Assembly: GCF_031458175.1 (NCBI RefSeq)
Contig: NZ_JAVDXX010000001.1
Coordinates: forward strand, 1,488,001 to 1,552,000
Length of the DNA: 64,000 nucleotides
Origin: Pseudoglutamicibacter albus
GTDB taxonomy: Bacteria; Actinomycetota; Actinomycetes; Actinomycetales; Micrococcaceae
Reading direction: 5' to 3'
Positions 1 to 64,000 of this stretch are shown piece after piece. Under the pieces are notes generated by a model. The model saw only the letters and a list, made by a program, of their open reading frames with translations, had not been told where the DNA came from and ran no database searches. The position numbers and the translations under genes were made by a program. Within the stretch, counting starts at the first letter, position 1. Every line of letters starts with the position of its first letter.

Positions 1-291
1 TCGGGCACACCCGCTAAGCCAAGCGCACCTGCTAAACCTATTGCGCCGGGTAAGCCGGGCGGGCCAGGCGGTCCGGGTAAGGCACCGGATGGTGACTCCG
101 CGGGCGCCGGGGCTACGGGTAACGGGGCTACGGGTGCCGGCGATACCAGCCCTCGACAGCACCAACCGAACCGCCCCGCTGTGGCTCTCGCGGCAACCGG
201 CGCTGATGTCACAGCCCTCGGCCTGGCAGCCGTAGCCCTCACGATGGGCGGCGCAGCCATGGCATGGATGTTGCGGCGACGCACACGCTGA
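1..291 (+). CDS. C-terminal end of an LAXTG-type cell-wall-anchored surface protein (5' partial)
   Basis: Reading frame 1 is open from the window edge to TGA at 289-291 and gives 96 residues. The first half is low-complexity Pro/Gly/Ala/Lys sequence (PAKPSAPAKP, then Gly/Ala-rich), typical of a wall-spanning stalk. The end is a sorting signal: LAATG, a hydrophobic stretch of about 25 residues, and a basic tail RRRTR. LAXTG is the motif used by class E sortases of high-GC actinobacteria, so the protein is probably linked covalently to peptidoglycan. The functional N-terminal part lies outside the window, so no specific role can be given. A perfect hairpin follows 69 bases downstream. Confidence 0.8.
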   Translation, partial: SGTPAKPSAPAKPIAPGKPGGPGGPGKAPDGDSAGAGATGNGATGAGDTSPRQHQPNRPAVALAATGADVTALGLAAVALTMGGAAMAWMLRRRTR

Positions 292-359
292 CCTAGCCAC
301 ACAAGCTAGGCACAACCAGCCGGCTCCAGCTAGTAGCTAAGGCTGGCTACATAACCGAT

Positions 360-393
360 GCGGTGGTTCCCTCTAAATGGAGGGAACCACCGC
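360..393 (+). terminator. Perfect 14-bp hairpin after the surface protein gene
   Basis: The arms GCGGTGGTTCCCTC (360-373) and GAGGGAACCACCGC (380-393) pair perfectly around a 6-nt loop. There is no T-run after the stem, as in many actinobacterial terminators. It ends the transcription unit of the preceding gene and lies 85 bp before rmuC. The rest of the 292-478 gap shows no gene. Confidence 0.7.
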
Positions 394-478
394 TGCATTG
401 CAGGAAAGCTCATGCCACGTTTCCGCAAAAACCTGTGCCGCGTTTCAAACTGTCAGGGGGTCTTGAGAAGCTAGAGGC

Positions 479-1690
479 ATGGAGGCTATTTCAATTCTTT
501 TGGCGGTTCTCGCGCTCATTATCGGACTTGTTCTTGGCGCGTTCGCCGCACTTCGTTGGGGCCCGGGTTCCGCGGAGCGAGGCGAGATCGAGCGGTTACG
601 CTCCACCGTGGATCAGTTGCGCTCCGGGCTCGAACAAGCACATGAAGCCGAATCCCGTGCCCGCGCAGAGGCCGCGGGAGCACTCGGGCGAGCCGACGTT
701 CTAGAACGCACCCAAGCTGAGTACGAAGCGCAGAAGGCCGAGCAGGAGAACACCGAGAACCAGATCCTGCGCACGCTGGCACCCATGACGACCAAGCTCC
801 ACGAGCTCGGGATCACCGTCAACAGCATGGAAAAGCAACGCAACCGGCACGACGCAACCCTCCAGGAACAGTTACGCCACCTAATAGAGCACGACCAGAA
901 ACTGCTCACCACAACCACAGCGCTCGCCGGGGCGCTCAAAGACACCTCCAAACGCGGCTCGTGGGGCGAGATTCAGCTGCGCCGCATCGTCGAGCTAGCC
1001 GGGATGACCCGCCACGTCGATTTCACCGAACAAGCCTCCGTACGCTCCCGCGACGAAGCACCAGGGGGCAGGCCAGACATGGTCGTGCACCTGCCAGGCA
1101 AAGGGAACATCGCTGTGGACGCTAAAGCTCCATTCCCAGACGCCGAAACCTTCAGTGACCAACGCGAATACGAGCTCACCACGGCCAAAGTGCTCGAAGA
1201 CCGCATCAAAGAGCTCAGCAAACGCTCCTACCAGACCGTGCTCGAGGGTAGCCCAGATGTCGTCGTGTGCTTCGTGCCCGCCGAATCGATGCTGTCGCGT
1301 GCGCTCGATGTCCGGCCGCAACTACTCGACACCGCGTTTGCGAACAACGTTGTTCTCGCATCCCCCAACACGTTGCTTGCGATCCTCAAAGGGCTCGCCG
1401 TGTCATGGCGTCAACACCAACTCACCGACAACGCGAACGCCCTCTACAAGGAAGCGAAAACACTGCACGAACGCATCGGGATCGTGCTCGGGCATTTCAA
1501 CGAACACGGTAAAGCCCTCAACCACAGCGTTGAAAGCTACAACCGGATCCTCAGCTCCATGAACGTACGGCTACTACCGAGCCTGCGGCGCATCCAAGAA
1601 CTCGACCCAGCCATCGGGCCAACCAACGCCGAAAACAACCTCGCCGCCCTCGACGCCAGTGCCAACCCGACCCCGCACGTCAATGACTAG
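479..1690 (+). CDS. rmuC: DNA recombination protein RmuC
   Basis: This 403-residue protein has the RmuC layout. An N-terminal membrane helix (about residues 3-25) is followed by an Ala/Glu/Arg-rich coiled coil (about 35-135) and the RmuC domain with the conserved segment KRGSWGEIQL and a VDAKAPFPD motif resembling a restriction-endonuclease-fold core. In the family it limits recombination-associated inversions, probably as a membrane-tethered nuclease. The ATG at 479 is chosen because it places the membrane helix at the N-terminus and has a GAG-rich stretch just upstream. It converges on ispH with only 16 bp between the stop codons and no obvious terminator in the gap. Confidence 0.93.
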   Translation: MEAISILLAVLALIIGLVLGAFAALRWGPGSAERGEIERLRSTVDQLRSGLEQAHEAESRARAEAAGALGRADVLERTQAEYEAQKAEQENTENQILRTLAPMTTKLHELGITVNSMEKQRNRHDATLQEQLRHLIEHDQKLLTTTTALAGALKDTSKRGSWGEIQLRRIVELAGMTRHVDFTEQASVRSRDEAPGGRPDMVVHLPGKGNIAVDAKAPFPDAETFSDQREYELTTAKVLEDRIKELSKRSYQTVLEGSPDVVVCFVPAESMLSRALDVRPQLLDTAFANNVVLASPNTLLAILKGLAVSWRQHQLTDNANALYKEAKTLHERIGIVLGHFNEHGKALNHSVESYNRILSSMNVRLLPSLRRIQELDPAIGPTNAENNLAALDASANPTPHVND

Positions 1691-1706
1691 CCCTATGTCG
1701 CAAAGG

Positions 1707-2792
1707 CTATGTGGTTGGGCGTGCGCCGCGGCCACCTAGCACGCGGGAATCGTCGCCGTCCTCACGCAACTTCACGCGAAGCTCCTTCGGTAGCGAGAAC
1801 AAGATGTCCTCCTCCGCCGTCACAACCGGCTCGACAACGTCATAACCGTACTCAGCCAGAAGATCCAGAACCTCCTGAACCAAAACATCAGGAACAGAAG
1901 CACCCGAAGAAACGCCTACCGTGGCAACGCCCTCAAACCAGGACTCATCCACCTCACGCGCAAAGTCCACCAGCTCCGCACGCTTAGCGCCGTACTGCAA
2001 CGCGACCTCAACCAACCGGACCGAGTTGGACGAGTTCGTCGACCCGACCACAATCACCAAGTCAGCGCGCGGCGCCAGCTCCTTAATGGCAGACTGCCGG
2101 TTCGTGGTCGCATAACAAATATCGTCCGATGGCGGGTCCTGGAGATTAGGGAAACGCTCACGCAGAATCTCCACGATCTCCATTGTCTCGTCAACCGACA
2201 ACGTTGTCTGAGACAGCCACCGCACCGAATCAGGGTTCTTCACCTGAACCGTGCGGGCCTCCTCAACGTCGTTCACGATCGTGGTCACCACAGGCGCCTC
2301 ACCGTAGGTGCCCTCAACCTCTTCGTGTCCATCATGACCAATCAAGAGAATCTCTTGACCAGCCTTCGCGAAACGCACCGCCTCACGGTGAACCTTCGTC
2401 ACCAAAGGGCACGTCGCATCAATCGTGCGCAAATTCCTCTGCGCCGCTTCCTCGTGCACAGCAGGGGAAACACCATGCGCAGAGAAAACCACCATCGCGC
2501 CCTCAGGTACCTCGTCGGTCTCCTCCACGAAGATCGCGCCGCGTTCCTCCAACGTCTCAACAACGTGACGGTTATGCACAATCTGCTTACGCACATAGAT
2601 CGGCGGACCGAAATGTTCCAAAGCCTTCTCAACCGTGATGACCGCACGGTCAACACCCGCGCAATAACCACGCGGCTCAGCCAAAAGCACACGCTTTGGC
2701 CCACTCACCTCAGCCGCAGCCTCAACCTCTTCACGAGAACGGCGCACACGCGGAACCGGAGGTAACCCCAAAGAAACAGCAGCACTCGACAT
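1707..2792 (-). CDS. ispH: 4-hydroxy-3-methylbut-2-enyl diphosphate reductase
   Basis: IspH catalyses the last step of the MEP isoprenoid pathway, reducing HMBPP to IPP and DMAPP with a [4Fe-4S] cluster. The three cluster cysteines are visible: Cys44 ([10 protein letters not shown]), Cys128 (DATCPLV) and Cys226 ([11 protein letters not shown]). The SAHGV and SSGASVPD segments are also present. At 361 residues the protein has a leader of about 30 residues before the core, as in other actinobacterial copies. It is the second gene of a two-gene minus-strand unit: the upstream membrane-protein gene ends 3 bp before its start, which suggests cotranscription. Confidence 0.96.
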
Positions 2793-2795
2793 ACT

Positions 2796-3695
2796 TCAGT
2801 ATTCTACCGACCGCCGCCGAGCACGGCCCACCGCCAAACCAATCAGCCCCAACACAAGCAGCCCACCGCCGGCCGCAGTCACAGGCAGACCGATCGAAGA
2901 CGTCACATCCCTAATACCCAGAATGAACGGACGCGCCAACGGCTCCGAAACCACACGAGCAGAGGTATCCAACATGCCGGTCAGCCCCAAAACCAACGCA
3001 CCGAACGCCAATGCCACAACCCCGGCCGCCACGAACGGTACCGCTCGGCGCCGCGCAATCAGCAACGCAAGAATGAACGATGCGGCAGACACCACCGCGT
3101 ATGCCTCCCAATGCGCGGACTGCTGCACCTGCATCGTCAACATCGGGATCCCGACCGCTGAAATAGGGATCTGCTCCGTAATACTGAACCGCATGCGCCA
3201 CTGATCCCCAAACACAGCACCAGACTTAGGGATCACCGAACGTAGCCCCGGGACCTGTTCCGTCGACTGATCAAGCACCTGCTCAACCTTGCGGTTCACT
3301 TGCTTCGCAAACGGATCTAGAATCAACGGAATGTCGCCAGCGGAAGCATGCCCCGAACGCACCTGATCAACATAGGCTGCACGGGACTCATCCAGGCTTT
3401 GCAGCCACGCACTGTGTGCCTCCGGAGTATCCAAAACCGTATTGACAACCTTGCCCAACGGTTCTTCAAGCAGCCGTTCCAGCTCAGAGTTTTGCACGTT
3501 AATGTTCTGGAACAGTGTCTCGTTCGCGTTCTTCGTCAACCGTTCACGCACCTGCGGATCATCAATCACCGGCCCGTACAACTGCTTGATCTCGTCCGGA
3601 TGCCCTAAGAACCCATCGACCCGGAAACCGGCCCACGCGAAAGCACCGCACACGGCAGCTACCGCCGCAAGGAAGACAGCCAAAACATTACGCAC
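2796..3695 (-). CDS. Conserved membrane protein of unknown function upstream of ispH
   Basis: The 299-residue product starts with GTG and has an N-terminal hydrophobic helix (about residues 3-22), an extracytoplasmic region of about 170 polar residues without cysteines, and three hydrophobic segments near residues 197-214, 218-240 and 270-290, ending in a basic tail. The topology is that of a periplasmic-loop membrane protein. I do not recognise a named family. Its position 3 bp before ispH and divergent from xseA implies coexpression with ispH. No functional link can be read from the sequence. Confidence 0.8.
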   Translation of the reverse strand: MRNVLAVFLAAVAAVCGAFAWAGFRVDGFLGHPDEIKQLYGPVIDDPQVRERLTKNANETLFQNINVQNSELERLLEEPLGKVVNTVLDTPEAHSAWLQSLDESRAAYVDQVRSGHASAGDIPLILDPFAKQVNRKVEQVLDQSTEQVPGLRSVIPKSGAVFGDQWRMRFSITEQIPISAVGIPMLTMQVQQSAHWEAYAVVSAASFILALLIARRRAVPFVAAGVVALAFGALVLGLTGMLDTSARVVSEPLARPFILGIRDVTSSIGLPVTAAGGGLLVLGLIGLAVGRARRRSVEY

Positions 3696-3821
3696 AGTTC
3701 AACATCCCATCTCAGGGTTCTACGGTGTGGATAAACAAGATCCTATCCACATGCTTAGCCGAACCCCCTCATAATCAGGTCTAATGGTGTGTATGCACCA
3801 ACGGGAAGGAAACACACGGGC

Positions 3822-5195
3822 ATGACCGAAACACCCGATGCGCCTCAACCATCCGGTGATCCTCAAGCACCTGGTGGGCCTCAAGCACTCGACGCGGCGC
3901 TGCAGCTTCCACATACCGAAGCCGTGCCCACCCCCGACCCGCAGCGCACCTTGGCACCCACCGCCGCGGAAACCACTGACGAAAATCCGTGGCCGCTCAG
4001 CTACTTTGCGCACAACCTTAAAACCCACATCGAACGTGTCTCCAATACGTGGGTCGAAGGCCAGCTCATCGAGGTCAACCATCGGCGCGGTTCTGTCTTC
4101 GCGACCATGCGTGACCTCGAAGAGGAAGCGTCCCTATCGCTTGCGATCTGGGGTGACGTCGCACGCTCGCTGGAAACCCGGCCCGACGTTGGGCAGCGTG
4201 TCGTGGCACGCATCAAGCCGAACTTCTGGCTCAAGACCGGCCGCCTATCGATGCGGGTCACCGACATGAAGCCCGTGGGCGAAGGCGAGCTCTTGCTCCG
4301 GCTTGAAAAGCTCCGTCGCTCACTCGCCGCAGAGGGCCTGTTCGATCCCGACCGTAAGAAACCGATCCCGTTCCTTCCGCAACGCATCGGTCTGATCACA
4401 GGCGCACACTCCGATGCGGAGAAGGACGTGCTACGCAACGCTGAGCTGCGTTGGCCGGCCGTCGCGTTCGAGGTCCGGCACGTCGCGGTCCAAGGCACCC
4501 GCAACGTGCCCGAAGTGCTCGCAGCGCTTGAAGACCTCGATGCAGACCCGCAGGTGGACGTCATCGTGATCGCGCGCGGCGGCGGCTCACTCGAAGACCT
4601 CCTCGGTTTCAGCGATGAACGCATCATCCGAGCCGTCGCTTCCGCCCAGACCCCCGTGGTTTCCGCGATCGGGCACGAGAACGACCGCCCCATCCTCGAC
4701 GACGTCGCAGACCTGCGCGCATCCACCCCAACGGATGCCGCCAAACGCATCATCCCGGACGTCGCGGTAGAGAAAGCGACCATCCTCGAAGGGCTCACGC
4801 GTATTAACGCGGCGATGAACACGATGCTCGCCCGTGCCCGCACCGACCTCGAGGACCGCCGTTCCCGCCCCGTGCTCAAACAGCCTGAACGGATGGTCGA
4901 GGAACGCCGTACCGAGCTGAGTCAGTGGGAGGGCCGCCTCGAAATCTCGATGCGCACTGCACTCACCCATTCGCGTCAAGAAGTAACGCACTTACTCGAC
5001 CGGGTCCGTTCGCTCTCCCCGCAGAAGACACTCGAACGCGGCTACTCAGTGCTCCAAGACAGCACCACCGGGCGCGTCATCATGCACACCGAGCAAGCCC
5101 CCGAAGGCAGCGAACTCACCGCGAGGCTCAGCGATGGGACACTTCTGCTCACTTCCGCAGGCGCACGGATCGCTTCTGCAGATACACAGGACTAA
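3822..5195 (+). CDS. xseA: Exodeoxyribonuclease VII large subunit
   Basis: XseA is the catalytic subunit of exonuclease VII, which degrades single-stranded DNA to oligonucleotides. An OB-fold lies at about residues 45-140. The catalytic core contains IGLITGAHSDAEKDVL, VIARGGGSLEDLLGF and the SAIGHENDRPILDDVADLRA block, followed by a coiled-coil tail. ATG at 3822 is chosen over an upstream GTG at 3789 because GAAGGAAA precedes it at a suitable distance. The N-terminus carries three copies of an 18-bp unit encoding PQ(P/A)(S/P/L)-type hexapeptides before the OB-fold. xseB follows 34 bp downstream, as usual. Confidence 0.95.
   Translation: MTETPDAPQPSGDPQAPGGPQALDAALQLPHTEAVPTPDPQRTLAPTAAETTDENPWPLSYFAHNLKTHIERVSNTWVEGQLIEVNHRRGSVFATMRDLEEEASLSLAIWGDVARSLETRPDVGQRVVARIKPNFWLKTGRLSMRVTDMKPVGEGELLLRLEKLRRSLAAEGLFDPDRKKPIPFLPQRIGLITGAHSDAEKDVLRNAELRWPAVAFEVRHVAVQGTRNVPEVLAALEDLDADPQVDVIVIARGGGSLEDLLGFSDERIIRAVASAQTPVVSAIGHENDRPILDDVADLRASTPTDAAKRIIPDVAVEKATILEGLTRINAAMNTMLARARTDLEDRRSRPVLKQPERMVEERRTELSQWEGRLEISMRTALTHSRQEVTHLLDRVRSLSPQKTLERGYSVLQDSTTGRVIMHTEQAPEGSELTARLSDGTLLLTSAGARIASADTQD
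3843..3896 (+). repeat. Three 18-bp in-frame tandem units in xseA
   Basis: The units are 3843-3860 (CCTCAACCATCCGGTGAT), 3861-3878 (CCTCAAGCACCTGGTGGG) and 3879-3896 (CCTCAAGCACTCGACGCG). They encode PQPSGD, PQAPGG and PQALDA in the poorly conserved N-terminus. Confidence 0.85.
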
Positions 5196-5229
5196 CCCAA
5201 ACCAACTACAACCGATGTGAGGTCACCAC

Positions 5230-5508
5230 ATGACGGAAAACCCAACCGAACGCCCAGACGTCTCCACGTTGTCCTATGAACAGGCCCGAGCCGAGCTCAT
5301 CAACGTCGTGCAGCGGCTTGAAGCCGGCGGAGCAACGCTTGAGGAATCCCTCGAACTGTGGGAACGCGGTGAACAGCTCGCCCAACGCTGCCAAGCATGG
5401 CTCGACGGCGCGCAAGCCAAACTCGATGCCGCTAAAGCCCGCCGTGAGGAACAGGAAGAAACAGCGGCGCCGGCTGCCCCATCCGAAGATGGAACAACCG
5501 GCGCCTAA
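5230..5508 (+). CDS. xseB: Exodeoxyribonuclease VII small subunit
   Basis: The 92-residue product matches XseB, with the conserved core LSYEQARAELINVVQRLE followed by a GxxxLEESLxLWERGE-type helix. XseB forms a long helical bundle that binds the XseA coiled coil. An Ala/Glu-rich tail follows. The ATG is preceded by GAGGTCACC. The gene ends 9 bp before the stop codon of the convergent aminotransferase gene. Confidence 0.95.
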   Translation: MTENPTERPDVSTLSYEQARAELINVVQRLEAGGATLEESLELWERGEQLAQRCQAWLDGAQAKLDAAKARREEQEETAAPAAPSEDGTTGA

Positions 5509-5517
5509 AACCTGTAC

Positions 5518-6747
5518 TTAGAAACGTACGCCGCGCTCGCGTAGGCCTTCGAGGTATTCCTCGATCCGGTCTAGAGCCTCGTTGAGCAGGTTCACGCCCG
5601 GCAAGAACACGAGCCGGAAGTGGTCCGGGTTCGGCCAGTTGAAACCGGTGCCCTGCGTGACCAGGATGCGTTGCTGCCGCAACAGGTCCAGCGCGAACTG
5701 TTCGTCATCCTTGATCGGGTAGACCTCCGGGTCAAGACGAGGGAACAGATACAGCGAACCGCTGGCCTGCTGAACGGAGACACCCGGGATCGCTTTCAAA
5801 CGGTGATAGGCCACATCGCGCTGATCCAAGAGGCGGCCACCGGGCAGAATCAGGTCATTGATCGACTGGTAACCGCCCAACGCGGTCTGGATCGCGTGCT
5901 GCGCTGGAACGTTGGCGCACAAACGCATGTTCGTGAGCAGGTCGAGGCCCTCGATGTAGTCGGAGGCAGTGTGTTTAGGGCCGGAGATAGCCATCCAACC
6001 GGACCGGTAGCCACACACGCGGTAGGCCTTCGAAAGCCCAGAGAATGACAACGTCACAACGTCATCAGACAGCGACGCCATGTTATGCATCTGGGCGCCG
6101 TCATAGGTGATCTTCTCGTAGATCTCGTCCGCGAAAACCACGAGTCCATGCTTGCGGGCAAGCTCCAAAATACCCTCAAGGGTGTGCTTTGGATAGACAG
6201 CACCGGTCGGGTTGTTCGGGTTGATCACCACGATGCCCTTGGTGCGTGGGGTGATCTTGTTCGCCATGTCCTCGAGGTCCGGCAGCCACCCTTCTTCCTC
6301 GACGCACATGTAGTGGATGGGCTTACCACCCGCCAGCGAGGTCGCGGCGGTCCACAACGGATAGTCAGGGGCCGGGATCAGGACCTCGTCACCCTGATTC
6401 AGCAACGCGTTGAGGCTCAACTGGATCAGTTCAGAGACACCGTTGCCGAGGTAGATGTCATCCACTCCGATGCTCTGGATACCTTTGGTCTGGTAGTACT
6501 GGCTCACAGCGGTGCGGGCCGACAAAATGCCCTTAGAATCCGAGTAGCCTTGCGCGTGCGGAAGGTTGCGGATCATGTCAACCAACACCGCATCGGGCGC
6601 TTCAAAACCGAACGGCGCGGGGTTGCCGATGTTCAGTTTCAGGACCCGGTTGCCCTGCTCTTCGATGCGTTGCGCTTCCTTAAGTACAGGCCCGCGAATG
6701 TCGTAGAGAACATTGTTGAGCTTGGCTGACTGTTTGATTTCCGACAT
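5518..6747 (-). CDS. Pyridoxal-phosphate aminotransferase, AlaA-like (glutamate-pyruvate type)
   Basis: This fold-type I aminotransferase of 409 residues resembles AlaA, which makes alanine from pyruvate and glutamate. Visible features are the N-terminal LNIGNPAPFGF, GYSDSKGI, the Asn/Asp/Tyr PLP-site segments NPNNPTGAVY and FADEIYEKITY, and the PLP-lysine segment SFSGLSKAYRVCGYR. The ATG at 6747 is preferred to a TTG four codons upstream because GGATGGAAGA lies directly before it. The exact amino-donor specificity cannot be told from sequence alone. The gene is monocistronic and preceded by a strong terminator that isolates it from the next minus-strand gene. Confidence 0.9.
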   Translation of the reverse strand: MSEIKQSAKLNNVLYDIRGPVLKEAQRIEEQGNRVLKLNIGNPAPFGFEAPDAVLVDMIRNLPHAQGYSDSKGILSARTAVSQYYQTKGIQSIGVDDIYLGNGVSELIQLSLNALLNQGDEVLIPAPDYPLWTAATSLAGGKPIHYMCVEEEGWLPDLEDMANKITPRTKGIVVINPNNPTGAVYPKHTLEGILELARKHGLVVFADEIYEKITYDGAQMHNMASLSDDVVTLSFSGLSKAYRVCGYRSGWMAISGPKHTASDYIEGLDLLTNMRLCANVPAQHAIQTALGGYQSINDLILPGGRLLDQRDVAYHRLKAIPGVSVQQASGSLYLFPRLDPEVYPIKDDEQFALDLLRQQRILVTQGTGFNWPNPDHFRLVFLPGVNLLNEALDRIEEYLEGLRERGVRF

Positions 6748-6767
6748 TCTTCCATCCAATCATGAAG

Positions 6768-6800
6768 AAAAAGACGCCGATCACGAACGTGATCGACGCC
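6768..6800 (-). terminator. Intrinsic terminator of the 6860-7819 gene
   Basis: Read on the minus strand, GGCGTCGATCACG pairs with CGTGATCGGCGTC over 13 bp (two G-T wobbles) around a 2-nt loop at 6773-6800, followed by TTTTT at 6772-6768. Confidence 0.85.
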
Positions 6801-6859
6801 TCTCAAAGATTACCCCGATATGTCACACACCGGAATAACCCACGCGTGCGTGCTCTGCT

Positions 6860-7819
6860 TTATGCCCTGCGGCGACTCATGATGCCGTCCAAGTCCAGCG
6901 CTTCCTGGAGACGTTCACGCTCAGCACGTTCACGCTCAGACTTACGGATCGAGGTAACCTCTTCAGGCTTCTTCTCTTCCTCCGCCTGGAACGGTTCGGC
7001 CTTCTCGCGGTGAGCCTCAGGCTTAGACGCGTAGCCAGGGGCCGGAACCTTGTGCGGAACCCAGCCTTTACCGGCCTTAGTCGCTTCAGCCACGCGCTGT
7101 GCTTCCTCCGAGCCTTCTTCGGTCTCGGCGTCGGCTTCTGCCTCGGTATCGGCATCAGCGTCTAGTTCATCCTCAGCGGCGGCAGCAGCTTCTGCCGCCG
7201 CCTTTTCAGCCTCAGCTTTACGCAACGCCTCAGTATCAGCTACGAAATCGAACGGAACTTCCGAGGCGGATACTTTCGGCGCCGGTTCCTCAACTACGTC
7301 CTGTTCCGCGCTTTTCTCGGCATCTGAACCAGTAGCAGACTGCCCCTGAGCGTCGCTATCCTCCTCAGTGTTGCTGTGCTGTTCAGGCGCGGCTGTTCCG
7401 CGCTGGGCTGACGTGTTCTCCGTGCCTGCGGCGGATGCGGAGCTTTCTACATCCATTTTGGACGCATCGGACGTATTCTGCTCGGTGGATTGTTTCTTAT
7501 CTTCCGAAGACTCAGCCTTGATCGCGGCATCCGAGTTCTGCGCAGGTTTACCCTGCTCGTGCTGCGCGGCAACCTGTTTCGCTGCGCGCTTCCACGCTTC
7601 TTGACGGCGCTCCTGAACAGCCCACGTACGTAACGTGATCAACGTTCCGAAAGCGATCAGGAAGCAGACGAGCGGCCACCACCAGCTCATCGGCGTCAGT
7701 GCGGCGAGCCCCACGAAAACTGGCGCGCCCACCAAAGCTAGGGCACCAATCAGTGCTGCGCTAAATCGTCCCCAACGGATCTTGAGGCGTCCTTGTGAGC
7801 GCTGTGCATCTGCGGTCAT
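6860..7819 (-). CDS. Membrane protein with long acidic Ala/Glu-rich cytoplasmic tail, function unknown
   Basis: The 319-residue product has two adjacent membrane helices (about residues 20-40 and 46-64), then a basic segment (RRQEAWKRAAKQ), then about 240 residues dominated by Ala, Glu, Asp, Ser and Lys with near-repetitive runs such as DADADTEAEADAET. The last 30 residues are strongly charged and predicted helical, ending DLDGIMSRRRA. No enzymatic motif is visible. Two-helix proteins with long disordered tails often scaffold at the membrane, but no function can be assigned here. It is transcribed divergently from the folate cyclo-ligase gene. Confidence 0.75.
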   Translation of the reverse strand: MTADAQRSQGRLKIRWGRFSAALIGALALVGAPVFVGLAALTPMSWWWPLVCFLIAFGTLITLRTWAVQERRQEAWKRAAKQVAAQHEQGKPAQNSDAAIKAESSEDKKQSTEQNTSDASKMDVESSASAAGTENTSAQRGTAAPEQHSNTEEDSDAQGQSATGSDAEKSAEQDVVEEPAPKVSASEVPFDFVADTEALRKAEAEKAAAEAAAAAEDELDADADTEAEADAETEEGSEEAQRVAEATKAGKGWVPHKVPAPGYASKPEAHREKAEPFQAEEEKKPEEVTSIRKSERERAERERLQEALDLDGIMSRRRA

Positions 7820-7998
7820 GCGCCCTCCTCGGTAGATTGAAGATAGGTCGAAAAGCTTTTCTCAAATAACGCTAACGACATAGAACACAAGAACACGGGA
7901 GTTCATCCGGTGTGTTGTTACTAAACTACAGCAATGTAAGTGCAATTCCGCAAGTTTGGCGACAAACTATTGTCCCAAGATGTTCCCGGAGCTTTCCT

Positions 7999-8604
7999 GT
8001 GAAAAAACACAGCAAAAGGGTGATGCGATCACTGATCCGCTCTGCGCGTCGCCTACGCGGCGGCGAAGCTAGGCGGTCAGCAGCCTCCGGTTTTGCGGCC
8101 CATGCCCCAGACGTGTTGCGTCTTGCTCGGCGCGTAACGCCGGGCGGAACAGCGCCAGTGGTCCTCGCCTACATTGCAGCTGATACCGAACCAGATGTCT
8201 CCCTCGCCATGCGCGAGTTATACGATGCAGGCGCTTGTGTTGCGGTTCCTCGCAGCCTGCCAGGCGCTCGCATGAGCTGGGTGCGTTGGGCGCCGGACCT
8301 CCCCATCACGACGGGAACGGTCGCACCTGTGCCGGAACCTGCCGGCGGGAAGGAACTGACACTCCCCCGGCATCCGATGCTGGTCATATTGCCCGCCTTA
8401 GCCGTTGATGCCGCAGGCGTACGGCTGGGGCAGGGCGGAGGATTCTATGACCGTTTCGTTGAAACCCTCCCACAAGGCTCAGTCTTGATCGCTGCTGTGT
8501 TCGAGGACGAGCTGTATCCGGCTGGCGATGTACCCGCCGAGCCGTGGGACGCGGTGGCCAACTACGCCTGGACCCCGGAAGGCCTTCACCAGCTGGGCCG
8601 CTGA
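7999..8604 (+). CDS. 5-formyltetrahydrofolate cyclo-ligase
   Basis: The enzyme converts 5-formyl-THF to 5,10-methenyl-THF with ATP. The signature GQGGGFYDRF is visible near the C-terminus, as are the N-terminal basic helix (RSLIRSARRLR) and the central PVVLAYIAADTEPDV strand. I chose the GTG at 7999 (201 residues, close to family length) because GGAG sits 7 nt upstream. A longer frame from 7912 would add 29 unconserved residues. It is followed by the SAF-domain gene on the same strand. Confidence 0.88.
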   Translation: MKKHSKRVMRSLIRSARRLRGGEARRSAASGFAAHAPDVLRLARRVTPGGTAPVVLAYIAADTEPDVSLAMRELYDAGACVAVPRSLPGARMSWVRWAPDLPITTGTVAPVPEPAGGKELTLPRHPMLVILPALAVDAAGVRLGQGGGFYDRFVETLPQGSVLIAAVFEDELYPAGDVPAEPWDAVANYAWTPEGLHQLGR

Positions 8605-8774
8605 CCCATTGCGGCGAACCCAGCCGAATTCACGCTCGCGGTACCCAACCGTTTCCCGTACCGGTTCCTGTGTTTCTACTGTTCCAGTATTCACACCACA
8701 TGCACCCCGGGGCTTCATCCACATTTTCGGCGCCACACCTACCCTGGCTAGCGGTGGCGGCCAGGCTGGTGTGC

Positions 8775-9512
8775 ATGAAGCTGATTTCAAACCATCGGTC
8801 ACCGCAGTCTGGCTCGCGAACCCACACCCCACGCACCTCTGCGGGGCGCCTAGCTAAGCCCCGCCGCACGCCGGCGGAGTGGTGGCATTCGCATCGGCGG
8901 CTCGTGGCCGCGGCGAGCGCTTTCGGCTTTGTTGGGCTTGGATTGAGCATTGTGTCGGATCACGCGCCGCAGCGGGTCAGTGTTGTTGCGCCGGCTCATG
9001 ATGTTGCGGCAGGGAAAGCGCTGACTTCCGGGGATCTAACAACCGTGGAACTGCTGGGTTCTGCACCGGAGGGGGCGTTGACGCAAGCGTCTGTGATTGA
9101 GGGGCAGTCGCTTACGGTGGATTGGCCTGCTGGGGTGCCGTTGCACGAGGCGGCGATTGCTGGCTCTGAGATGTTGCGTGAGGTCTCCCCTGGGCATGCT
9201 GCTGTGGGTGTCTCGCTGTCGCACACGGTCTCCGCGGGCTTCTTGAGGCGTGGGGATCAAGTTGATGTTGTGTTGACGCGTGCAGATGAAGTGGGCGATG
9301 TGCACACCGAGGTGATCGCAGCACGCGCCAAGGTCTTGTGGGCGGGTTCACCGGATACCGCTGCCGATTGGCTCCCTTTGGGTAAACAGGACTCCGAGGG
9401 AGCGATTGTGGTGCTGGAGGTCAAAGAAGATCAAGCCCCGGTGGTTTCGGCGGCGCATCAGCGCGGAAGTGTCACGTTGGTCATTCGCCGTCCAGGAGGG
9501 AAGGGCGACTGA
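8775..9512 (+). CDS. SAF-domain protein, CpaB/RcpC-like
   Basis: A basic N-terminus is followed by one membrane helix (LVAAASAFGFVGLGLSIVS), an SAF domain (AHDVAAGKALTSGDLTTVEL ...) and a CpaB/RcpC-like C-terminal domain containing RRGDQVDVVLTR. CpaB proteins line the secretin channel of Flp/Tad pili, but no other tad gene is present nearby. In actinobacteria such orphan SAF proteins often neighbour the folate cyclo-ligase gene. The start is uncertain: the frame is open from 8544, and 8775 is the last ATG before the basic segment, without a strong Shine-Dalgarno sequence. That choice gives 245 residues. Confidence 0.75.
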   Translation: MKLISNHRSPQSGSRTHTPRTSAGRLAKPRRTPAEWWHSHRRLVAAASAFGFVGLGLSIVSDHAPQRVSVVAPAHDVAAGKALTSGDLTTVELLGSAPEGALTQASVIEGQSLTVDWPAGVPLHEAAIAGSEMLREVSPGHAAVGVSLSHTVSAGFLRRGDQVDVVLTRADEVGDVHTEVIAARAKVLWAGSPDTAADWLPLGKQDSEGAIVVLEVKEDQAPVVSAAHQRGSVTLVIRRPGGKGD

Positions 9513-9549
9513 CGTGAACGGAGTGATATACGGGTGCATCGAGGGTGCC

Positions 9550-9654
9550 AGGCACGCCGAGTCTAGGTTCACCGGGACCAGGTCCACCGTGGCCGGGCAC
9601 GCTGGATCTAGGTTCGCCCGGGTCAGGTTCACCGAGTCTAGGTTCGCTTCTGAC
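9550..9654. repeat. Degenerate 15-bp tandem repeat, about seven units
   Basis: Units start at 9550, 9565, 9580, 9595, 9610, 9625 and 9640, most beginning AGGTTC (for example AGGTTCACCGGGACC, AGGTTCACCGAGTCT). The 15-bp period means five codons. On the minus strand it reads as NLTRA, NLDPA, DLVPV, NLDSA, which resembles the A(N/D)LxX pentapeptide-repeat pattern. Confidence 0.8.
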
Positions 9655-9813
9655 TCCAGTGCGGAGGCATCTCCGCTAACAACGCCGCGTCCCCAGGTTG
9701 AGGGTCTTCGTCCTGGCTACGTTGCGAAGGCGCCACGACGTGAGAAACTCCCTTACGTTGCGCGGGATCAGCGGGTAGGTCAGCATCCCAGGACCCCACA
9801 AGGTCGGTCGGTT

Positions 9814-9837
9814 TCCCACCCAACCGTGTGGGTGGGA
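9814..9837. terminator. Hairpin between convergent genes
   Basis: TCCCACCCA (9814-9822) and TGGGTGGGA (9829-9837) pair perfectly with a 6-nt loop. The hairpin lies just beyond the stop of the helicase-like gene and could serve either strand. There is no T-run. Confidence 0.5.
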
Positions 9838-9864
9838 CTACCGCGACTCTACGGCGCCGACCTG

Positions 9865-12800
9865 TCACGATTCCTGCCCGTCCGAGCCCGGCCCGTCCGA
9901 TTCCTGCCAAGGAATGTGAACCTCAGGAACCTCAACTCCAGGCACGTCAACACCGAGTTGCGAGGCGATGTCACGAGCCACCGCATCGGGGTCTTTGAAC
10001 ACGTCGATGGTCCACAGCTGGACCGGCTTCCACCCACGGTTCTCAAGCGCTTCAGGGACAATACGTGTGCGGCTACGCACCGACTGTTGCGCATACTCCG
10101 GGGAGGAATCCACGCTGATCGCAAGCGGCGCAGTCTTGAGCCACACCGGCCCATACACCGCCATGTCCACGCCGAAACCAGGGTGCTGGATCACGATGAG
10201 GTCATAGGCCTGGAGCCGTTGAGACAAGTCCGCCATCAACGCACCCACATGCCACTGCTGCCCCTGGGCCGCATCGGCAGAATGCTGTTCCCAGCTTGCC
10301 GCGAGCGTTGGCGTTTCGGTCTGGGTAGCGGTCTTGAAGGCAGGCCGCAACAGTTGGTATGTGCGCGGCTCTTCAACCGAGCGCATCAAGCGAGTCAACA
10401 GCTCCATCCCGGAACGCGCCGGGGTCTTGTCTTCGAGCGGGCCGCTGTGGGCCACAACCATGCGCTCTTCAAGCTCCTCAAGCGGCAGAGCACACACCAG
10501 ATACAGTCGCGAACGTGCAGCCGAAACGCTCGTCATCACATACCGCAAACCGTTACGGCTATTCAGCTCACCAAAATGCTGAGGCTGGCGCCCCTGCGGG
10601 CTGTTAGCGAAACCCAACGAGAAAATCACGCTATCGCGCCGCAAACCATCAACACGGTCAGCCGAGGTCACAATAAACGGCTCATACCGCCGCTGGAAAG
10701 CGGGCATCGCGTTCGGATGATGCGGAAGCGCATTGCTGATCCCACGAGCCAACTGCTGGGCATGCTCGGCGGTACCGGCGATCACGGCAAGGGAACGGTG
10801 AGGATGCTGAGTGAGTTGCTCAAACACCAGCCGAACAACCTTCTCAACCTCAGTCGGGGTCGAGGTCACGGTGCCGCGGCCCGCTGGGGCATGCGGATGT
10901 TCAATCCGGATCAGCTCAACACTGGACTCGGCGGTAGCCGGAGTTGGATAAGCCTTCATTCCTTGCTCGTATTGAGCGCTCAACGTCTCGATGAAACGCT
11001 CATCCAGAACACGATTATTGCGTCTCAAACTACGGCGCAACGTCACCCGGTTCAAAGCCTCGAACGCGCTCAACGGGGTGTCTTCTCCCCTGCCTGCGTT
11101 GAGGGGCTTATCAACCTCGACGTTCAACCGCAGCGGCACACCCGTGTTCGGATCACCGATAGCCAGAACCTGATCAACGCGGCTGATGGTCGTCAACGAA
11201 GACTCAAGCGCCAGCGACTCCGCATCAAGCAAGATCGCGGCATCGAAACGCGACCAGCGCGGCAAAACGGTCGGCAAATACAGCGGGGCTCCCACCCAGA
11301 CAGGGGTCGCCGAACCCACAACCGCCGGAGCGAGTGCCGCAAGTTGCTGCGGGGTCGGATCCCCCACCTTCAGCAACGCACGCATATCGCGGGCACCTAC
11401 CCGGTGATCAGCGATCGCAGCCTTCCACCGGTACGCGAGTGCCGCAGCCACCCGATCCGCGCCCTGAACAATATGGAGAGCATCCGCGCGCTCGAACTCC
11501 TCGCGGATCTTCTCCAGCTCCTCGGAGCTCTGCAACGCCAGATAGTCGTCTCCGGAAATCATCGCTTCCAGGACCGACTGCCACCATGCAAGCTCAACCT
11601 CTTGCTCCAGAGCATCAAACTTCACATGGCGTTGCGCGAAATCATCCAGGAGCTCACCCAGCCCCTTCTCGCGCAACGTCTCCATCAACAGTGTCCGCTC
11701 CGGCAAGGTTTCCAGGTCAGACTTCTTCTCTTGCAGCAACGCCAATCGCTGCTGCAACGCATCCGTGGGAAGGGAATCCAGCCGGGCCTCGTGATCGGGC
11801 AGCACCGACTGCAACTGGTTCAAGCTACTCAACACGTTGCGGAATGTCTGAAGAACCCGCTCAAGCCCCGCCGGGATCGAAGGGTACCGGTTGTCAGTGG
11901 CAAGGCTCTCCCACTCAACCCGTTGCTCACGCACCTGAGTGAGCGCCGTATGCAAGTCATCGATGTGCACGCCAGGGCGCACGTATTCCTTAGCGACGCG
12001 ACGCAGACGAGAACGGGTCATCGCAGACATCTCAACGCCGCGTTCACGACGCCACTGCGAAGGCGCTGTTGCAGCGATCAAGTCATCGACCGGTTTATCG
12101 AAAATATCCGGTTCGAACAGGTCCAAACTACGCCGCACCGCAACCAAAAGACGCAACGTATCGCCCCACTGAGCGAAAGACTCAACGGGCTTGATCCGCG
12201 TCGAAGCCGCGGTGTTCTCAAGAGTCTCGCACAAGTCCGGGACCGAATCCGCAAGCTCATTGACCAAAGCAACCGCCGCCTCGGCCTCCCCACGGTTACG
12301 CAGCCGCGAGCCATACCAGGGGCTATCCAGCGACTCTTGAGAGAAGCCACCCAGCTCAGCCACACGCTGCAACTGCTCGACCACCGGCGCCCTGTCCGGC
12401 ATCGCGTCCAAAACCGAGCGCTTCAAACGCACAGTGGTTGCCGGCGCGTTCTCACCGGAAGACAAACGCGCAAGCTCCTGCATCGCATCCAACGGGGAGG
12501 CGCCCCACCGCGAACGCACCGAATGCAACGAACGGATATGCTCCACCAGATCGCCCCGGTAAGCGCGAGCCACGGCATCGTTCGCCGAAGAATCAGCTCC
12601 GTGGGTGCGTTCGTTACGCAAGATCGCGTCCGTGAGCCGTTCACGCAGCACTTCCGGATCGGCGTTACGGTCAAGCTTCACCAGCGTCGTGTCAAGGCTC
12701 ACGCGGGCGAACCTCTCCGTGACCTGCTGGATCGTGGACTCCCGCTCAGCAACGATCAGAACTCGTTTACCGTCAGCCGCCAAGCGAGCCGCCGCGTTGA

Positions 12801-13824
12801 CAGCCAAGTTGATGCGTTCCGAACCCGGTGGCGCACTCACCGTGACCGACTTACCCTTAGACACCGCATCCAAGACCGCGTAGGCGTCGTCATCCACATC
12901 GGTAACCAGAAGCTCATCAGCTGGGTCCCGATCATCAGCGCCCGGGGTCAGGACATCATCCACGAGGCTCTGCGCCTGCTGGGGAGCGACCCCTTCATGC
13001 TGGTCAGCAACGAGCTCGTGATACCCGGTATCAACCTCCTGAATGTCAGCGACCTTCGTCGCCAAATCGTACGAAGCGCCCGCGTCCTCATCGACCGGGG
13101 CGAACTCATCGAGCAGAGCCGCGATGATCGGGTGGTTCACCGAAACAACAGATGGGTCCACCGGATCGCTAGCGGTCGCAATCGTCGAAACGCACACGCG
13201 GTCTTCAATCACGATGTTCGTGTTGGCTTTCGCCGCGATGTCACGCAACAGGTTCACCGGCCCCGTTGGGTTGAAACGCGCGGTCCTGTACCCGGCGTTC
13301 AACACATCATCAGGATGGATATCAAGCCCGTAGGACGTATTCAGAAACCGCAGAAGAGTCTCATTAGGCACCGCACGGCCCATCAGCTGCAACTCTTCAT
13401 CGTCAACACCGTCACGGCGCTGCAACGAAACACGGCCCAGCATCAGCGGCGAGGAGTAATACTCTGTGCGGCCCGAACGCAGCGTACGCCACGTGACCAA
13501 ACCAGCCGCAACATAACCCACGTCAACGCCGCGGGACTCAGAAATTTCACGCACACGCGTAGCTATAGCCCGCACCGTGGAACGCGCTTGCTTGTACTGG
13601 ACCGGGTCACGCAAAAGCGTGGACAAGCGGGTGCGGCGACCCGTGAGAAACTGCGCCAAACCAGAGCGGTGGGCATGCGTCAGCTCAACCGCGTTCTTCT
13701 CCGTGGGAACAAAACGCAACAGCGAATCCGTACCAGCCGAACCACTCAACGACTGAACCCAGTCACGAAAACGAGTCTCGGGGGTCTGCTGTACGCTCAC
13801 CTGATTACTCACTCCATCCTCCAT
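9865..13824 (-). CDS. DUF4011 / SF1-helicase-like protein with degenerate motifs and C-terminal nuclease-like domain
   Basis: The 1,319-residue product resembles the large DUF4011 helicase family. An N-terminal DUF4011-like region lies at about residues 15-200 (GYVAAGLVTWR, SPLMLGRVSLQRR, NTSYGLDI). An SF1 ATPase-like core follows, split by a long helical insert (about 400-830), and an Mrr/Vsr-type nuclease-like domain closes the protein at about 1205-1295 (GFGVDMAVYG ... GWKPVQLWTIDVFKDP). The catalytic motifs look lost. The P-loop position reads APPGSERI (331-338) without GKT/S. The DEAS box is LLDAES (865-870). The GDPKQLPP box is GDPNTGVP (890-897). The arginine-finger segment is MTSVSAARSR. 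The nuclease ExD/ExK position reads AISVDSS. A GTG at 13812 preceded by GGAGGA is an alternative start. The gene lies downstream of guaA on the same strand. Its role is unknown. Confidence 0.8.
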   Translation of the reverse strand: MEDGVSNQVSVQQTPETRFRDWVQSLSGSAGTDSLLRFVPTEKNAVELTHAHRSGLAQFLTGRRTRLSTLLRDPVQYKQARSTVRAIATRVREISESRGVDVGYVAAGLVTWRTLRSGRTEYYSSPLMLGRVSLQRRDGVDDEELQLMGRAVPNETLLRFLNTSYGLDIHPDDVLNAGYRTARFNPTGPVNLLRDIAAKANTNIVIEDRVCVSTIATASDPVDPSVVSVNHPIIAALLDEFAPVDEDAGASYDLATKVADIQEVDTGYHELVADQHEGVAPQQAQSLVDDVLTPGADDRDPADELLVTDVDDDAYAVLDAVSKGKSVTVSAPPGSERINLAVNAAARLAADGKRVLIVAERESTIQQVTERFARVSLDTTLVKLDRNADPEVLRERLTDAILRNERTHGADSSANDAVARAYRGDLVEHIRSLHSVRSRWGASPLDAMQELARLSSGENAPATTVRLKRSVLDAMPDRAPVVEQLQRVAELGGFSQESLDSPWYGSRLRNRGEAEAAVALVNELADSVPDLCETLENTAASTRIKPVESFAQWGDTLRLLVAVRRSLDLFEPDIFDKPVDDLIAATAPSQWRRERGVEMSAMTRSRLRRVAKEYVRPGVHIDDLHTALTQVREQRVEWESLATDNRYPSIPAGLERVLQTFRNVLSSLNQLQSVLPDHEARLDSLPTDALQQRLALLQEKKSDLETLPERTLLMETLREKGLGELLDDFAQRHVKFDALEQEVELAWWQSVLEAMISGDDYLALQSSEELEKIREEFERADALHIVQGADRVAAALAYRWKAAIADHRVGARDMRALLKVGDPTPQQLAALAPAVVGSATPVWVGAPLYLPTVLPRWSRFDAAILLDAESLALESSLTTISRVDQVLAIGDPNTGVPLRLNVEVDKPLNAGRGEDTPLSAFEALNRVTLRRSLRRNNRVLDERFIETLSAQYEQGMKAYPTPATAESSVELIRIEHPHAPAGRGTVTSTPTEVEKVVRLVFEQLTQHPHRSLAVIAGTAEHAQQLARGISNALPHHPNAMPAFQRRYEPFIVTSADRVDGLRRDSVIFSLGFANSPQGRQPQHFGELNSRNGLRYVMTSVSAARSRLYLVCALPLEELEERMVVAHSGPLEDKTPARSGMELLTRLMRSVEEPRTYQLLRPAFKTATQTETPTLAASWEQHSADAAQGQQWHVGALMADLSQRLQAYDLIVIQHPGFGVDMAVYGPVWLKTAPLAISVDSSPEYAQQSVRSRTRIVPEALENRGWKPVQLWTIDVFKDPDAVARDIASQLGVDVPGVEVPEVHIPWQESDGPGSDGQES

Positions 13825-13873
13825 GGCACGTCAATACTCCACGGTAGTTCACGCGAGCCAGCAGAACGCGCAA

Positions 13874-13920
13874 CGCCGCGGCAAACACATGCATCTACAA
13901 CACAAGCGGTTGCCGCGGCG
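13874..13920 (-). terminator. 11-bp inverted repeat between guaA and the helicase-like gene
   Basis: CGCCGCGGCAA (13874-13884) and TTGCCGCGGCG (13910-13920) are perfect inverted copies separated by 25 nt. The position downstream of guaA suggests a terminator or attenuator, but the loop is long and no T-run follows. Confidence 0.45.
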
Positions 13921-13983
13921 AAACGCTCACAACCCCAACAAGCGGGCCCACAACCTGCCCAGTGGGGGCTTCTCAGGCGAGGA

Positions 13984-15573
13984 TTACTCCCATTCGATAG
14001 TTCCCGGTGGCTTCGAAGTCACGTCAACCACCACGCGGTTGACCCCATCGACCTCGTTCGTGATGCGGTTAGAGATCTTCGCGATCAGCTCATACGGCAG
14101 GCGCGCCCAGTCCGCTGTCATCGCGTCCTCACTCGTGACAGGACGCAACACAATCGGGTGTCCGTACGTGCGGCTATCCCCCTGGACACCCACCGAACGA
14201 ACATCCGCGAGCAGCACGACCGGCATCTGCCACACTTCACGATCCAGGCCGGCGTTCGTCATCTCCTCACGGACAATCGCATCGGCCTCCCGCAACAGAT
14301 CCAGACGCCGCTTATCCACCGCACCAATGATGCGGATACCAAGACCTGGACCGGGGAACGGTTGACGGTGAACAATCTCATCCGGCAAACCAAGCTCAGT
14401 ACCTACCGCACGGACCTCATCCTTGAACAGTTCACGCAGCGGCTCAACCAGCTCAAATTCAAGGTCTTCCGGCAAACCGCCCACGTTGTGGTGGCTCTTG
14501 ATGTTGGCAGCACCTTCGCCGCCACCGGATTCAACAACGTCCGGGTACAGCGTGCCCTGGACCAAGAACGCGACGTCCTCACCTTCAGACTCAGCGATAA
14601 TCTCCGCTTGGGCACGCTCAAACGTGCGGATGAACTGCTCACCGATGATCTTGCGTTTGGTCTCCGGGTCAGTGACACCCTTGAGTTTGTCCAAGAACAC
14701 CTCGGAAGCGTCAACAACCTTCAGCACGGCCCCACCGTGAGCCTTACCGAACGCCTGCTCGATCGCTTCCGATTCACCAGCACGCATCAAACCGTGGTCA
14801 ACATACACGCATGTGAGCTGATCCCCCACAGCGCGCTGAACCAAAGCCGCAGCAACCGCGGAATCAACGCCACCGGACAAGCCACAGATAGCGCGCTTGG
14901 TGCCGATCTGTTCGCGGATCCGGGCAACCTGATCCTCGACCACAGACTGCGCAGTCCAGTCCGGGCTCAAGCCAGCCGATTCGTACAAGAAGTTCTTCAA
15001 AAGCTGCTGACCGTGCGTGGAATGCTGGACCTCTGGATGCCACTGGACACCGTAAAGTTTGCGGTCCTCGTCAGCGAAAGCAGCCACCGGTGTGCGCTCC
15101 GTGGACGCCAGAACTGCGAACCCCTCAGGCGCCTCGGTCACGGCGTCCCCGTGGCTCATCCACGCGATCTGCGCATCCGGCAAGCCATCAAAGAGCGTGC
15201 ATGTCTCGCCCTTGGACGACACGGCGGTCGAGCCATACTCGCGCTGGTTGGTGTGCGAAACCGTGCCGCCCAAAGCGTTCGCCATCGCCTGGAAGCCATA
15301 ACAAATACCCAAGGTTGGCAAACCGGTCTCAAACAAGCCCTCAGGAACCTTCGGCGCGTCGTCGGCATACACCGAAGACGGACCACCGGACAGGATCAGG
15401 GCAACAGGGTTCTTCGCCAGGATCTGCTCGGTCGAAAACGTGTGCGGAACAACTTCCGAATACACGTTAGCCTCACGTACACGCCGAGCAATCAGCTGCG
15501 CATACTGGGCCCCATAATCGATCACGAGCACCGGGCGCGGATGCGGGGGATTTACTGCAGAAGTCACGTTCAA
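13984..15573 (-). CDS. guaA: GMP synthase (glutamine-hydrolysing)
   Basis: GuaA aminates XMP to GMP with glutamine and ATP. The class I glutaminase domain has nucleophile Cys91 ([10 protein letters not shown]) and the His179/Glu181 pair (QWHPEVQHS). The ATP-pyrophosphatase domain carries the P-loop SGGVDS at 233-238. The dimerisation domain ends [11 protein letters not shown], the usual GuaA terminus. At 529 residues it is full length. It follows the DUF3817 gene by 34 bp on the minus strand and together with guaB and guaB3 forms a guanine-nucleotide region. Confidence 0.97.
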
Positions 15574-15607
15574 AGCCTATCGCGTTTACAGTGCACGATG
15601 CGCACGT

Positions 15608-16120
15608 TCAGTACCGGCGCAGCTGTTGCGGATTCTTTTGAAGCTCCTCAACAACCTGCTGGTGAACCTTCTTCTCCATCACAAACGAAAGGAACGGAAC
15701 CACCCCGCCCAACGCGATCAGGATCAACTGTTTCAAGTCCCACCGCATGCGGGACCACAACATGAACGTCGCCAGCAAGTACACAACATAGAGCCAGCCG
15801 TGCACAATCAACACCGCAATCGAAACGTTGAACGCATCGACCACCATGCCAGGCTCAGCCAACGTGAACACGTTCGCCTCACCCGTGCGCAGCATCGTGC
15901 CGCCCGCATACGCGATCAAGTTGAACGCGTACTTCAGCACCATCTCAACAACCAACAGCAACAACATGACACCGGTCGCATACGCGGCGATACGGAAGAA
16001 CACCGCCGCGCCACGGATCTGGGTCTCAGTCCCGCCGAACCCCTGCCTACGTTGCGGCATCGGGTCATCCTCTGGAATAGGAACATCCTCCGGACGTGGA
16101 ATGCCATTCTGCTCAGTCAT
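15608..16120 (-). CDS. DUF3817 family membrane protein
   Basis: A 40-residue polar, Pro-rich N-terminus is followed by FFRIAAYATGVMLLLLVVEM and two further membrane helices, then a basic/polar tail (KKVHQQVVEELQKNP). The layout and the position beside guaA match the actinobacterial DUF3817 family, whose function is unknown. It starts 2 bp after the SURF1 stop codon, so the two are almost certainly cotranscribed, and guaA follows 34 bp on. Confidence 0.85.
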   Translation of the reverse strand: MTEQNGIPRPEDVPIPEDDPMPQRRQGFGGTETQIRGAAVFFRIAAYATGVMLLLLVVEMVLKYAFNLIAYAGGTMLRTGEANVFTLAEPGMVVDAFNVSIAVLIVHGWLYVVYLLATFMLWSRMRWDLKQLILIALGGVVPFLSFVMEKKVHQQVVEELQKNPQQLRRY

Positions 16121-16122
16121 CT

Positions 16123-17031
16123 CTACCCGTTCTCTCTACTTTCCGGCCCAGCAACACCCGGCGCTGAATCATCGCCTGTCCCGGCCTCCGGCTGGGTTTC
16201 GGTTGCGAGCCGCTGCCGCGCTTCAGCCTGAGCCTGTGCAACGCGGGCATCCTGCCGCTTCTGCCAGGCAGCCATCTCGGCCTCAAACTTCAATTCGTTC
16301 TGATAATCATCGCGAACCAGGCGCCACCACACAAACAGTGAGAACAGAGCGAACACAACCCACTCAACGCCATAGAACACGTTGAGCCAGTTCAAACGGT
16401 TCTCCTGCAAATACCCCGGCGCAACATACACGTGTTTCAGCTCATCTACCCCGGCCTTGACATCGTCCGGGCTCTGTTCAAACACCACCACGAAACCGGC
16501 ATAAGCATCCCGGTTCCACATGTTCGACAAACGGGCCGCCGAGACGTCCTTCAAGACCGGCAGACCATGCATATCTGCCGAGCGGCCGGAAGCGATCGGC
16601 GCTTCAGATGGCAATAAACGGCCCGTGATGGTCACCTCGGTTGCGTCCGTGGCAGGCGGCACCTCCGTCTCGCCAGGTTGCCACCCCCTCACAACCGGCA
16701 TCACATCAGAGACACCGTCGACCTCGAAAGCCTGAACAACCCAGAACCCCTGCTCGCCCTCAAAGAGCCGGTCCTGAACATAAGCCTGCGTGCCTTCGAT
16801 GTAGCGGCCCTTCATCGTCACGATTTGATCAGCGTCCGCGTGAGTCATGTCCTTGCCCGGCTCAAAATGGCTCTCAAGCGGGACCGCTGTCTCTGACTTC
16901 TCTTGCGTGGTCGGCGCGTAGTCCATGGCCCGTTCAAACTGCCATTTACTGAGCCAAACGAACCCGGTTGACACCACCAAACACGCAAGCAGCAGTGCCA
17001 GCCATTTAGGTTGAAGCGCAGTCTTGAACAC
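16123..17031 (-). CDS. SURF1 family protein (cytochrome oxidase biogenesis)
   Basis: SURF1 proteins help assemble haem-copper oxidases. The sequence has a first membrane helix (LALLLACLVVSTGFVWLS) with the conserved SKWQFERA just after it, a central extracytoplasmic domain with VMPVVRGWQP (compare the family VxRGW motif), and a second helix near the C-terminus (WVVFALFSLFVWWRLV). The frame is open upstream to 17121. GTG at 17031 is chosen because it yields the usual short N-terminus (FKTALQPKWLALL) and AAGGGG precedes it. GTG at 17052 or TTG at 17121 remain possible. A long Ala/Gln/Arg tail closes the protein. Confidence 0.85.
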   Translation of the reverse strand: MFKTALQPKWLALLLACLVVSTGFVWLSKWQFERAMDYAPTTQEKSETAVPLESHFEPGKDMTHADADQIVTMKGRYIEGTQAYVQDRLFEGEQGFWVVQAFEVDGVSDVMPVVRGWQPGETEVPPATDATEVTITGRLLPSEAPIASGRSADMHGLPVLKDVSAARLSNMWNRDAYAGFVVVFEQSPDDVKAGVDELKHVYVAPGYLQENRLNWLNVFYGVEWVVFALFSLFVWWRLVRDDYQNELKFEAEMAAWQKRQDARVAQAQAEARQRLATETQPEAGTGDDSAPGVAGPESRENG

Positions 17032-17144
17032 GCCCCTTATCTTATCGAGCACCCCGTACGAGGCTTTAAACGCGCGCCCGCGCCTGTGTCTGCGCCGCAC
17101 GCCACAGCCGCCGAGAAACAAAGAACCATTGTTAGAATCCAGCC

Positions 17145-17428
17145 GTGCCCATCTCTATCCGCAGACGTCACATCGCGCACATGCTGATCCTCACGTTCAG
17201 CTCAGGAATCATCGACGCGATCGGGTTCCTCGCGCTCGGGCGCGTCTTCCCCGGCAACATGACCGGCAATGTCGCGATCTTAGGCGTTACGCTCTCGGGA
17301 GCGTCCGAACTCTCCGCGCTACGGCCTGCGCTGGCCTTCGGGTTCTTCCTCTTCGGCGCCGCTATCGCCGGCGCGCACTAGCCGTAGCCGACCGCGAGAA
17401 AGCCCACCAGCGAAATGTACTGACCAGT
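17145..17428 (+). pseudogene. Truncated, frameshifted DUF1275 (YoaK-like) membrane protein gene
   Basis: A GTG-started frame encodes 78 residues matching the N-terminus of DUF1275 proteins: RRRHIAHMLILTFSSGIIDA, GFLALGRVFPGNMTGN, then a hydrophobic helix ending GAAIAGAH and a TAG at 17379. The family is normally about 220-240 residues. After the stop, another frame continues plausibly as RALAVADREKAHQRN, indicating a frameshift. That continuation then runs into a 16-bp tandem repeat, so two thirds of the gene is missing. A TAGAAT box ends 7 nt before the GTG, resembling a leaderless promoter. The remnant is probably non-functional. Confidence 0.75.
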
Positions 17429-17502
17429 AGCTGTACTGACTGGCAGCTGTACGGACTGGCAACTGTACGGACTGGCAGCTGTACGGACTAGGAACTGTAT
17501 GG
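17429..17502. repeat. 16-bp tandem repeat overlapping the guaB3 3' end
   Basis: Four units of AGCTGTACGGACTGGC type lie at 17429-17444, 17445-17460, 17461-17476 and 17477-17492, with a partial unit to 17502 and a more diverged copy before (17413-17428). The array joins the broken DUF1275 gene to guaB3 and includes the guaB3 stop codon. Confidence 0.85.
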
Positions 17503-18630
17503 GGCCAGCACCATGTCGACGTGCTGGAAGTGTTTGAGGTCCACGTAACCGGTCGTGGCCATCGAGGAGCGCAGCATTCCGGCGAGGTTCGAGGTTCCGT
17601 CCGTGTGATGCGATGGCCCGTAGACAACCTGTTCGAGCGGGCCAACCGTGCCAACAAACACGCGGTCTCCGCGCGGCAGACGTTCGTGGGCGGCCTCCAT
17701 GCCCCAGTGCCAGCCGTGACCGGGCGCTTCCTCGGCACGAGCCAGGGCGGTACCCAACATCACGGCATCAGCACCACAGCCCAAAGCCTTGACGATGTCA
17801 CCCGAGGTCGAGACGCCGCCATCAGCGATGACGTGCACGTAGCGGCCACCGGATTCATCCAGGTACGCGGTGCGTGCCGCAGCCACATCGGCGATTGCGG
17901 TCGCCATCGGTACGTGGATGCCCATCGCACGGCGGGTTGTGCCGGTAGCGCCGCCACCGAAACCAACCAGAACACCCGCCGCCCCGGTGCGCATCAAGTG
18001 CAACGCCGGGGTGTAGCCGGCAGCCCCACCCACGATCACCGGAACGTCGAGCTCGTAAATGAACTGCTTGAGGTTCAACGGTTCACGGCCCTCAGACACG
18101 TGCTCTGCCGATACCGTGGTCCCGCGGATCACGAACAGATCCACGCCAGCTTCAAGCACCGTGCGGTAGTGCTCCTGGGTGCGCATCGGCGTCAAAGAAC
18201 CAGCAACCACTACCCCGGCTTCACGGATCTCCGCTAGGCGCTCATGGATCAGCTCAGGACGGATCGGGGCCGCCAACAGTTCCTGCAGGCGGCGAGTCAC
18301 CTTCGGGTTGGAGCCGCGTTGCTGAGCCGATTCAAGCGAGGCGATCTCCTCGAGCACCGCTTCAGGGTTCTCGTGGCGGGTCCAGATACCTTCCAGGTTC
18401 AGAACCCCTAGGCCGCCCAGCTTGCCCAAAGCGATCGCCGTCTTAGGTGACATCGCCGAATCCATCGGCGCCCCCATGAACGGCACATCGAACGTGAACG
18501 CGTCAATCTGCCACCTGGTCGACACGTCCTCCGGGTCACGTGTACGACGATTCGGCACAATTGCCACATCATCGAGGGAATACGCGCGGCGGGCGCGACG
18601 ATAACGGCCGATCTCAATCTCGCTAGTCAC
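17488..18630 (-). CDS. guaB3: GuaB3 family IMP dehydrogenase-related protein
   Basis: This is a TIM-barrel protein of the IMPDH/GMPR fold without the CBS pair. Conserved segments are YSLDDVAIVPNRRTRDPEDV, PFMGAPMDSAMSP, GGLGVLNLEG, VIADGGVSTSGDIVKALGCG and ATTGYVDLKHFQHVDMVLAP. The loop that holds the catalytic Cys in classical IMPDH reads GGGATGTTRRAMG here, with no Cys. The reaction of actinobacterial GuaB3 is not settled, so a role in purine metabolism is inferred from the family and from the neighbours guaB and guaA. The last codons and the stop lie within a 16-bp tandem repeat. Confidence 0.9.
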   Translation of the reverse strand: MTSEIEIGRYRRARRAYSLDDVAIVPNRRTRDPEDVSTRWQIDAFTFDVPFMGAPMDSAMSPKTAIALGKLGGLGVLNLEGIWTRHENPEAVLEEIASLESAQQRGSNPKVTRRLQELLAAPIRPELIHERLAEIREAGVVVAGSLTPMRTQEHYRTVLEAGVDLFVIRGTTVSAEHVSEGREPLNLKQFIYELDVPVIVGGAAGYTPALHLMRTGAAGVLVGFGGGATGTTRRAMGIHVPMATAIADVAAARTAYLDESGGRYVHVIADGGVSTSGDIVKALGCGADAVMLGTALARAEEAPGHGWHWGMEAAHERLPRGDRVFVGTVGPLEQVVYGPSHHTDGTSNLAGMLRSSMATTGYVDLKHFQHVDMVLAPYSS

Positions 18631-18666
18631 GATCCAAGGCTATCAACAGCCCAGCGGGAAAGCCCT

Positions 18667-18705
18667 TAAATAACGGTGGCGGCCCCAGCTCAGGGGCCAC
18701 CACCG
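18667..18705 (-). terminator. Intrinsic terminator after guaB
   Basis: CGGTGGCGGCCCC (18674-18686) pairs with GGGGCCACCACCG (18693-18705), 12 of 13 positions, with a 6-nt loop. On the minus strand the stem is followed by TTATTTAA. It separates guaB from guaB3. Confidence 0.75.
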
Positions 18706-18752
18706 GTAACAGGGTTGAAAGCGTGCGGTAACAAGCCCTGTGGGCTTGTTCC

Positions 18753-20432
<1,680 letters not shown>

Positions 20433-20472
20433 CTAGCGCTTGAGCCGGTTGCGCCGGGCCGGGAGGAAGGGT

Positions 20473-22089
<1,617 letters not shown>

Positions 22090-22143
22090 TCAACCGGGTT
22101 ACGGGAGGCCGCTAGATCAAGAGTTGTGAGAAACCGGGAAGGG

Positions 22144-22440
22144 TTACTTCTCGACTACTGCGAGCACGTCACGAGCGGACAGAACGAGGTATTCCTCGCC
22201 GCCGATCTTGACTTCGGTGCCGCCGTATTTGGAGTAGATCACGACGTCGCCTTCCTGGACGTCCACTGGGATGCGGTTGCCCTTGTCATCCACGCGGCCT
22301 GCACCAACGGCAACAACCTTGCCTTCCTGAGGCTTCTCCTTGGCGGTGTCTGGGATCACCAGGCCGGAAGCGGTGGTCTGCTCGGCTTCGAGCTGCTGGA
22401 TGACGATGCGATCTTCGAGGGGCTTGATAGAGATCGACAT
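22144..22440 (-). CDS. groS: Co-chaperonin GroES (10 kDa)
   Basis: GroES caps the GroEL ring. The 98-residue product begins [14 protein letters not shown] and has the mobile-loop region [20 protein letters not shown] and the [15 protein letters not shown] strand. AAAGGAGAGG precedes the ATG at 22440, so this start is clear although the frame extends upstream. It is the first gene of the groES-groEL operon. Confidence 0.97.
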
Positions 22441-22551
22441 GGGACCTCTCCTTTGCGTAATAGACCTGTAGGTGTACGGGCCATACAACGCGTCCTCCGG
22501 GCGTCGTCGCGGGTGTCGACCGGAAGCAGCTGATGGCTTGCGCACTCGGAT

Positions 22552-22578
22552 TTAGCACTCTCGGCTTCCGAGTGCTGA
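22552..22578. promoter_or_regulatory. CIRCE operator 1 (HrcA binding site)
   Basis: TTAGCACTC (22552-22560), a 9-nt spacer, and GAGTGCTGA (22570-22578) match the CIRCE consensus TTAGCACTC-N9-GAGTGCTAA at 17 of 18 positions. It sits just downstream of the predicted groES -10 box. HrcA binding would repress groESL outside heat shock. Confidence 0.93.
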
Positions 22579-22586
22579 TGTCTTCC

Positions 22587-22616
22587 ACTTTAGGAAGTTA
22601 TCTGGCACTCGGTCAA
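22587..22616 (-). promoter_or_regulatory. Predicted groES-groEL promoter
   Basis: On the minus strand TTGACC (22616-22611) and TAAAGT (22592-22587) are 18 bp apart, a good housekeeping-type promoter. CIRCE 2 overlaps the -35 box and CIRCE 1 lies about 9 bp downstream of the -10 box, so HrcA could block polymerase binding. Confidence 0.7.
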
Positions 22617-22628
22617 GATGAGTGCCAA
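22602..22628. promoter_or_regulatory. CIRCE operator 2 (HrcA binding site)
   Basis: CTGGCACTC (22602-22610), a 9-nt spacer, and GAGTGCCAA (22620-22628) match the CIRCE consensus at 15 of 18 positions. It lies 50 bp from CIRCE 1 and overlaps the -35 box of groES. Confidence 0.85.
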
Positions 22629-22769
22629 TTGTTCGCCTTGAGCGTGCTCGCCACGCCCTCTACTACCCCACCCGATGCTCTGCTACACCTCGCCCTGCCG
22701 CACCTCGCCGCCATCACCTCCTCGTTTCCCCTACGCCGCATTCCGGCACATTCGTGACAAGCTGGAGGC

Positions 22770-24101
22770 ATGGCATCCAGCAAAAAAGAAGGCTCCATCA
22801 CGTCTAACCCGGCGGAGCCGGTCGCCGCGGCCTTCACACCTGAAGGCCAAGAGCTGCTCTCCCAGCTGACCCCGGATCAGGCTGCGACCAAGAAGTTAGC
22901 AACCGAGCTGACCTTGAGCCTGCGCAAGGCCGGGCATCCAGCGGGCCTGGTTTCCGCCGTCGTGCATCAGCTTGCCTTACGTTTCAAGGCTCGGGCTAAG
23001 TTCGGGCCATTCGCTGAGCGGATGATTCTCACGCAGGCGGGCCTCGAACAGGCAACCCGCCTACCTGTTGCTGCGCGCCATGCGGGCCGGATGCGCGATG
23101 CCGGTGTGGGGCACGTTGCGGACCTCGGTTGCGGTTTGGGTGCGGACGCGATGGCGATGGCCGCGCTGGGAATCGATGTGACCGCGGTCGAGGCCGACGA
23201 GGTCACGGCAGCCGCGGCGACCGTGAACACCGCTCCGTTCCCTAACGTCACGGTGGTGCATGGGCTCGCTGAGGAAGCCGATATTTCTGCCGCCGATGCG
23301 GTATGGATGGACCCTGCACGCCGCGAAACCACGACTTCGGGCACGCGCCGCCGCTGGAACCCTGAAGCGTTCTCTCCCCCGTTGTCTTTCGTGGAGACAC
23401 TGGCTGACCGTGGGCTTCCGATGGGGGTCAAGCTCGGGCCTGGGATCCCGCACGAATCGATCCCTGAGACCGCGGAGGCGCAGTGGGTTGAGCACAACGG
23501 CAGCGTGGTCGAAGCCACGCTGTGGTTTAACGAGGCGCGGCGGGCGCAGGTGCGGAGGGCCGCGCTGGTGTTGAAGGACGATCAGACTGCAGAACTGACC
23601 TCGAGTGCCGCCCACCCCGACCTGGATTCAGATGCTCTCGCGCTCGGCGAGGATGTGCCCATAATCGAAACCGACAGCAACCTGTCACTTCCCGTCCTCT
23701 CAGACACAGCCACGTACGGAACCTATCTTCACGAACCTGCCGGCGCAGTCATCCGCGCCGGGCTCGTAGCCGATCTGGCCGTACAGCTTGAGGCGACCGG
23801 GCTTGACCCGCACATCGCCTACCTCACCGGCGACACCGCCTCCGCGACCCCGCTGGCCAACAGCTACCGCATCGACATGGTCATGCCCTACAAGATCAAG
23901 GCGCTGCGCAGCTGGGTACGCGACAACCGCATCGGGCAGCTCACCATCAAAAAGCGCGGCCTGGACGTCACACCGGAAGAGTTGCGCACGATTCTGCTGG
24001 GCAAAGGCCACGGCGACGGCTCAGCAACGCTTGTGCTCACGCGCATCGGGAAGCAACGAATCGTCTTCGGATGTGAGCTCATCCCCGGCTCCGCCGTATG
24101 A
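22770..24101 (+). CDS. Class I SAM-dependent methyltransferase with THUMP-like C-terminal domain
   Basis: The 443-residue protein has a helical N-terminus, a SAM-binding motif I (VADLGCGLGADAMAMAALG) and a motif IV-like VWMDPARR. A THUMP-like C-terminal region follows (SYRIDMVMPYKIKALRSW ... RGLDVTPEELRTILLGKG). THUMP-associated methyltransferases usually modify RNA, so an RNA substrate is likely but not shown. The ATG is preceded by GGAGG. It is divergent from groES and followed 35 bp downstream by ybdK. Confidence 0.87.
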   Translation: MASSKKEGSITSNPAEPVAAAFTPEGQELLSQLTPDQAATKKLATELTLSLRKAGHPAGLVSAVVHQLALRFKARAKFGPFAERMILTQAGLEQATRLPVAARHAGRMRDAGVGHVADLGCGLGADAMAMAALGIDVTAVEADEVTAAAATVNTAPFPNVTVVHGLAEEADISAADAVWMDPARRETTTSGTRRRWNPEAFSPPLSFVETLADRGLPMGVKLGPGIPHESIPETAEAQWVEHNGSVVEATLWFNEARRAQVRRAALVLKDDQTAELTSSAAHPDLDSDALALGEDVPIIETDSNLSLPVLSDTATYGTYLHEPAGAVIRAGLVADLAVQLEATGLDPHIAYLTGDTASATPLANSYRIDMVMPYKIKALRSWVRDNRIGQLTIKKRGLDVTPEELRTILLGKGHGDGSATLVLTRIGKQRIVFGCELIPGSAV

Positions 24102-24136
24102 TCGTCTAATTGCACGCCACCGATGCGAGGAGACCT

Positions 24137-25285
24137 ATGGGCATCGAATTCACCCCGTCAGAGCCCTCGACCCTGGGGATCGAATGGGAGATCGCGCTCG
24201 TAGATCGCGACACCGGGGATTTGCGCCCGGAAGCCCCACGCATCCTTGACGAGCTTGGTCAGCAGGGCCGCATCAACCACCCGGACGGCGCGCCGCGGCT
24301 CACGCGCGAGCTGCTACAGAACACGGTCGAGTGCGTGACCGGCGTGCACCACACGGTATCCGATGCAGTCGCGGATCTCGCTTCCACGGCGCGTGACGTG
24401 AGCGATATTTTGGATCCGCTCAACACTTCACTGTATTGCGCAGGCTCCCACCCTTTCGCGGAACCGACCCTGCAAGAGGTTTCCGATAAGGACCGCTACG
24501 CGACCCTGATTGATCGCACCCAGTGGTGGGGCCGGCAGATGGTCATTTACGGCGTGCACGTGCATGTTGGGATCGATCACCGGGATAAGGTCCTGCCGAT
24601 CGTTGATGGTCTGATCAATAAGCAGCCGCACCTTTTAGCGTTGACGTCCTCTTCGCCGTTCTGGGGTGGGGCTGACACCGGCTACGGTTCGCAACGATCG
24701 TTAATGTTCCAGCAGTTGCCCACCGCGGGGCTGCCGTTCCATTTCTCTCAGTGGTTCGAATATGAGTCCTATGTTGCGGATATGCTGCACACGGGCGTGG
24801 TGGATGTTTTGGATGAGATCCGGTGGGATGCCCGCCCGGTCCCTAAATACGGGACCGTTGAGATGCGGATTTGCGATGGGCTCCCGGATTTGGATGACAT
24901 AGCCGCGGTCGCCGCCTACACCCAGTGCCTCGTCACGGAGATGTCGGACGCCCTGGATGCCGGATGGGACATCCCGGTCATGACGCCGTGGTTCCGCGTC
25001 GAGAACAAGTGGCGTGCGGCCCGCTACGGCCGTGAAGCGATCATCATCCTGAATTCGGCTGGTGATGAGCTGCTGGTGACCGATCAGATCGCTCAAGATG
25101 TTGAACGGCTCGCTCCGATCGCTGAACGCCTCGGTTGCGCTGAGGAACTCAACCACATCACGACGATGATGCAGCAGCCGTGCGAATACGAACAGCAACG
25201 CAACGTGGCTGAGGCCAACGGCGGCGACTTAGCCGCGGTTGTGCAGGATAACTCGCAGCGCCTGCACGCCTCGCTTGACCGCTAA
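24137..25285 (+). CDS. YbdK-type carboxylate-amine ligase (putative glutamate-cysteine ligase)
   Basis: The sequence matches the GCS2/YbdK family: LGIEWEIALVDRDTGDL at the N-terminus, LTRELLQNTVECVTGVH, the VHVHVGI metal/ATP segment, a KYGTVEMRICDG motif and WRAARYG near the C-terminus. YbdK proteins show weak gamma-glutamylcysteine ligase activity. In an actinobacterium that uses mycothiol, another amide-forming role is possible. GAGGAG before the ATG at 24137 fixes the start at 382 residues, nine codons inside the open frame. Confidence 0.87.
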   Translation: MGIEFTPSEPSTLGIEWEIALVDRDTGDLRPEAPRILDELGQQGRINHPDGAPRLTRELLQNTVECVTGVHHTVSDAVADLASTARDVSDILDPLNTSLYCAGSHPFAEPTLQEVSDKDRYATLIDRTQWWGRQMVIYGVHVHVGIDHRDKVLPIVDGLINKQPHLLALTSSSPFWGGADTGYGSQRSLMFQQLPTAGLPFHFSQWFEYESYVADMLHTGVVDVLDEIRWDARPVPKYGTVEMRICDGLPDLDDIAAVAAYTQCLVTEMSDALDAGWDIPVMTPWFRVENKWRAARYGREAIIILNSAGDELLVTDQIAQDVERLAPIAERLGCAEELNHITTMMQQPCEYEQQRNVAEANGGDLAAVVQDNSQRLHASLDR

Positions 25286-25316
25286 CACGCCGGTGGCGCT
25301 GACAGGACGGCGCGGC

Positions 25317-26525
25317 CTAGTCGGCCTGGCCGCCCGCCCGCATCGACGCTGTACCTTCCATGGACGCCGCGCTTTTCATCGGCACCGTGTTTTTCATGGA
25401 CACTGCGCTTTTCATCGACACTGTGCTGACGGGTAGTGAGGTGTCGGTTCCGAAGTCGGTTCCGGTGGGTTCTACGCCGTTCATCACGAGTTGGGCGCCG
25501 AGTGCGGCGATCATCGCGCCGTTGTCGGTGCACAGCGAAAAGGGTGGGATGCGTAACTGGATTCCGGCGGAGGCGCAGCGGGCGGCTAGCAGTTCGCGCA
25601 GGCGTGAGTTTGCGGCGACCCCGCCACCCAGAAGCAGTGTTGTGAGCCCGTGTTCTCGGCACGCCATCACGGCTTTGGATGTGATGACGTCCGCGACGGC
25701 TTCCTGGAACGAGGCGCACACGTCTTCGATGACGAGTTCTTCCCCGGTTGCTTCGCAGTGCTCAACATAGCGTGCTACCGCGGTCTTCAGTCCGGAGAAG
25801 CTGAAGTCATAGCGGCGCGGCCCCGGTTCTTCCGCGGTTCCCATGAACTTGCCCGTTGTGAGTCCACGCGGGAAGCGGATCGCTTTCCGGTTGCCTTGGG
25901 CCGCCAGCTTGTCGATCACGGGTCCGCCCGGATAGCTCAACCCCAGCAGGCGGGCGACCTTATCGTAGGCCTCCCCCGCGGCGTCATCGATAGTTGACCC
26001 GAGCATCGTGATGTCAGCAGTCAGCGAATCCACTTTGAGGATCTCGGTGTGGCCGCCCGAAACCAGCACCGCGCCGAGGTTCGGAGGTAGCTCTCCACCA
26101 TCGAGCACACCGACCCCAACGTGCGCAACCAAATGGTTGACCGCGTACAGCGGCTTGCCGGTAGCTAACGCGAGCGCTTTCGCGGCAGAAACACCCACCA
26201 TCAACGCACCAGCCAGGCCAGGTCCAGCTGTCACGGCGACCGCATCAACATCATCGAGCCTAAGCTGCGCGGTCTCTAAAGCAGCACGCAGCGTCGGGAC
26301 CATCGCTTCAACGTGGGCGCGCGAAGCGATCTCCGGGATCACTCCGCCGAAACGCACGTGCTCATCCACCGAGGATGCAACCGCATTAGCAAGTAGCGTG
26401 GTTCCGCGGACGATGCCCACGCCCGTCTCATCGCAACTGGTCTCAATACCCAGAACGACCGGGCCTGAAACTGTAGCTGCAGAGCCCCCTGGGGTATCGA
26501 GGGCCTCAGGTTTCACGGTGTTCAT
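25317..26525 (-). CDS. tsaD: tRNA threonylcarbamoyladenosine biosynthesis protein TsaD
   Basis: TsaD transfers the threonylcarbamoyl group to A37 of ANN-decoding tRNAs, with TsaB and TsaE. It has the ASKHA fold with [16 protein letters not shown], the metal-binding His pair in [29 protein letters not shown], and [18 protein letters not shown] with CTDNGAMIA. The protein is 402 residues, about 40-50 longer than usual: residues 367-396 are five hexapeptides ([30 protein letters not shown]) encoded by 18-bp tandem units. Its start overlaps the rimI stop by 4 bp. Confidence 0.95.
25338..25427 (-). repeat. Five 18-bp tandem units in the tsaD 3' end
   Basis: The 90-bp stretch is an in-frame 5 x 18 bp array encoding hexapeptides of the form (S/N/G)(T/A)(V/A)(S/P)M(K/E/R) at residues 367-396, outside the conserved TsaD core. 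Confidence 0.88.
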
Positions 26526-27076
26526 AGCTTCCCTCGGATGTCTTTCTGCATAATCAGGGCGTCTTCGCCGGCACTCGGCTTGCCGGGTGCACTCGGGTGG
26601 CCGGGCGCGCCACCTGGATAGTATCCGCGGCGGCGGGCGATCTCTTCAAACCCGTTGCGGTGATACAGGTGGATCGCGCGCTCATTCGAAGCGCGGACCT
26701 CGAGCATCATGTGGGTCGCGCCCCAGTCACGCGCCCGGGACTCCATGAGCCACATCAGATACCGCGCGACCCCGCGGCCCGCATGCTCCGGCACAACCCC
26801 GATGGTCTGAATATCTGCGATATGCGGGCTGTATTGCAGGCCCGCATACGCGATCAGCGCGCCAGCACCCAGCTCGGCCACGCCCCAGTATTGCCGCCAT
26901 TCGGGGTGGGAAAGCTCCTCGCGCATCATGCGTTCATCCCAGCGGTCCAGCAGGAAAAGTTCGGCTTCGAGCGGCATGAGTTCCGCGGCATCGCCCGCAT
27001 CCAGCTGGCGCACGATATAGCCTTCCGGGGCTCGCGCCAGCTCAGCTTCGGTAGCGGGGGCTAAGTCGGTGCTCAT
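26522..27076 (-). CDS. rimI: Ribosomal protein bS18-alanine N-acetyltransferase
   Basis: A 184-residue GNAT acetyltransferase. Visible are [18 protein letters not shown], the acetyl-CoA loop [17 protein letters not shown], and the Asn/Tyr-containing C-terminal segment [18 protein letters not shown]. RimI acetylates the N-terminal Ala of S18 and is routinely encoded between tsaB and tsaD, as here. It overlaps both neighbours by 4 bp (ATGA), indicating translational coupling. The last 20 residues are a Gly/Pro/Ser-rich extension. Confidence 0.93.
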
Positions 27077-27933
27077 CGTTGGCGGCCTTGCATCGCAGCC
27101 GGGACCACCGCGTCAGATTCGCGCAAATACCGCGCGACGGGCGGGGCGGTTGGCATGCCAGCGGCATACCAGGCGCGGGCCAGATAGGCCGCGGATACCG
27201 GCGAGGTTTCGGCTCCGGAGAGCACCGGGATACCCGCCTCGGCTAGCTCTTCCCCGCGAACACCCGCCCCGGCTCCACCTACCGGATAAGCGGCCGGTAG
27301 CTCGTCCGGCTTGGTCACGTGCGGGCCATCGACACGCGCCCCGTTACGGGCGTAGGTCGCCCAATACAGCTCACGACGGCGGGCATCCAGCGCCGCTGTC
27401 AGCACCGGGCCGCTTCCTGCCGTAGCGTCCTCGCCCGGCTCTTCCCCTGTTGCGGCAGCGGTTGCTGGCTCTTGCCCTGCCGCGGCAACGGTTGCTTCAG
27501 CAGGGCTGGACTCAGCAACGCTAGCGAGGTTGCCTTCAGCCAGCAGTTGGGCGGCGAGCCCGTCGAGCGAGCACACGCCGTAGGCTTCTATACCCCACGC
27601 GAAGGCGAGGGTCTGGCCGGCGGCGATCCCGACCCGCAGACCCGTGAAGGGGCCTGGCCCCTCCCCGACTAGGACGGCGTCTGGGCGTTCCCACCCGGCC
27701 TGGGCGAGCAACTGTTTGCACACGGGGATGAGGTCTTCGGCGTGCCGGGTCGTGGAATCCGTGACGGCCTCCGCAATAACCTCAACGCCCGCAACGTGCT
27801 GCGTATCCACGGCGCTTTCAGCATCCACAGAGCCTTCAGCACTCACAGCGCCTTCAGCACTCACAGTCACGCACGCGACGGAAACCACCGATGAGGTATC
27901 CAACGCCAGGATCTTCTTGATGTCGTCGCGCAT
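27073..27933 (-). CDS. tsaB: tRNA threonylcarbamoyladenosine biosynthesis protein TsaB
   Basis: TsaB is the ASKHA-fold partner of TsaD in t6A synthesis. Signatures are ILALDTSSVVSVACV, HAEDLIPVCKQLLAQAG and VGEGPGPFTGLRVGIAAGQTLAF. At 286 residues it is about 60 longer than typical. Two repeat-derived inserts explain much of this: residues 24-44 contain three hexapeptides (VSAEGA, VSAEGS, VDAESA), and residues 147-166 contain two decapeptides (ATVAAAGQEP, ATAAATGEEP). Both lie between core elements. It overlaps rimI by 4 bp and follows the alr-tsaE gene directly. Confidence 0.93.
   Translation of the reverse strand: MRDDIKKILALDTSSVVSVACVTVSAEGAVSAEGSVDAESAVDTQHVAGVEVIAEAVTDSTTRHAEDLIPVCKQLLAQAGWERPDAVLVGEGPGPFTGLRVGIAAGQTLAFAWGIEAYGVCSLDGLAAQLLAEGNLASVAESSPAEATVAAAGQEPATAAATGEEPGEDATAGSGPVLTAALDARRRELYWATYARNGARVDGPHVTKPDELPAAYPVGGAGAGVRGEELAEAGIPVLSGAETSPVSAAYLARAWYAAGMPTAPPVARYLRESDAVVPAAMQGRQR
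27436..27495 (-). repeat. Two 30-bp tandem units in tsaB
   Basis: Copies at 27466-27495 and 27436-27465 differ at a few positions and encode ATVAAAGQEP and ATAAATGEEP. Confidence 0.8.
27802..27864 (-). repeat. 18-bp tandem repeat in tsaB (about 3.5 units)
   Basis: Units at 27847-27864 (GTGAGTGCTGAAGGCGCT on the minus strand), 27829-27846 and 27811-27828, plus a partial, encode VSAEGA, VSAEGS and VDAESA just after the first beta-strand pair of TsaB. Confidence 0.88.
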
Positions 27934-27934
27934 T

Positions 27935-29893
27935 TCAGCCCTCCTTCACGGTGTCAGTGAATTCGGCGAGCGCGGCGCGCAGTCCGGTGGTTGCCCCCTC
28001 GTTCCAGCGTGGGCCCACCCAGTTGAGGGTCACGATGCGGGGTGCGGCGGCTTCTTCTTCGTCTTCGACTTCCCACGGGGCCGGGGTCTCGCTGTCGGGT
28101 TGTGCGGCCGTGTTGCCGCCGATGGGGCGCTCGAGTGTGATCTCGAGGCGGGATTCGGAGAGGCCTTCGGCGCGGTCGCGGCCCCATTCGACGACTGTGA
28201 CGGATTCGTCCACGGTGTCGATGAGGTCGAGGTCTTCGAGTTCTTCTGCGGATCCGAGCCGGTAGGCATCCACGTGGACCAGCGCTGGCCCGTCGGTCAA
28301 CGATGGGTGGATGCGGGAGAGCACGAATGTTGGCGATGTGATGCCTTCGCGCACGCCGAGGCCTTCGCCGAGGCCTTGGGTGAAGGTTGTTTTTCCGGCG
28401 CCGAGTTCCCCGGTCAGGATGAGAACATCGCCTGCTTGCAGTTCGCTTGCGAGTGTGCGGGCTAAGCACTGCATCGCCGCTGGGGTTGGAATAGTCAACG
28501 ACAGTGAGCTGTCGTCTGCTGTCTCCGCACGGCCGCCGCAAGCACCGGCTGTGTCATCGCCAACAGCATCGCCCGCGGCCGCACCATCTGCGGGGATCAT
28601 GCGGCGTGGGACGCGGTCGGAGATCCCGGTGACGGTCTCGTAGTTGATGGTGTGGGCGGCTTCCGCCCATTCTTCAACGCCGGGTTCACCATGTGCTGGG
28701 TCACCGAACACCACGGCGTCTTTACCGACAAATTCCGCTGGGTCTGCTTCCCCGCCGAGGTCGATCACGAACTGATCCATTGCGATCCGGCCCACCACCG
28801 GATACCGCACGCTATCGATTGTCACGTGGGTGCCTTCGGCGATCCGTGGGATGCCGTCGGCGTAACCGACGGGAACCAGGCCCAGCGTCGTCGGTTTCTC
28901 TGCCCGCCAGCGCAGGCCGTAGGACACACCTTGGCCCGCATCGACCCGTTTAGCTGCGGCCACATGCGCAACCAGGCGCATGACCGGCCGCAACCCCAGC
29001 TCGGCCGAGGACACCCCTTCAAAAGGAGATAAACCATAGAGGCCCAGACCGACCCGGACCATGTCATAGATCGCATCCGGGCGCGTGAACGTCGCCGGGG
29101 TGTTCGCGATGTGACGCACTTCAGGTTTCAACCCGGCGTCCGCGACCACCGCGAGCGCGTCCTCGAAAGCCTGGGTCTGCACGTCGTTGGCGGGGTGTTC
29201 TGGCTCATCGGCCATCGCGAAGTGGGAGAACACACCCACCACGCGGATGTCCCCGACGCGTTCGGCCGCGGCGGCGCGCTCTACAAGATGTGGCCATTCG
29301 GCTGCGGTGCACCCGTTGCGGCCTAAGCCGGTATCGATTTTCAGGTGAATCCGTGCCGTGCGCCCCACCGCGCGTGCCGCCTCGATCATCGGGTCCAGTT
29401 CCCAACCGGATACCCCCACGTCAATGCCCTGTGCCACGGCCGCCTCGAAGTCGGTGTCCGATGTGTGGAGCCAGCACACCATCGGCGCCTCGATGCCCGC
29501 GGCACGCAGCTCAAGCGCCTCGCTCACGTGCGCGGTCCCTACCCATGTGGCGCCTGCATCCAGCGCGGCGCGCGCGCACTCGATCGCGCCGTGCCCGTAG
29601 GCTTGCGCTTTGACGATCGCCATGATGTGCGCTTGCCCCACCTGTTGACGGATCCTGGCGACGTTGGCGGCCAACGCGCCAAGGTCAATCTCGGCGCAGC
29701 GTTCAGGGGCAGCCGCTACCGCATCGTGGGCATGTAACCATTGCGTCACCGGAGCCGATGCCGGGGCCTGCGCCGCGTCATCGGCGCCAAACGTAGCGGT
29801 GCCAACCGCATCGGACGCATTATGATCCGCACCCGCGGGGCTGGAGGTGGAGGAAAAGCTGTGGGAACACACCCTTCTAGCGTAGACCTTCAC
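27935..29893 (-). CDS. Fused alanine racemase - TsaE
   Basis: One 652-residue frame joins two enzymes. Residues about 65-435 are alanine racemase: PLP lysine K95 in AIVKAQAYGHG, catalytic Tyr325 in GVSYGLRWRA, PVGYADGIPR, AMDQFVIDLG and the closing INYETVTGISDRVPR. It makes D-Ala for peptidoglycan. After an Ala/Gly/Asp linker (435-463), residues 464-652 are TsaE, the ATPase of the t6A complex, with Walker A GELGAGKTTF (495-504) and HVDAYRL. In the expected order TsaE is followed by tsaB, rimI and tsaD. The GTG at 29893 adds about 60 unconserved residues, so the true start may be later. An acidic insert (600-617) splits the TsaE end. Confidence 0.93.
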   Translation of the reverse strand: MKVYARRVCSHSFSSTSSPAGADHNASDAVGTATFGADDAAQAPASAPVTQWLHAHDAVAAAPERCAEIDLGALAANVARIRQQVGQAHIMAIVKAQAYGHGAIECARAALDAGATWVGTAHVSEALELRAAGIEAPMVCWLHTSDTDFEAAVAQGIDVGVSGWELDPMIEAARAVGRTARIHLKIDTGLGRNGCTAAEWPHLVERAAAAERVGDIRVVGVFSHFAMADEPEHPANDVQTQAFEDALAVVADAGLKPEVRHIANTPATFTRPDAIYDMVRVGLGLYGLSPFEGVSSAELGLRPVMRLVAHVAAAKRVDAGQGVSYGLRWRAEKPTTLGLVPVGYADGIPRIAEGTHVTIDSVRYPVVGRIAMDQFVIDLGGEADPAEFVGKDAVVFGDPAHGEPGVEEWAEAAHTINYETVTGISDRVPRRMIPADGAAAGDAVGDDTAGACGGRAETADDSSLSLTIPTPAAMQCLARTLASELQAGDVLILTGELGAGKTTFTQGLGEGLGVREGITSPTFVLSRIHPSLTDGPALVHVDAYRLGSAEELEDLDLIDTVDESVTVVEWGRDRAEGLSESRLEITLERPIGGNTAAQPDSETPAPWEVEDEEEAAAPRIVTLNWVGPRWNEGATTGLRAALAEFTDTVKEG

Positions 29894-29961
29894 CAGGTTC
29901 GGGCTTGGGTATGCGACTCAACGCCTAAGATCATAGGTAGCCAACTGTGAGGAGAACATTC

Positions 29962-32699
<2,738 letters not shown>

Positions 32700-32701
32700 C
32701 C

Positions 32702-33154
32702 ATGAACCTCAATACGCTGTATTCAGAGCTGATATTCGAACACGATAAGCACCCCAAACACGCGGGCTTACGTGAGCCTTTCGACGCCGATGTACACCAC
32801 GTGAACCCGGTGTGCGGCGACGAGATCCAGCTGCGTCTGAAACTCTCCGAAGACGGCGCAACAGTCGAGGACATCTCCTATGAGGCGGCTGGTTGCGCGA
32901 TGAGCCGCGCTTCCGCCTCAATGATGGCGGACCTGTTCATAGGCGAGCCGGTCAGCGACATCGAGGAGATGACCGCTCATTTCGATGAGGTGCTTCACTC
33001 CCGCGGGAAGGTTGAGGCCGAAGAGGAGATCATCGGCGACGCGGTCGCGTTAGCTGGTGCCGCGAAGTTCCCCAACCGGGTCAAGTGCGTGCTCATGAGC
33101 TGGAAGGCGTTCCAGGCCGCCTACGCAGAAGCGCTCCTATTCCGTCAGCAGTGA
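32702..33154 (+). CDS. sufU: Fe-S cluster assembly sulfur-transfer protein SufU
   Basis: SufU accepts persulfide sulfur from SufS through a zinc-bound active site. The three cysteines are visible in NPVCGDEIQL, YEAAGCAMSRASASMM and NRVKCVLMSWKAF. The ATG at 32702 gives the family-like start MNLNTLYSELIFEHDKHPKH. A GTG two codons earlier overlaps the sufS stop. The tight spacing shows a sufS-sufU unit. The rest of the suf operon (sufBCD) is not in this window. Confidence 0.93.
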   Translation: MNLNTLYSELIFEHDKHPKHAGLREPFDADVHHVNPVCGDEIQLRLKLSEDGATVEDISYEAAGCAMSRASASMMADLFIGEPVSDIEEMTAHFDEVLHSRGKVEAEEEIIGDAVALAGAAKFPNRVKCVLMSWKAFQAAYAEALLFRQQ

Positions 33155-33169
33155 TCCCCCGGGCGCTGT

Positions 33170-33205
33170 AGTTCACGGCGCTGCGTGAGTTCACGGCGCT
33201 GGAAA
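33170..33205. repeat. 18-bp direct repeat in the sufU-nnr gap
   Basis: AGTTCACGGCGCTG occurs at 33170-33183 and again at 33188-33201, an 18-bp period, between the convergent sufU and nnr genes. Confidence 0.75.
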
Positions 33206-33207
33206 GG

Positions 33208-34893
33208 CTATGCGGCGCTGTATTTCAGGCCGTGCACGACCGCGGCCGCGGCACACAACTGTGCAATGCGTTCCAGGCTGAGTTCTTCGCCGCGGGCCGA
33301 GGCCCGAGCGGCGTGGGTTGCGAGCATCGCGCCCAGGACACCGGCGAGCTTATCTCCCGAACCTGCGCGAGCGAGCGTCGCAGCCGCGGATGCCGCGAGG
33401 AACGTGACGCCGCTCGGCGCAGCAACCACCGTCGCTGAGCCTTTGAGCAACACGACCGCGCCAACAGCTGCCGCCAGATCCCGCGCTGCGGAGACCGGGT
33501 CTTCAGCCGGGTCCGCGGCGTCTATACCCAACCGTTGCACAAGCGCTAGAAACTCTCCCGCGTGAGGCGTCAACACGTGGACCTTAGTGCTGACTTCAGC
33601 TCCGGCATCCGTGTCAGTCCGAGCCGCTATCGAGGGTTCCCATACCGCGAGCGCTGAGGCGTCCACGATCACAGGGCCCTGGGTGCCCCGCATCACGGCG
33701 AGCGCCGGTTCGAGGTCTTCGGGCTCTTCCCCGAGCCCCGGGCCTACGACCCACGCGTTCACCTTAGAGGTCACCGCAGGCCACCCGTTCGATGCTGATT
33801 CTGCCGAGCCGGCCGGCGAAGCAAGCTCAGCCCTGTCGATGTTGACGACCTCCGGCAGAGTCTGCACCACAGCCTGGCCAGCAGCCCCACGCCCTGCGGT
33901 TACGAGCATCCCGATCCCGCCGCGCCCGGCATCGTGCGCTCCGATGGCGGCCGCTGCTGTAGAGCACAGGACCGCGGCCCCGGGATAGGCGGGCGAACCT
34001 GCGACCATGCCGAGGACTCCACGCGAATATTTGTGGTCGCCGGGGCGTGGCGCCAGGAGCTCGCTCTCAGCGTCGGCGGGGGTTATAAGCCGCGGCATGA
34101 GGTGAGTATCCTGCGGGGCCTGTAGCCCGATTTCCACGAGGTAGATGTCGCCGGTTTTCTCACGCGCCGCCCCGGCCACGAGCCCGCGTTTGAGTGCGCC
34201 GAACGTGACCGTGATGTCCGCGAGCGGCACCATTTCATCCGCGTTGCCGGTCTGTGTGTTGAGCCCTGAGGGGCAGTCGGCTGCGACAACCAGCGCGTCC
34301 AGGGTTTCCCCGTGCACCGCCCAGGTCTGCGCATCCGCGTCCCAGCCGGGAATCGGCATCCCGCCTTTCGCGCCGATCCCCAGTACTGCGTCCACGATCA
34401 CATCCGCGCAAGCTAGATGCTGAAGCACCTCGTTATGCTTCGTCGCACCAGAGCCCTGCGCTGCCTCACGTTTGTGATGCTTCACGACCTCGACCCCGGC
34501 GGCGGCTGCCGCGGCTGCGGCACGTTCGTGCCAGCGGTCCGCGACCATCACGGCCACACATCGTGCCCCGCGACCGGAAAGCTCGGCGAGCGCATAGAGT
34601 CCGTCACCGCCGTTGTTGCCGGGGCCGATCAAACCCACGATGAGCGCCCCACGCAACTGAGAACCCGTCCCGGGCATGGACGGTGCCGGCTTTGTGAGCG
34701 CGGCTAACGTTTCAGGCCCGGCCACGGTCGGTTCCGGAAGGGCGGGCCGGTTGGTGACGGCCCGGGCGATGTGCACGGCAAGCCCGTAGGCCGCCTGTCG
34801 CATGAGTTGATCGGGGTTGCCTGCGGCTTCGCATGCGGCGAGCATCGGGGCTTCTGCCGCTCGGACCGCGTCGGGGCTATAGAGCAGGTGCAT
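33208..34893 (-). CDS. Bifunctional NAD(P)H-hydrate epimerase / ADP-dependent NAD(P)H-hydrate dehydratase
   Basis: This 561-residue protein repairs hydrated NAD(P)H. The N-terminal YjeF_N domain (about 1-230) has LIGPGNNGGDGLYALAEL and a DAVLGIGAKGG segment. The C-terminal ribokinase-like domain (about 265-561) has HKYSRGVLGMVAGSPAYPGA, VVGPGLG, LTPHAGEFLAL and the catalytic AGSGDKLAGVLGAML. The two activities correspond to NnrE and NnrD fused. acpS lies downstream on the same strand after a 58-bp gap containing a 12-bp tandem duplication. Confidence 0.93.
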   Translation of the reverse strand: MHLLYSPDAVRAAEAPMLAACEAAGNPDQLMRQAAYGLAVHIARAVTNRPALPEPTVAGPETLAALTKPAPSMPGTGSQLRGALIVGLIGPGNNGGDGLYALAELSGRGARCVAVMVADRWHERAAAAAAAAGVEVVKHHKREAAQGSGATKHNEVLQHLACADVIVDAVLGIGAKGGMPIPGWDADAQTWAVHGETLDALVVAADCPSGLNTQTGNADEMVPLADITVTFGALKRGLVAGAAREKTGDIYLVEIGLQAPQDTHLMPRLITPADAESELLAPRPGDHKYSRGVLGMVAGSPAYPGAAVLCSTAAAAIGAHDAGRGGIGMLVTAGRGAAGQAVVQTLPEVVNIDRAELASPAGSAESASNGWPAVTSKVNAWVVGPGLGEEPEDLEPALAVMRGTQGPVIVDASALAVWEPSIAARTDTDAGAEVSTKVHVLTPHAGEFLALVQRLGIDAADPAEDPVSAARDLAAAVGAVVLLKGSATVVAAPSGVTFLAASAAATLARAGSGDKLAGVLGAMLATHAARASARGEELSLERIAQLCAAAAVVHGLKYSAA

Positions 34894-34915
34894 CGGTGTA
34901 CCTTCCGGGCTGGGA

Positions 34916-34939
34916 GCCTGTCTCGGGGCCTGTCTCGGG
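34916..34939. repeat. 12-bp tandem duplication upstream of nnr
   Basis: GCCTGTCTCGGG occurs at 34916-34927 and 34928-34939, followed by a partial copy. The repeat is immediately upstream of the nnr start codon. Confidence 0.8.
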
Positions 34940-34951
34940 GGCCTGTTTGTT

Positions 34952-35302
34952 CTAGCCTTCGGCGATCACGTACGCGATCGCTACGTCGCCGTCGTGGGTG
35001 AGGGATATGTGCCAGCTTTTGACACCGAGCTGGTCGGCGACCTCTTTCACGCTACCGCGCACATCGAGCACCGGGGCGCCGGAGTCCAGTGTGCACACTT
35101 CGCAGTCATGCCACACCATTCCCCCGGGGGAGCTGAGAGCTTTCGCGACCGCTTCCTTCGCGGCGAAACGCGCGGCCAGCGAGCGGGTCCGCACCTCACG
35201 CTCGCTGGGGCAAAACAGGCGTTCAACCAGTGCCGGGGTGCGCTGGATCAGCTTCTCGAAACGCGGAACGTCCACAACGTCAACACCGATGCCCACAATC
35301 AT
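34952..35302 (-). CDS. acpS: Holo-[acyl-carrier-protein] synthase
   Basis: AcpS transfers 4'-phosphopantetheine from CoA to acyl carrier protein. The 116-residue product begins [19 protein letters not shown] with the Mg-binding Asp, has [13 protein letters not shown] with the second metal Glu, and [16 protein letters not shown] near the end. Full length. Together with coaA nearby it belongs to CoA and ACP supply. It is divergent from galU. Confidence 0.95.
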
Positions 35303-35450
35303 GTTTCGATGCTATCGCTGTTCACACACGCTTTGCTCGCGCGCCATCGGCATCCGAGGCTCGCGGCGCTAAGCAAGCTGGCCCCTGCTGAATGCCTGTG
35401 AATACCACCACGCATACAGGTTTTATTTACCTGCCGCTAACCTTCGCTGG

Positions 35451-35456
35451 TTTAAT
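35451..35456 (+). promoter_or_regulatory. Possible -10 box of galU
   Basis: TTTAAT ends 7 nt before ATG 35464 and no Shine-Dalgarno sequence is visible, as expected for a leaderless mRNA. The -35 region (TTACCT at 35427) is weak. Confidence 0.35.
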
Positions 35457-35463
35457 GCGGAAC

Positions 35464-36357
35464 ATGAACCAGTTCAAAGTCCGCAAAGCTGTCTTCCCTG
35501 TGGCAGGCCTCGGAACCCGTTTCCTCCCGGCTACGAAAGCGATGCCTAAAGAGATGCTGCCGGTTGTTGACCGGCCAGCTATCCAGTATGTCGTTGAAGA
35601 GGCAGTGAACGCGGGGCTCGATGATCTCCTCATGATTACTGGGGCGCCTAAGCGTTCGCTTGAGGATCATTTCGATGCCTCCCCTTACCTCGAAAATCAG
35701 TTGCAGCTAGCGGGTAAGAAGAAGCTCCTTAAAGCTGTCCAGCAGGCTGCTGAGCTCGGCGATGTCCACTACATCCGCCAGGGTGAACCTAAAGGCCTCG
35801 GTCACGCGGTTGGCCGCGCAGCTCTGCATGTGGGTGATGAGCCGTTCGCGGTATTGCTCGGTGATGACCTCATTGAGGAGTCCTCTACCCTGCTGCGTGA
35901 CATGATCACTGTGCAGTCACGCGTTGGCGGGTCAGTGATCGCCCTCATGGAGGTGGATCCGGAAGATATTTCCTCCTACGGGTGCGCTGCCGTCGAGGCA
36001 ATCCAGGACGAGGAGTTTGTTCGCGTGACTGACCTCGTGGAGAAACCAGCTGTTGCGGATGCGCCGTCGAACCTCGCGGTCATCGGCCGTTATGTTCTGC
36101 ACCCAGCGGTTTTCGATGTACTTGAACGCACCGCTCCCGGCCGTGGCGGTGAAATCCAGCTGACCGATGCCCTGCTTGAACTCGCCGCGATGCCAGCTGA
36201 AGAAGGCGGCGGCGTGACCGCGGTCATCTTCCGTGGCCGCCGCTACGACACCGGCGATAAGCTTTCCTACCTCAAAGCAGTCATCGAGATCGCGTGCCAG
36301 CGCGAGGACCTCGGCCCGGAGCTACGGGAGTGGCTCAACGAGTTCACGGCTTCATAG
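35464..36357 (+). CDS. galU: UTP-glucose-1-phosphate uridylyltransferase
   Basis: GalU makes UDP-glucose from UTP and glucose-1-phosphate. The nucleotidyltransferase motif AVFPVAGLGTRFLPATKAMP, KEMLPVVDRPAIQYVVEEAV, GEPKGLGHAV, LLGDDLI and TDLVEKPA are present. ATG 35464 (297 residues) begins MNQFKVRKAVFPVAGLG. ATG 35455 is an alternative. Product UDP-glucose feeds the UDP-glucose dehydrogenase encoded about 5 kb upstream. Confidence 0.95.
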   Translation: MNQFKVRKAVFPVAGLGTRFLPATKAMPKEMLPVVDRPAIQYVVEEAVNAGLDDLLMITGAPKRSLEDHFDASPYLENQLQLAGKKKLLKAVQQAAELGDVHYIRQGEPKGLGHAVGRAALHVGDEPFAVLLGDDLIEESSTLLRDMITVQSRVGGSVIALMEVDPEDISSYGCAAVEAIQDEEFVRVTDLVEKPAVADAPSNLAVIGRYVLHPAVFDVLERTAPGRGGEIQLTDALLELAAMPAEEGGGVTAVIFRGRRYDTGDKLSYLKAVIEIACQREDLGPELREWLNEFTAS

Positions 36358-36387
36358 CCGGTCGGCGCCGGGTTCGCTGCGTCGGAC

Positions 36388-36420
36388 GCGTTCAGGTGAG
36401 TGCGTTCAGCTGAGTGCGTG
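36388..36420. repeat. 14-bp tandem duplication between galU and glmS
   Basis: GCGTTCAGGTGAGT (36388-36401) and GCGTTCAGCTGAGT (36402-36415), followed by a partial GCGTG, lie between the two convergent stop codons. Confidence 0.78.
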
Positions 36421-36430
36421 AATTGGGACG

Positions 36431-38305
36431 TTATTCGACGGTCACTGACTTTGCGAGGTTGCGTGGCTGGTCAACGTCCAGGCCCTTGGCGGAGGCAAGC
36501 TCCATCGCGAAGATCTGGAGCGGAACCACCGTCAAGAGTGGGGCGAGCAGGGCCTTGGTCTCTGGGACACGGAAGACCCATTCAGCATAGTTACCTACGG
36601 CCTCGTCGCCTTCCTCAGCGATCACAAGGGTCTGGGCGCCGCGGGCGCGGACCTCCTGGATGTTGGAGACCACTTTCGAATGCATCGAGTGGCGGCCCGA
36701 TGGGGACGGCACCACAACGAACACGGGCTGGCCTTCCTCGATCAGCGCGATCGGGCCGTGCTTGAGCTCACCAGCGGCGAATCCTTCGGCGTGGATATAG
36801 GCGAGCTCTTTGAGTTTGAGCGCACCTTCCATCGCTACCGGGTAGCCCACGTGCCGGCCCAAGAACAGTACCGCTTCGGTCTCGGCCATGCTGCGAGCGA
36901 GCTCGCTGATCTGGTCCTTCTGGGCCAGGATCTTCTCGATCTTGTCCGGGATCTCCGCCATATCGGCCAGCAGGTCAGCGACTTCGCCGGAGAACATGTT
37001 GCCGCGTAGCTGCGCCAAGTACAGGCCCAGCAGATAGGTCGCCGCAACCTGGGCGAGGAACGCCTTGGTTGAGGCCACCGCGATCTCCGGGCCGGCGTGG
37101 GTGTAGAGCACCGCATCGGATTCGCGTGGGATCGATGAGCCGTTCGTGTTACAGATCGCGAGCGTACGCGCGCCCTGTTCCTTCGCGTACCGCAACGCCA
37201 TGAGGGTGTCCATGGTTTCCCCGGACTGGGAGATCGTCACGATCAACGTGGATGGGGTCACGATCGGGTCGCGGTACCGGAACTCATGGGACAACTCGAC
37301 CTCAACCGGGATGCGGCACCAGTGTTCGATCGCATATTTAGCGACCTGGCCTGCATAAGCGGAAGTACCGCACGCGAGCACGATGATCTTGTCGATACCC
37401 TTGAGCTCGGCCTCGTCAATACGCAGCTCATCGAGTTTGAGGTGCCCGCGGGCATCCGTACGCCCCAGTAGCGTGTTCGCGACCGCTTCCGGCTGATCGA
37501 AAATCTCTTTAGCCATGAAGGACTCAAAGCCGTCCTTCGATGCCGAGGCCGCGTCCCAATCGACCGTGAACTCAGTGCCTTCAGCAGGGTTGCCGGAAAA
37601 GTCAGTGATCTCGTGGCTGGTTGGGGTGATCGTGACCACCTGGTCCTGATCCAGCTCAACCGCACGCTTTGTGAAGTCGATGAAGCCCGAAACGTCAGAG
37701 CCGAGGAAGTTCTCACCCTCGCCCAGGCCCACGACCAGTGGCGAGTTACGGCGCGCCGCAACCACAACCCCCGGATGTTCAGCGTGGATCGCTAACAGCG
37801 TGAACGCGCCTTCAAGCCGGGAAGCGGTCATCTGCATCGCCTTCGTGAGGTCCCCTCCGGCCTCGTTGCGGTACACGTCCCCCAGCAGGACCGCGGCCAC
37901 CTCGGTGTCCGTCTCCGACTTAAAGCTGTAGCCGGCCTCCAGCAGGTGCTTTTTGAGCGCATCGAAGTTCTCGATGATCCCGTTATGGATCAGCGCGAGC
38001 CGCCCCTCATCAGCCACGTGCGGATGTGCGTTGACATCGCTCGGGCCGCCGTGGGTAGCCCAACGGGTGTGGCCGATGCCAGTGCCCGATGCCGGCAGAG
38101 GATTTGCTTCAAGCTCGGCCAACAGGTTGCCCAGCTTGCCAGCTTTCTTCCGGTATTCGACCACATCGCCGGCATCGACTGCGACACCTGCGGAGTCATA
38201 GCCCCGATACTCCAGGCGTTTGAGCCCCTCAAGCACCACATCGAGGGCGTCATGCTTGCCAGTGTTTTCCGGCCCTGGGCCGGCGTATCCGATGATTCCG
38301 CACAT
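36431..38305 (-). CDS. glmS: Glutamine-fructose-6-phosphate aminotransferase (isomerising)
   Basis: GlmS makes glucosamine-6-phosphate, the first step toward UDP-GlcNAc. The N-terminal class II glutaminase starts MCGIIGYAGPG with the nucleophilic Cys after Met removal, and has GIGHTRWATHG. Two SIS domains follow (ACGTSAYAGQVAKYAIE; TISQSGETMDTLMALRYAKE). The end is DQPRNLAKSVTVE, the normal GlmS terminus. It has 624 residues. glmM, the next step in the pathway, is encoded 1.8 kb away. Confidence 0.97.
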   Translation of the reverse strand: MCGIIGYAGPGPENTGKHDALDVVLEGLKRLEYRGYDSAGVAVDAGDVVEYRKKAGKLGNLLAELEANPLPASGTGIGHTRWATHGGPSDVNAHPHVADEGRLALIHNGIIENFDALKKHLLEAGYSFKSETDTEVAAVLLGDVYRNEAGGDLTKAMQMTASRLEGAFTLLAIHAEHPGVVVAARRNSPLVVGLGEGENFLGSDVSGFIDFTKRAVELDQDQVVTITPTSHEITDFSGNPAEGTEFTVDWDAASASKDGFESFMAKEIFDQPEAVANTLLGRTDARGHLKLDELRIDEAELKGIDKIIVLACGTSAYAGQVAKYAIEHWCRIPVEVELSHEFRYRDPIVTPSTLIVTISQSGETMDTLMALRYAKEQGARTLAICNTNGSSIPRESDAVLYTHAGPEIAVASTKAFLAQVAATYLLGLYLAQLRGNMFSGEVADLLADMAEIPDKIEKILAQKDQISELARSMAETEAVLFLGRHVGYPVAMEGALKLKELAYIHAEGFAAGELKHGPIALIEEGQPVFVVVPSPSGRHSMHSKVVSNIQEVRARGAQTLVIAEEGDEAVGNYAEWVFRVPETKALLAPLLTVVPLQIFAMELASAKGLDVDQPRNLAKSVTVE

Positions 38306-38469
38306 GCGAAAAATTTATCACCTCTCCCCCGCCGCTTTTAATCGAACGCCCCTGTCAACCGAACACCCTTGCTCACCGGTGCGCGGCCACAGCGGGCTAC
38401 CTAGACCAGCACTCTTACCGGCGCGAGTTGCTACACCGTTTTCAACACGCGCGCGTTAAAGATGACACA

Positions 38470-39507
38470 ATGAAGAGGATGACCACCGCCCAGGACCTCA
38501 TTGACGAAGCGTTAGAAGACGCCTCGCTAGAGAACGAGAACACCGCCAACGCCGCACACAGCGAGAACGCTGGCGGCCGTTCCCCGTTCGTGGGTTTGGA
38601 CCGTGCCACATGGGCGCGCCTAGCCCACACGATGGAGCAACCGTTCAGCACCGAGGACGTCCAACGCCTCAACGCGCTCGGTGATCGCCTCGACCAAGAC
38701 GAGATCCGGGAAGTCTATCTGCCGCTCTCACGTTTGCTTTCCCTCTATGTCGAAGGCGCGGCGGCTACCCATTCGGCGACCAACAGGTTCCTCGGAGAGC
38801 ATTTCCGGCGCACCCCGTTCGTGATCGGAGTCGCAGGTTCCGTAGCTGTCGGCAAATCCACCACCTCCCGCGTGCTACGTGAGTTGCTGAGCCTCTGGCC
38901 AGGCACACCTAAAGTGCAGCTCGTGACCACGGACGGATTCCTCTACCCCAACGAGGAGCTCATCCGCCGCGGCATCATGGACCGCAAAGGCTTCCCCGAA
39001 TCCTATGACCAGCGGGCCCTGATGCGGTTCATCACGGAAGTGAAGTCCGGGGTACCCAACGTCAAGGTCCCCACGTATTCGCATCACTTCTATAACATCG
39101 TCCCGAACGAATTCACGGTCGTGGACCAGCCGGATGTGCTGATCGTTGAGGGCCTCAACGTCCTCGCCCCACCTCGCCTGCGCGGGGATGGGACCGTGGG
39201 GCTTGCGCTGAGTGACTTCTTCGACTTCTCCATCTATGTGGACGCGCGCACACGAGACATCCGCGAGTGGTACATCAAACGTTTCATGCGTCTTCGCACC
39301 AAAGCGTTCAGCCTGCCGGATAACTACTTCCACCGTTACGCCCAACTCAGCGACCAAGAAGCGATCGATACCGCAACCAGCATCTGGACGCGAATCAACG
39401 AACCGAACCTGACCCAGAACGTGCGCCCAACCCGAGGGCGCGCCCAGCTGGTGCTCACCAAAGACTCAGACCATTCGGTCCATCACATGCTGTTGCGGAA
39501 AATCTGA
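38470..39507 (+). CDS. coaA: Type I pantothenate kinase
   Basis: CoaA phosphorylates pantothenate, the first committed step to CoA. The P-loop GVAGSVAVGKSTTSRVL, TTDGFLYPNEEL, RKGFPESYDQRALMRF and VEGLNVLAPP are visible, and the last residues follow the CoaA pattern. The N-terminus before the conserved SPFVGLDRATWARL is about 35 residues and Asn/Ala/Glu-rich. ATG 38470 lacks a clear Shine-Dalgarno sequence and follows a TAAAGA box by 7 nt, so it may be leaderless. Divergent from glmS. Confidence 0.93.
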   Translation: MKRMTTAQDLIDEALEDASLENENTANAAHSENAGGRSPFVGLDRATWARLAHTMEQPFSTEDVQRLNALGDRLDQDEIREVYLPLSRLLSLYVEGAAATHSATNRFLGEHFRRTPFVIGVAGSVAVGKSTTSRVLRELLSLWPGTPKVQLVTTDGFLYPNEELIRRGIMDRKGFPESYDQRALMRFITEVKSGVPNVKVPTYSHHFYNIVPNEFTVVDQPDVLIVEGLNVLAPPRLRGDGTVGLALSDFFDFSIYVDARTRDIREWYIKRFMRLRTKAFSLPDNYFHRYAQLSDQEAIDTATSIWTRINEPNLTQNVRPTRGRAQLVLTKDSDHSVHHMLLRKI

Positions 39508-39572
39508 GTGAACCTGACGCAGATCACACGCCAACAGTTCGCGGTTGCCTCCCAAAGCACTCGTCATGCATT

Positions 39573-39578
39573 TATACT
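39573..39578 (+). promoter_or_regulatory. -10 box of mscL, probable leaderless transcript
   Basis: TATACT ends 6 nt before the mscL ATG and the bases between (TTTAGC plus flanking T) contain no Shine-Dalgarno sequence, so transcription would begin at or next to the start codon. No good -35 box is seen. Confidence 0.5.
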
Positions 39579-39584
39579 TTTAGC

Positions 39585-39995
39585 ATGATCCAAGGATTCA
39601 AAGATTTCATCTCCAAAGGCAACGTCATGGATCTTGCCGTGGCTGTCATCATCGGCGCCGCTTTCGGTAAGGTTATCGACGCCCTCGTAGGCTCGGTCAT
39701 CATGCCTGCTATCGCGATGCTGGTCGGCACCCCGAACTTCGATGACTGGCTGGTCTTCGGTTCCGTCAAGATCGGTGTCTTCCTCACCGCTGTCGTGAAC
39801 TTCCTGCTCATCGCTGCAGCTGTCTACTTCTGCATCGTGATGCCAATGAACAAGATGATCGAGCGCCGCAACCGCAAGCTCGGCATCGAGCCAGAGGACG
39901 AGGCAGTCGACCCACAGATTCAGCTGCTCACCGAGATTCGCGACGCCCTCAACGGCACCGCTCGGGGTTCAGCTGGGGACCACGTAGCCCGCTAA
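39585..39995 (+). CDS. mscL: Large-conductance mechanosensitive channel MscL
   Basis: MscL opens under membrane tension to release solutes during osmotic downshock. The 136-residue sequence begins MIQGFKDFISKGNVMDLAVA, has the first pore helix AVIIGAAFGKVIDALVGSVI, and a second helix VFLTAVVNFLLIAAAVYFCI, followed by the cytoplasmic bundle with LLTEIRDAL. Full length. The gene is followed by a 62-bp perfect palindrome. Confidence 0.96.
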   Translation: MIQGFKDFISKGNVMDLAVAVIIGAAFGKVIDALVGSVIMPAIAMLVGTPNFDDWLVFGSVKIGVFLTAVVNFLLIAAAVYFCIVMPMNKMIERRNRKLGIEPEDEAVDPQIQLLTEIRDALNGTARGSAGDHVAR

Positions 39996-40031
39996 AACTC
40001 ACCTTCTGAATAAGATTCACCTTTGACGATG

Positions 40032-40093
40032 TAACGGTTAAACGGTTGGGGCCCGGAACCATATGGTTCCGGGCCCCAACCGTTTAACCGTTA
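40032..40093. terminator. 62-bp perfect palindrome, bidirectional terminator between mscL and glmM
   Basis: The 29-nt left arm (40032-40060, begins TAACGGTTAAACGG, ends CCCGGAACC) is the exact reverse complement of the right arm (40065-40093). The four-base centre ATAT is itself palindromic, so the whole 62 bp is a perfect palindrome. It lies between convergent genes and would form a very stable hairpin on either transcript. Flanking bases (40031, 40094) do not pair. Confidence 0.85.
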
Positions 40094-40116
40094 GCTTCCG
40101 ACAGCATACTGTCCAT

Positions 40117-41466
40117 CTATCCGAGTGGTAGCGCTGTCTGGACGGTCTGGGCCAGGTGCCGGGCCTCGTCGGTGGCTTGCTCTTCGGTTGCGGCTTCAAC
40201 CATGACGCGCACAACAGGTTCGGTACCCGATGGACGCAACAGGACGCGGCCGGTGTCACCGAGGCGTTCCTCGGCTTCAGCAACAGCCTTCTGAATCTCA
40301 ACGGAAGAACCAACCCCGGCCTTGTCAACGCCGCGCACGTTGATCAGAACCTGCGGCAGAACCGTCACGGCATCGCCGAGCTCCTTGAGGGTCTTACCGG
40401 TCGCGGCAACCCGCGCAGCCAGGTGCAGGCCCGTCAGCACGCCGTCGCCCGTCGTCGCGTATTCCTGCATGATCACGTGGCCAGACTGCTCACCACCCAG
40501 TGAGTAGCCGTTCTTACGCATCTCCTCAAGAACGTAACGGTCCCCCACCGCGGTCTCAACAACCTTGATGCCGCGTTCCTTCATCGCTAGCTTCAGCCCC
40601 AGGTTGCTCATGACCGTGACCACCAAAGTGTCGTCCTTGAGCTTGCCGGCCTCATGCATCGCGATCGCAAGGATCGCCATCTCCTTATCCCCGTCGATCA
40701 CGTTGCCCTCATGGTCAACGGTCAAGCAACGGTCGGCATCGCCGTCGTGGGCCACACCCATATCCGCACCGTGCTCAACAACGGCCTTCTGGAGCATCTC
40801 CAGATGCGTTGAGCCGCAGCCTTCGTTGATGTTCACCCCGTCCGGGGAAGCGCCGATCACCACGACCTCTGCGCCAGCGGCACGGAACGCGTCCGGGGAA
40901 CAACCGGAAGCAGCGCCGTGGGCCGCATCGATCACAACTTTGACGCCGTCCAGACGGTTCGGCAACGTCTGTAGCAAGTGCATCACGTAGCGGTCTCCCG
41001 CATCAGCAAAGCGGTATACCCGCCCCACGTCGCCGCCCTGGGGACGCAGAGGCTCCAACTGCATCCGGGATTCGATCGCGTCCTCTAGCGCGTCATCGAG
41101 TTTCTGCCCGCCGCGGGCGAGGAACTTGATCCCGTTATCCGGGGCGGGGTTGTGGGAAGCGGAAATCATGACGCCGAAATCCGCTTCTAGGTCTGCAACC
41201 AGGAAGGCCGCTGCGGGGGTTGGGAGTGTGCCGGCGTCATAGACTTCCACGCCAGAGGCGGACAGCCCCGCCTCGATCGCCGCGGAAATGAAGGAACCAG
41301 AGATGCGAGGGTCTTTAGCGACCACAGCGACCGGTTTCCGGTTCCCTTCGATGTCGTTGAACCCTAGAACAACGGAAGCTGACTGAGCGAGGCTCATCGC
41401 CAGTTCCGGGGTTAGGAGTTGGTTAGCTCTGCCGCGCACACCATCGGTGCCGAATAGTCGAGTCAT
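40117..41466 (-). CDS. glmM: Phosphoglucosamine mutase
   Basis: GlmM interconverts glucosamine-6-P and glucosamine-1-P on the way to UDP-GlcNAc. [15 protein letters not shown] is the usual start. The phosphoserine Ser104 lies in [15 protein letters not shown], the metal loop is DGDADRCL, and the phosphate-binding loop is [16 protein letters not shown]. It has 449 residues. It belongs with glmS to amino-sugar supply and is followed in the ribosomal direction by ppk2. Confidence 0.97.
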
Positions 41467-41521
41467 GTATCTATCCTACGAGTACGGCGGAGTGTTCTTG
41501 ACCCCGCCGCATACGAGCACA

Positions 41522-41555
41522 CCGCGAGCGATGCTGTTGACAGCATCACCCGCGG
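41522..41555 (-). terminator. Interrupted hairpin downstream of ppk2
   Basis: CCGCG/CGCGG outer arms (41522-41526, 41551-41555), 3-nt internal bulges, and an inner GATGCTGT/ACAGCATC stem (41530-41537, 41540-41547) with a 2-nt loop. No T-run follows. Confidence 0.5.
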
Positions 41556-41599
41556 CGTGACAAAGAATTGTCTAGCGGCCCGCTCACACGAGCTACTGA

Positions 41600-42760
41600 T
41601 TAGTTATCTGATGCGAAACCGTCGATGAGCGGGAACTCACCCACTGGGCCCTCATCTGCTTCGAATACACGGTCAGCGGAACCCACGATCAGCGGATCCG
41701 GTTCGTAGACAACCTCAGGGTCCTTACCTGGGTAATCGACCGTGTTCAGGACGTGACGGATCGCTTCGAGGCGGGCACGCTTCTTGTCATTGGACTTCAC
41801 CACGGTCCACGGGGCGTCTCCGGTGTGGGTGTAGAAGAACATCGCCTGCTTAGCCTCGGTGTAGTCGTCCCACTTATCCAGGGAGGCCAGGTCCGTTGGC
41901 GAGAGCTTCCACTGGCGTACCGGATCGGTGCCGCGGGATGCGAAGCGGTGCAGCTGCTCGGCACGGGAGACCGAGAACCACAGCTTGACCAAACGGATAC
42001 CGGAGTTCACGAGCATCCGTTCAAGCTCTGGGGTTTCACGCATGAACTCAACGTACTGGCGTGGGGTGCAGTACCCCATGACGCGCTCAACACCGGCACG
42101 GTTGTACCACGAGCGGTCGAACAGCACGATCTCACCACCGGATGGCAGGTGCTGGATGTAACGCTGGAAGTACCACTGGGTCTGCTCAACCTCGGTTGGT
42201 TTCGCGAGTGCAACAACGCGGGCGCCGCGCGGGTTCAGGTGCTCGGTGAAACGCTTGATCGCGCCACCCTTACCTGCGGCGTCACGGCCTTCGAAGATGA
42301 TGACGAGGCGCTCGTCGTTATCCTGCATCCAACGCTGCATCTTCAGCAGCTCGATCTGCAGTTTGCGCTTCTCTTTTTCGTATTCGCGGCGGCCGAGCTT
42401 CTTCTCGTATGGGTAGCCCTGGCGCCATGCGTCGTCATCGAGCTCGAGCTTCGAGATCCTGTCTTCGGCATCGTCCTTAATAGGGTCGAAGCGGGTCTCG
42501 CTCTTATCGAGCTCTTTGTAGTCCACGTCATCTCCAAACTGCTTCAGGAACTCATCTTTTTCCTCACGACGGTTGGTCGTACCGCTCACGGTGTACAGCG
42601 CTTCTTCGCCATTGAGCTCGCGGTTCGGTTCCGCCGTCATCGCGGCCTGTTCCTTCGAAGCATCCGATGCGTCAGCTGGCTTCACGTCTTTATCCTCGAC
42701 CGTGTTCGCCTCGCTCTGGGCTTTGGAGTTATTGCTGCTGCCTTTTCGTGAGGTAGCCAT
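41600..42760 (-). CDS. ppk2: Polyphosphate kinase 2
   Basis: PPK2 enzymes use polyphosphate to phosphorylate nucleotides. Visible motifs: Walker A VIIFEGRDAAGKGGAIKRF, the lid-region RGARVVALAKPTEVE, YFQRYIQHLPSGGEIVLFDRSWYNRAGVERVMG and a C-terminal KWDDYTEAKQAMFFYT. The first 100 residues are Glu/Asp/Lys-rich, polar and unlike the core, giving 386 residues. GAAGAAGGA precedes the ATG. The class (nucleotide specificity) cannot be told from sequence by eye. It stands alone. Confidence 0.92.
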   Translation of the reverse strand: MATSRKGSSNNSKAQSEANTVEDKDVKPADASDASKEQAAMTAEPNRELNGEEALYTVSGTTNRREEKDEFLKQFGDDVDYKELDKSETRFDPIKDDAEDRISKLELDDDAWRQGYPYEKKLGRREYEKEKRKLQIELLKMQRWMQDNDERLVIIFEGRDAAGKGGAIKRFTEHLNPRGARVVALAKPTEVEQTQWYFQRYIQHLPSGGEIVLFDRSWYNRAGVERVMGYCTPRQYVEFMRETPELERMLVNSGIRLVKLWFSVSRAEQLHRFASRGTDPVRQWKLSPTDLASLDKWDDYTEAKQAMFFYTHTGDAPWTVVKSNDKKRARLEAIRHVLNTVDYPGKDPEVVYEPDPLIVGSADRVFEADEGPVGEFPLIDGFASDN

Positions 42761-42970
42761 GCGATTCCTTCTTCAGGGTGAATGATGCAAACGTTGGCAG
42801 GATAGACCACTCCCAACATTCCCATTTTACGTTAGAAAAGGGCTACTTTGCGTGTTTCGTAAGGGCCATCACAGGCGTCCCGCGTCACGATGGGCGGGCA
42901 GGCAGAGCCGTCTGGACGCACAGGTGGGGTTGCCAAACATGCGCGCGGACAGAGCCGGCTGGTTGCCGTG

Positions 42971-42998
42971 CGGGGTTAAACGAACGGGGTTAAACGAG
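42971..42998. repeat. 14-bp tandem duplication near the rpsI terminator
   Basis: CGGGGTTAAACGAA (42971-42984) is followed directly by CGGGGTTAAACGAG (42985-42998). Confidence 0.8.
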
Positions 42999-43031
42999 CG
43001 GGTGGCCCGCCCCAAAGGGACGTGCCACCCG
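42999..43031 (-). terminator. Terminator of the rplM-rpsI operon
   Basis: CGGGTGGC (42999-43006) and GCCACCCG (43024-43031) form an 8-bp stem with a partly paired 17-nt loop. CTCGTTTAAC follows on the minus strand. Confidence 0.6.
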
Positions 43032-43068
43032 TGCATACACACTCCAGCGGGAGGTGTGTGAGCGAAAA

Positions 43069-43560
43069 TTAACGCTTCGAGTACTGTGGCGCCTTGCGGG
43101 CCTTCTTCAGACCAGCCTTCTTCGACTCGATGACGCGTGCGTCACGGGTCAGGAAGCCAGCCTTCTTGAGTGCTGGGCGGTTGTTCTCGCGGTCAATCTC
43201 GTTGAGCGCACGAGCGATACCGAGACGCAACGCACCGGCCTGGCCGGATGGGCCACCGCCGTGGATGCGAGCGATCACATCGTATGCGCCTTCGAGTTCT
43301 AGAACGGTGAACGGATCGTTCACTTCCTGCTGATGCAGCTTGTTCGGGAAGTACTCGGCGAGTTCACGGCCGTTGAGGGTCCACTTGCCGGAGCCAGGGA
43401 CAACGCGAACGCGTGCGATCGCGCGCTTGCGGCGGCCAACAGCGGAACCAGCAACGGTCAGGTTGCGTGGGGTTGCTTCGGTTGCTTCTGCAACCGGCGC
43501 GGATTCAGTCGTGTAGGTCGAGGGAACCTGGCCCTCGGTGAGCTCTTCGTTCTGAGCCAC
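43069..43560 (-). CDS. rpsI: 30S ribosomal protein uS9
   Basis: The conserved S9 core [20 protein letters not shown], the [20 protein letters not shown] block and the basic C-terminus ending [12 protein letters not shown] are present. A non-conserved acidic N-terminal extension of about 35 residues ([15 protein letters not shown] ...) precedes the core, which is common in Micrococcales. It follows rplM by 42 bp and is cotranscribed. Confidence 0.97.
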
Positions 43561-43602
43561 TTTAGTCTCCTTAGAAGATGTCCGTTATCGGGTGGCCCAG
43601 TG

Positions 43603-44046
43603 TTACTGGGAGACCTGCGTGATTTCGAAGGTCTTAGGCTGCTGAGCGGCGTGTGGGTGCTCTGCACCGCGGTACACCTTCAGCTTGGTCAGCTGCTGCT
43701 TACCCAGGCGGGTGTGAGGCAGCATGCCCTTGACAGCCTTCTCCACTGCGAGCGTCGGGTTCTTCTCCAGAAGCTCAGCGTAGTTGGTGGAGCGCAGACC
43801 GCCCGGGAAACCGGTGTGGCGGTATGCGCGCTTCTGTTCGAGCTTGGCGCCGGTGAGGGCAACCTTCTCAGCGTTGATGATGATGACGTAGTCGCCCTGG
43901 TCATTGTGTGGGGCGAAAGTCGGCTTGTGCTTACCGCGCAGCAGGGTTGCGGCCTGGCTTGCGAGGCGGCCCAAAACAACGTCCTCAGCGTCGATGATGT
44001 ACCAATCGCGCTCGACGTTTTCGGCCTTAGGAGAGTACGTACGCAC
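43603..44046 (-). CDS. rplM: 50S ribosomal protein uL13
   Basis: A 147-residue L13 with [41 protein letters not shown] and [23 protein letters not shown] 44046 gives the family start [15 protein letters not shown]. The open frame extends 34 codons upstream without conservation. GAAGG lies about 11 nt upstream. First gene of the rplM-rpsI unit. Confidence 0.95.
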
Positions 44047-44364
44047 TGTTCTTTTTGCCTTCGGTTGAATACTGGTCAGACGGTCTCGAGCTGGTTGTCG
44101 TGAGGTAACCAGGGTTCGCACCGCCGTGCGGATGATGCGCCGGCGCACACGCGCTACGGGTGAGGGCCGTAGCCGGTTCGCTTACTCTCTTGCGCTGTTC
44201 ACAGACCAGAGGTCCTGCAACTGGACCGTCACGTAAACAGGTGGTGTCAAGAGCGCACTGCGCAACAACTATCGAGTTTAGCTTAAACTCCTCGCCGATG
44301 ACCAACCTATGGTGACCAGCATCTCCTAGCTCGGCTATCCTGAGCCACCCCCCACACCGAGCCC
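44047..44364. other. 318-bp gap between truA and rplM
   Basis: This should hold the rplM-rpsI promoter and leader. I see an AT-rich TTTAAGCTAAAC palindrome near 44276-44287 but no promoter with two good boxes, no clear hairpin and no small gene. Confidence 0.4.
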
Positions 44365-45225
44365 CTATTCCTGATCCCTGCGTGCGCGGGTCGCATCTGC
44401 GCGGGCCGCCGCCGCATCGTCATCAGGGTAATCAACACCTACCAAGACCAACGCGTGCCCGGCGGCCATCTTGGTGTTCGCATCGCGCACCCGCTCCCCT
44501 AACCGTTGTGCAGGCCAGGCCACGGGGCGCGCGCCCTCACCCACACTGATGAGCGCACCGACGATCGTTCGGACCATGTGGTGGCAGAACGCGTCCGCGC
44601 TCAGCTGAGCCTCAACGAAGCCATCCGGCGAGCGCGTCACGCTGATCTCTTGGAGGTCACGGATCGTAGAGGAATGCTCGCGCGGCTTACAGAACGACAA
44701 GAAATCGTTGAGCCCCAAGAGCTCCTGAGCGGCTTCGTGCATCGCCGCTGGGTCGAGTTCGCGTGGATGGAACAGCACGTCGTTGCGGCGGAGCGGATTC
44801 CAACGATGCGGCCCGTCAGCGATCAGGTACCGGTAATGCCGGCGCAGAGCGGAGAACCGCGCGTCAAATCCAGGCGGTACCATGCGGGCTGAGTCGATGA
44901 TGACGGCTCGGTCCGTGGCGCGGGCGAGCACCGCGTTGAGGCGCCGCACCAGGGTTTCCTCGATGCGCGCCGATCCGTCCCGTACGGTCAGTTTGGCGGT
45001 CGCTTCCGGGGAGAGGTCGCAGTGGATCATCTGCCCGAGCGCGTGTACCCCGGCGTCCGTGCGCCCCGCAACCACCGTGCGCACCTCGGTTCGCGTGATC
45101 GTGAACAATGCATCTTCGACAGCTTGCTGCACACTCGGCTGATTCGGCTGCCGAGCCCACCCGCTGAAAGGCGTGCCGTCATACGAAAGCCGAATCGCGA
45201 ACCTCTGCATATCCATCAGCCCCAT
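44365..45225 (-). CDS. truA: tRNA pseudouridine(38-40) synthase
   Basis: TruA isomerises uridines 38-40 in tRNA anticodon arms. The N-terminal RFAIRLSYDGTPFSGWARQP, the catalytic-Asp segment VVAGRTDAGVHALGQM, the RRHYRYLIADG strand and DAFCHHMVRTIVGALI are visible. It has 286 residues. It is normally the next gene after rplQ, but here two lipoprotein genes intervene. Confidence 0.94.
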   Translation of the reverse strand: MGLMDMQRFAIRLSYDGTPFSGWARQPNQPSVQQAVEDALFTITRTEVRTVVAGRTDAGVHALGQMIHCDLSPEATAKLTVRDGSARIEETLVRRLNAVLARATDRAVIIDSARMVPPGFDARFSALRRHYRYLIADGPHRWNPLRRNDVLFHPRELDPAAMHEAAQELLGLNDFLSFCKPREHSSTIRDLQEISVTRSPDGFVEAQLSADAFCHHMVRTIVGALISVGEGARPVAWPAQRLGERVRDANTKMAAGHALVLVGVDYPDDDAAAARADATRARRDQE

Positions 45226-45314
45226 CCTAGCCGCGGTGCCACTAACCGAACGTCAACGCATAGATGGAAGTACACGGCACGGCCAAATAGGGCCGTCGGC
45301 TATCCTGCCCTCAG

Positions 45315-46658
45315 CTATTTCAGCTTAGCTGAGATCTTCTTGCGGAAGACCAGCAAAATCGCAAGCCCTGCGAGGACGACCACCGCCAGCACACCCATCG
45401 TGATAAACCACGCCGAGGACGGGCCGCTATAGACGACGTGTTGATGCGGCTCGGTCAGGTCATAGCCTTCACCCGGTACCTCACCCTTGACCCCGTGCAT
45501 GAACGGAAGCTCAACCTTGAGCCGCGGCGTGGTTTCAATGGTGGTTTTCAGGTCATGTTCCGGGGCAAACCGTACATACGCCGCAGTTTCGGGCCACAGG
45601 CCACCCTTGCGGCTCTCGCTCATCGTGAACGATGCGAAGGTCGCCTGAACCTTTTCAGTGAGCTCTTCAGGGTCCTTCCCTTCCCACGTGAAAGTGAAGA
45701 CCCGCTGCTCGCCTTTCTTCTGCGATGTCAGAGAGCCGTTGTCCGGCGTTAAAGCCTCTTCAAACTTCTCGCTTCCTCCGCCTAACTCGGACTCGGGAAC
45801 CGCAACCGACACCTCAAAGGAAACCTTCTCCCCCGCGCCCGGTTTCAACACCGCCGTGACGCTCGTTAGGTTCATTCCTCTCGCATCACTGGCGCGGAAA
45901 GCGTTATCTGCATCCCTCTTGCTGAGAAGTGTAAAAGTTGCCCCTTCAGTGAAGCCGAGATCCTTCATCCTTGAAGTGTCGATGTACCTCTGTCCCCCTG
46001 TTCCAGGGCCGGGGGCCGATACGTACGGGAATAGCACGTGCACTGGCGGGCCTCCGCAGATGCGCGAGCAGTCCGTCTCAAGCGTGTATTCGTAGCCGCG
46101 TGCAAATAGGCCTTGCGGCTCCTCCAATTCCGTGATGCTAACTTCAAGGTTCTTATCTGCCAGCAAGGAACGTAACGCATCCTGGAGTTCCGCATCGTCC
46201 CTGACATCCATCACCACGGCGATTTCTTCTCGCCCCGAGCCAAGCGTGATGATGGGTTTCACCCTCCGAGCGCCTTCCGGCATCGCGGAGTCAATCCACT
46301 TCTCACGCACCTTCTCCGCGTCTTCGCCGCCCCAGTCTAGTCGATAGACGACCGCGAGCCGGTAGCCATCAGCTCGCTTCTCGATCAGCGGGTAGATGTT
46401 TCTGAAACCGTGTTCGCTGATCTTGGACGCATAGATTGGCGACTTCGACGTCTTGCTCGCCGCACTCCTTGCAGCTACGGCCATGCTGCGAGTTCCCTTA
46501 CCGTTGGTATCCGTTTCTCGAGAGGTCTCGATGTCCACCGCGCACGCCGTCAACGCCAGCGAACACAAAGCCAACAAGACAACGAACAGCACTGACCAAC
46601 GACGTCGACTCTGGTTGGCCTCAAGGTGCCGAGCAAGGGGCGGGCGGAATGCATTCAT
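45315..46658 (-). CDS. Lipobox membrane-anchored protein B, function unknown
   Basis: The 447-residue product has a basic N-terminus, a hydrophobic stretch and lipobox LALTAC with Cys39, so a lipoprotein signal peptide is likely. It has a long extracytoplasmic region, then a single C-terminal membrane helix (AWFITMGVLAVVVLAGLAIL) and a basic tail RKKISAKLK. It is clearly paralogous to the upstream gene (shared NGKGTRSM, AVVMDV, EPQGLFARGYEY, KPGAGEKVSFEV, ELPFMHGVKGEVP) but lacks about 130 residues after the lipobox and the Pro-rich tail. Lipobox plus C-terminal helix resembles LppM topology; homology is not claimed. ATG 46658 lies 7 bp after the upstream stop. Confidence 0.8.
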   Translation of the reverse strand: MNAFRPPLARHLEANQSRRRWSVLFVVLLALCSLALTACAVDIETSRETDTNGKGTRSMAVAARSAASKTSKSPIYASKISEHGFRNIYPLIEKRADGYRLAVVYRLDWGGEDAEKVREKWIDSAMPEGARRVKPIITLGSGREEIAVVMDVRDDAELQDALRSLLADKNLEVSITELEEPQGLFARGYEYTLETDCSRICGGPPVHVLFPYVSAPGPGTGGQRYIDTSRMKDLGFTEGATFTLLSKRDADNAFRASDARGMNLTSVTAVLKPGAGEKVSFEVSVAVPESELGGGSEKFEEALTPDNGSLTSQKKGEQRVFTFTWEGKDPEELTEKVQATFASFTMSESRKGGLWPETAAYVRFAPEHDLKTTIETTPRLKVELPFMHGVKGEVPGEGYDLTEPHQHVVYSGPSSAWFITMGVLAVVVLAGLAILLVFRKKISAKLK

Positions 46659-46665
46659 GCAAGAC

Positions 46666-48666
46666 TCATTTCTCCGGCGGGGCGGGAGGAGATGACGGCC
46701 CAGCATCTTCAGTTGGAGGCGCTGGAGGTGCTGAAGGTGAGGGCGGCGCGGGAGGCGCGGCACTGTCAGCTGGAGGTGCAGGAGGCGCGATGCTATCAGC
46801 TGGTGGAGCCGGAGGTCCGGCATCACCCGCTGGTGGTGCCGGCGGATTGTATTGCGCACGCACCGTGTTGTAGGCATTCACCTGGGAACTGCGTCCGTCT
46901 CTGCTGTCCAGCCTCGAACTCTTCACCTTAGCTGCGATCTTCTTGCGGAACATCACCAGCAGCACAATCGCTGCGATGGCGATGAGCAACAGCACACCCA
47001 TCGTGATAAACCAGGCCAATGTCGGGCCGCTATAGGTGAACTCGACTTCGCCGCCGTGCAACTCAAAGCCGTCCGCTGGTACTCCACCCTTCACCCCGTG
47101 CATCAACGGAAGCTCTACCTTGAGCGTCGGGGTGGAACTGATCGTGGTGTTCAGGTCTCGCTCAGGGGCGAAGTCAACCTGAACTGTCGATTCCGGCCAC
47201 AACCCATCCCCACGCTTCTCGTACATCATGAAAGAGCTAAACGTCACCCAGACTTTTCGTTCAAGCTCCTCACGGTTCTTCCCTTCCCACTTCAAAGTGA
47301 AGACTCGTTGGTCATCCTTCTTCTCCGAGGTCAGAGAACCGTTGCTTGGGGTAAAGGCCTCCTCTAGCTTTTCAACCTCTGCGCCCAGTTCCGTTTCTGG
47401 AACCGCTACCGCAACTTCGAAGGAAACCTTATCCCCTACCCCGGGCTTCAACAGTGCAGTGATGCTCGTCAGTTTCATGGGCTTCGCGTCAAGAGCATGA
47501 AACCTCTTCTTTAGTGACAGCTCCTCGAGACCAAGAAAAGTTTCCCCTTCCGTGAAACCGAGCTCATTAAGCGTCTCCTGGTTGTAATACTTGTAGCCCC
47601 TTGTAACCCCGCCGGGGGTTGAGACAAATGGACGAAACGAAATCGAACGCCCGCCCTCACATATCTGGGAACAGTCCGCCTCAAGCTTGTATTCGTAGCC
47701 GCGGCTGAACAGCCCCTGCGGCTCATCCACGTCTGTGATGCTGATGTCAAAGTTCTTATCCCCCAACAAAGAACCTAGAACGTCCTTGAGCTCAGTCTCA
47801 TCTTTGACGTCCATCACTACAGCAAGCTCTTCTCGATCAGTGCCGTACGAGTCGCGGAGCTCGACCTTCTGGGCGCCGTCCGGCATCACGGAGTCAATCC
47901 ACTTCTCGCGGGCCTTTCGCGCCTCTTTGTCTTCTTTGTCTTCTTTGTCTTCAGAATCTAGCCTGTACAGGACCGCAAACCGGTAGTCATCAGCTCGCCT
48001 TTCAATCAACAGGGTGATGCCTTCGAAACCATGATCGGTTTTTTTATCCTCCCGGAACGGAGTCCTCGGAGCCTTAGTGGACTCATTTCCGACCGACAAT
48101 GTCCCGCCGCGGTCCTCGGGCCATACACCATCGGCCTTGTTCTTGCTCACAATCTTGTTATCAACTAGCGCCTTGCGCACCCATTGCAATAGCTGCCCGC
48201 TTGAGACATTCTCCTCCAGCGTGAATCCGTGACGCAGCTGCGCGTTGAGGGTCTCAAAATCAACTCGCGCAGACGGGTTCAGTCCACCAGCATCCAACGC
48301 GTTATTGAGAACTTTCTTATAGTCCTCAATATCCTTGAATGACATCGTGACGTTGACAGTGAGTTTCCGGCCCTTCTTCTTGACACTGTCAACCTTGGTA
48401 CCCCCAGGCGCAGCTTTCTTGAGTGTCTTCTCAATCTTCTTCACATCGACCTTGCCGGCTTCTTTCTTGCTCAGCTCAGCCACCACAGTCATACTGCGGG
48501 TCCCCTTGCCGTTGGCGTCCATCTTCTGGGTCGTTGTGATATCGACCGAGCACGCCGTCAGAACCAGCGAGCACAATGCCAGCAGAACCAGGAACAGCGT
48601 TGGCCAACGACGTTGGCTTTCTTTCGAGTGCGCGTGCGAGGCAACGCTTGCTTTCAGTGCGTTCAT
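46666..48666 (-). CDS. Lipobox membrane-anchored protein A with Pro-rich tail, function unknown
   Basis: A 666-residue product with a signal peptide and lipobox LVLTAC (Cys39, the same position as the paralogue downstream), then a Lys-rich N-terminal domain (about 40-190) absent from the paralogue, the shared extracytoplasmic domain, a C-terminal membrane helix (about 551-573) and a cytoplasmic tail of about 90 residues. The last 59 residues are Pro-rich with repeats PPAPPAGDAG, PPAPPADSIA, PPAPPADSAA. Three perfect 9-bp units encode EDKEDKEDK. ATG 48666 after AAGAAG is preferred over a start 11 codons upstream. No known enzyme motif is seen. Confidence 0.8.
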   Translation of the reverse strand: MNALKASVASHAHSKESQRRWPTLFLVLLALCSLVLTACSVDITTTQKMDANGKGTRSMTVVAELSKKEAGKVDVKKIEKTLKKAAPGGTKVDSVKKKGRKLTVNVTMSFKDIEDYKKVLNNALDAGGLNPSARVDFETLNAQLRHGFTLEENVSSGQLLQWVRKALVDNKIVSKNKADGVWPEDRGGTLSVGNESTKAPRTPFREDKKTDHGFEGITLLIERRADDYRFAVLYRLDSEDKEDKEDKEARKAREKWIDSVMPDGAQKVELRDSYGTDREELAVVMDVKDETELKDVLGSLLGDKNFDISITDVDEPQGLFSRGYEYKLEADCSQICEGGRSISFRPFVSTPGGVTRGYKYYNQETLNELGFTEGETFLGLEELSLKKRFHALDAKPMKLTSITALLKPGVGDKVSFEVAVAVPETELGAEVEKLEEAFTPSNGSLTSEKKDDQRVFTLKWEGKNREELERKVWVTFSSFMMYEKRGDGLWPESTVQVDFAPERDLNTTISSTPTLKVELPLMHGVKGGVPADGFELHGGEVEFTYSGPTLAWFITMGVLLLIAIAAIVLLVMFRKKIAAKVKSSRLDSRDGRSSQVNAYNTVRAQYNPPAPPAGDAGPPAPPADSIAPPAPPADSAAPPAPPSPSAPPAPPTEDAGPSSPPAPPEK
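46669..46845 (-). repeat. Pro-rich 30-bp repeat region in lipoprotein A
   Basis: About 59 codons encode three decapeptides beginning PPAPPA(G/D) plus shorter PPAPP units at the C-terminus. Confidence 0.75.
47926..47952 (-). repeat. Three perfect 9-bp units in lipoprotein A
   Basis: TTTGTCTTC repeats exactly at 47926, 47935 and 47944 (plus strand), encoding Glu-Asp-Lys three times. Perfect short units are prone to slippage without changing frame. Confidence 0.9.
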
Positions 48667-48782
48667 GCGGGCTTCTTTTCTGTGTTCTTGAGGTGTCAAG
48701 GGGTCTTGAGGTGAAGACTGACCGAGAAGAGTGATGCTTGTCTCAAGCGTGATCTAGGCACCCAGGATATAGTGCCTCACGT

Positions 48783-48828
48783 TAAAAACATAAGTCCCCG
48801 CACCGTCTTACGATGCGGGAACTTATGT
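48783..48828 (-). terminator. Intrinsic terminator after rplQ
   Basis: ACATAAGTCCCCGCA (48788-48802) and TGCGGGAACTTATGT (48814-48828) pair at 14 of 15 positions. On the minus strand TTTTTAAC follows, a classical rho-independent signal closing the rplQ transcript and isolating the lipoprotein genes. Confidence 0.9.
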
Positions 48829-48880
48829 GTGGTCTAAGCGGCGCTTAGCTCAACGTGGAAAGGCTTAGGCCTGGAAGGAC

Positions 48881-49453
48881 TTACTTGTCTTCCTTGGCCT
48901 CAGTCTCTTGTGCCTCATCAGCCGGAGCCTCGGCGGCTTCAGTCTCGGTGGCCTCAGCCGGGGTTGCGGCTTCGTCCATCTCAGCTACGTTGGCTGGCGC
49001 GTCTTCCTGGGTCTCCACCTCAGGTGCTGCCTGCTCGGTAGCCTTCTGGGCTTCCTTCACAACAGCCTGCTTAGGGGAAACCGGCTCCATGACGAGCTCG
49101 ATAACAGCCATCGGCGCGTTATCGCCGGAGCGGTTACCGATCTTGGTGATACGGGTGTAACCACCGTTGCGCTCTGCCATAGCCGGAGCGATGTTGGTCA
49201 GCAGCTCGTACACAGCGTTCTTGTTCGTTGCCGAACGCGGAGCGATCGCAGACTGCACGCGGCGGCGAGCGTTGAGATCGCCAGCCTTAGCAGTCGTGAT
49301 CAGCTTCTCCGCGAACGGACGCAGACGCTTGGCACGGGTCAGCGTGGTCTTCAGACGGCCGTGAGTGAAAAGCTCACCTGCCATGTTGGACAAAATGAGG
49401 CGCTGATGCGCCGGGCTACCGCCGAGGCGTGGGCCCTTAGTTGGGGTTGGCAT
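48881..49453 (-). CDS. rplQ: 50S ribosomal protein bL17
   Basis: The L17 core is [40 protein letters not shown] and [22 protein letters not shown]-terminal acidic Ala/Glu/Thr tail of about 65 residues extends beyond it, giving 190 residues, a feature seen in some actinobacteria. It is the last gene of the infA-rpmJ-rpsM-rpsK-rpoA-rplQ run. Confidence 0.96.
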
Positions 49454-49528
49454 AGTCGTAAATCTCCTTGAGTGAGGCCTGACCCGTTACCGCGGGTGAG
49501 ACCATGCGAGACGCTTCAGAGAGCGAAC

Positions 49529-50518
49529 TCAGAACTCTTCAGTTTCGTAGTCGTCATCCGCCAGAGGAGCTTCGTATCCTGCTGGTGAATCCTTGAGTGC
49601 AAGGCCCAGCTCGTCGAGCTTGGACTTGACCTCGTCAATCGACTTTGCGCCGAAGTTACGGATGTCCATGAGATCCGCCTCAGAGCGGGCTACCAACTCA
49701 CCAACGGTGTGGATACCCTCGCGCTTCAGGCAGTTGTAGGAACGCACCGTAAGCTCAAGATCTTCGATCGGCAGTGCCATGTCAGCGGCTGCCTGCTCAT
49801 CCGTTGGGGATGGGCCGATCTCGACGCCTTCGGATTCCTTGTTGAGCTCGTGCGCCAAGCCGAACAGACCAACGAGGGTCACGCCGGCGGAGGCTACAGC
49901 GTCACGTGGAGACATCGACGGCTTGGTCTCGACATCGAGAATGAGCTTGTCAAAGTCAGTGCGCTGCTCAACACGGGTTGCGTCTACGCGGAACGTCACC
50001 TTGAGAACCGGCGAGTAGATCGAGTCAACCGGAATACGGCCGATTTCGGAATCTTCACGCTTGTTCTGAGCGGCGGACACGTAGCCGCGGCCGCGCTCAA
50101 TGGTGAGCTCCATATCGAAGTTTCCGTTTTCGTTGAGCGTTGCGATCTCAAGCTCTGGGTTGTGGATCTCAACACCTGCAGGTGCAGAGATGTCACCAGC
50201 GGTGACAACGCCAGGGCCCTGCTTGCGCAGGTACGCAACAACTGGTTCGTCGTGCTCAGAGGAAACGGAGAGTTGCTTCACGTTGAGAACGATCTCGGTG
50301 ACGTCCTCCTTGACACCCTCAACGGTCGTGAACTCGTGCAGAACACCCTCGATGCGCACGCTGGTTACAGCGGCACCTGGGATGGAGGAAAGCAGAGTAC
50401 GGCGCAGAGAGTTACCGATCGTGTAGCCAAAACCTGGCTCAAGCGGCTCAAGGGTGAAGCGTGAACGGGTCTCAGACAGCTGATCTTCGGTCAGGGTCGG
50501 GCGCTGTGCAATTAGCAC
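49529..50518 (-). CDS. rpoA: DNA-directed RNA polymerase subunit alpha
   Basis: The N-terminal assembly domain has [40 protein letters not shown] and the [13 protein letters not shown] block. The C-terminal domain has the DNA/UP-element binding helix segment [20 protein letters not shown] and [13 protein letters not shown]. It has 329 residues with an acidic end (DDDYETEEF). It is part of the alpha operon. Confidence 0.97.
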
Positions 50519-50685
50519 GGATGTTGTCCTTTCAGCGAGCGTCCGCTATATGACGCTGCAGATGGCGACTGGGTGAATGAGGAACTGTTGCTCCCCACTC
50601 CGGGGGAAGAACATCGGATCTTCCGGGACAGGACACCACAACACATTTTGTACTGCATTGCGTTGTCCAGCGCGCAACCCGCGTA

Positions 50686-51093
50686 CTAGACGCGACGACG
50701 CTTCGGCGGGCGGCAGCCGTTGTGCGCAACCGGGGTGACATCCTGAATGGAGCCAACCTCGAGGCCTGCTGCCTGAAGCGAACGGATTGCGGTTTCGCGA
50801 CCCGAACCCGGGCCCTTCACAAAAACATCGACCTTGCGCATGCCGTGGTTCTGCGCTTCCTTAGCGGCCTTCTCGGCAGCCATCTGCGCAGCGTACGGGG
50901 TCGACTTGCGCGAGCCCTTGAAACCCATCTGGCCCGAAGAGGCCCAGGAGATCACAGCACCGGTCTGGTCGGTGATCGAAACGATGGTGTTGTTAAACGT
51001 GGACTTGATGTGCGCATGACCCTGCGCAACATTCTTCTTGACTACGCGACGCGGCTTACGTGCCGCGCTCGTGGCCTGACCCTTTGGGGGCAT
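50686..51093 (-). CDS. rpsK: 30S ribosomal protein uS11
   Basis: A 135-residue S11 with [39 protein letters not shown] and the C-terminal [20 protein letters not shown]. It lies between rpsM and rpoA in the alpha operon. Confidence 0.97.
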
Positions 51094-51145
51094 TTTTACT
51101 CCTACCTGAAAGTCTTCTCTAAATTGGGCGAGCTAACCGCGTGGA

Positions 51146-51520
51146 TTAGCGGGCCTTCTTCTTACCGGCAACGGTCTGCTTAGGACCCTTGCGCGAGCGA
51201 GCGTTGGTCTTGGTGCGCTGACCGTGGACCGGCAGGCCCTGACGGTGACGCACACCCTGGTAGGAGCCGATTTCAACCTTGCGGCGAATATCGGCTGCAA
51301 CCTCACGGCGAAGGTCACCTTCAACCGTGTAGGAGCCCTCGATGTGGTCGCGCAGCTTCACGAGCTGATCGTCGCTGAGATCCTTGATGCGCGTGTTCGG
51401 GTCGATGCCCGTTGCTTCGAGGGTCTCGGCGGCACGGGTCTTGCCCACGCCATAGATGTAGGTGAGTGCGATGATTGCGCGCTTATCGCGCGGAATATCA
51501 ACACCGGCGAGACGAGCCAT
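51146..51520 (-). CDS. rpsM: 30S ribosomal protein uS13
   Basis: A 124-residue S13 starting [20 protein letters not shown], with the GVGKTRA helix-hairpin and [20 protein letters not shown]. Basic C-terminus. Follows rpmJ at 162 bp, a longer gap than elsewhere in the operon. Confidence 0.97.
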
Positions 51521-51682
51521 AGTGGTCTCTTCCTTACTGTGTTCAGGAGGTGTTCGGCAATACCCTCCGCACCTTCAGGTGCGGCCCCGGCCTCCTGGTA
51601 GCCCGAGGGTAGACGGTAGCGGTACTACCCGGTACTGCTTATTTTCAATGTGTGGCGTGGTGCCGTGCGTCGACTGTTTCGC

Positions 51683-51796
51683 TTAGCCCTGGCGCTGCTT
51701 GTGGCGAGGGTTGGAGCAAATAACCATAACGACGCCGTGACGACGAATAACGCGGCAGTCGTCGCAAATCGGCTTCACGCTCGGATGGACCTTCAC
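51683..51796 (-). CDS. rpmJ: 50S ribosomal protein bL36
   Basis: A 37-codon gene (GTG 51796, TAA 51683) encodes [13 protein letters not shown]..., [19 protein letters not shown], with the three Cys and one His of the zinc-binding L36 type. AAGGA lies upstream of the GTG. It is too short for most ORF filters, but position (infA-rpmJ-rpsM) and sequence leave no doubt. Confidence 0.95.
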
Positions 51797-51931
51797 GTCG
51801 GTTGTGTCCTTACGTTTCTGATTGATCAGTTTTTAGTTGTTCAAACATCACGTCAGACTGCAAATTCCTCTTCAGACACAGACCAACGGCGGACCCTTCC
51901 GCAGGGTTCGCCGTGACTGGATCTTCGGAGA

Positions 51932-52153
51932 TCACTTGTAGCGGTAGACAATCCGTCCACGGTTGAGGTCATACGGGGTCAGTTCAACGACCACGCGGTC
52001 CTCGGGAAGAATTCGGATGTAGTGCTGGCGCATCTTTCCAGAGATGGTCGCCAAAACTACGTGATCATTTTGCAAACGAACACGGAACATCGCGTTTGGC
52101 AGGGCCTCCGTAACGGTGCCCTCCAGCTCGATGACTCCTTCTTTCTTACCCAT
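51932..52153 (-). CDS. infA: Translation initiation factor IF-1
   Basis: A 73-residue IF-1, beginning [20 protein letters not shown] and ending [13 protein letters not shown], with the OB-fold segment [23 protein letters not shown] 52153 is directly preceded by GGAGGAT. Part of the map-infA-rpmJ run. Confidence 0.97.
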
Positions 52154-52345
52154 ATCCTCCGCTAACGTCCGAACCCGCCAACACCACGAGCGTGATGCCA
52201 ACGGATAGCGATGATTGACCAGCTACTTTGCACGTTAAATGCGTGGCAAAGCAACCAGCTATCCATCCTAGCCCACTAGCACATATTCAAGCAACCGCGT
52301 GTGAGGCGGATCGCCCTCGCGTGCCGGCCACTACTGGCGCGTGTG

Positions 52346-53164
52346 CTAGGCCTGAACCGGCGCCGGGGTGACGCCGTAGCGAGCTAGGTCAGCGGCGCCG
52401 CCGTCTTCTGCGGTCGATACCCAGATTCCGCCACGGTGGATCAGTACCGTGTGTTCCCACTGCGAGGCCCGGCCACCATCGGTAGTGACCACGGTCCAGT
52501 CATCGGCCAACGTCTTGGTGTCCAAGCTTCCAGTGACCAGCATCGGCTCGATTGCTAGCGCCATGCCCGGCTTGATGCGCGGGCCGCGGTAGTCCGCGGC
52601 GTAGTTGAGAACATCCGGGGCCATATGCATCTCGGAGCCGATCCCGTGGCCGCAGTAGTCCTCGAGGATCCCTAGATCATGCCCGCCCTGTTGGTGCACC
52701 GACGCCTCGATCGCCTGCCCGATCTGCCCCACGAAACGGGCCGATGCGGCCGCAGCGATGCCAGCCCACATCGCCTCATGCGTGATGTCAGACAAGCGTC
52801 GGTCCGCCTCCGATGGCTTACCGATCAGAACCGTGCGTGCAGAATCGGCATGCCAACCATCGACGATCGCGCCACCGTCGATCTTCAGAACATCGCCGTC
52901 CTCAAGGACCTTCTCCCCCGGGATCCCGTGAACAACCTCTTCATTGACGGAAGCGCAGATCGTGGCCGGAAAACCGTAATACCCCAAGAAGTTACTTTTC
53001 GCCCCGTGGCGGTCAAGCACTCCGCGGAACACCTGATCCAGCTCCAGCGTGGTCACTCCAGGCTTAGCTGCGGCGACCGTCTCATCGAGTGCCTCACGTA
53101 AAACCACACCCGCATCAGCCATCCGCTTCAGCTCCGCCGGCTTCTTGTATTCAATCGAGCGCAC
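52346..53164 (-). CDS. map: Methionine aminopeptidase, type I
   Basis: Map removes N-terminal Met. The metal-ligand blocks DGDVLKIDGGAIVDGWHADSA, GHGIGSEMHMAPDV and MALAIEPMLVTG are visible, with WEHTVLIHRGGI near the end. GTG 53164 with GGAGGGG upstream gives 272 residues starting RSIEYKKPAELKRM. The frame is open another 20 codons without conservation. A hairpin with a T-rich tail separates it from adk. Confidence 0.93.
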   Translation of the reverse strand: MRSIEYKKPAELKRMADAGVVLREALDETVAAAKPGVTTLELDQVFRGVLDRHGAKSNFLGYYGFPATICASVNEEVVHGIPGEKVLEDGDVLKIDGGAIVDGWHADSARTVLIGKPSEADRRLSDITHEAMWAGIAAAASARFVGQIGQAIEASVHQQGGHDLGILEDYCGHGIGSEMHMAPDVLNYAADYRGPRIKPGMALAIEPMLVTGSLDTKTLADDWTVVTTDGGRASQWEHTVLIHRGGIWVSTAEDGGAADLARYGVTPAPVQA

Positions 53165-53205
53165 CCTAGCGCCCCTCCTCCATACTCCAGAAACGAAACA
53201 AACAA

Positions 53206-53242
53206 GCGGCGCCCGGCCCCGCAAACGAGGACCGGGCGCCGC
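53206..53242 (-). terminator. Intrinsic terminator after adk
   Basis: GCGGCGCCCGG (53206-53216) and CCGGGCGCCGC (53232-53242) form an 11-bp perfect stem. TTGTTTGTTTCGTTT follows on the minus strand. It separates secY-adk from the map-infA-alpha run, so map needs its own promoter or readthrough. Confidence 0.85.
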
Positions 53243-53285
53243 CCAAACAATCTCTAAACCTTCAACGCTTCAGGCCTTCTGAAAA

Positions 53286-53855
53286 TTAGGCCTTCAACGC
53301 GTTCATGATGCGTCCGGTGACCTCATCGAGCTCACCGAGGCCATCGACCTCACGGACCAGGCCGCGTTCACGGTAGGCCGCAACCACATCGGCGGTCTGC
53401 TCCTTGTAGACCGTCAAACGGTGGCGAATGACCTCTTCGGTGTCATCCTCACGGCCCTCGATCTCTGCACGCTTCAGAAGACGCTTAACCAGTTCGTCCT
53501 CATCTGCTGCCAGCAAGATGACTGCATCAAGCTCCTGGCCTTTGGCCTTCAAAACCTCATCGAGGAACTCAACCTGAGCAACCGTACGTGGGTAGCCATC
53601 CAGCAAGAAGCCATCCTTGACGTCATCCTGGGCCAGACGGTCTTCAACCATCGAGTTCGTGACCGAGTCCGGAACGTAGTCCCCGCGATCCATGTACTTC
53701 TTCGCCTCAACACCCAGCGGGGTCATTTTTTTCACGTTGGCCCGGAAAATGTCGCCGGTCGAGATCGCTACAACACCCAAACCCTCGGTGATACGTGCAG
53801 CCTGAGTACCCTTACCTGAGCCCGGAGGGCCAACAATCAACAAACGCTTTGTCAT
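53286..53855 (-). CDS. adk: Adenylate kinase
   Basis: A 189-residue short-lid adenylate kinase: P-loop LLIVGPPGSGKGTQAARI, ISTGDIFRANVKK, FLLDGYPRTVAQVEFLDEVL, and DDTEEVIRHRLTVY. The zinc lid of longer forms is absent. It overlaps secY by 4 bp. Confidence 0.97.
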   Translation of the reverse strand: MTKRLLIVGPPGSGKGTQAARITEGLGVVAISTGDIFRANVKKMTPLGVEAKKYMDRGDYVPDSVTNSMVEDRLAQDDVKDGFLLDGYPRTVAQVEFLDEVLKAKGQELDAVILLAADEDELVKRLLKRAEIEGREDDTEEVIRHRLTVYKEQTADVVAAYRERGLVREVDGLGELDEVTGRIMNALKA

Positions 53856-55159
53856 CGCAGAAGTCCTTCGTAGTGTCGTTGCTGCATCTGAGCGTTGATC
53901 TGCTTGACCGTCTCAAGACCAACACCAACCATAATCAGCAGCGAGGTACCACCGAATGGGAAGTTTTGGTTTGCCCCGACCGAAACCAACGCAACCACTG
54001 GGATGATCGCGATCAACGCCAAGTAGACGGCGCCAGCAAACGTGATACGGGACGAGACGTAGCTCAGATACTTAGCGGTCGGCTCGCCCGCGCGGATGCC
54101 CGGAATAAAGCCGCCGTACTTCTTCATGTCGTCTGCAACATCAACCGGGTTGAACGTGATGGAGACGTAGAAATAAGTGAAACCGAACACCAGCAGCAGG
54201 TACAGAACCATGTGCAGTGGCGCCGAGGTGGTAGCGAGGTTAGCGTTGATCCACTCAACCCAGCCAGGCATATTGCCCTGCGGGTCCTGGTTGAACTGGA
54301 CCATCATCATCGGCAGCGTCAGCAGCGAGGACGCGAAGATCACCGGGATCACGCCGGCCATGTTGACCTTGATCGGGATATACGTGGAGGTGCCGCCCAC
54401 CGTGCGGCGACCAATCATTCGCTTGGCGTACTGAACAGGTACGCGACGCTGCGACTGCTCAACGAAGACCACACAACCCAGAACCACGAGGCCAAGGATG
54501 ATCACGACGATGAAGATGAACCAGCCCTTCTGCTGAAGGATGTTCATCATCGAACCTGGGAAGCCAGCGACGATCGAAACGAAGATCAGCAAAGACATAC
54601 CGTTACCGACACCGCGTTCGGTTGCCAGCTCACCGAGCCACATGATGAAGACCGTACCGGCGGTGAGCGCGACGATCGCAAGCGAAATAGTCCACAGAGT
54701 GCTCTCCGGGAAGATCTCTACTGGGCAACCCGGGAACAGGTTGCCGGTGTTAGCGAGCGTGACCAACGTGGTGGCCTGCAAAAGGCCCAAACCGACCGTG
54801 AGGTAACGCGTGTACTGAGTCAGCTTCGCCTGGCCAGCTTGGCCCTCCTTATGGAGGGCTTCAAAGTGCGGGACAACCACGCGCAACAACTGCACAATAA
54901 TGGAGGCAGTAATGTAGGGCATAATGCCCATCGCAAGGATCGAAACCTGCAACAGTGCGCCACCGGAGAACAAGTTAACGAACTCGTAGAGACCACCCGT
55001 GGTCTCTGAGATCGCTAGACACTGGTTGACCGCGGAATAGTCCACACCTGGGGACGGAATGAAAACGCCGATGCGGTAAACGATGATAATGCCGATCGTA
55101 AACAGCAGTTTGCGCCGCAGATCTGGGGTTTTGAAAACCCTTGATATTGCGCTCAGCAC
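53852..55159 (-). CDS. secY: Preprotein translocase subunit SecY
   Basis: A ten-helix channel protein of 435 residues. RKLLFTIGIIIVYRIGVFIP starts the first helix, LQVSILAMGIMPYITASIIV the second, then the cytosolic QLLRVVVPHFEALHKEGQAG loop. The loop CVVFVEQSQRRVPVQYAKR interacts with SecA and the ribosome. It has its own transcription start region, since rplO ends in a terminator. Confidence 0.97.
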   Translation of the reverse strand: MLSAISRVFKTPDLRRKLLFTIGIIIVYRIGVFIPSPGVDYSAVNQCLAISETTGGLYEFVNLFSGGALLQVSILAMGIMPYITASIIVQLLRVVVPHFEALHKEGQAGQAKLTQYTRYLTVGLGLLQATTLVTLANTGNLFPGCPVEIFPESTLWTISLAIVALTAGTVFIMWLGELATERGVGNGMSLLIFVSIVAGFPGSMMNILQQKGWFIFIVVIILGLVVLGCVVFVEQSQRRVPVQYAKRMIGRRTVGGTSTYIPIKVNMAGVIPVIFASSLLTLPMMMVQFNQDPQGNMPGWVEWINANLATTSAPLHMVLYLLLVFGFTYFYVSITFNPVDVADDMKKYGGFIPGIRAGEPTAKYLSYVSSRITFAGAVYLALIAIIPVVALVSVGANQNFPFGGTSLLIMVGVGLETVKQINAQMQQRHYEGLLR

Positions 55160-55236
55160 GCGTGGACTCCTTGCATGTGGACTATCTAGCTGCGTTCTTA
55201 GGACACAACTGTCCAGAACACAGTAAAGCTCTTGGG

Positions 55237-55266
55237 ATTCTACCGCTAAGTGTAAGCCGGGGCTAA
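55237..55266 (-). promoter_or_regulatory. Possible secY-adk promoter
   Basis: On the minus strand TTAGCC (55266-55261) and TAGAAT (55242-55237) are 18 bp apart, about 80 bp before the secY start. The -35 box is weak. The rest of the 285-bp gap holds the rplO terminator. Confidence 0.4.
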
Positions 55267-55353
55267 TTTATCACCTGATAATTTCCAGGGAAACTCTTTG
55301 CGCAAGCGCGAAACGCGGTCCCTCGGCACACGGGGCAGAAAACATAGGTGAGA

Positions 55354-55392
55354 AAGGGGGCCTCTCCCGACTTCTACGGAAGAGGCCCCCTT
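55354..55392 (-). terminator. Terminator after rplO
   Basis: AAGGGGGCCTCT (55354-55365) and AGAGGCCCCCTT (55381-55392) form a perfect 12-bp stem. Only a short T tract (TTTCTC) follows on the minus strand. Confidence 0.75.
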
Positions 55393-55444
55393 GACAAAGA
55401 GCGCTATGTGAGAGTCATCCGCTCACACAACACCCAACGAATCA

Positions 55445-55903
55445 TTAGACGGTGGTAGCGGAACCGCCAGCTGCCTGAATCTTCTCAGAAGCCGATGCGG
55501 AGAAGGCATTGACCTTCACATCGAGCTTCACGTTCAGTTCGCCGGTGCCAAGCACCTTGACTGGCTGGTTCTTGCGTACCGCGCCCTTAGCAACGAGTGC
55601 CTCAACGGTGACCTCGCCGCCCTCTGGGAACAGTTCCTCAAGGCGGGTCAGGTTGACAACCTGGTACTCGGTGCGGAATGGGTTCTTGAAGCCGCGGAGC
55701 TTCGGCAGGCGCATGTGCAGCGGAAGCTGACCGCCCTGGAAGCCTGCAGGTACCTGGCGACGAGCCTTGGTGCCCTTGGTACCGCGACCTGCGGTCTTAC
55801 CCTTGGATGCTTCACCACGGCCAACGCGAGTCTTGGACTTGCGGGAACCTGGTGCCGGGGCAAGATCGTGGATCTTGATCGGGTTCTCAGTGTTCTCAGA
55901 CAT
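55445..55903 (-). CDS. rplO: 50S ribosomal protein uL15
   Basis: A 152-residue L15, with [40 protein letters not shown] and [20 protein letters not shown]. Last gene of the spc-type run before the terminator. Starts 2 bp after rpmD. Confidence 0.97.
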
Positions 55904-55905
55904 GG

Positions 55906-56109
55906 TTACTTGGCCTCCTCGACCTCAACCAGGTGCTTCACCTTGTTCACCATGCCAACGGTTACTGCGTCTGCGGTGCGCTCAACCGTGTGGCCGATGC
56001 GCTTGAGACCCAGCGAGCGGACCGTCTCACGCTGTGCCGGGGTGCGGCCAGCGACGGAACGAACAAGGGTGATGTTCAGCTTTGCATCAGACGGAGTCAG
56101 GTTCTTCAT
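55906..56109 (-). CDS. rpmD: 50S ribosomal protein uL30
   Basis: A 67-residue L30, with [35 protein letters not shown] and a conserved [14 protein letters not shown] end. Sits between rpsE and rplO with 2-bp gaps. Confidence 0.97.
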
Positions 56110-56111
56110 AA

Positions 56112-56813
56112 TTAGGCACCTGCCTTCGCGTTCTGCATCTTGCGGATCATCGCGCTTGGAGCAACCTCATCGAGGGCCAAGCCGCGGCGAGCAGCGACAG
56201 CTGCTGGCTCTTCAAGCGACTTCAGCGCAGCGATGGTGCCGTGCACGATGTTGATCTGGTTCGTGGAGCCCATCGACTTGGACAGCACGTCGTGAATGCC
56301 AGCGCATTCGAGTACTGCACGAACCGGACCGCCAGCGATAACACCAGTACCCTCAGCGGCCGGGACAAGGAGAACGACGCCTGCAGCGGCTTCGCCCTTG
56401 ACGCGGTGCGGGATGGTGGTGCCAACGCGTGGAACGCGGAAGAAGTTCTTCTTAGCTTCTTCCACACCCTTCTGGATGGCTGCTGGAACTTCCTTGGCCT
56501 TACCGTAGCCGACGCCAACCATGCCGTTGCCGTCACCTACTACGACAAGAGCGGTGAAGCTGAAGCGACGACCACCCTTGACAACCTTGGAAACACGGTT
56601 AATGGTTACGACGCGCTCGAGGAACTTGTCTTTGTCTTCGTCCTGGCCACGGCGGTTGTCACGGCCACGGCCGCGATCTTCGCCACGTCCACGGCCTTCA
56701 CCGCGACCGCGGCCTTCGCCACGTCCGCGACGCTGACCGGCGTCTTTCTGCTCTTCGCCCTGGGTTTTGTTCTGCTCTGCCACAGGGGCTTCGTTCTTCA
56801 TTTCTTCACTCAC
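56112..56813 (-). CDS. rpsE: 30S ribosomal protein uS5
   Basis: The S5 core [40 protein letters not shown] and [16 protein letters not shown] is complete. The first 55 residues are an extension: acidic, then four hexapeptides of RGRGEG type (residues 29-52, 18-bp units), then [11 protein letters not shown]-rich extensions on S5 occur in related actinobacteria. It overlaps rplR by 4 bp. 233 residues. Confidence 0.97.
56658..56729 (-). repeat. Four 18-bp units in rpsE encoding RG-rich hexapeptides
   Basis: The 72-bp stretch encodes [24 protein letters not shown] at residues 29-52 of S5. Codons vary between units (CGC/CGT, GGA/GGT/GGC). Confidence 0.85.
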
Positions 56814-57181
56814 AGTGCCAGCCCACCTTCACGCGCGCCTTCGGCGACCGCGGCCACGCGGCCGTGATACTTGTTACCGCCGCGGTCGAAAACCACGGCT
56901 TCGATACCGGCTGCCTTCGCGCGTTCAGCGATGAGTTCGCCAACACGCTTAGCCTTTGCGGTCTTGTCACCCTCGAAAGCACGAATATCGGCTTCCATGG
57001 TGCGGGCGGACGCGAGCGTCACGCCGCGGCCATCGTCCACGATCTGCGCGACAATGTGGCGCGCGGAGCGGGATACGACGAGGCGCGGACGGACAGCGGT
57101 GCCCACGATGTGCTTGCGCACACGAGCGTGACGACGGCTGCGGGAGGCAGCCCGGGAGCTCTTCTTTGTAGCCAGAGCCAT
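56810..57181 (-). CDS. rplR: 50S ribosomal protein uL18
   Basis: A 123-residue L18, with [40 protein letters not shown] and [23 protein letters not shown] 57181 gives [12 protein letters not shown]; a GTG two codons upstream is an alternative. Confidence 0.96.
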
Positions 57182-57183
57182 AG

Positions 57184-57720
57184 TCACTTACCTGCCTTTC
57201 CGACCTTGCGGCGGATGACTTCGCCCTCGTACTTGATGCCCTTACCCTTGTAAGGATCTTGCTTACGGAGCTTGTGGATTTTCGCGGCGGCTTCACCGAC
57301 GCGCTGCTTGTCGATACCCGAAACGGTCACCTTGTTGGTGCCTTCCACGGTGTAGGTCACGCCTTCGGCGGCCTTCACCATGATGGGGTGCGAGAAGCCG
57401 AGCTGGAACTCGAGATCCTGGCCCTTGGCCATAACGCGGTAACCGGTACCGGTGATTTCGAGTTTCTTGGAGTAGCCCTCGGTGACACCTACGATCATGT
57501 TGTTGATCAAGGTGCGGGTCAGGCCGTGCTGGCCGCGGGTTTCACGCTCGTCATCCGGACGTTCGACCTTGACGGTGTTCTCTTCCTGAGAAACAGTCAG
57601 CATCGATGGAACGGTGTGGGAGAGTTCGCCCTTTGGGCCCTTCACGGAAACCTCTTGGCCGTCGATCTTGACCTCGACGCCCGAGGGAATGGTGATCGGA
57701 AGACGTCCGATACGTGACAT
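57184..57720 (-). CDS. rplF: 50S ribosomal protein uL6
   Basis: A 178-residue L6: [20 protein letters not shown], the internal duplicated fold, and the C-terminal [20 protein letters not shown] / YKGKGIKY signature. Confidence 0.97.
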
Positions 57721-57737
57721 AGTGTCTTCCCCTTCCC

Positions 57738-58136
57738 TTACCAGACGTAAGCGACGACTTCGCCGCCAACGCCCTTGGACTCTGCCTGCCGGTCGGTGAG
57801 AAGACCGGAAGACGTGGACAGGATCGCGATGCCAAGACCACCCAATACCTTAGGCAGCTCAGTGGACTTCGCGTAGACGCGCAAGCCCGGCTTGGACACG
57901 CGGCGTACGCCTGCGATGGCGCGCTCACGGTTTGGGCCGAACTTCAGGTCAATCTTGAGGTTCTTACCAACGCGGGCTTCCTCTTCGGCGTAGTCGGCGA
58001 TGTAGCCTTCAGCCTTGAGGATTTCCGCGATGCGGACCTTCAGCTTGGAGGACGGCATGGTGACGTCCTCATGGTGTGCAGAGTTCGCGTTGCGCAGACG
58101 CGTCAGCATGTCTGCGACCGGATCTGTCATGGTCAT
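57738..58136 (-). CDS. rpsH: 30S ribosomal protein uS8
   Basis: A 132-residue S8, [20 protein letters not shown], with the RNA-binding C-terminal [20 protein letters not shown] and VVAYVW. No uS14 gene lies in the 79-bp gap to rplE. Confidence 0.97.
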
Positions 58137-58215
58137 GTGGGCTTGTGCCCTTCCTCGTCGGGGTTTCCTCGCTGCCTGTTAGGGCTTGTTGCTAAGGACC
58201 TTCGACGTAGTTGGT

Positions 58216-58785
58216 TTAGTTTTCGTTCTTGAACGGGAAGCCCAGCGCCTTGAGCAGTGCGCGGCCTTCTTCGTCGGTCTTAGCGGTGGTCACAAGGGTG
58301 ATGTCCATACCGCGGGTGCGGTCGATCTTGTCTGGATCGATTTCATGGAACATAACCTGCTCGGTCAGACCGAAGGTGTAGTTCCCGTTGCCGTCGAACT
58401 GTTTAGGGTTCAGACCACGGAAGTCACGGATACGTGGCAGTGCCAGCGTGACGAGGCGGTCAACGAACTCCCACATGCGGTCGTTGCGCAGGGTCGCGTA
58501 GGCGCCGATTGGCATGCCTTCGCGCAGCTTGAACTGTGCAATCGACTTGCGAGCCTTGGATACAAGTGGCTTCTGGCCGGTGATCGCGGTCAGGTCGCGT
58601 ACTGCGCCTTCGATGACCTTCGAGTCACGTGCGGCTTCGCCAACGCCCATGTTCACAACGACCTTCACAAGGCCTGGAACTTCCATGACGTTCTTGTAGT
58701 CGAACTGCTTCTGCAGTTCGTCGCGGATCTCGTCGCGGTACTTCGTCTTCAGACGCGGCTGGATCTTGGTAGTGGTCTCAGTCAT
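58216..58785 (-). CDS. rplE: 50S ribosomal protein uL5
   Basis: A 189-residue L5, with [40 protein letters not shown], and [23 protein letters not shown] 58785 overlaps the rplX stop by one base (TGATG). Confidence 0.97.
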
Positions 58786-59129
58786 CACAGATCCTTCCCG
58801 GAAGCCTTGGCGTAACGAACGCGGACGGTCTTTTCGCGGCCGTCCTTGGTTACGGTTTCGAGGCGGAAACCAACACGGGTTGGCTTCTTGGTTTCTGGGT
58901 CAACGATCGCGACGTTGGATACGTGGATCGGTGCCTCTACCTTCTCGATGCCGCCGGTCTTGGAACCGCGGTCAGTCTGGCCTACTCGGTTGTGCTTGGT
59001 GACGACGTTGACGCCTTCAACAATCACGCGCTGCTCAGACGGGATAACCTTCAGAACCTTGCCCTGCAGCCCCTTGTCCTTGCCGGACAGGACCTGTACC
59101 AGGTCGTCTTTCTTGATCTTTGCACCCAT
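58785..59129 (-). CDS. rplX: 50S ribosomal protein uL24
   Basis: A 114-residue L24, [20 protein letters not shown], with the KOW motif and [20 protein letters not shown]. Starts 3 bp after rplN. Confidence 0.96.
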
Positions 59130-59132
59130 GAG

Positions 59133-59501
59133 TCAGAGCACCTCCGGCGCCAGCGAAACGATCTTCATGAAACGCTTATCGCGCAGCTCGCGGGCGACTG
59201 GCCCGAAGATACGCGTACCGCGTGGCTCGTTGTCGTTCTTGAGGATTACGGCTGCGTTTTCGTCGAACTTGATGTACGAACCGTCAACGCGGCGACGTTC
59301 CTTCTTGGTACGGACGACGACGGCTTTGACGACGTCGCCCTTCTTCACGTTTCCGCCAGGGATCGCGTCCTTGACGGTGGCGACGATGACGTCACCAATT
59401 CCTGCATAGCGACGGTTGGTTCCGCCGAGAACGCGGATGGCCAGGATTTCCTTGGCGCCCGTGTTGTCGGCGACCTTCAGTCGCGATTCCTGCTGAATCA
59501 C
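59133..59501 (-). CDS. rplN: 50S ribosomal protein uL14
   Basis: A 122-residue L14: [20 protein letters not shown] (GTG start), [20 protein letters not shown] and [20 protein letters not shown]. It is the first gene of its own unit, because a terminator closes rpsQ 331 bp upstream. Confidence 0.97.
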
Positions 59502-59831
59502 TAGTCTCTCCTGTGTCTCGCTGGTTCTTCGTACTCGAAGCCTTGCGGAACGGAATGAATGGACTTCTCAGACCATCGCTTACCCCTGAAACCATGCGTC
59601 GGGCAGGTGTACTGCTCCAGTGGAGGGATTCAAGGCCGAGGCTTTCGGTCTGAGCCCGTGCTTGAATTACCTAAGCCGCCGATGGTGTGGCTGGCTGATC
59701 TTCAGTGTCAGCTGGTCGGAGGTGGATAGTCTCCGTTCACGTGCCTTTCACGGATGTTTCAGACCATGGGTCTTGCTTCACCTGTTTTAGGGCGCGCGTA
59801 GCCGGCTAACGCACGGACGTTCCAGTCTAAC
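59502..59831. other. Long leader region upstream of rplN
   Basis: 330 bp without a credible gene. It should carry the promoter and leader of the rplN-rplO unit. ATGGTCTGA occurs at two places on the minus strand (near 59566-59574 and 59757-59765). I cannot name a promoter or a regulatory RNA with confidence. Confidence 0.45.
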
Positions 59832-59882
59832 AAAAAGAAGGCCGGAACCGTAATCGCGTTATCGCGCTCACAGTTCCGGCCT
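59832..59882 (-). terminator. Intrinsic terminator after rpsQ
   Basis: GGCCGGAAC (59841-59849) and GTTCCGGCC (59874-59882) form the outer 9-bp stem and CGCG-ATAA-CGCG a small inner hairpin. TTCTTTTTGTT follows on the minus strand. Confidence 0.88.
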
Positions 59883-59938
59883 GTCCGGGTCAGCGTGCTA
59901 CTGCCCCGTTAGCTATATAAGCTGCAGACGAGCCTGGC

Positions 59939-60229
59939 TTACTTCGCCTTTTCGACGATCTCAACCAGACGCCAGCACTTGTCCTTGGACAGTGGGCGGG
60001 TCTCAGCCACGATGACCAAGTCGCCAACACCAGCGGTGTTGTTCTCGTCGTGGGCCTTCACGCGCTTGGAACGGCGCATGACCTTGCCGTAGAGGGCGTG
60101 CTTGACACGGTCCTCAACGTTGACCACAACGGTCTTGTCCATCTTGTCGGACACCACGTAACCGCGCAGGGTTTTGCGGTAACCGCGGGCTTGTGCCTCT
60201 TCGGCCACAGCGTTCTCCTTTTCGCTCAT
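59939..60229 (-). CDS. rpsQ: 30S ribosomal protein uS17
   Basis: A 96-residue S17, with [20 protein letters not shown] and [20 protein letters not shown]. Last gene of the S10-type run. ATG 60229 overlaps the rpmC stop. Confidence 0.97.
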
Positions 60230-60522
60230 CACTTAGCGTCCTCCGCCTTCTTGGATTTCTTCTTGGTCTTCTTCTTCTCGTCAGCCTGGGTTGCGACGAC
60301 ATCCTCGCGGATGCCGAGCTCGCGCTCACGAAGAATCGTGTAGATACGAGCGATGTCGCGCTTGACGGCCTTGAGACGACCATGCTGCTCGAGCTGACCG
60401 GTTGCAGCCTGGAAACGCAAGTTGAACAGTTCCTTCTTTGCGTTTGCAAGCTCCTCGTTCAGACGAGCGTTGTCCATGCCGTCGAGCTTATCGACTGCGA
60501 GATCCTTAGAACCGATAGCCAT
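60229..60522 (-). CDS. rpmC: 50S ribosomal protein uL29
   Basis: A 97-residue L29, with [20 protein letters not shown] and [20 protein letters not shown]. The C-terminus has a Lys-rich extension ([10 protein letters not shown]). ATG 60522 fits family starts; an ATG three codons upstream overlaps the rplP stop (ATGA). Confidence 0.95.
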
Positions 60523-60527
60523 TGGGA

Positions 60528-60944
60528 TCATTCACCACCCTCGCGGCGCACAATACGCGCCTTCAGCGGAAGCTTGTGGATTGCCAGGCGAAGAGCTTCG
60601 CGTGCGACCTCTTCGGAAACGCCAGCCAGTTCGAACATAACGCGGCCTGGCTTGACGTTTGCAACCCACCACTCCGGGGAACCCTTACCGGAACCCATGC
60701 GGGTTTCGGCAGGCTTCTTGGTCAATGGACGGTCTGGGAAGATGTTGATCCAGACCTTACCGCCACGCTTGATGTGGCGGGTCATCGCAATACGTGCAGC
60801 TTCGATCTGGCGGTTGGTGACGTATGCGGGAGTCAGGGCCTGGATGCCCCACTCACCGAAAGTCACCTCGGTGCCACCAGAGGCCATGCCTTTACGGCCT
60901 GGGTGGTGCTGCTTGCGGTACTTGACGCGACGTGGAATCAGCAT
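60528..60944 (-). CDS. rplP: 50S ribosomal protein uL16
   Basis: A 138-residue L16: [40 protein letters not shown], and [20 protein letters not shown]. It overlaps rpsC by one base. Confidence 0.97.
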
Positions 60945-61726
60945 CAGGCGTTGCCTCCTTCAGCTGCTGCTGGAGCTGCTGCACCACGATCGTGACGACG
61001 GCGGCGCTCGCCACCGCGGCCACCACGGCGGTCGCCGCGACGGCCACCACGGCCTGGTGCTGCTGCCTGCTGTGCAGCCAGTTCCTTATCAGTGACGTCT
61101 CCCTTGTAGACCCAGACCTTCACGCCGATGCGGCCGAAGGTGGTCTTTGCTTCGAAGAAGCCGTAGTCGATGTTCGCGCGGAGGGTGTGCAGTGGCACGC
61201 GACCTTCGCGGTAGAACTCGCGGCGGCTCATTTCTGCGCCACCGAGGCGACCGGAGCACTGGACACGGATGCCCTTGGCGCCGGCGCGCATCGCGGACTG
61301 GATGGCTTTCTTCATTGCACGGCGGAACGCCACGCGGGAGGCAAGCTGCTCAGCGATTCCCTGAGCTACCAGCTGTGCATCGGTCTCTGGGTTCTTGACC
61401 TCGAGGATGTTCAGCTGAACCTGCTTGTTGGTGAGCTTCTCGAGCTCGCCGCGAAGACGGTCGGCTTCCGCGCCGCGGCGGCCGATCACGATACCCGGGC
61501 GTGCAGTGTGGATGTCCACGCGTACACGGTCACGGGTGCGTTCGATCTCGACCTTGGAGATGCCGGCACGATCCATGCCGTCAGTCACCAGCGAACGGAT
61601 TTTGACGTCTTCCTTGACGAAGTCAGCGTAGGACTGACCCGGCAGCTTCGAATCGGCGAACCAGCGCGACACGTGGTCGGTGGTGATGCCGAGTCGGAAG
61701 CCGTTTGGATTAATCTTCTGACCCAT
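60944..61726 (-). CDS. rpsC: 30S ribosomal protein uS3
   Basis: A 260-residue S3: [20 protein letters not shown], the KH domain with [20 protein letters not shown], and the C-terminal [20 protein letters not shown] type sequence. The last 40 residues are RGG-rich ([20 protein letters not shown]), beyond the usual S3 end. Confidence 0.97.
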
Positions 61727-62092
61727 TTACTTCTCCCCACCCTTCTCAGGCGTGGCAACGACCACGGTGACGTGGCTGGTGCGCTTGTTGATGCGGAATG
61801 CACGGCCTTGGGCGCGTGGCTGGAACCGCTTCATGGTTGGGCCTTCGTCTACATAGGCTTCGCTGATGTAGAGCTCGTCCTCGTTGAACGGCAGACCCTG
61901 CTGATCGGCCTTCTGGCGCGCGTTCGCGACAGCGGAGGCGACAACCTTGTACACAGGATCCGAAGCGCCCTGCTGGGCGAACTTCAGGATGGCCAGTGCC
62001 TCGGTCGTCTGCTTGCCGCGGACAAGATTGACGACGCGCCGGGCCTTCATCGGCGTAACGCGCAGGTGGCGCGCAATTGCCTTGGCTTCCAT
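61727..62092 (-). CDS. rplV: 50S ribosomal protein uL22
   Basis: A 121-residue L22: [40 protein letters not shown] and [20 protein letters not shown]. Directly followed by rpsC. Confidence 0.97.
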
Positions 62093-62136
62093 TGCTTTCC
62101 TTTCCTAAGGAAGGAGCTGCAACCTCTGACCTATGG

Positions 62137-62418
62137 TCAGCGGCGCTTGCCCTTCTTGTCGTCCTTCACGTGGCCGCGGAAAGTACGCGTCATAGCGAAC
62201 TCGCCGAGCTTGTGTCCGACCATCGACTCAGTGATGAACACTGGGATGTGCTTGCGTCCGTCGTGCACAGCGATCGTGTGGCCGAGCATGTCCGGCACGA
62301 TCATGGAACGGCGGGACCACGTCTTGATGACGTTGCGGGTACCTGCTTCGTTCTGGTTCAGAACCTTCACAAGAAGGTGCTGATCAACGAAGGGGCCCTT
62401 CTTAAGGCTGCGTGGCAT
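62137..62418 (-). CDS. rpsS: 30S ribosomal protein uS19
   Basis: A 93-residue S19: [40 protein letters not shown] and [20 protein letters not shown]. Confidence 0.97.
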
Positions 62419-62428
62419 CTAAGAGCTC

Positions 62429-63268
62429 CTATCGCTTGTTCTTGCCAGTGCGGCGACGGCGCACAATGAGCTTGTCGCTGGACTTGTTAGGACGGCGCGT
62501 GCGGCCTTCCTTCTTACCGGCTGGGTTGACTGGGTGACGGCCACCGGAGGTACGGCCTTCACCACCACCGTGTGGGTGGTCAACCGGGTTCATGGAGACA
62601 CCGCGAACGGTTGGGCGTACGCCCTTCCAGCGCATGCGGCCGGCTTTACCCCAGTTGATGTTGATCTGCTCAGCGTTACCGACTTCGCCGACGGTTGCGC
62701 GGCAGCGTACGTCAACGTTGCGGATTTCGCCGGATGGCAGACGCAGCTGTGCGTACTTGCCTTCGCGGGCTACCAGCTGAGCGGATGCACCAGCGGAACG
62801 AGCCATCTTGGCGCCGCCACCTGGGCGGAGCTCGATCGCGTGCACAACGGTACCCACTGGGATGTTGCGCAGCGGCAGGTTGTTACCTGGCTTGATGTCA
62901 GCGTTCGGGCCGGACTCGACGCGGTCGCCCTGCTTGAGACGTTCCGGCGCTACGATGTAGCGCTTGGTGCCGTCCACATAGTGCAACAGTGCGATGCGGG
63001 CGGTGCGGTTCGGGTCGTACTCGATGTGCGCGACCTTCGCCGGTACGCCGTCCTTGTCTGCGCGACGGAAGTCGATCAGACGGTACTGGCGCTTGTGGCC
63101 ACCACCCTTGTGACGGGTCGTGATGCGTCCGGTGTTGTTACGGCCACCGGTCTTGTGCAGCGGGCGGAGAAGGGACTTCTCTGGCGTGCTGCGCGTAATT
63201 TCTGCGAAGTCGGCAACGGACGCGCCACGAAGGCCCGGCGTTGTCGGCTTGTATTTGCGAATTGCCAT
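62429..63268 (-). CDS. rplB: 50S ribosomal protein uL2
   Basis: A 279-residue L2: [40 protein letters not shown] and the peptidyl-transferase-region [20 protein letters not shown]. Confidence 0.97.
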
Positions 63269-63302
63269 TTATTGTTCCTCGTTAAAGTGGTCTCCGGTTG
63301 CC

Positions 63303-63611
63303 TTAGGCGACCGGACCGCCGAAGATGTCGATGGTGTCATCGCCCTGGAGGGTGACGATCGCGCGCTTGGTGTTCTTGCGCTGTCCCCAACCGAAACGGG
63401 TACGCGTACGCTTACCCGGGCGATTGCTGGTGTTGACCGATGCAACCTTGACGCCGTAGATCTCCTCTACTGCAGCCTTGATTTCGGTCTTGTTCGAGCG
63501 TGGGTCCACCAGGAAGGTGTACTGACCCTCGTCGATCAGGTTGTAGCTCTTCTCCGAAACGACCGGAGCGACGATCACGTCGTGGGCCGTGCGACGGTTG
63601 ATGTTAGTCAC
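63303..63611 (-). CDS. rplW: 50S ribosomal protein uL23
   Basis: A 102-residue L23: [40 protein letters not shown] and the [20 protein letters not shown] loop. It overlaps rplD by 4 bp. Confidence 0.97.
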
Positions 63612-64000
63612 TTGGCGTCCTCCTTACCGGTGAAGGCGTCGAAGGCAGCCTTCGTGAAGATGACGTCATCAGCGCGGAGCACATCGTAGGTGTTGAGCTG
63701 GTCCGCGAACAGGGCGTGAACGTTCTCAAGGTTACGCACGGACAGAGCTGCGACGTCGTTGGCGCGTTCAAGCACCACGAGCAGGTTCTTCCGGGTCGTG
63801 AGGGACTTGAGGTTTTCGCGTGCCTGCTTGGTCGACGGGGTGTCGCCCGTGATGATGTCCTCTACGACGTGGATGCGATCGTGGCGGGCACGATCGGTGA
63901 GGGCGCCGCGCAGTGCAGCTGCCTTCATCTTCTTAGGGGTGCGCTGGGAGTAGTCGCGTGGCACTGGGCCGTGTGCGATACCACCGCCGCGCATCTGTGG
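63608..64000 (-). CDS. rplD: 50S ribosomal protein uL4 (5' end beyond the window)
   Basis: The frame is open to the window edge, starting [20 protein letters not shown], with [20 protein letters not shown] and [20 protein letters not shown]. About 131 codons of the C-terminal part are inside; the N-terminal third lies beyond 64000. Confidence 0.95.

Follow-up and report, generated by a model that had tools for sequence, protein, structure and literature searches.

The described systems closest to this locus are the DUF4011 - SF1 helicase - MTES_1575 nuclease proteins represented by the NCBIfam models ProA (NF058533) and Hhe (NF042953) and the PADLOC model PDC-S37. Domain order and homology over much of the chain are common to these and to the protein of the window, i.e. 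the whole stretch of 64,000 nucleotides that was analysed, whereas the window protein lacks the ATP-site residues, the nuclease Glu and a DUF3320 match and is encoded at a core-genome locus. The window's genome also encodes an intact member of this kind, a DUF4011 paralogue of 1801 aa with GPPGTGKSQT and DEASQ. PriA belongs to another helicase family and is not known to carry a fused nuclease fold. The PriA of Deinococcus radiodurans is a bacterial helicase homologue which has been termed a pseudohelicase (PMC4504706). In RecC and AddB, the inactivated helicase domains are described as keeping the SF1 topology with most or all motifs lost and as being reused as DNA scanners; in the same account AddB is called UvrD-like and both proteins act inside complexes (PMC4824097). 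The window protein likewise has the SF1 fold without the ATP motifs, but its best structural matches are the SF1B helicases Upf1 and Dna2 and no adjacent active partner was found. MTES_1575 of Microbacterium testaceum, which gave the Vsr-type nuclease domain its name (PMC3710099), is a different protein of more than 2100 aa with transglutaminase, HEPN and two wHTH domains. In Pseudomonas aeruginosa, a large DUF4011 core gene flanks the defence hotspot cDHS1 (PMC10250203); by description it is similar to the window gene in being large, DUF4011-containing and core, whereas its locus is a defence hotspot. Of the pseudohelicase papers none dealt with DUF4011 as judged by titles and the beginnings of abstracts, and among the ProA papers listed none was relevant as judged by titles.

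Architecture of the window protein

The gene was found in Pseudoglutamicibacter (Micrococcaceae) and the following features were assigned to it.

9865..13824, minus strand: DUF4011 pseudo-helicase/pseudo-nuclease gene, 1319 aa (ORF, domain matches, dN/dS)
13342..13617, minus strand: DUF4011 match, residues 70-161 (Pfam)
12811..12834, minus strand: Walker A remnant APPGSERI, residues 331-338, lysine position R337 (alignments)
11500..12564, minus strand: helical 1B-type insertion, residues 421-775 (predicted model, conservation)
11215..11229, minus strand: motif II remnant LDAES, residues 866-870, where DEASQ is expected (alignments)
11140..11157, minus strand: motif III remnant GDPNTG, residues 890-895, where GDxxQL is expected (alignments)
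10507..10524, minus strand: motif VI remnant SAARSR, residues 1101-1106 (alignments)
9955..10185, minus strand: MTES_1575/Vsr-like nuclease fold, residues 1214-1290 (Pfam below cut-off, predicted fold)

The reading frame has an ATG start and no internal stop over its 1319 codons, in agreement with the long uninterrupted gene described in an earlier note on this DNA. The architecture given there (DUF4011, SF1 core and C-terminal nuclease domain) was borne out by Pfam for DUF4011 and by predicted folds for the SF1 core and the nuclease domain. DUF4011 was matched with 33 bits against a Pfam cut-off of 22.2, and the MTES_1575 nuclease domain with 31.6 bits, under its cut-off of 38.2. No AAA or helicase Pfam domain was reported at E<=10, DUF3320 had no Pfam match, and the sequence search against the PDB gave no match at E<=1. 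The proposed structural comparison with SF1 Upf1-like helicases gave SF1B matches for the predicted fold of residues 17-1125, namely Dna2 (Z 20.4, rmsd 5.8, 491 aligned), IGHMBP2 (Z 20.2, rmsd 6.3, 484 aligned) and Upf1 (Z 19.6, rmsd 5.6, 462 aligned). UvrD (Z 16.4, rmsd 4.0, 310 aligned) came below this SF1B level of Z about 20, and the 50 structural matches listed included neither RecC nor AddB. For the predicted nuclease fold, NGO0050 (Z 9.3, rmsd 2.3, 85 aligned) and I-Bth0305I (Z 8.5, rmsd 2.9, 89 aligned) were matched; Foldseek with this domain gave no match at E<=0.001. In the predicted models, DUF4011 is followed by a fold of the SF1B (Upf1/Dna2-like) type and then by one resembling Vsr nucleases.

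Loss of catalytic residues

The patterns [AG]xxxxGK[ST] and DE-any-[QHDS] do not occur anywhere in the 1319-aa protein, which has neither a Walker A GxxxxGK[ST] nor a Walker B DExx, and no intact Walker A/B was found elsewhere in the chain. The P-loop indeed reads APPGSERI in place of GxxGxGKT/S; its GTG and T are additionally gone in the window's genus. The DEAx box had been read as DAES, and its loss holds, but the frame was one residue off. The motif II segment is FDVVIFDEASQI in intact orthologues and FDAAILLDAESL in the window protein, and because this alignment is gapless the changes are Walker-B Asp to Leu, Glu to Asp and Gln to Ser. Motif III is altered as claimed, but its GD is still present. 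In motif VI the alteration is seen in the window protein but is not family-wide, as the first Arg is found in 74 of the 80 rows of the named-genome alignment (79 named loci and the window). The nuclease centre of the window protein has Asp at 1220, Ser in place of Glu at 1237 and the Asp of S-V-D (D1239). The loss at the nuclease acidic position is thus correct for the window protein but not for the family, where 52 of the 80 rows keep ESDG, which holds the nuclease Glu, and 76 keep the Asp; from these counts, the nuclease may remain working in many relatives. The statement that every key residue was lost stands for the ATPase residues but was too strong, D1220, D1239 and the motif III GD being present.

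A match to the protein was found in 245 of 245 sampled Micrococcaceae genomes. At the level of the order, 156 of 159 genomes had a match at E<=1e-20 and 147 at E<=1e-100; the best matches of nine genomes lie only between these two values and may be paralogues, and three of the 159 (G297, G310 and G364) gave no match. The Walker lysine is present in none of the 56 aligned family sequences (the window and 55 loci, with duplicate L001, L009, edge fragments and the paralogue excluded) and in none of the 80 named-genome rows. Outside Micrococcaceae, the comparison covered 80 orthologues of 17 further families in the order, hand-picked to span families (f10 and f18 not sampled) and hence giving non-random proportions; one has no letter at the lysine site, and 9 of the other 79 have Lys, all in families f5 and f17. 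The Walker-B D-E pair occurs in 11/11 rows with the Walker Lys versus 0/92 rows without it; 40 of these 92 retain the Asp and 4 the Glu, both together in none. Lysine loss spans the Micrococcaceae sampled and, within the order, the majority of the families sampled. This order-level extent, and the existence of intact orthologues, make the finding wider than the earlier note saw.

Selection on the gene

A single open frame spans the match in 55 family loci, one being clipped by the locus edge, and decayed or frameshifted orthologues were not seen. Among order loci flagged with internal stops, the match reaches almost the end of one open frame in 11 of 12 inspected, L083 being uncounted. The proposed orthologue comparison gave dN/dS values of 0.02-0.25 in 16/16 pairs, as obtained by simple counting with no control gene, dS being near 1 in several pairs; the motif II-III segment had 0.04 against each of both sister species. 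Neither the stops and frameshifts nor the dN/dS near 1 of a pseudogene was found. Purifying selection maintains the dead gene across a large actinobacterial group, and the retained non-enzymatic pseudo-helicase suggested earlier is supported by intact frames, low dN/dS and absence of Walker A/B; the structural or sensing role named there is a putative one.

The identity of the 1B segments was 0.40/0.37 in seven intact orthologues and 0.55/0.54 in sixteen dead Micrococcaceae, motif I going from 0.70 to 0.55 between the same groups; dead sequences of other families had 0.37/0.36 for 1B, 0.38 for motif I and 0.36 for II-III. By these identities, the conservation of the 1B insert is relatively raised in dead Micrococcaceae. 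Most of the insert is there conserved equally to the motif I segment, and this suggests a role in binding that needs no ATP, comparable to RecC/AddB. The claim that conservation has clearly moved from the ATP motifs was softened since motif I ties with 1B at 0.55; as 1B is also not above the motifs in dead sequences of other families, the P-loop region may have kept a function in the dead proteins. The alignments used were A1 (35 rows), the structure alignment A2 (the window and 40 of the 80 named loci, excluding L146 and loci of at least 85% identity) and A3 (29 of the 41 A2 rows, long-tailed rows excluded), and the relatives set comprised the best 80 of 410 relatives.

Proposed role and alternative explanations

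On balance, we lean towards a vertically inherited pseudo-helicase/pseudo-nuclease which is kept by selection and would work ATP-independently by binding nucleic acid and/or a partner. Its ancestor would be a single-chain DUF4011 - SF1B helicase - Vsr-type nuclease, a type of which some related lineages keep intact members at a comparable site, and loss of the Walker A lysine and the complete Walker B pair would have been followed by purifying selection. As the ATP-burning residues are gone yet the gene is kept intact, the protein probably works by binding and not by unwinding. It may grip nucleic acid and/or a partner without an ATP cycle, using DUF4011, the 1B arm and both RecA-like domains, in the manner of the inactivated helicase domains of RecC/AddB, and its most likely role would be to serve genome maintenance or surveillance as a scaffold or sensor. 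A broader proposal can be put forward tentatively: an ancient single-chain helicase-nuclease may have become a core ATP-independent DNA-binding/scanning protein across most of the order. This would be a fate like that of RecC but with an SF1B, defence-type protein as the starting point, and orthologues of both states, active and dead, still lie beside the same neighbour.

A special case of this explanation, for which we see some but limited room, is that the protein is the inactive partner of a helicase-nuclease encoded elsewhere, for example the AdnAB-like pair or a DUF4011 paralogue. RecC and AddB provide the precedent, and the window's genome encodes two neighbouring PDDEXK + UvrD-helicase ORFs (about C1:1394-1401 kb). 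However, a DUF4011 paralogue is not obligatory, the same-species genome G001 having only the match to the window protein, and no helicase or nuclease partner was found among the conserved neighbours.

It is rather improbable that a non-canonical site still binds or hydrolyses ATP, making the protein an atypical active helicase. Many relatives retain GTGQTQT, the Arg of motif VI and an acidic residue close to motif II, the P-loop strand-loop-helix is still present in the predicted model, and the motif I segment is conserved as highly as any in dead Micrococcaceae; but loss of the Walker Lys goes along with loss of the Walker-B D-E pair (0/92), in the window's genus the P-loop lacks its GTG and T as well, and the protein has no second P-loop. 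Equally doubtful is a still-acting anti-phage DUF4011 protein of the ProA/Hhe/PDC-S37 kind, which would defend without an ATPase, for example by sensing phage DNA. The top named profile matches are defence models (PDC-S37 4.1e-67, ProA 2.9e-56), but the scores fall far under the curated equivalog cut-offs (190.8 of 1500 for ProA, 104.1 of 2000 for Hhe), and the gene is near-universal in the samples and adjoins housekeeping genes; the DUF4011 paralogue differs from it in being absent from G001. L108 and L114, two intact orthologues, likewise fall short of the ProA cut-off of 1500, as does the intact paralogue. A pseudogene in slow decay was rejected as highly improbable, for the lost catalytic residues and the further erosion in the window's genus would agree with it, but the open frames in family loci, the dN/dS of 0.02-0.25 and the near-universal presence in sampled genomes do not, save for the case that selection acts on nothing but the DNA or RNA.

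Found in nearly every genome sampled from a large actinobacterial order, this protein of about 1300 residues offers a natural experiment in which a motor-nuclease is turning into something else: the ATPase centre is gone and that of the nuclease frequently eroded. Active and dead orthologues beside the same neighbour gene permit direct comparison. Moreover, annotation by homology could wrongly assign a helicase or defence function to core genes in the hundreds.

Genomic neighbourhood and origin

The main neighbours of the gene in the window are as follows.

13984..15573, minus strand: guaA, encoding GMP synthase, directly upstream of the gene and in its orientation (GATase and GMP_synt_C domains)
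8544..9512, plus strand: SAF/RcpC-domain gene, convergent neighbour, also at loci outside Micrococcaceae (neighbour comparison)
7912..8604, plus strand: 5-formyltetrahydrofolate cyclo-ligase gene, next shared neighbour (neighbour comparison)

Pfam-matched neighbours are guaA, DUF3817, SURF1, SAF/RcpC and the 5-FTHF cyclo-ligase; the ORF at 6863-7819 (minus strand) had no Pfam match, and no sigma-70-like promoter was found in 9300..16300. The adjacency to guaA noted before was confirmed, the distance being 159 nt. guaA is present in 59 of the 61 family loci holding the gene, several of which overlap or share one genome (L057 stops inside the gene, L059 has no guaA match, and L002 and L003 are paralogue loci), and in 10 of the 12 family loci L064-L075, L074 and L075 without it being of the same genus as L059. 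In the flanks fetched for the 58 other-family loci (L076-L133) it was absent throughout. Adjacency to guaA is a Micrococcaceae feature, seen only in those loci, and a guaA operon function was rejected as a general explanation on these counts.

Intact orthologues are present in two other families of the order (f5 and f17). MscL (Pfam) adjoins the helicase gene in 6/6 intact order loci with long flanks and in 19/34 dead loci, and since it lies beside both, conversion of an active ancestor at its original site is probable. Recounted directly by tblastn, MscL is present in 25 and SAF in 23 of 40 loci, where neighbour clusters, built from all ORFs with shadows included, gave 25 and 25; for L104, L121 and the six intact loci, MscL was also confirmed by Pfam. 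The quick order tree of 62 rows (fragments L112, L113 and L222, L223 excluded, Micrococcaceae thinned to 16) needs three changes, two of them forced by starred branches. A tree with all 54 dead rows grouped together was not rejected (p-AU 0.193); with the K->R group set aside, the remaining 48 also fit a single clade (p 0.547). Several independent losses were therefore not upheld as a firm claim, and one to three losses fit the tree.

Gene organization and motif analysis

The gene at 9865..13824 (minus strand) was found to be an ORF of 1319 aa with an ATG start, separated by 159 nt from guaA, its upstream neighbor on that strand, which bears out the long uninterrupted gene beside guaA described in the earlier note. 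DUF4011 scored above the Pfam cut-off and an MTES_1575 nuclease match just under it, and no AAA domain was reported by Pfam in this protein even at E<=10. The nearest NCBIfam/PADLOC models, ProA, Hhe and PDC-S37, describe DUF4011 defence proteins; the ProA and Hhe scores are far under the NCBIfam cut-offs. An antisense ORF of 2119 aa with a TTG start (9406..15765, plus strand) shadows both the gene and guaA. Such shadow ORFs form a cluster spanning 60 of the 61 compared loci, for which codon composition most likely accounts.

Neither a Walker A nor a DExx motif was found anywhere along the 1319 aa; an intact Walker A/B elsewhere in the protein was one of two observations which the earlier note had named as counting against its reading. 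The motifs were compared with those of intact orthologs, which keep the Walker A lysine and the Walker-B D-E pair.

Motifs, in order, of intact orthologs and of the protein under study
Intact orthologs (e.g. locus L108): GPPGTGKSQT, FDVVIFDEASQI, GDERQLP, IDLAVE, AVETDG
9865..13824, minus strand, protein under study: APPGSERINL, FDAAILLDAESL, GDPNTGV, VDMAVY, AISVDS

Counted from FD to the motif III GD, both sequences span 32 residues, and the alignment across motif II is therefore ungapped. In this alignment the Walker-B Asp is replaced by Leu and the catalytic Glu by Asp. The DAES frame proposed from the sequence was one residue off, but the dead motif II stands.

Loss of catalytic residues in relatives

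The Walker lysine was absent from all aligned sequences of Micrococcaceae (0/56, with glutamine at its position in 40) and from the named-genome alignment (0 of 80 usable rows, i.e. 79 loci and the window). In an order sample of 80 orthologs picked by hand from 17 non-Micrococcaceae families, one without a letter at the site, the lysine was kept in 9 of 79 (family f5 2/2, family f17 7/10). Among the 103 rows with a letter at this site, one of them a paralog and seven from lineages beyond the order, the Walker-B D-E pair was present in 11/11 lysine-bearing versus 0/92 lysine-less rows, the latter showing the single Asp in 40 and Glu in 4; as the rows are related to one another, these residue counts, like those for the nuclease below, are not independent events.

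Loss of the nuclease residues tracks lysine loss less strictly than the Walker-B pair does. Nuclease Asp and Glu were both present in 8/9 lysine-bearing order sequences, 5/70 lysine-less ones and 4/16 Micrococcaceae representatives, and in the Arthrobacter-rich named-genome set Asp was found in 76/80 and Glu in 52/80. Loci L216-L223 (families f25 and f38, outside the order) carry arginine for the Walker lysine (G[TS]GR[TS]QT), which suggests that the loss took a conservative route; motif II is also eroded in L216-L221.

Predicted structure

The AlphaFold2 model of residues 17-1125 (41 sequences; pTM 0.62, mean pLDDT 82) matched, by a second-look structural aligner, Dna2 (Z 20.4, rmsd 5.8, 491 aligned), IGHMBP2 (Z 20.2, rmsd 6.3, 484 aligned) and Upf1 (Z 19.6, rmsd 5.6, 462 aligned), and is thus predicted to be SF1B helicase-like at the fold level. 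Similarly, C-terminal residues 1126-1300 (pLDDT 78) matched NGO0050 (Z 9.3, rmsd 2.3, 85 aligned) and I-Bth0305I (Z 8.5, rmsd 2.9, 89 aligned), a predicted fold-level likeness to nucleases.

Distribution and inheritance

Pseudoglutamicibacter belongs to the family Micrococcaceae, phylum Actinomycetota; among the best 80 of 410 relatives, the closest named ones are Pseudoglutamicibacter albus (99% identity) and P. cumminsii (83%). The gene was matched in 245/245 sampled family genomes and 32/32 genera, counting G073, a genome in which the match is just a contig-edge fragment. In the order sample (159 genomes, 12 from Micrococcaceae) 156 matched at E<=1e-20, 147 of them reaching E<=1e-100; in the class sample, 20/118 matched at E<=1e-20, eight inside and twelve outside the order. 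Every match was weaker than E 1e-100 in nine order genomes (G253, G261, G268, G272, G277, G284, G292, G299 and G330), in whose lineages the gene may have been lost or strongly altered. A record titled Acidobacteria MAG (L195) has a typical Micrococcaceae copy and is probably a mislabelled or contaminated bin.

MscL was found near the gene in 25/40 loci of other families and 0/21 Micrococcaceae loci, and a SAF-domain gene in 23/40 and 17/21, respectively. Of the intact order loci, six have long flanks (L108, L109, L110, L114, L118, L119), and in each of these MscL adjoins the helicase gene convergently; MscL also lies near 19/34 dead (lysine-less) loci. Because this neighbor is common to both, the dead and active versions look like one gene inherited in place. 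Adjacency to guaA is a Micrococcaceae trait, absent in at least one genus of the family. A quick tree requires three losses, and one single loss was not rejected.

Selection and conservation

By a counting method without a control gene, dN/dS was 0.02-0.25 in 16/16 pairs and 0.12-0.14 overall between the window and two sister species; by the same method it was 0.04 for the latter in the dead motif II-III segment. In seven intact orthologs the most conserved segments were motif I (identity 0.70) and II-III (0.60), with 0.40/0.37 for the 1B segments, parts of the helical 1B-type insertion (residues 421-775). In sixteen dead Micrococcaceae sequences motif I was down to 0.55 and 1B up to 0.55/0.54, level with motif I. 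Since dead sequences of other families were flatter in all segments (motif I 0.38, 1B 0.37/0.36), the shift toward 1B is clear only in Micrococcaceae.

Possible role and partners

Pseudo-helicases and the DUF4011 family are already known; no paper on a DUF4011 pseudo-helicase was found in the open-access papers searched. Our best reading, in which we infer binding, partners and pathway alike, is that the protein would be an ATP-independent binder of nucleic acid or of a partner. RecC and AddB show that an SF1 fold lacking the ATP motifs may be put to a new use, the scanning of DNA (PMC4824097). The present protein is likewise predicted to have an SF1 fold and lacks ATP motifs, but differs in its SF1B-like fold and in having no neighboring partner gene.

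The same genome has a DUF4011 paralog, an 1801-aa helicase-nuclease (L239:2346-7748; C1 ~890.8-896.2 kb) with intact motifs (GPPGTGKSQT, DEASQ) and 1102 bits against the ProA model (cut-off 1500). No second match was found in the draft genome of same-species G001, and hence the paralog is not an obligatory partner; it is a candidate variable defense gene. At C1 ~1394-1401 kb (L280, L281, L283, L285), two neighboring ORFs, 1108 and 1273 aa long, both have PDDEXK_1 and UvrD-helicase matches and resemble AdnAB. Owing to these separate AdnAB-like ORFs, end resection need not depend on the 1319-aa protein.
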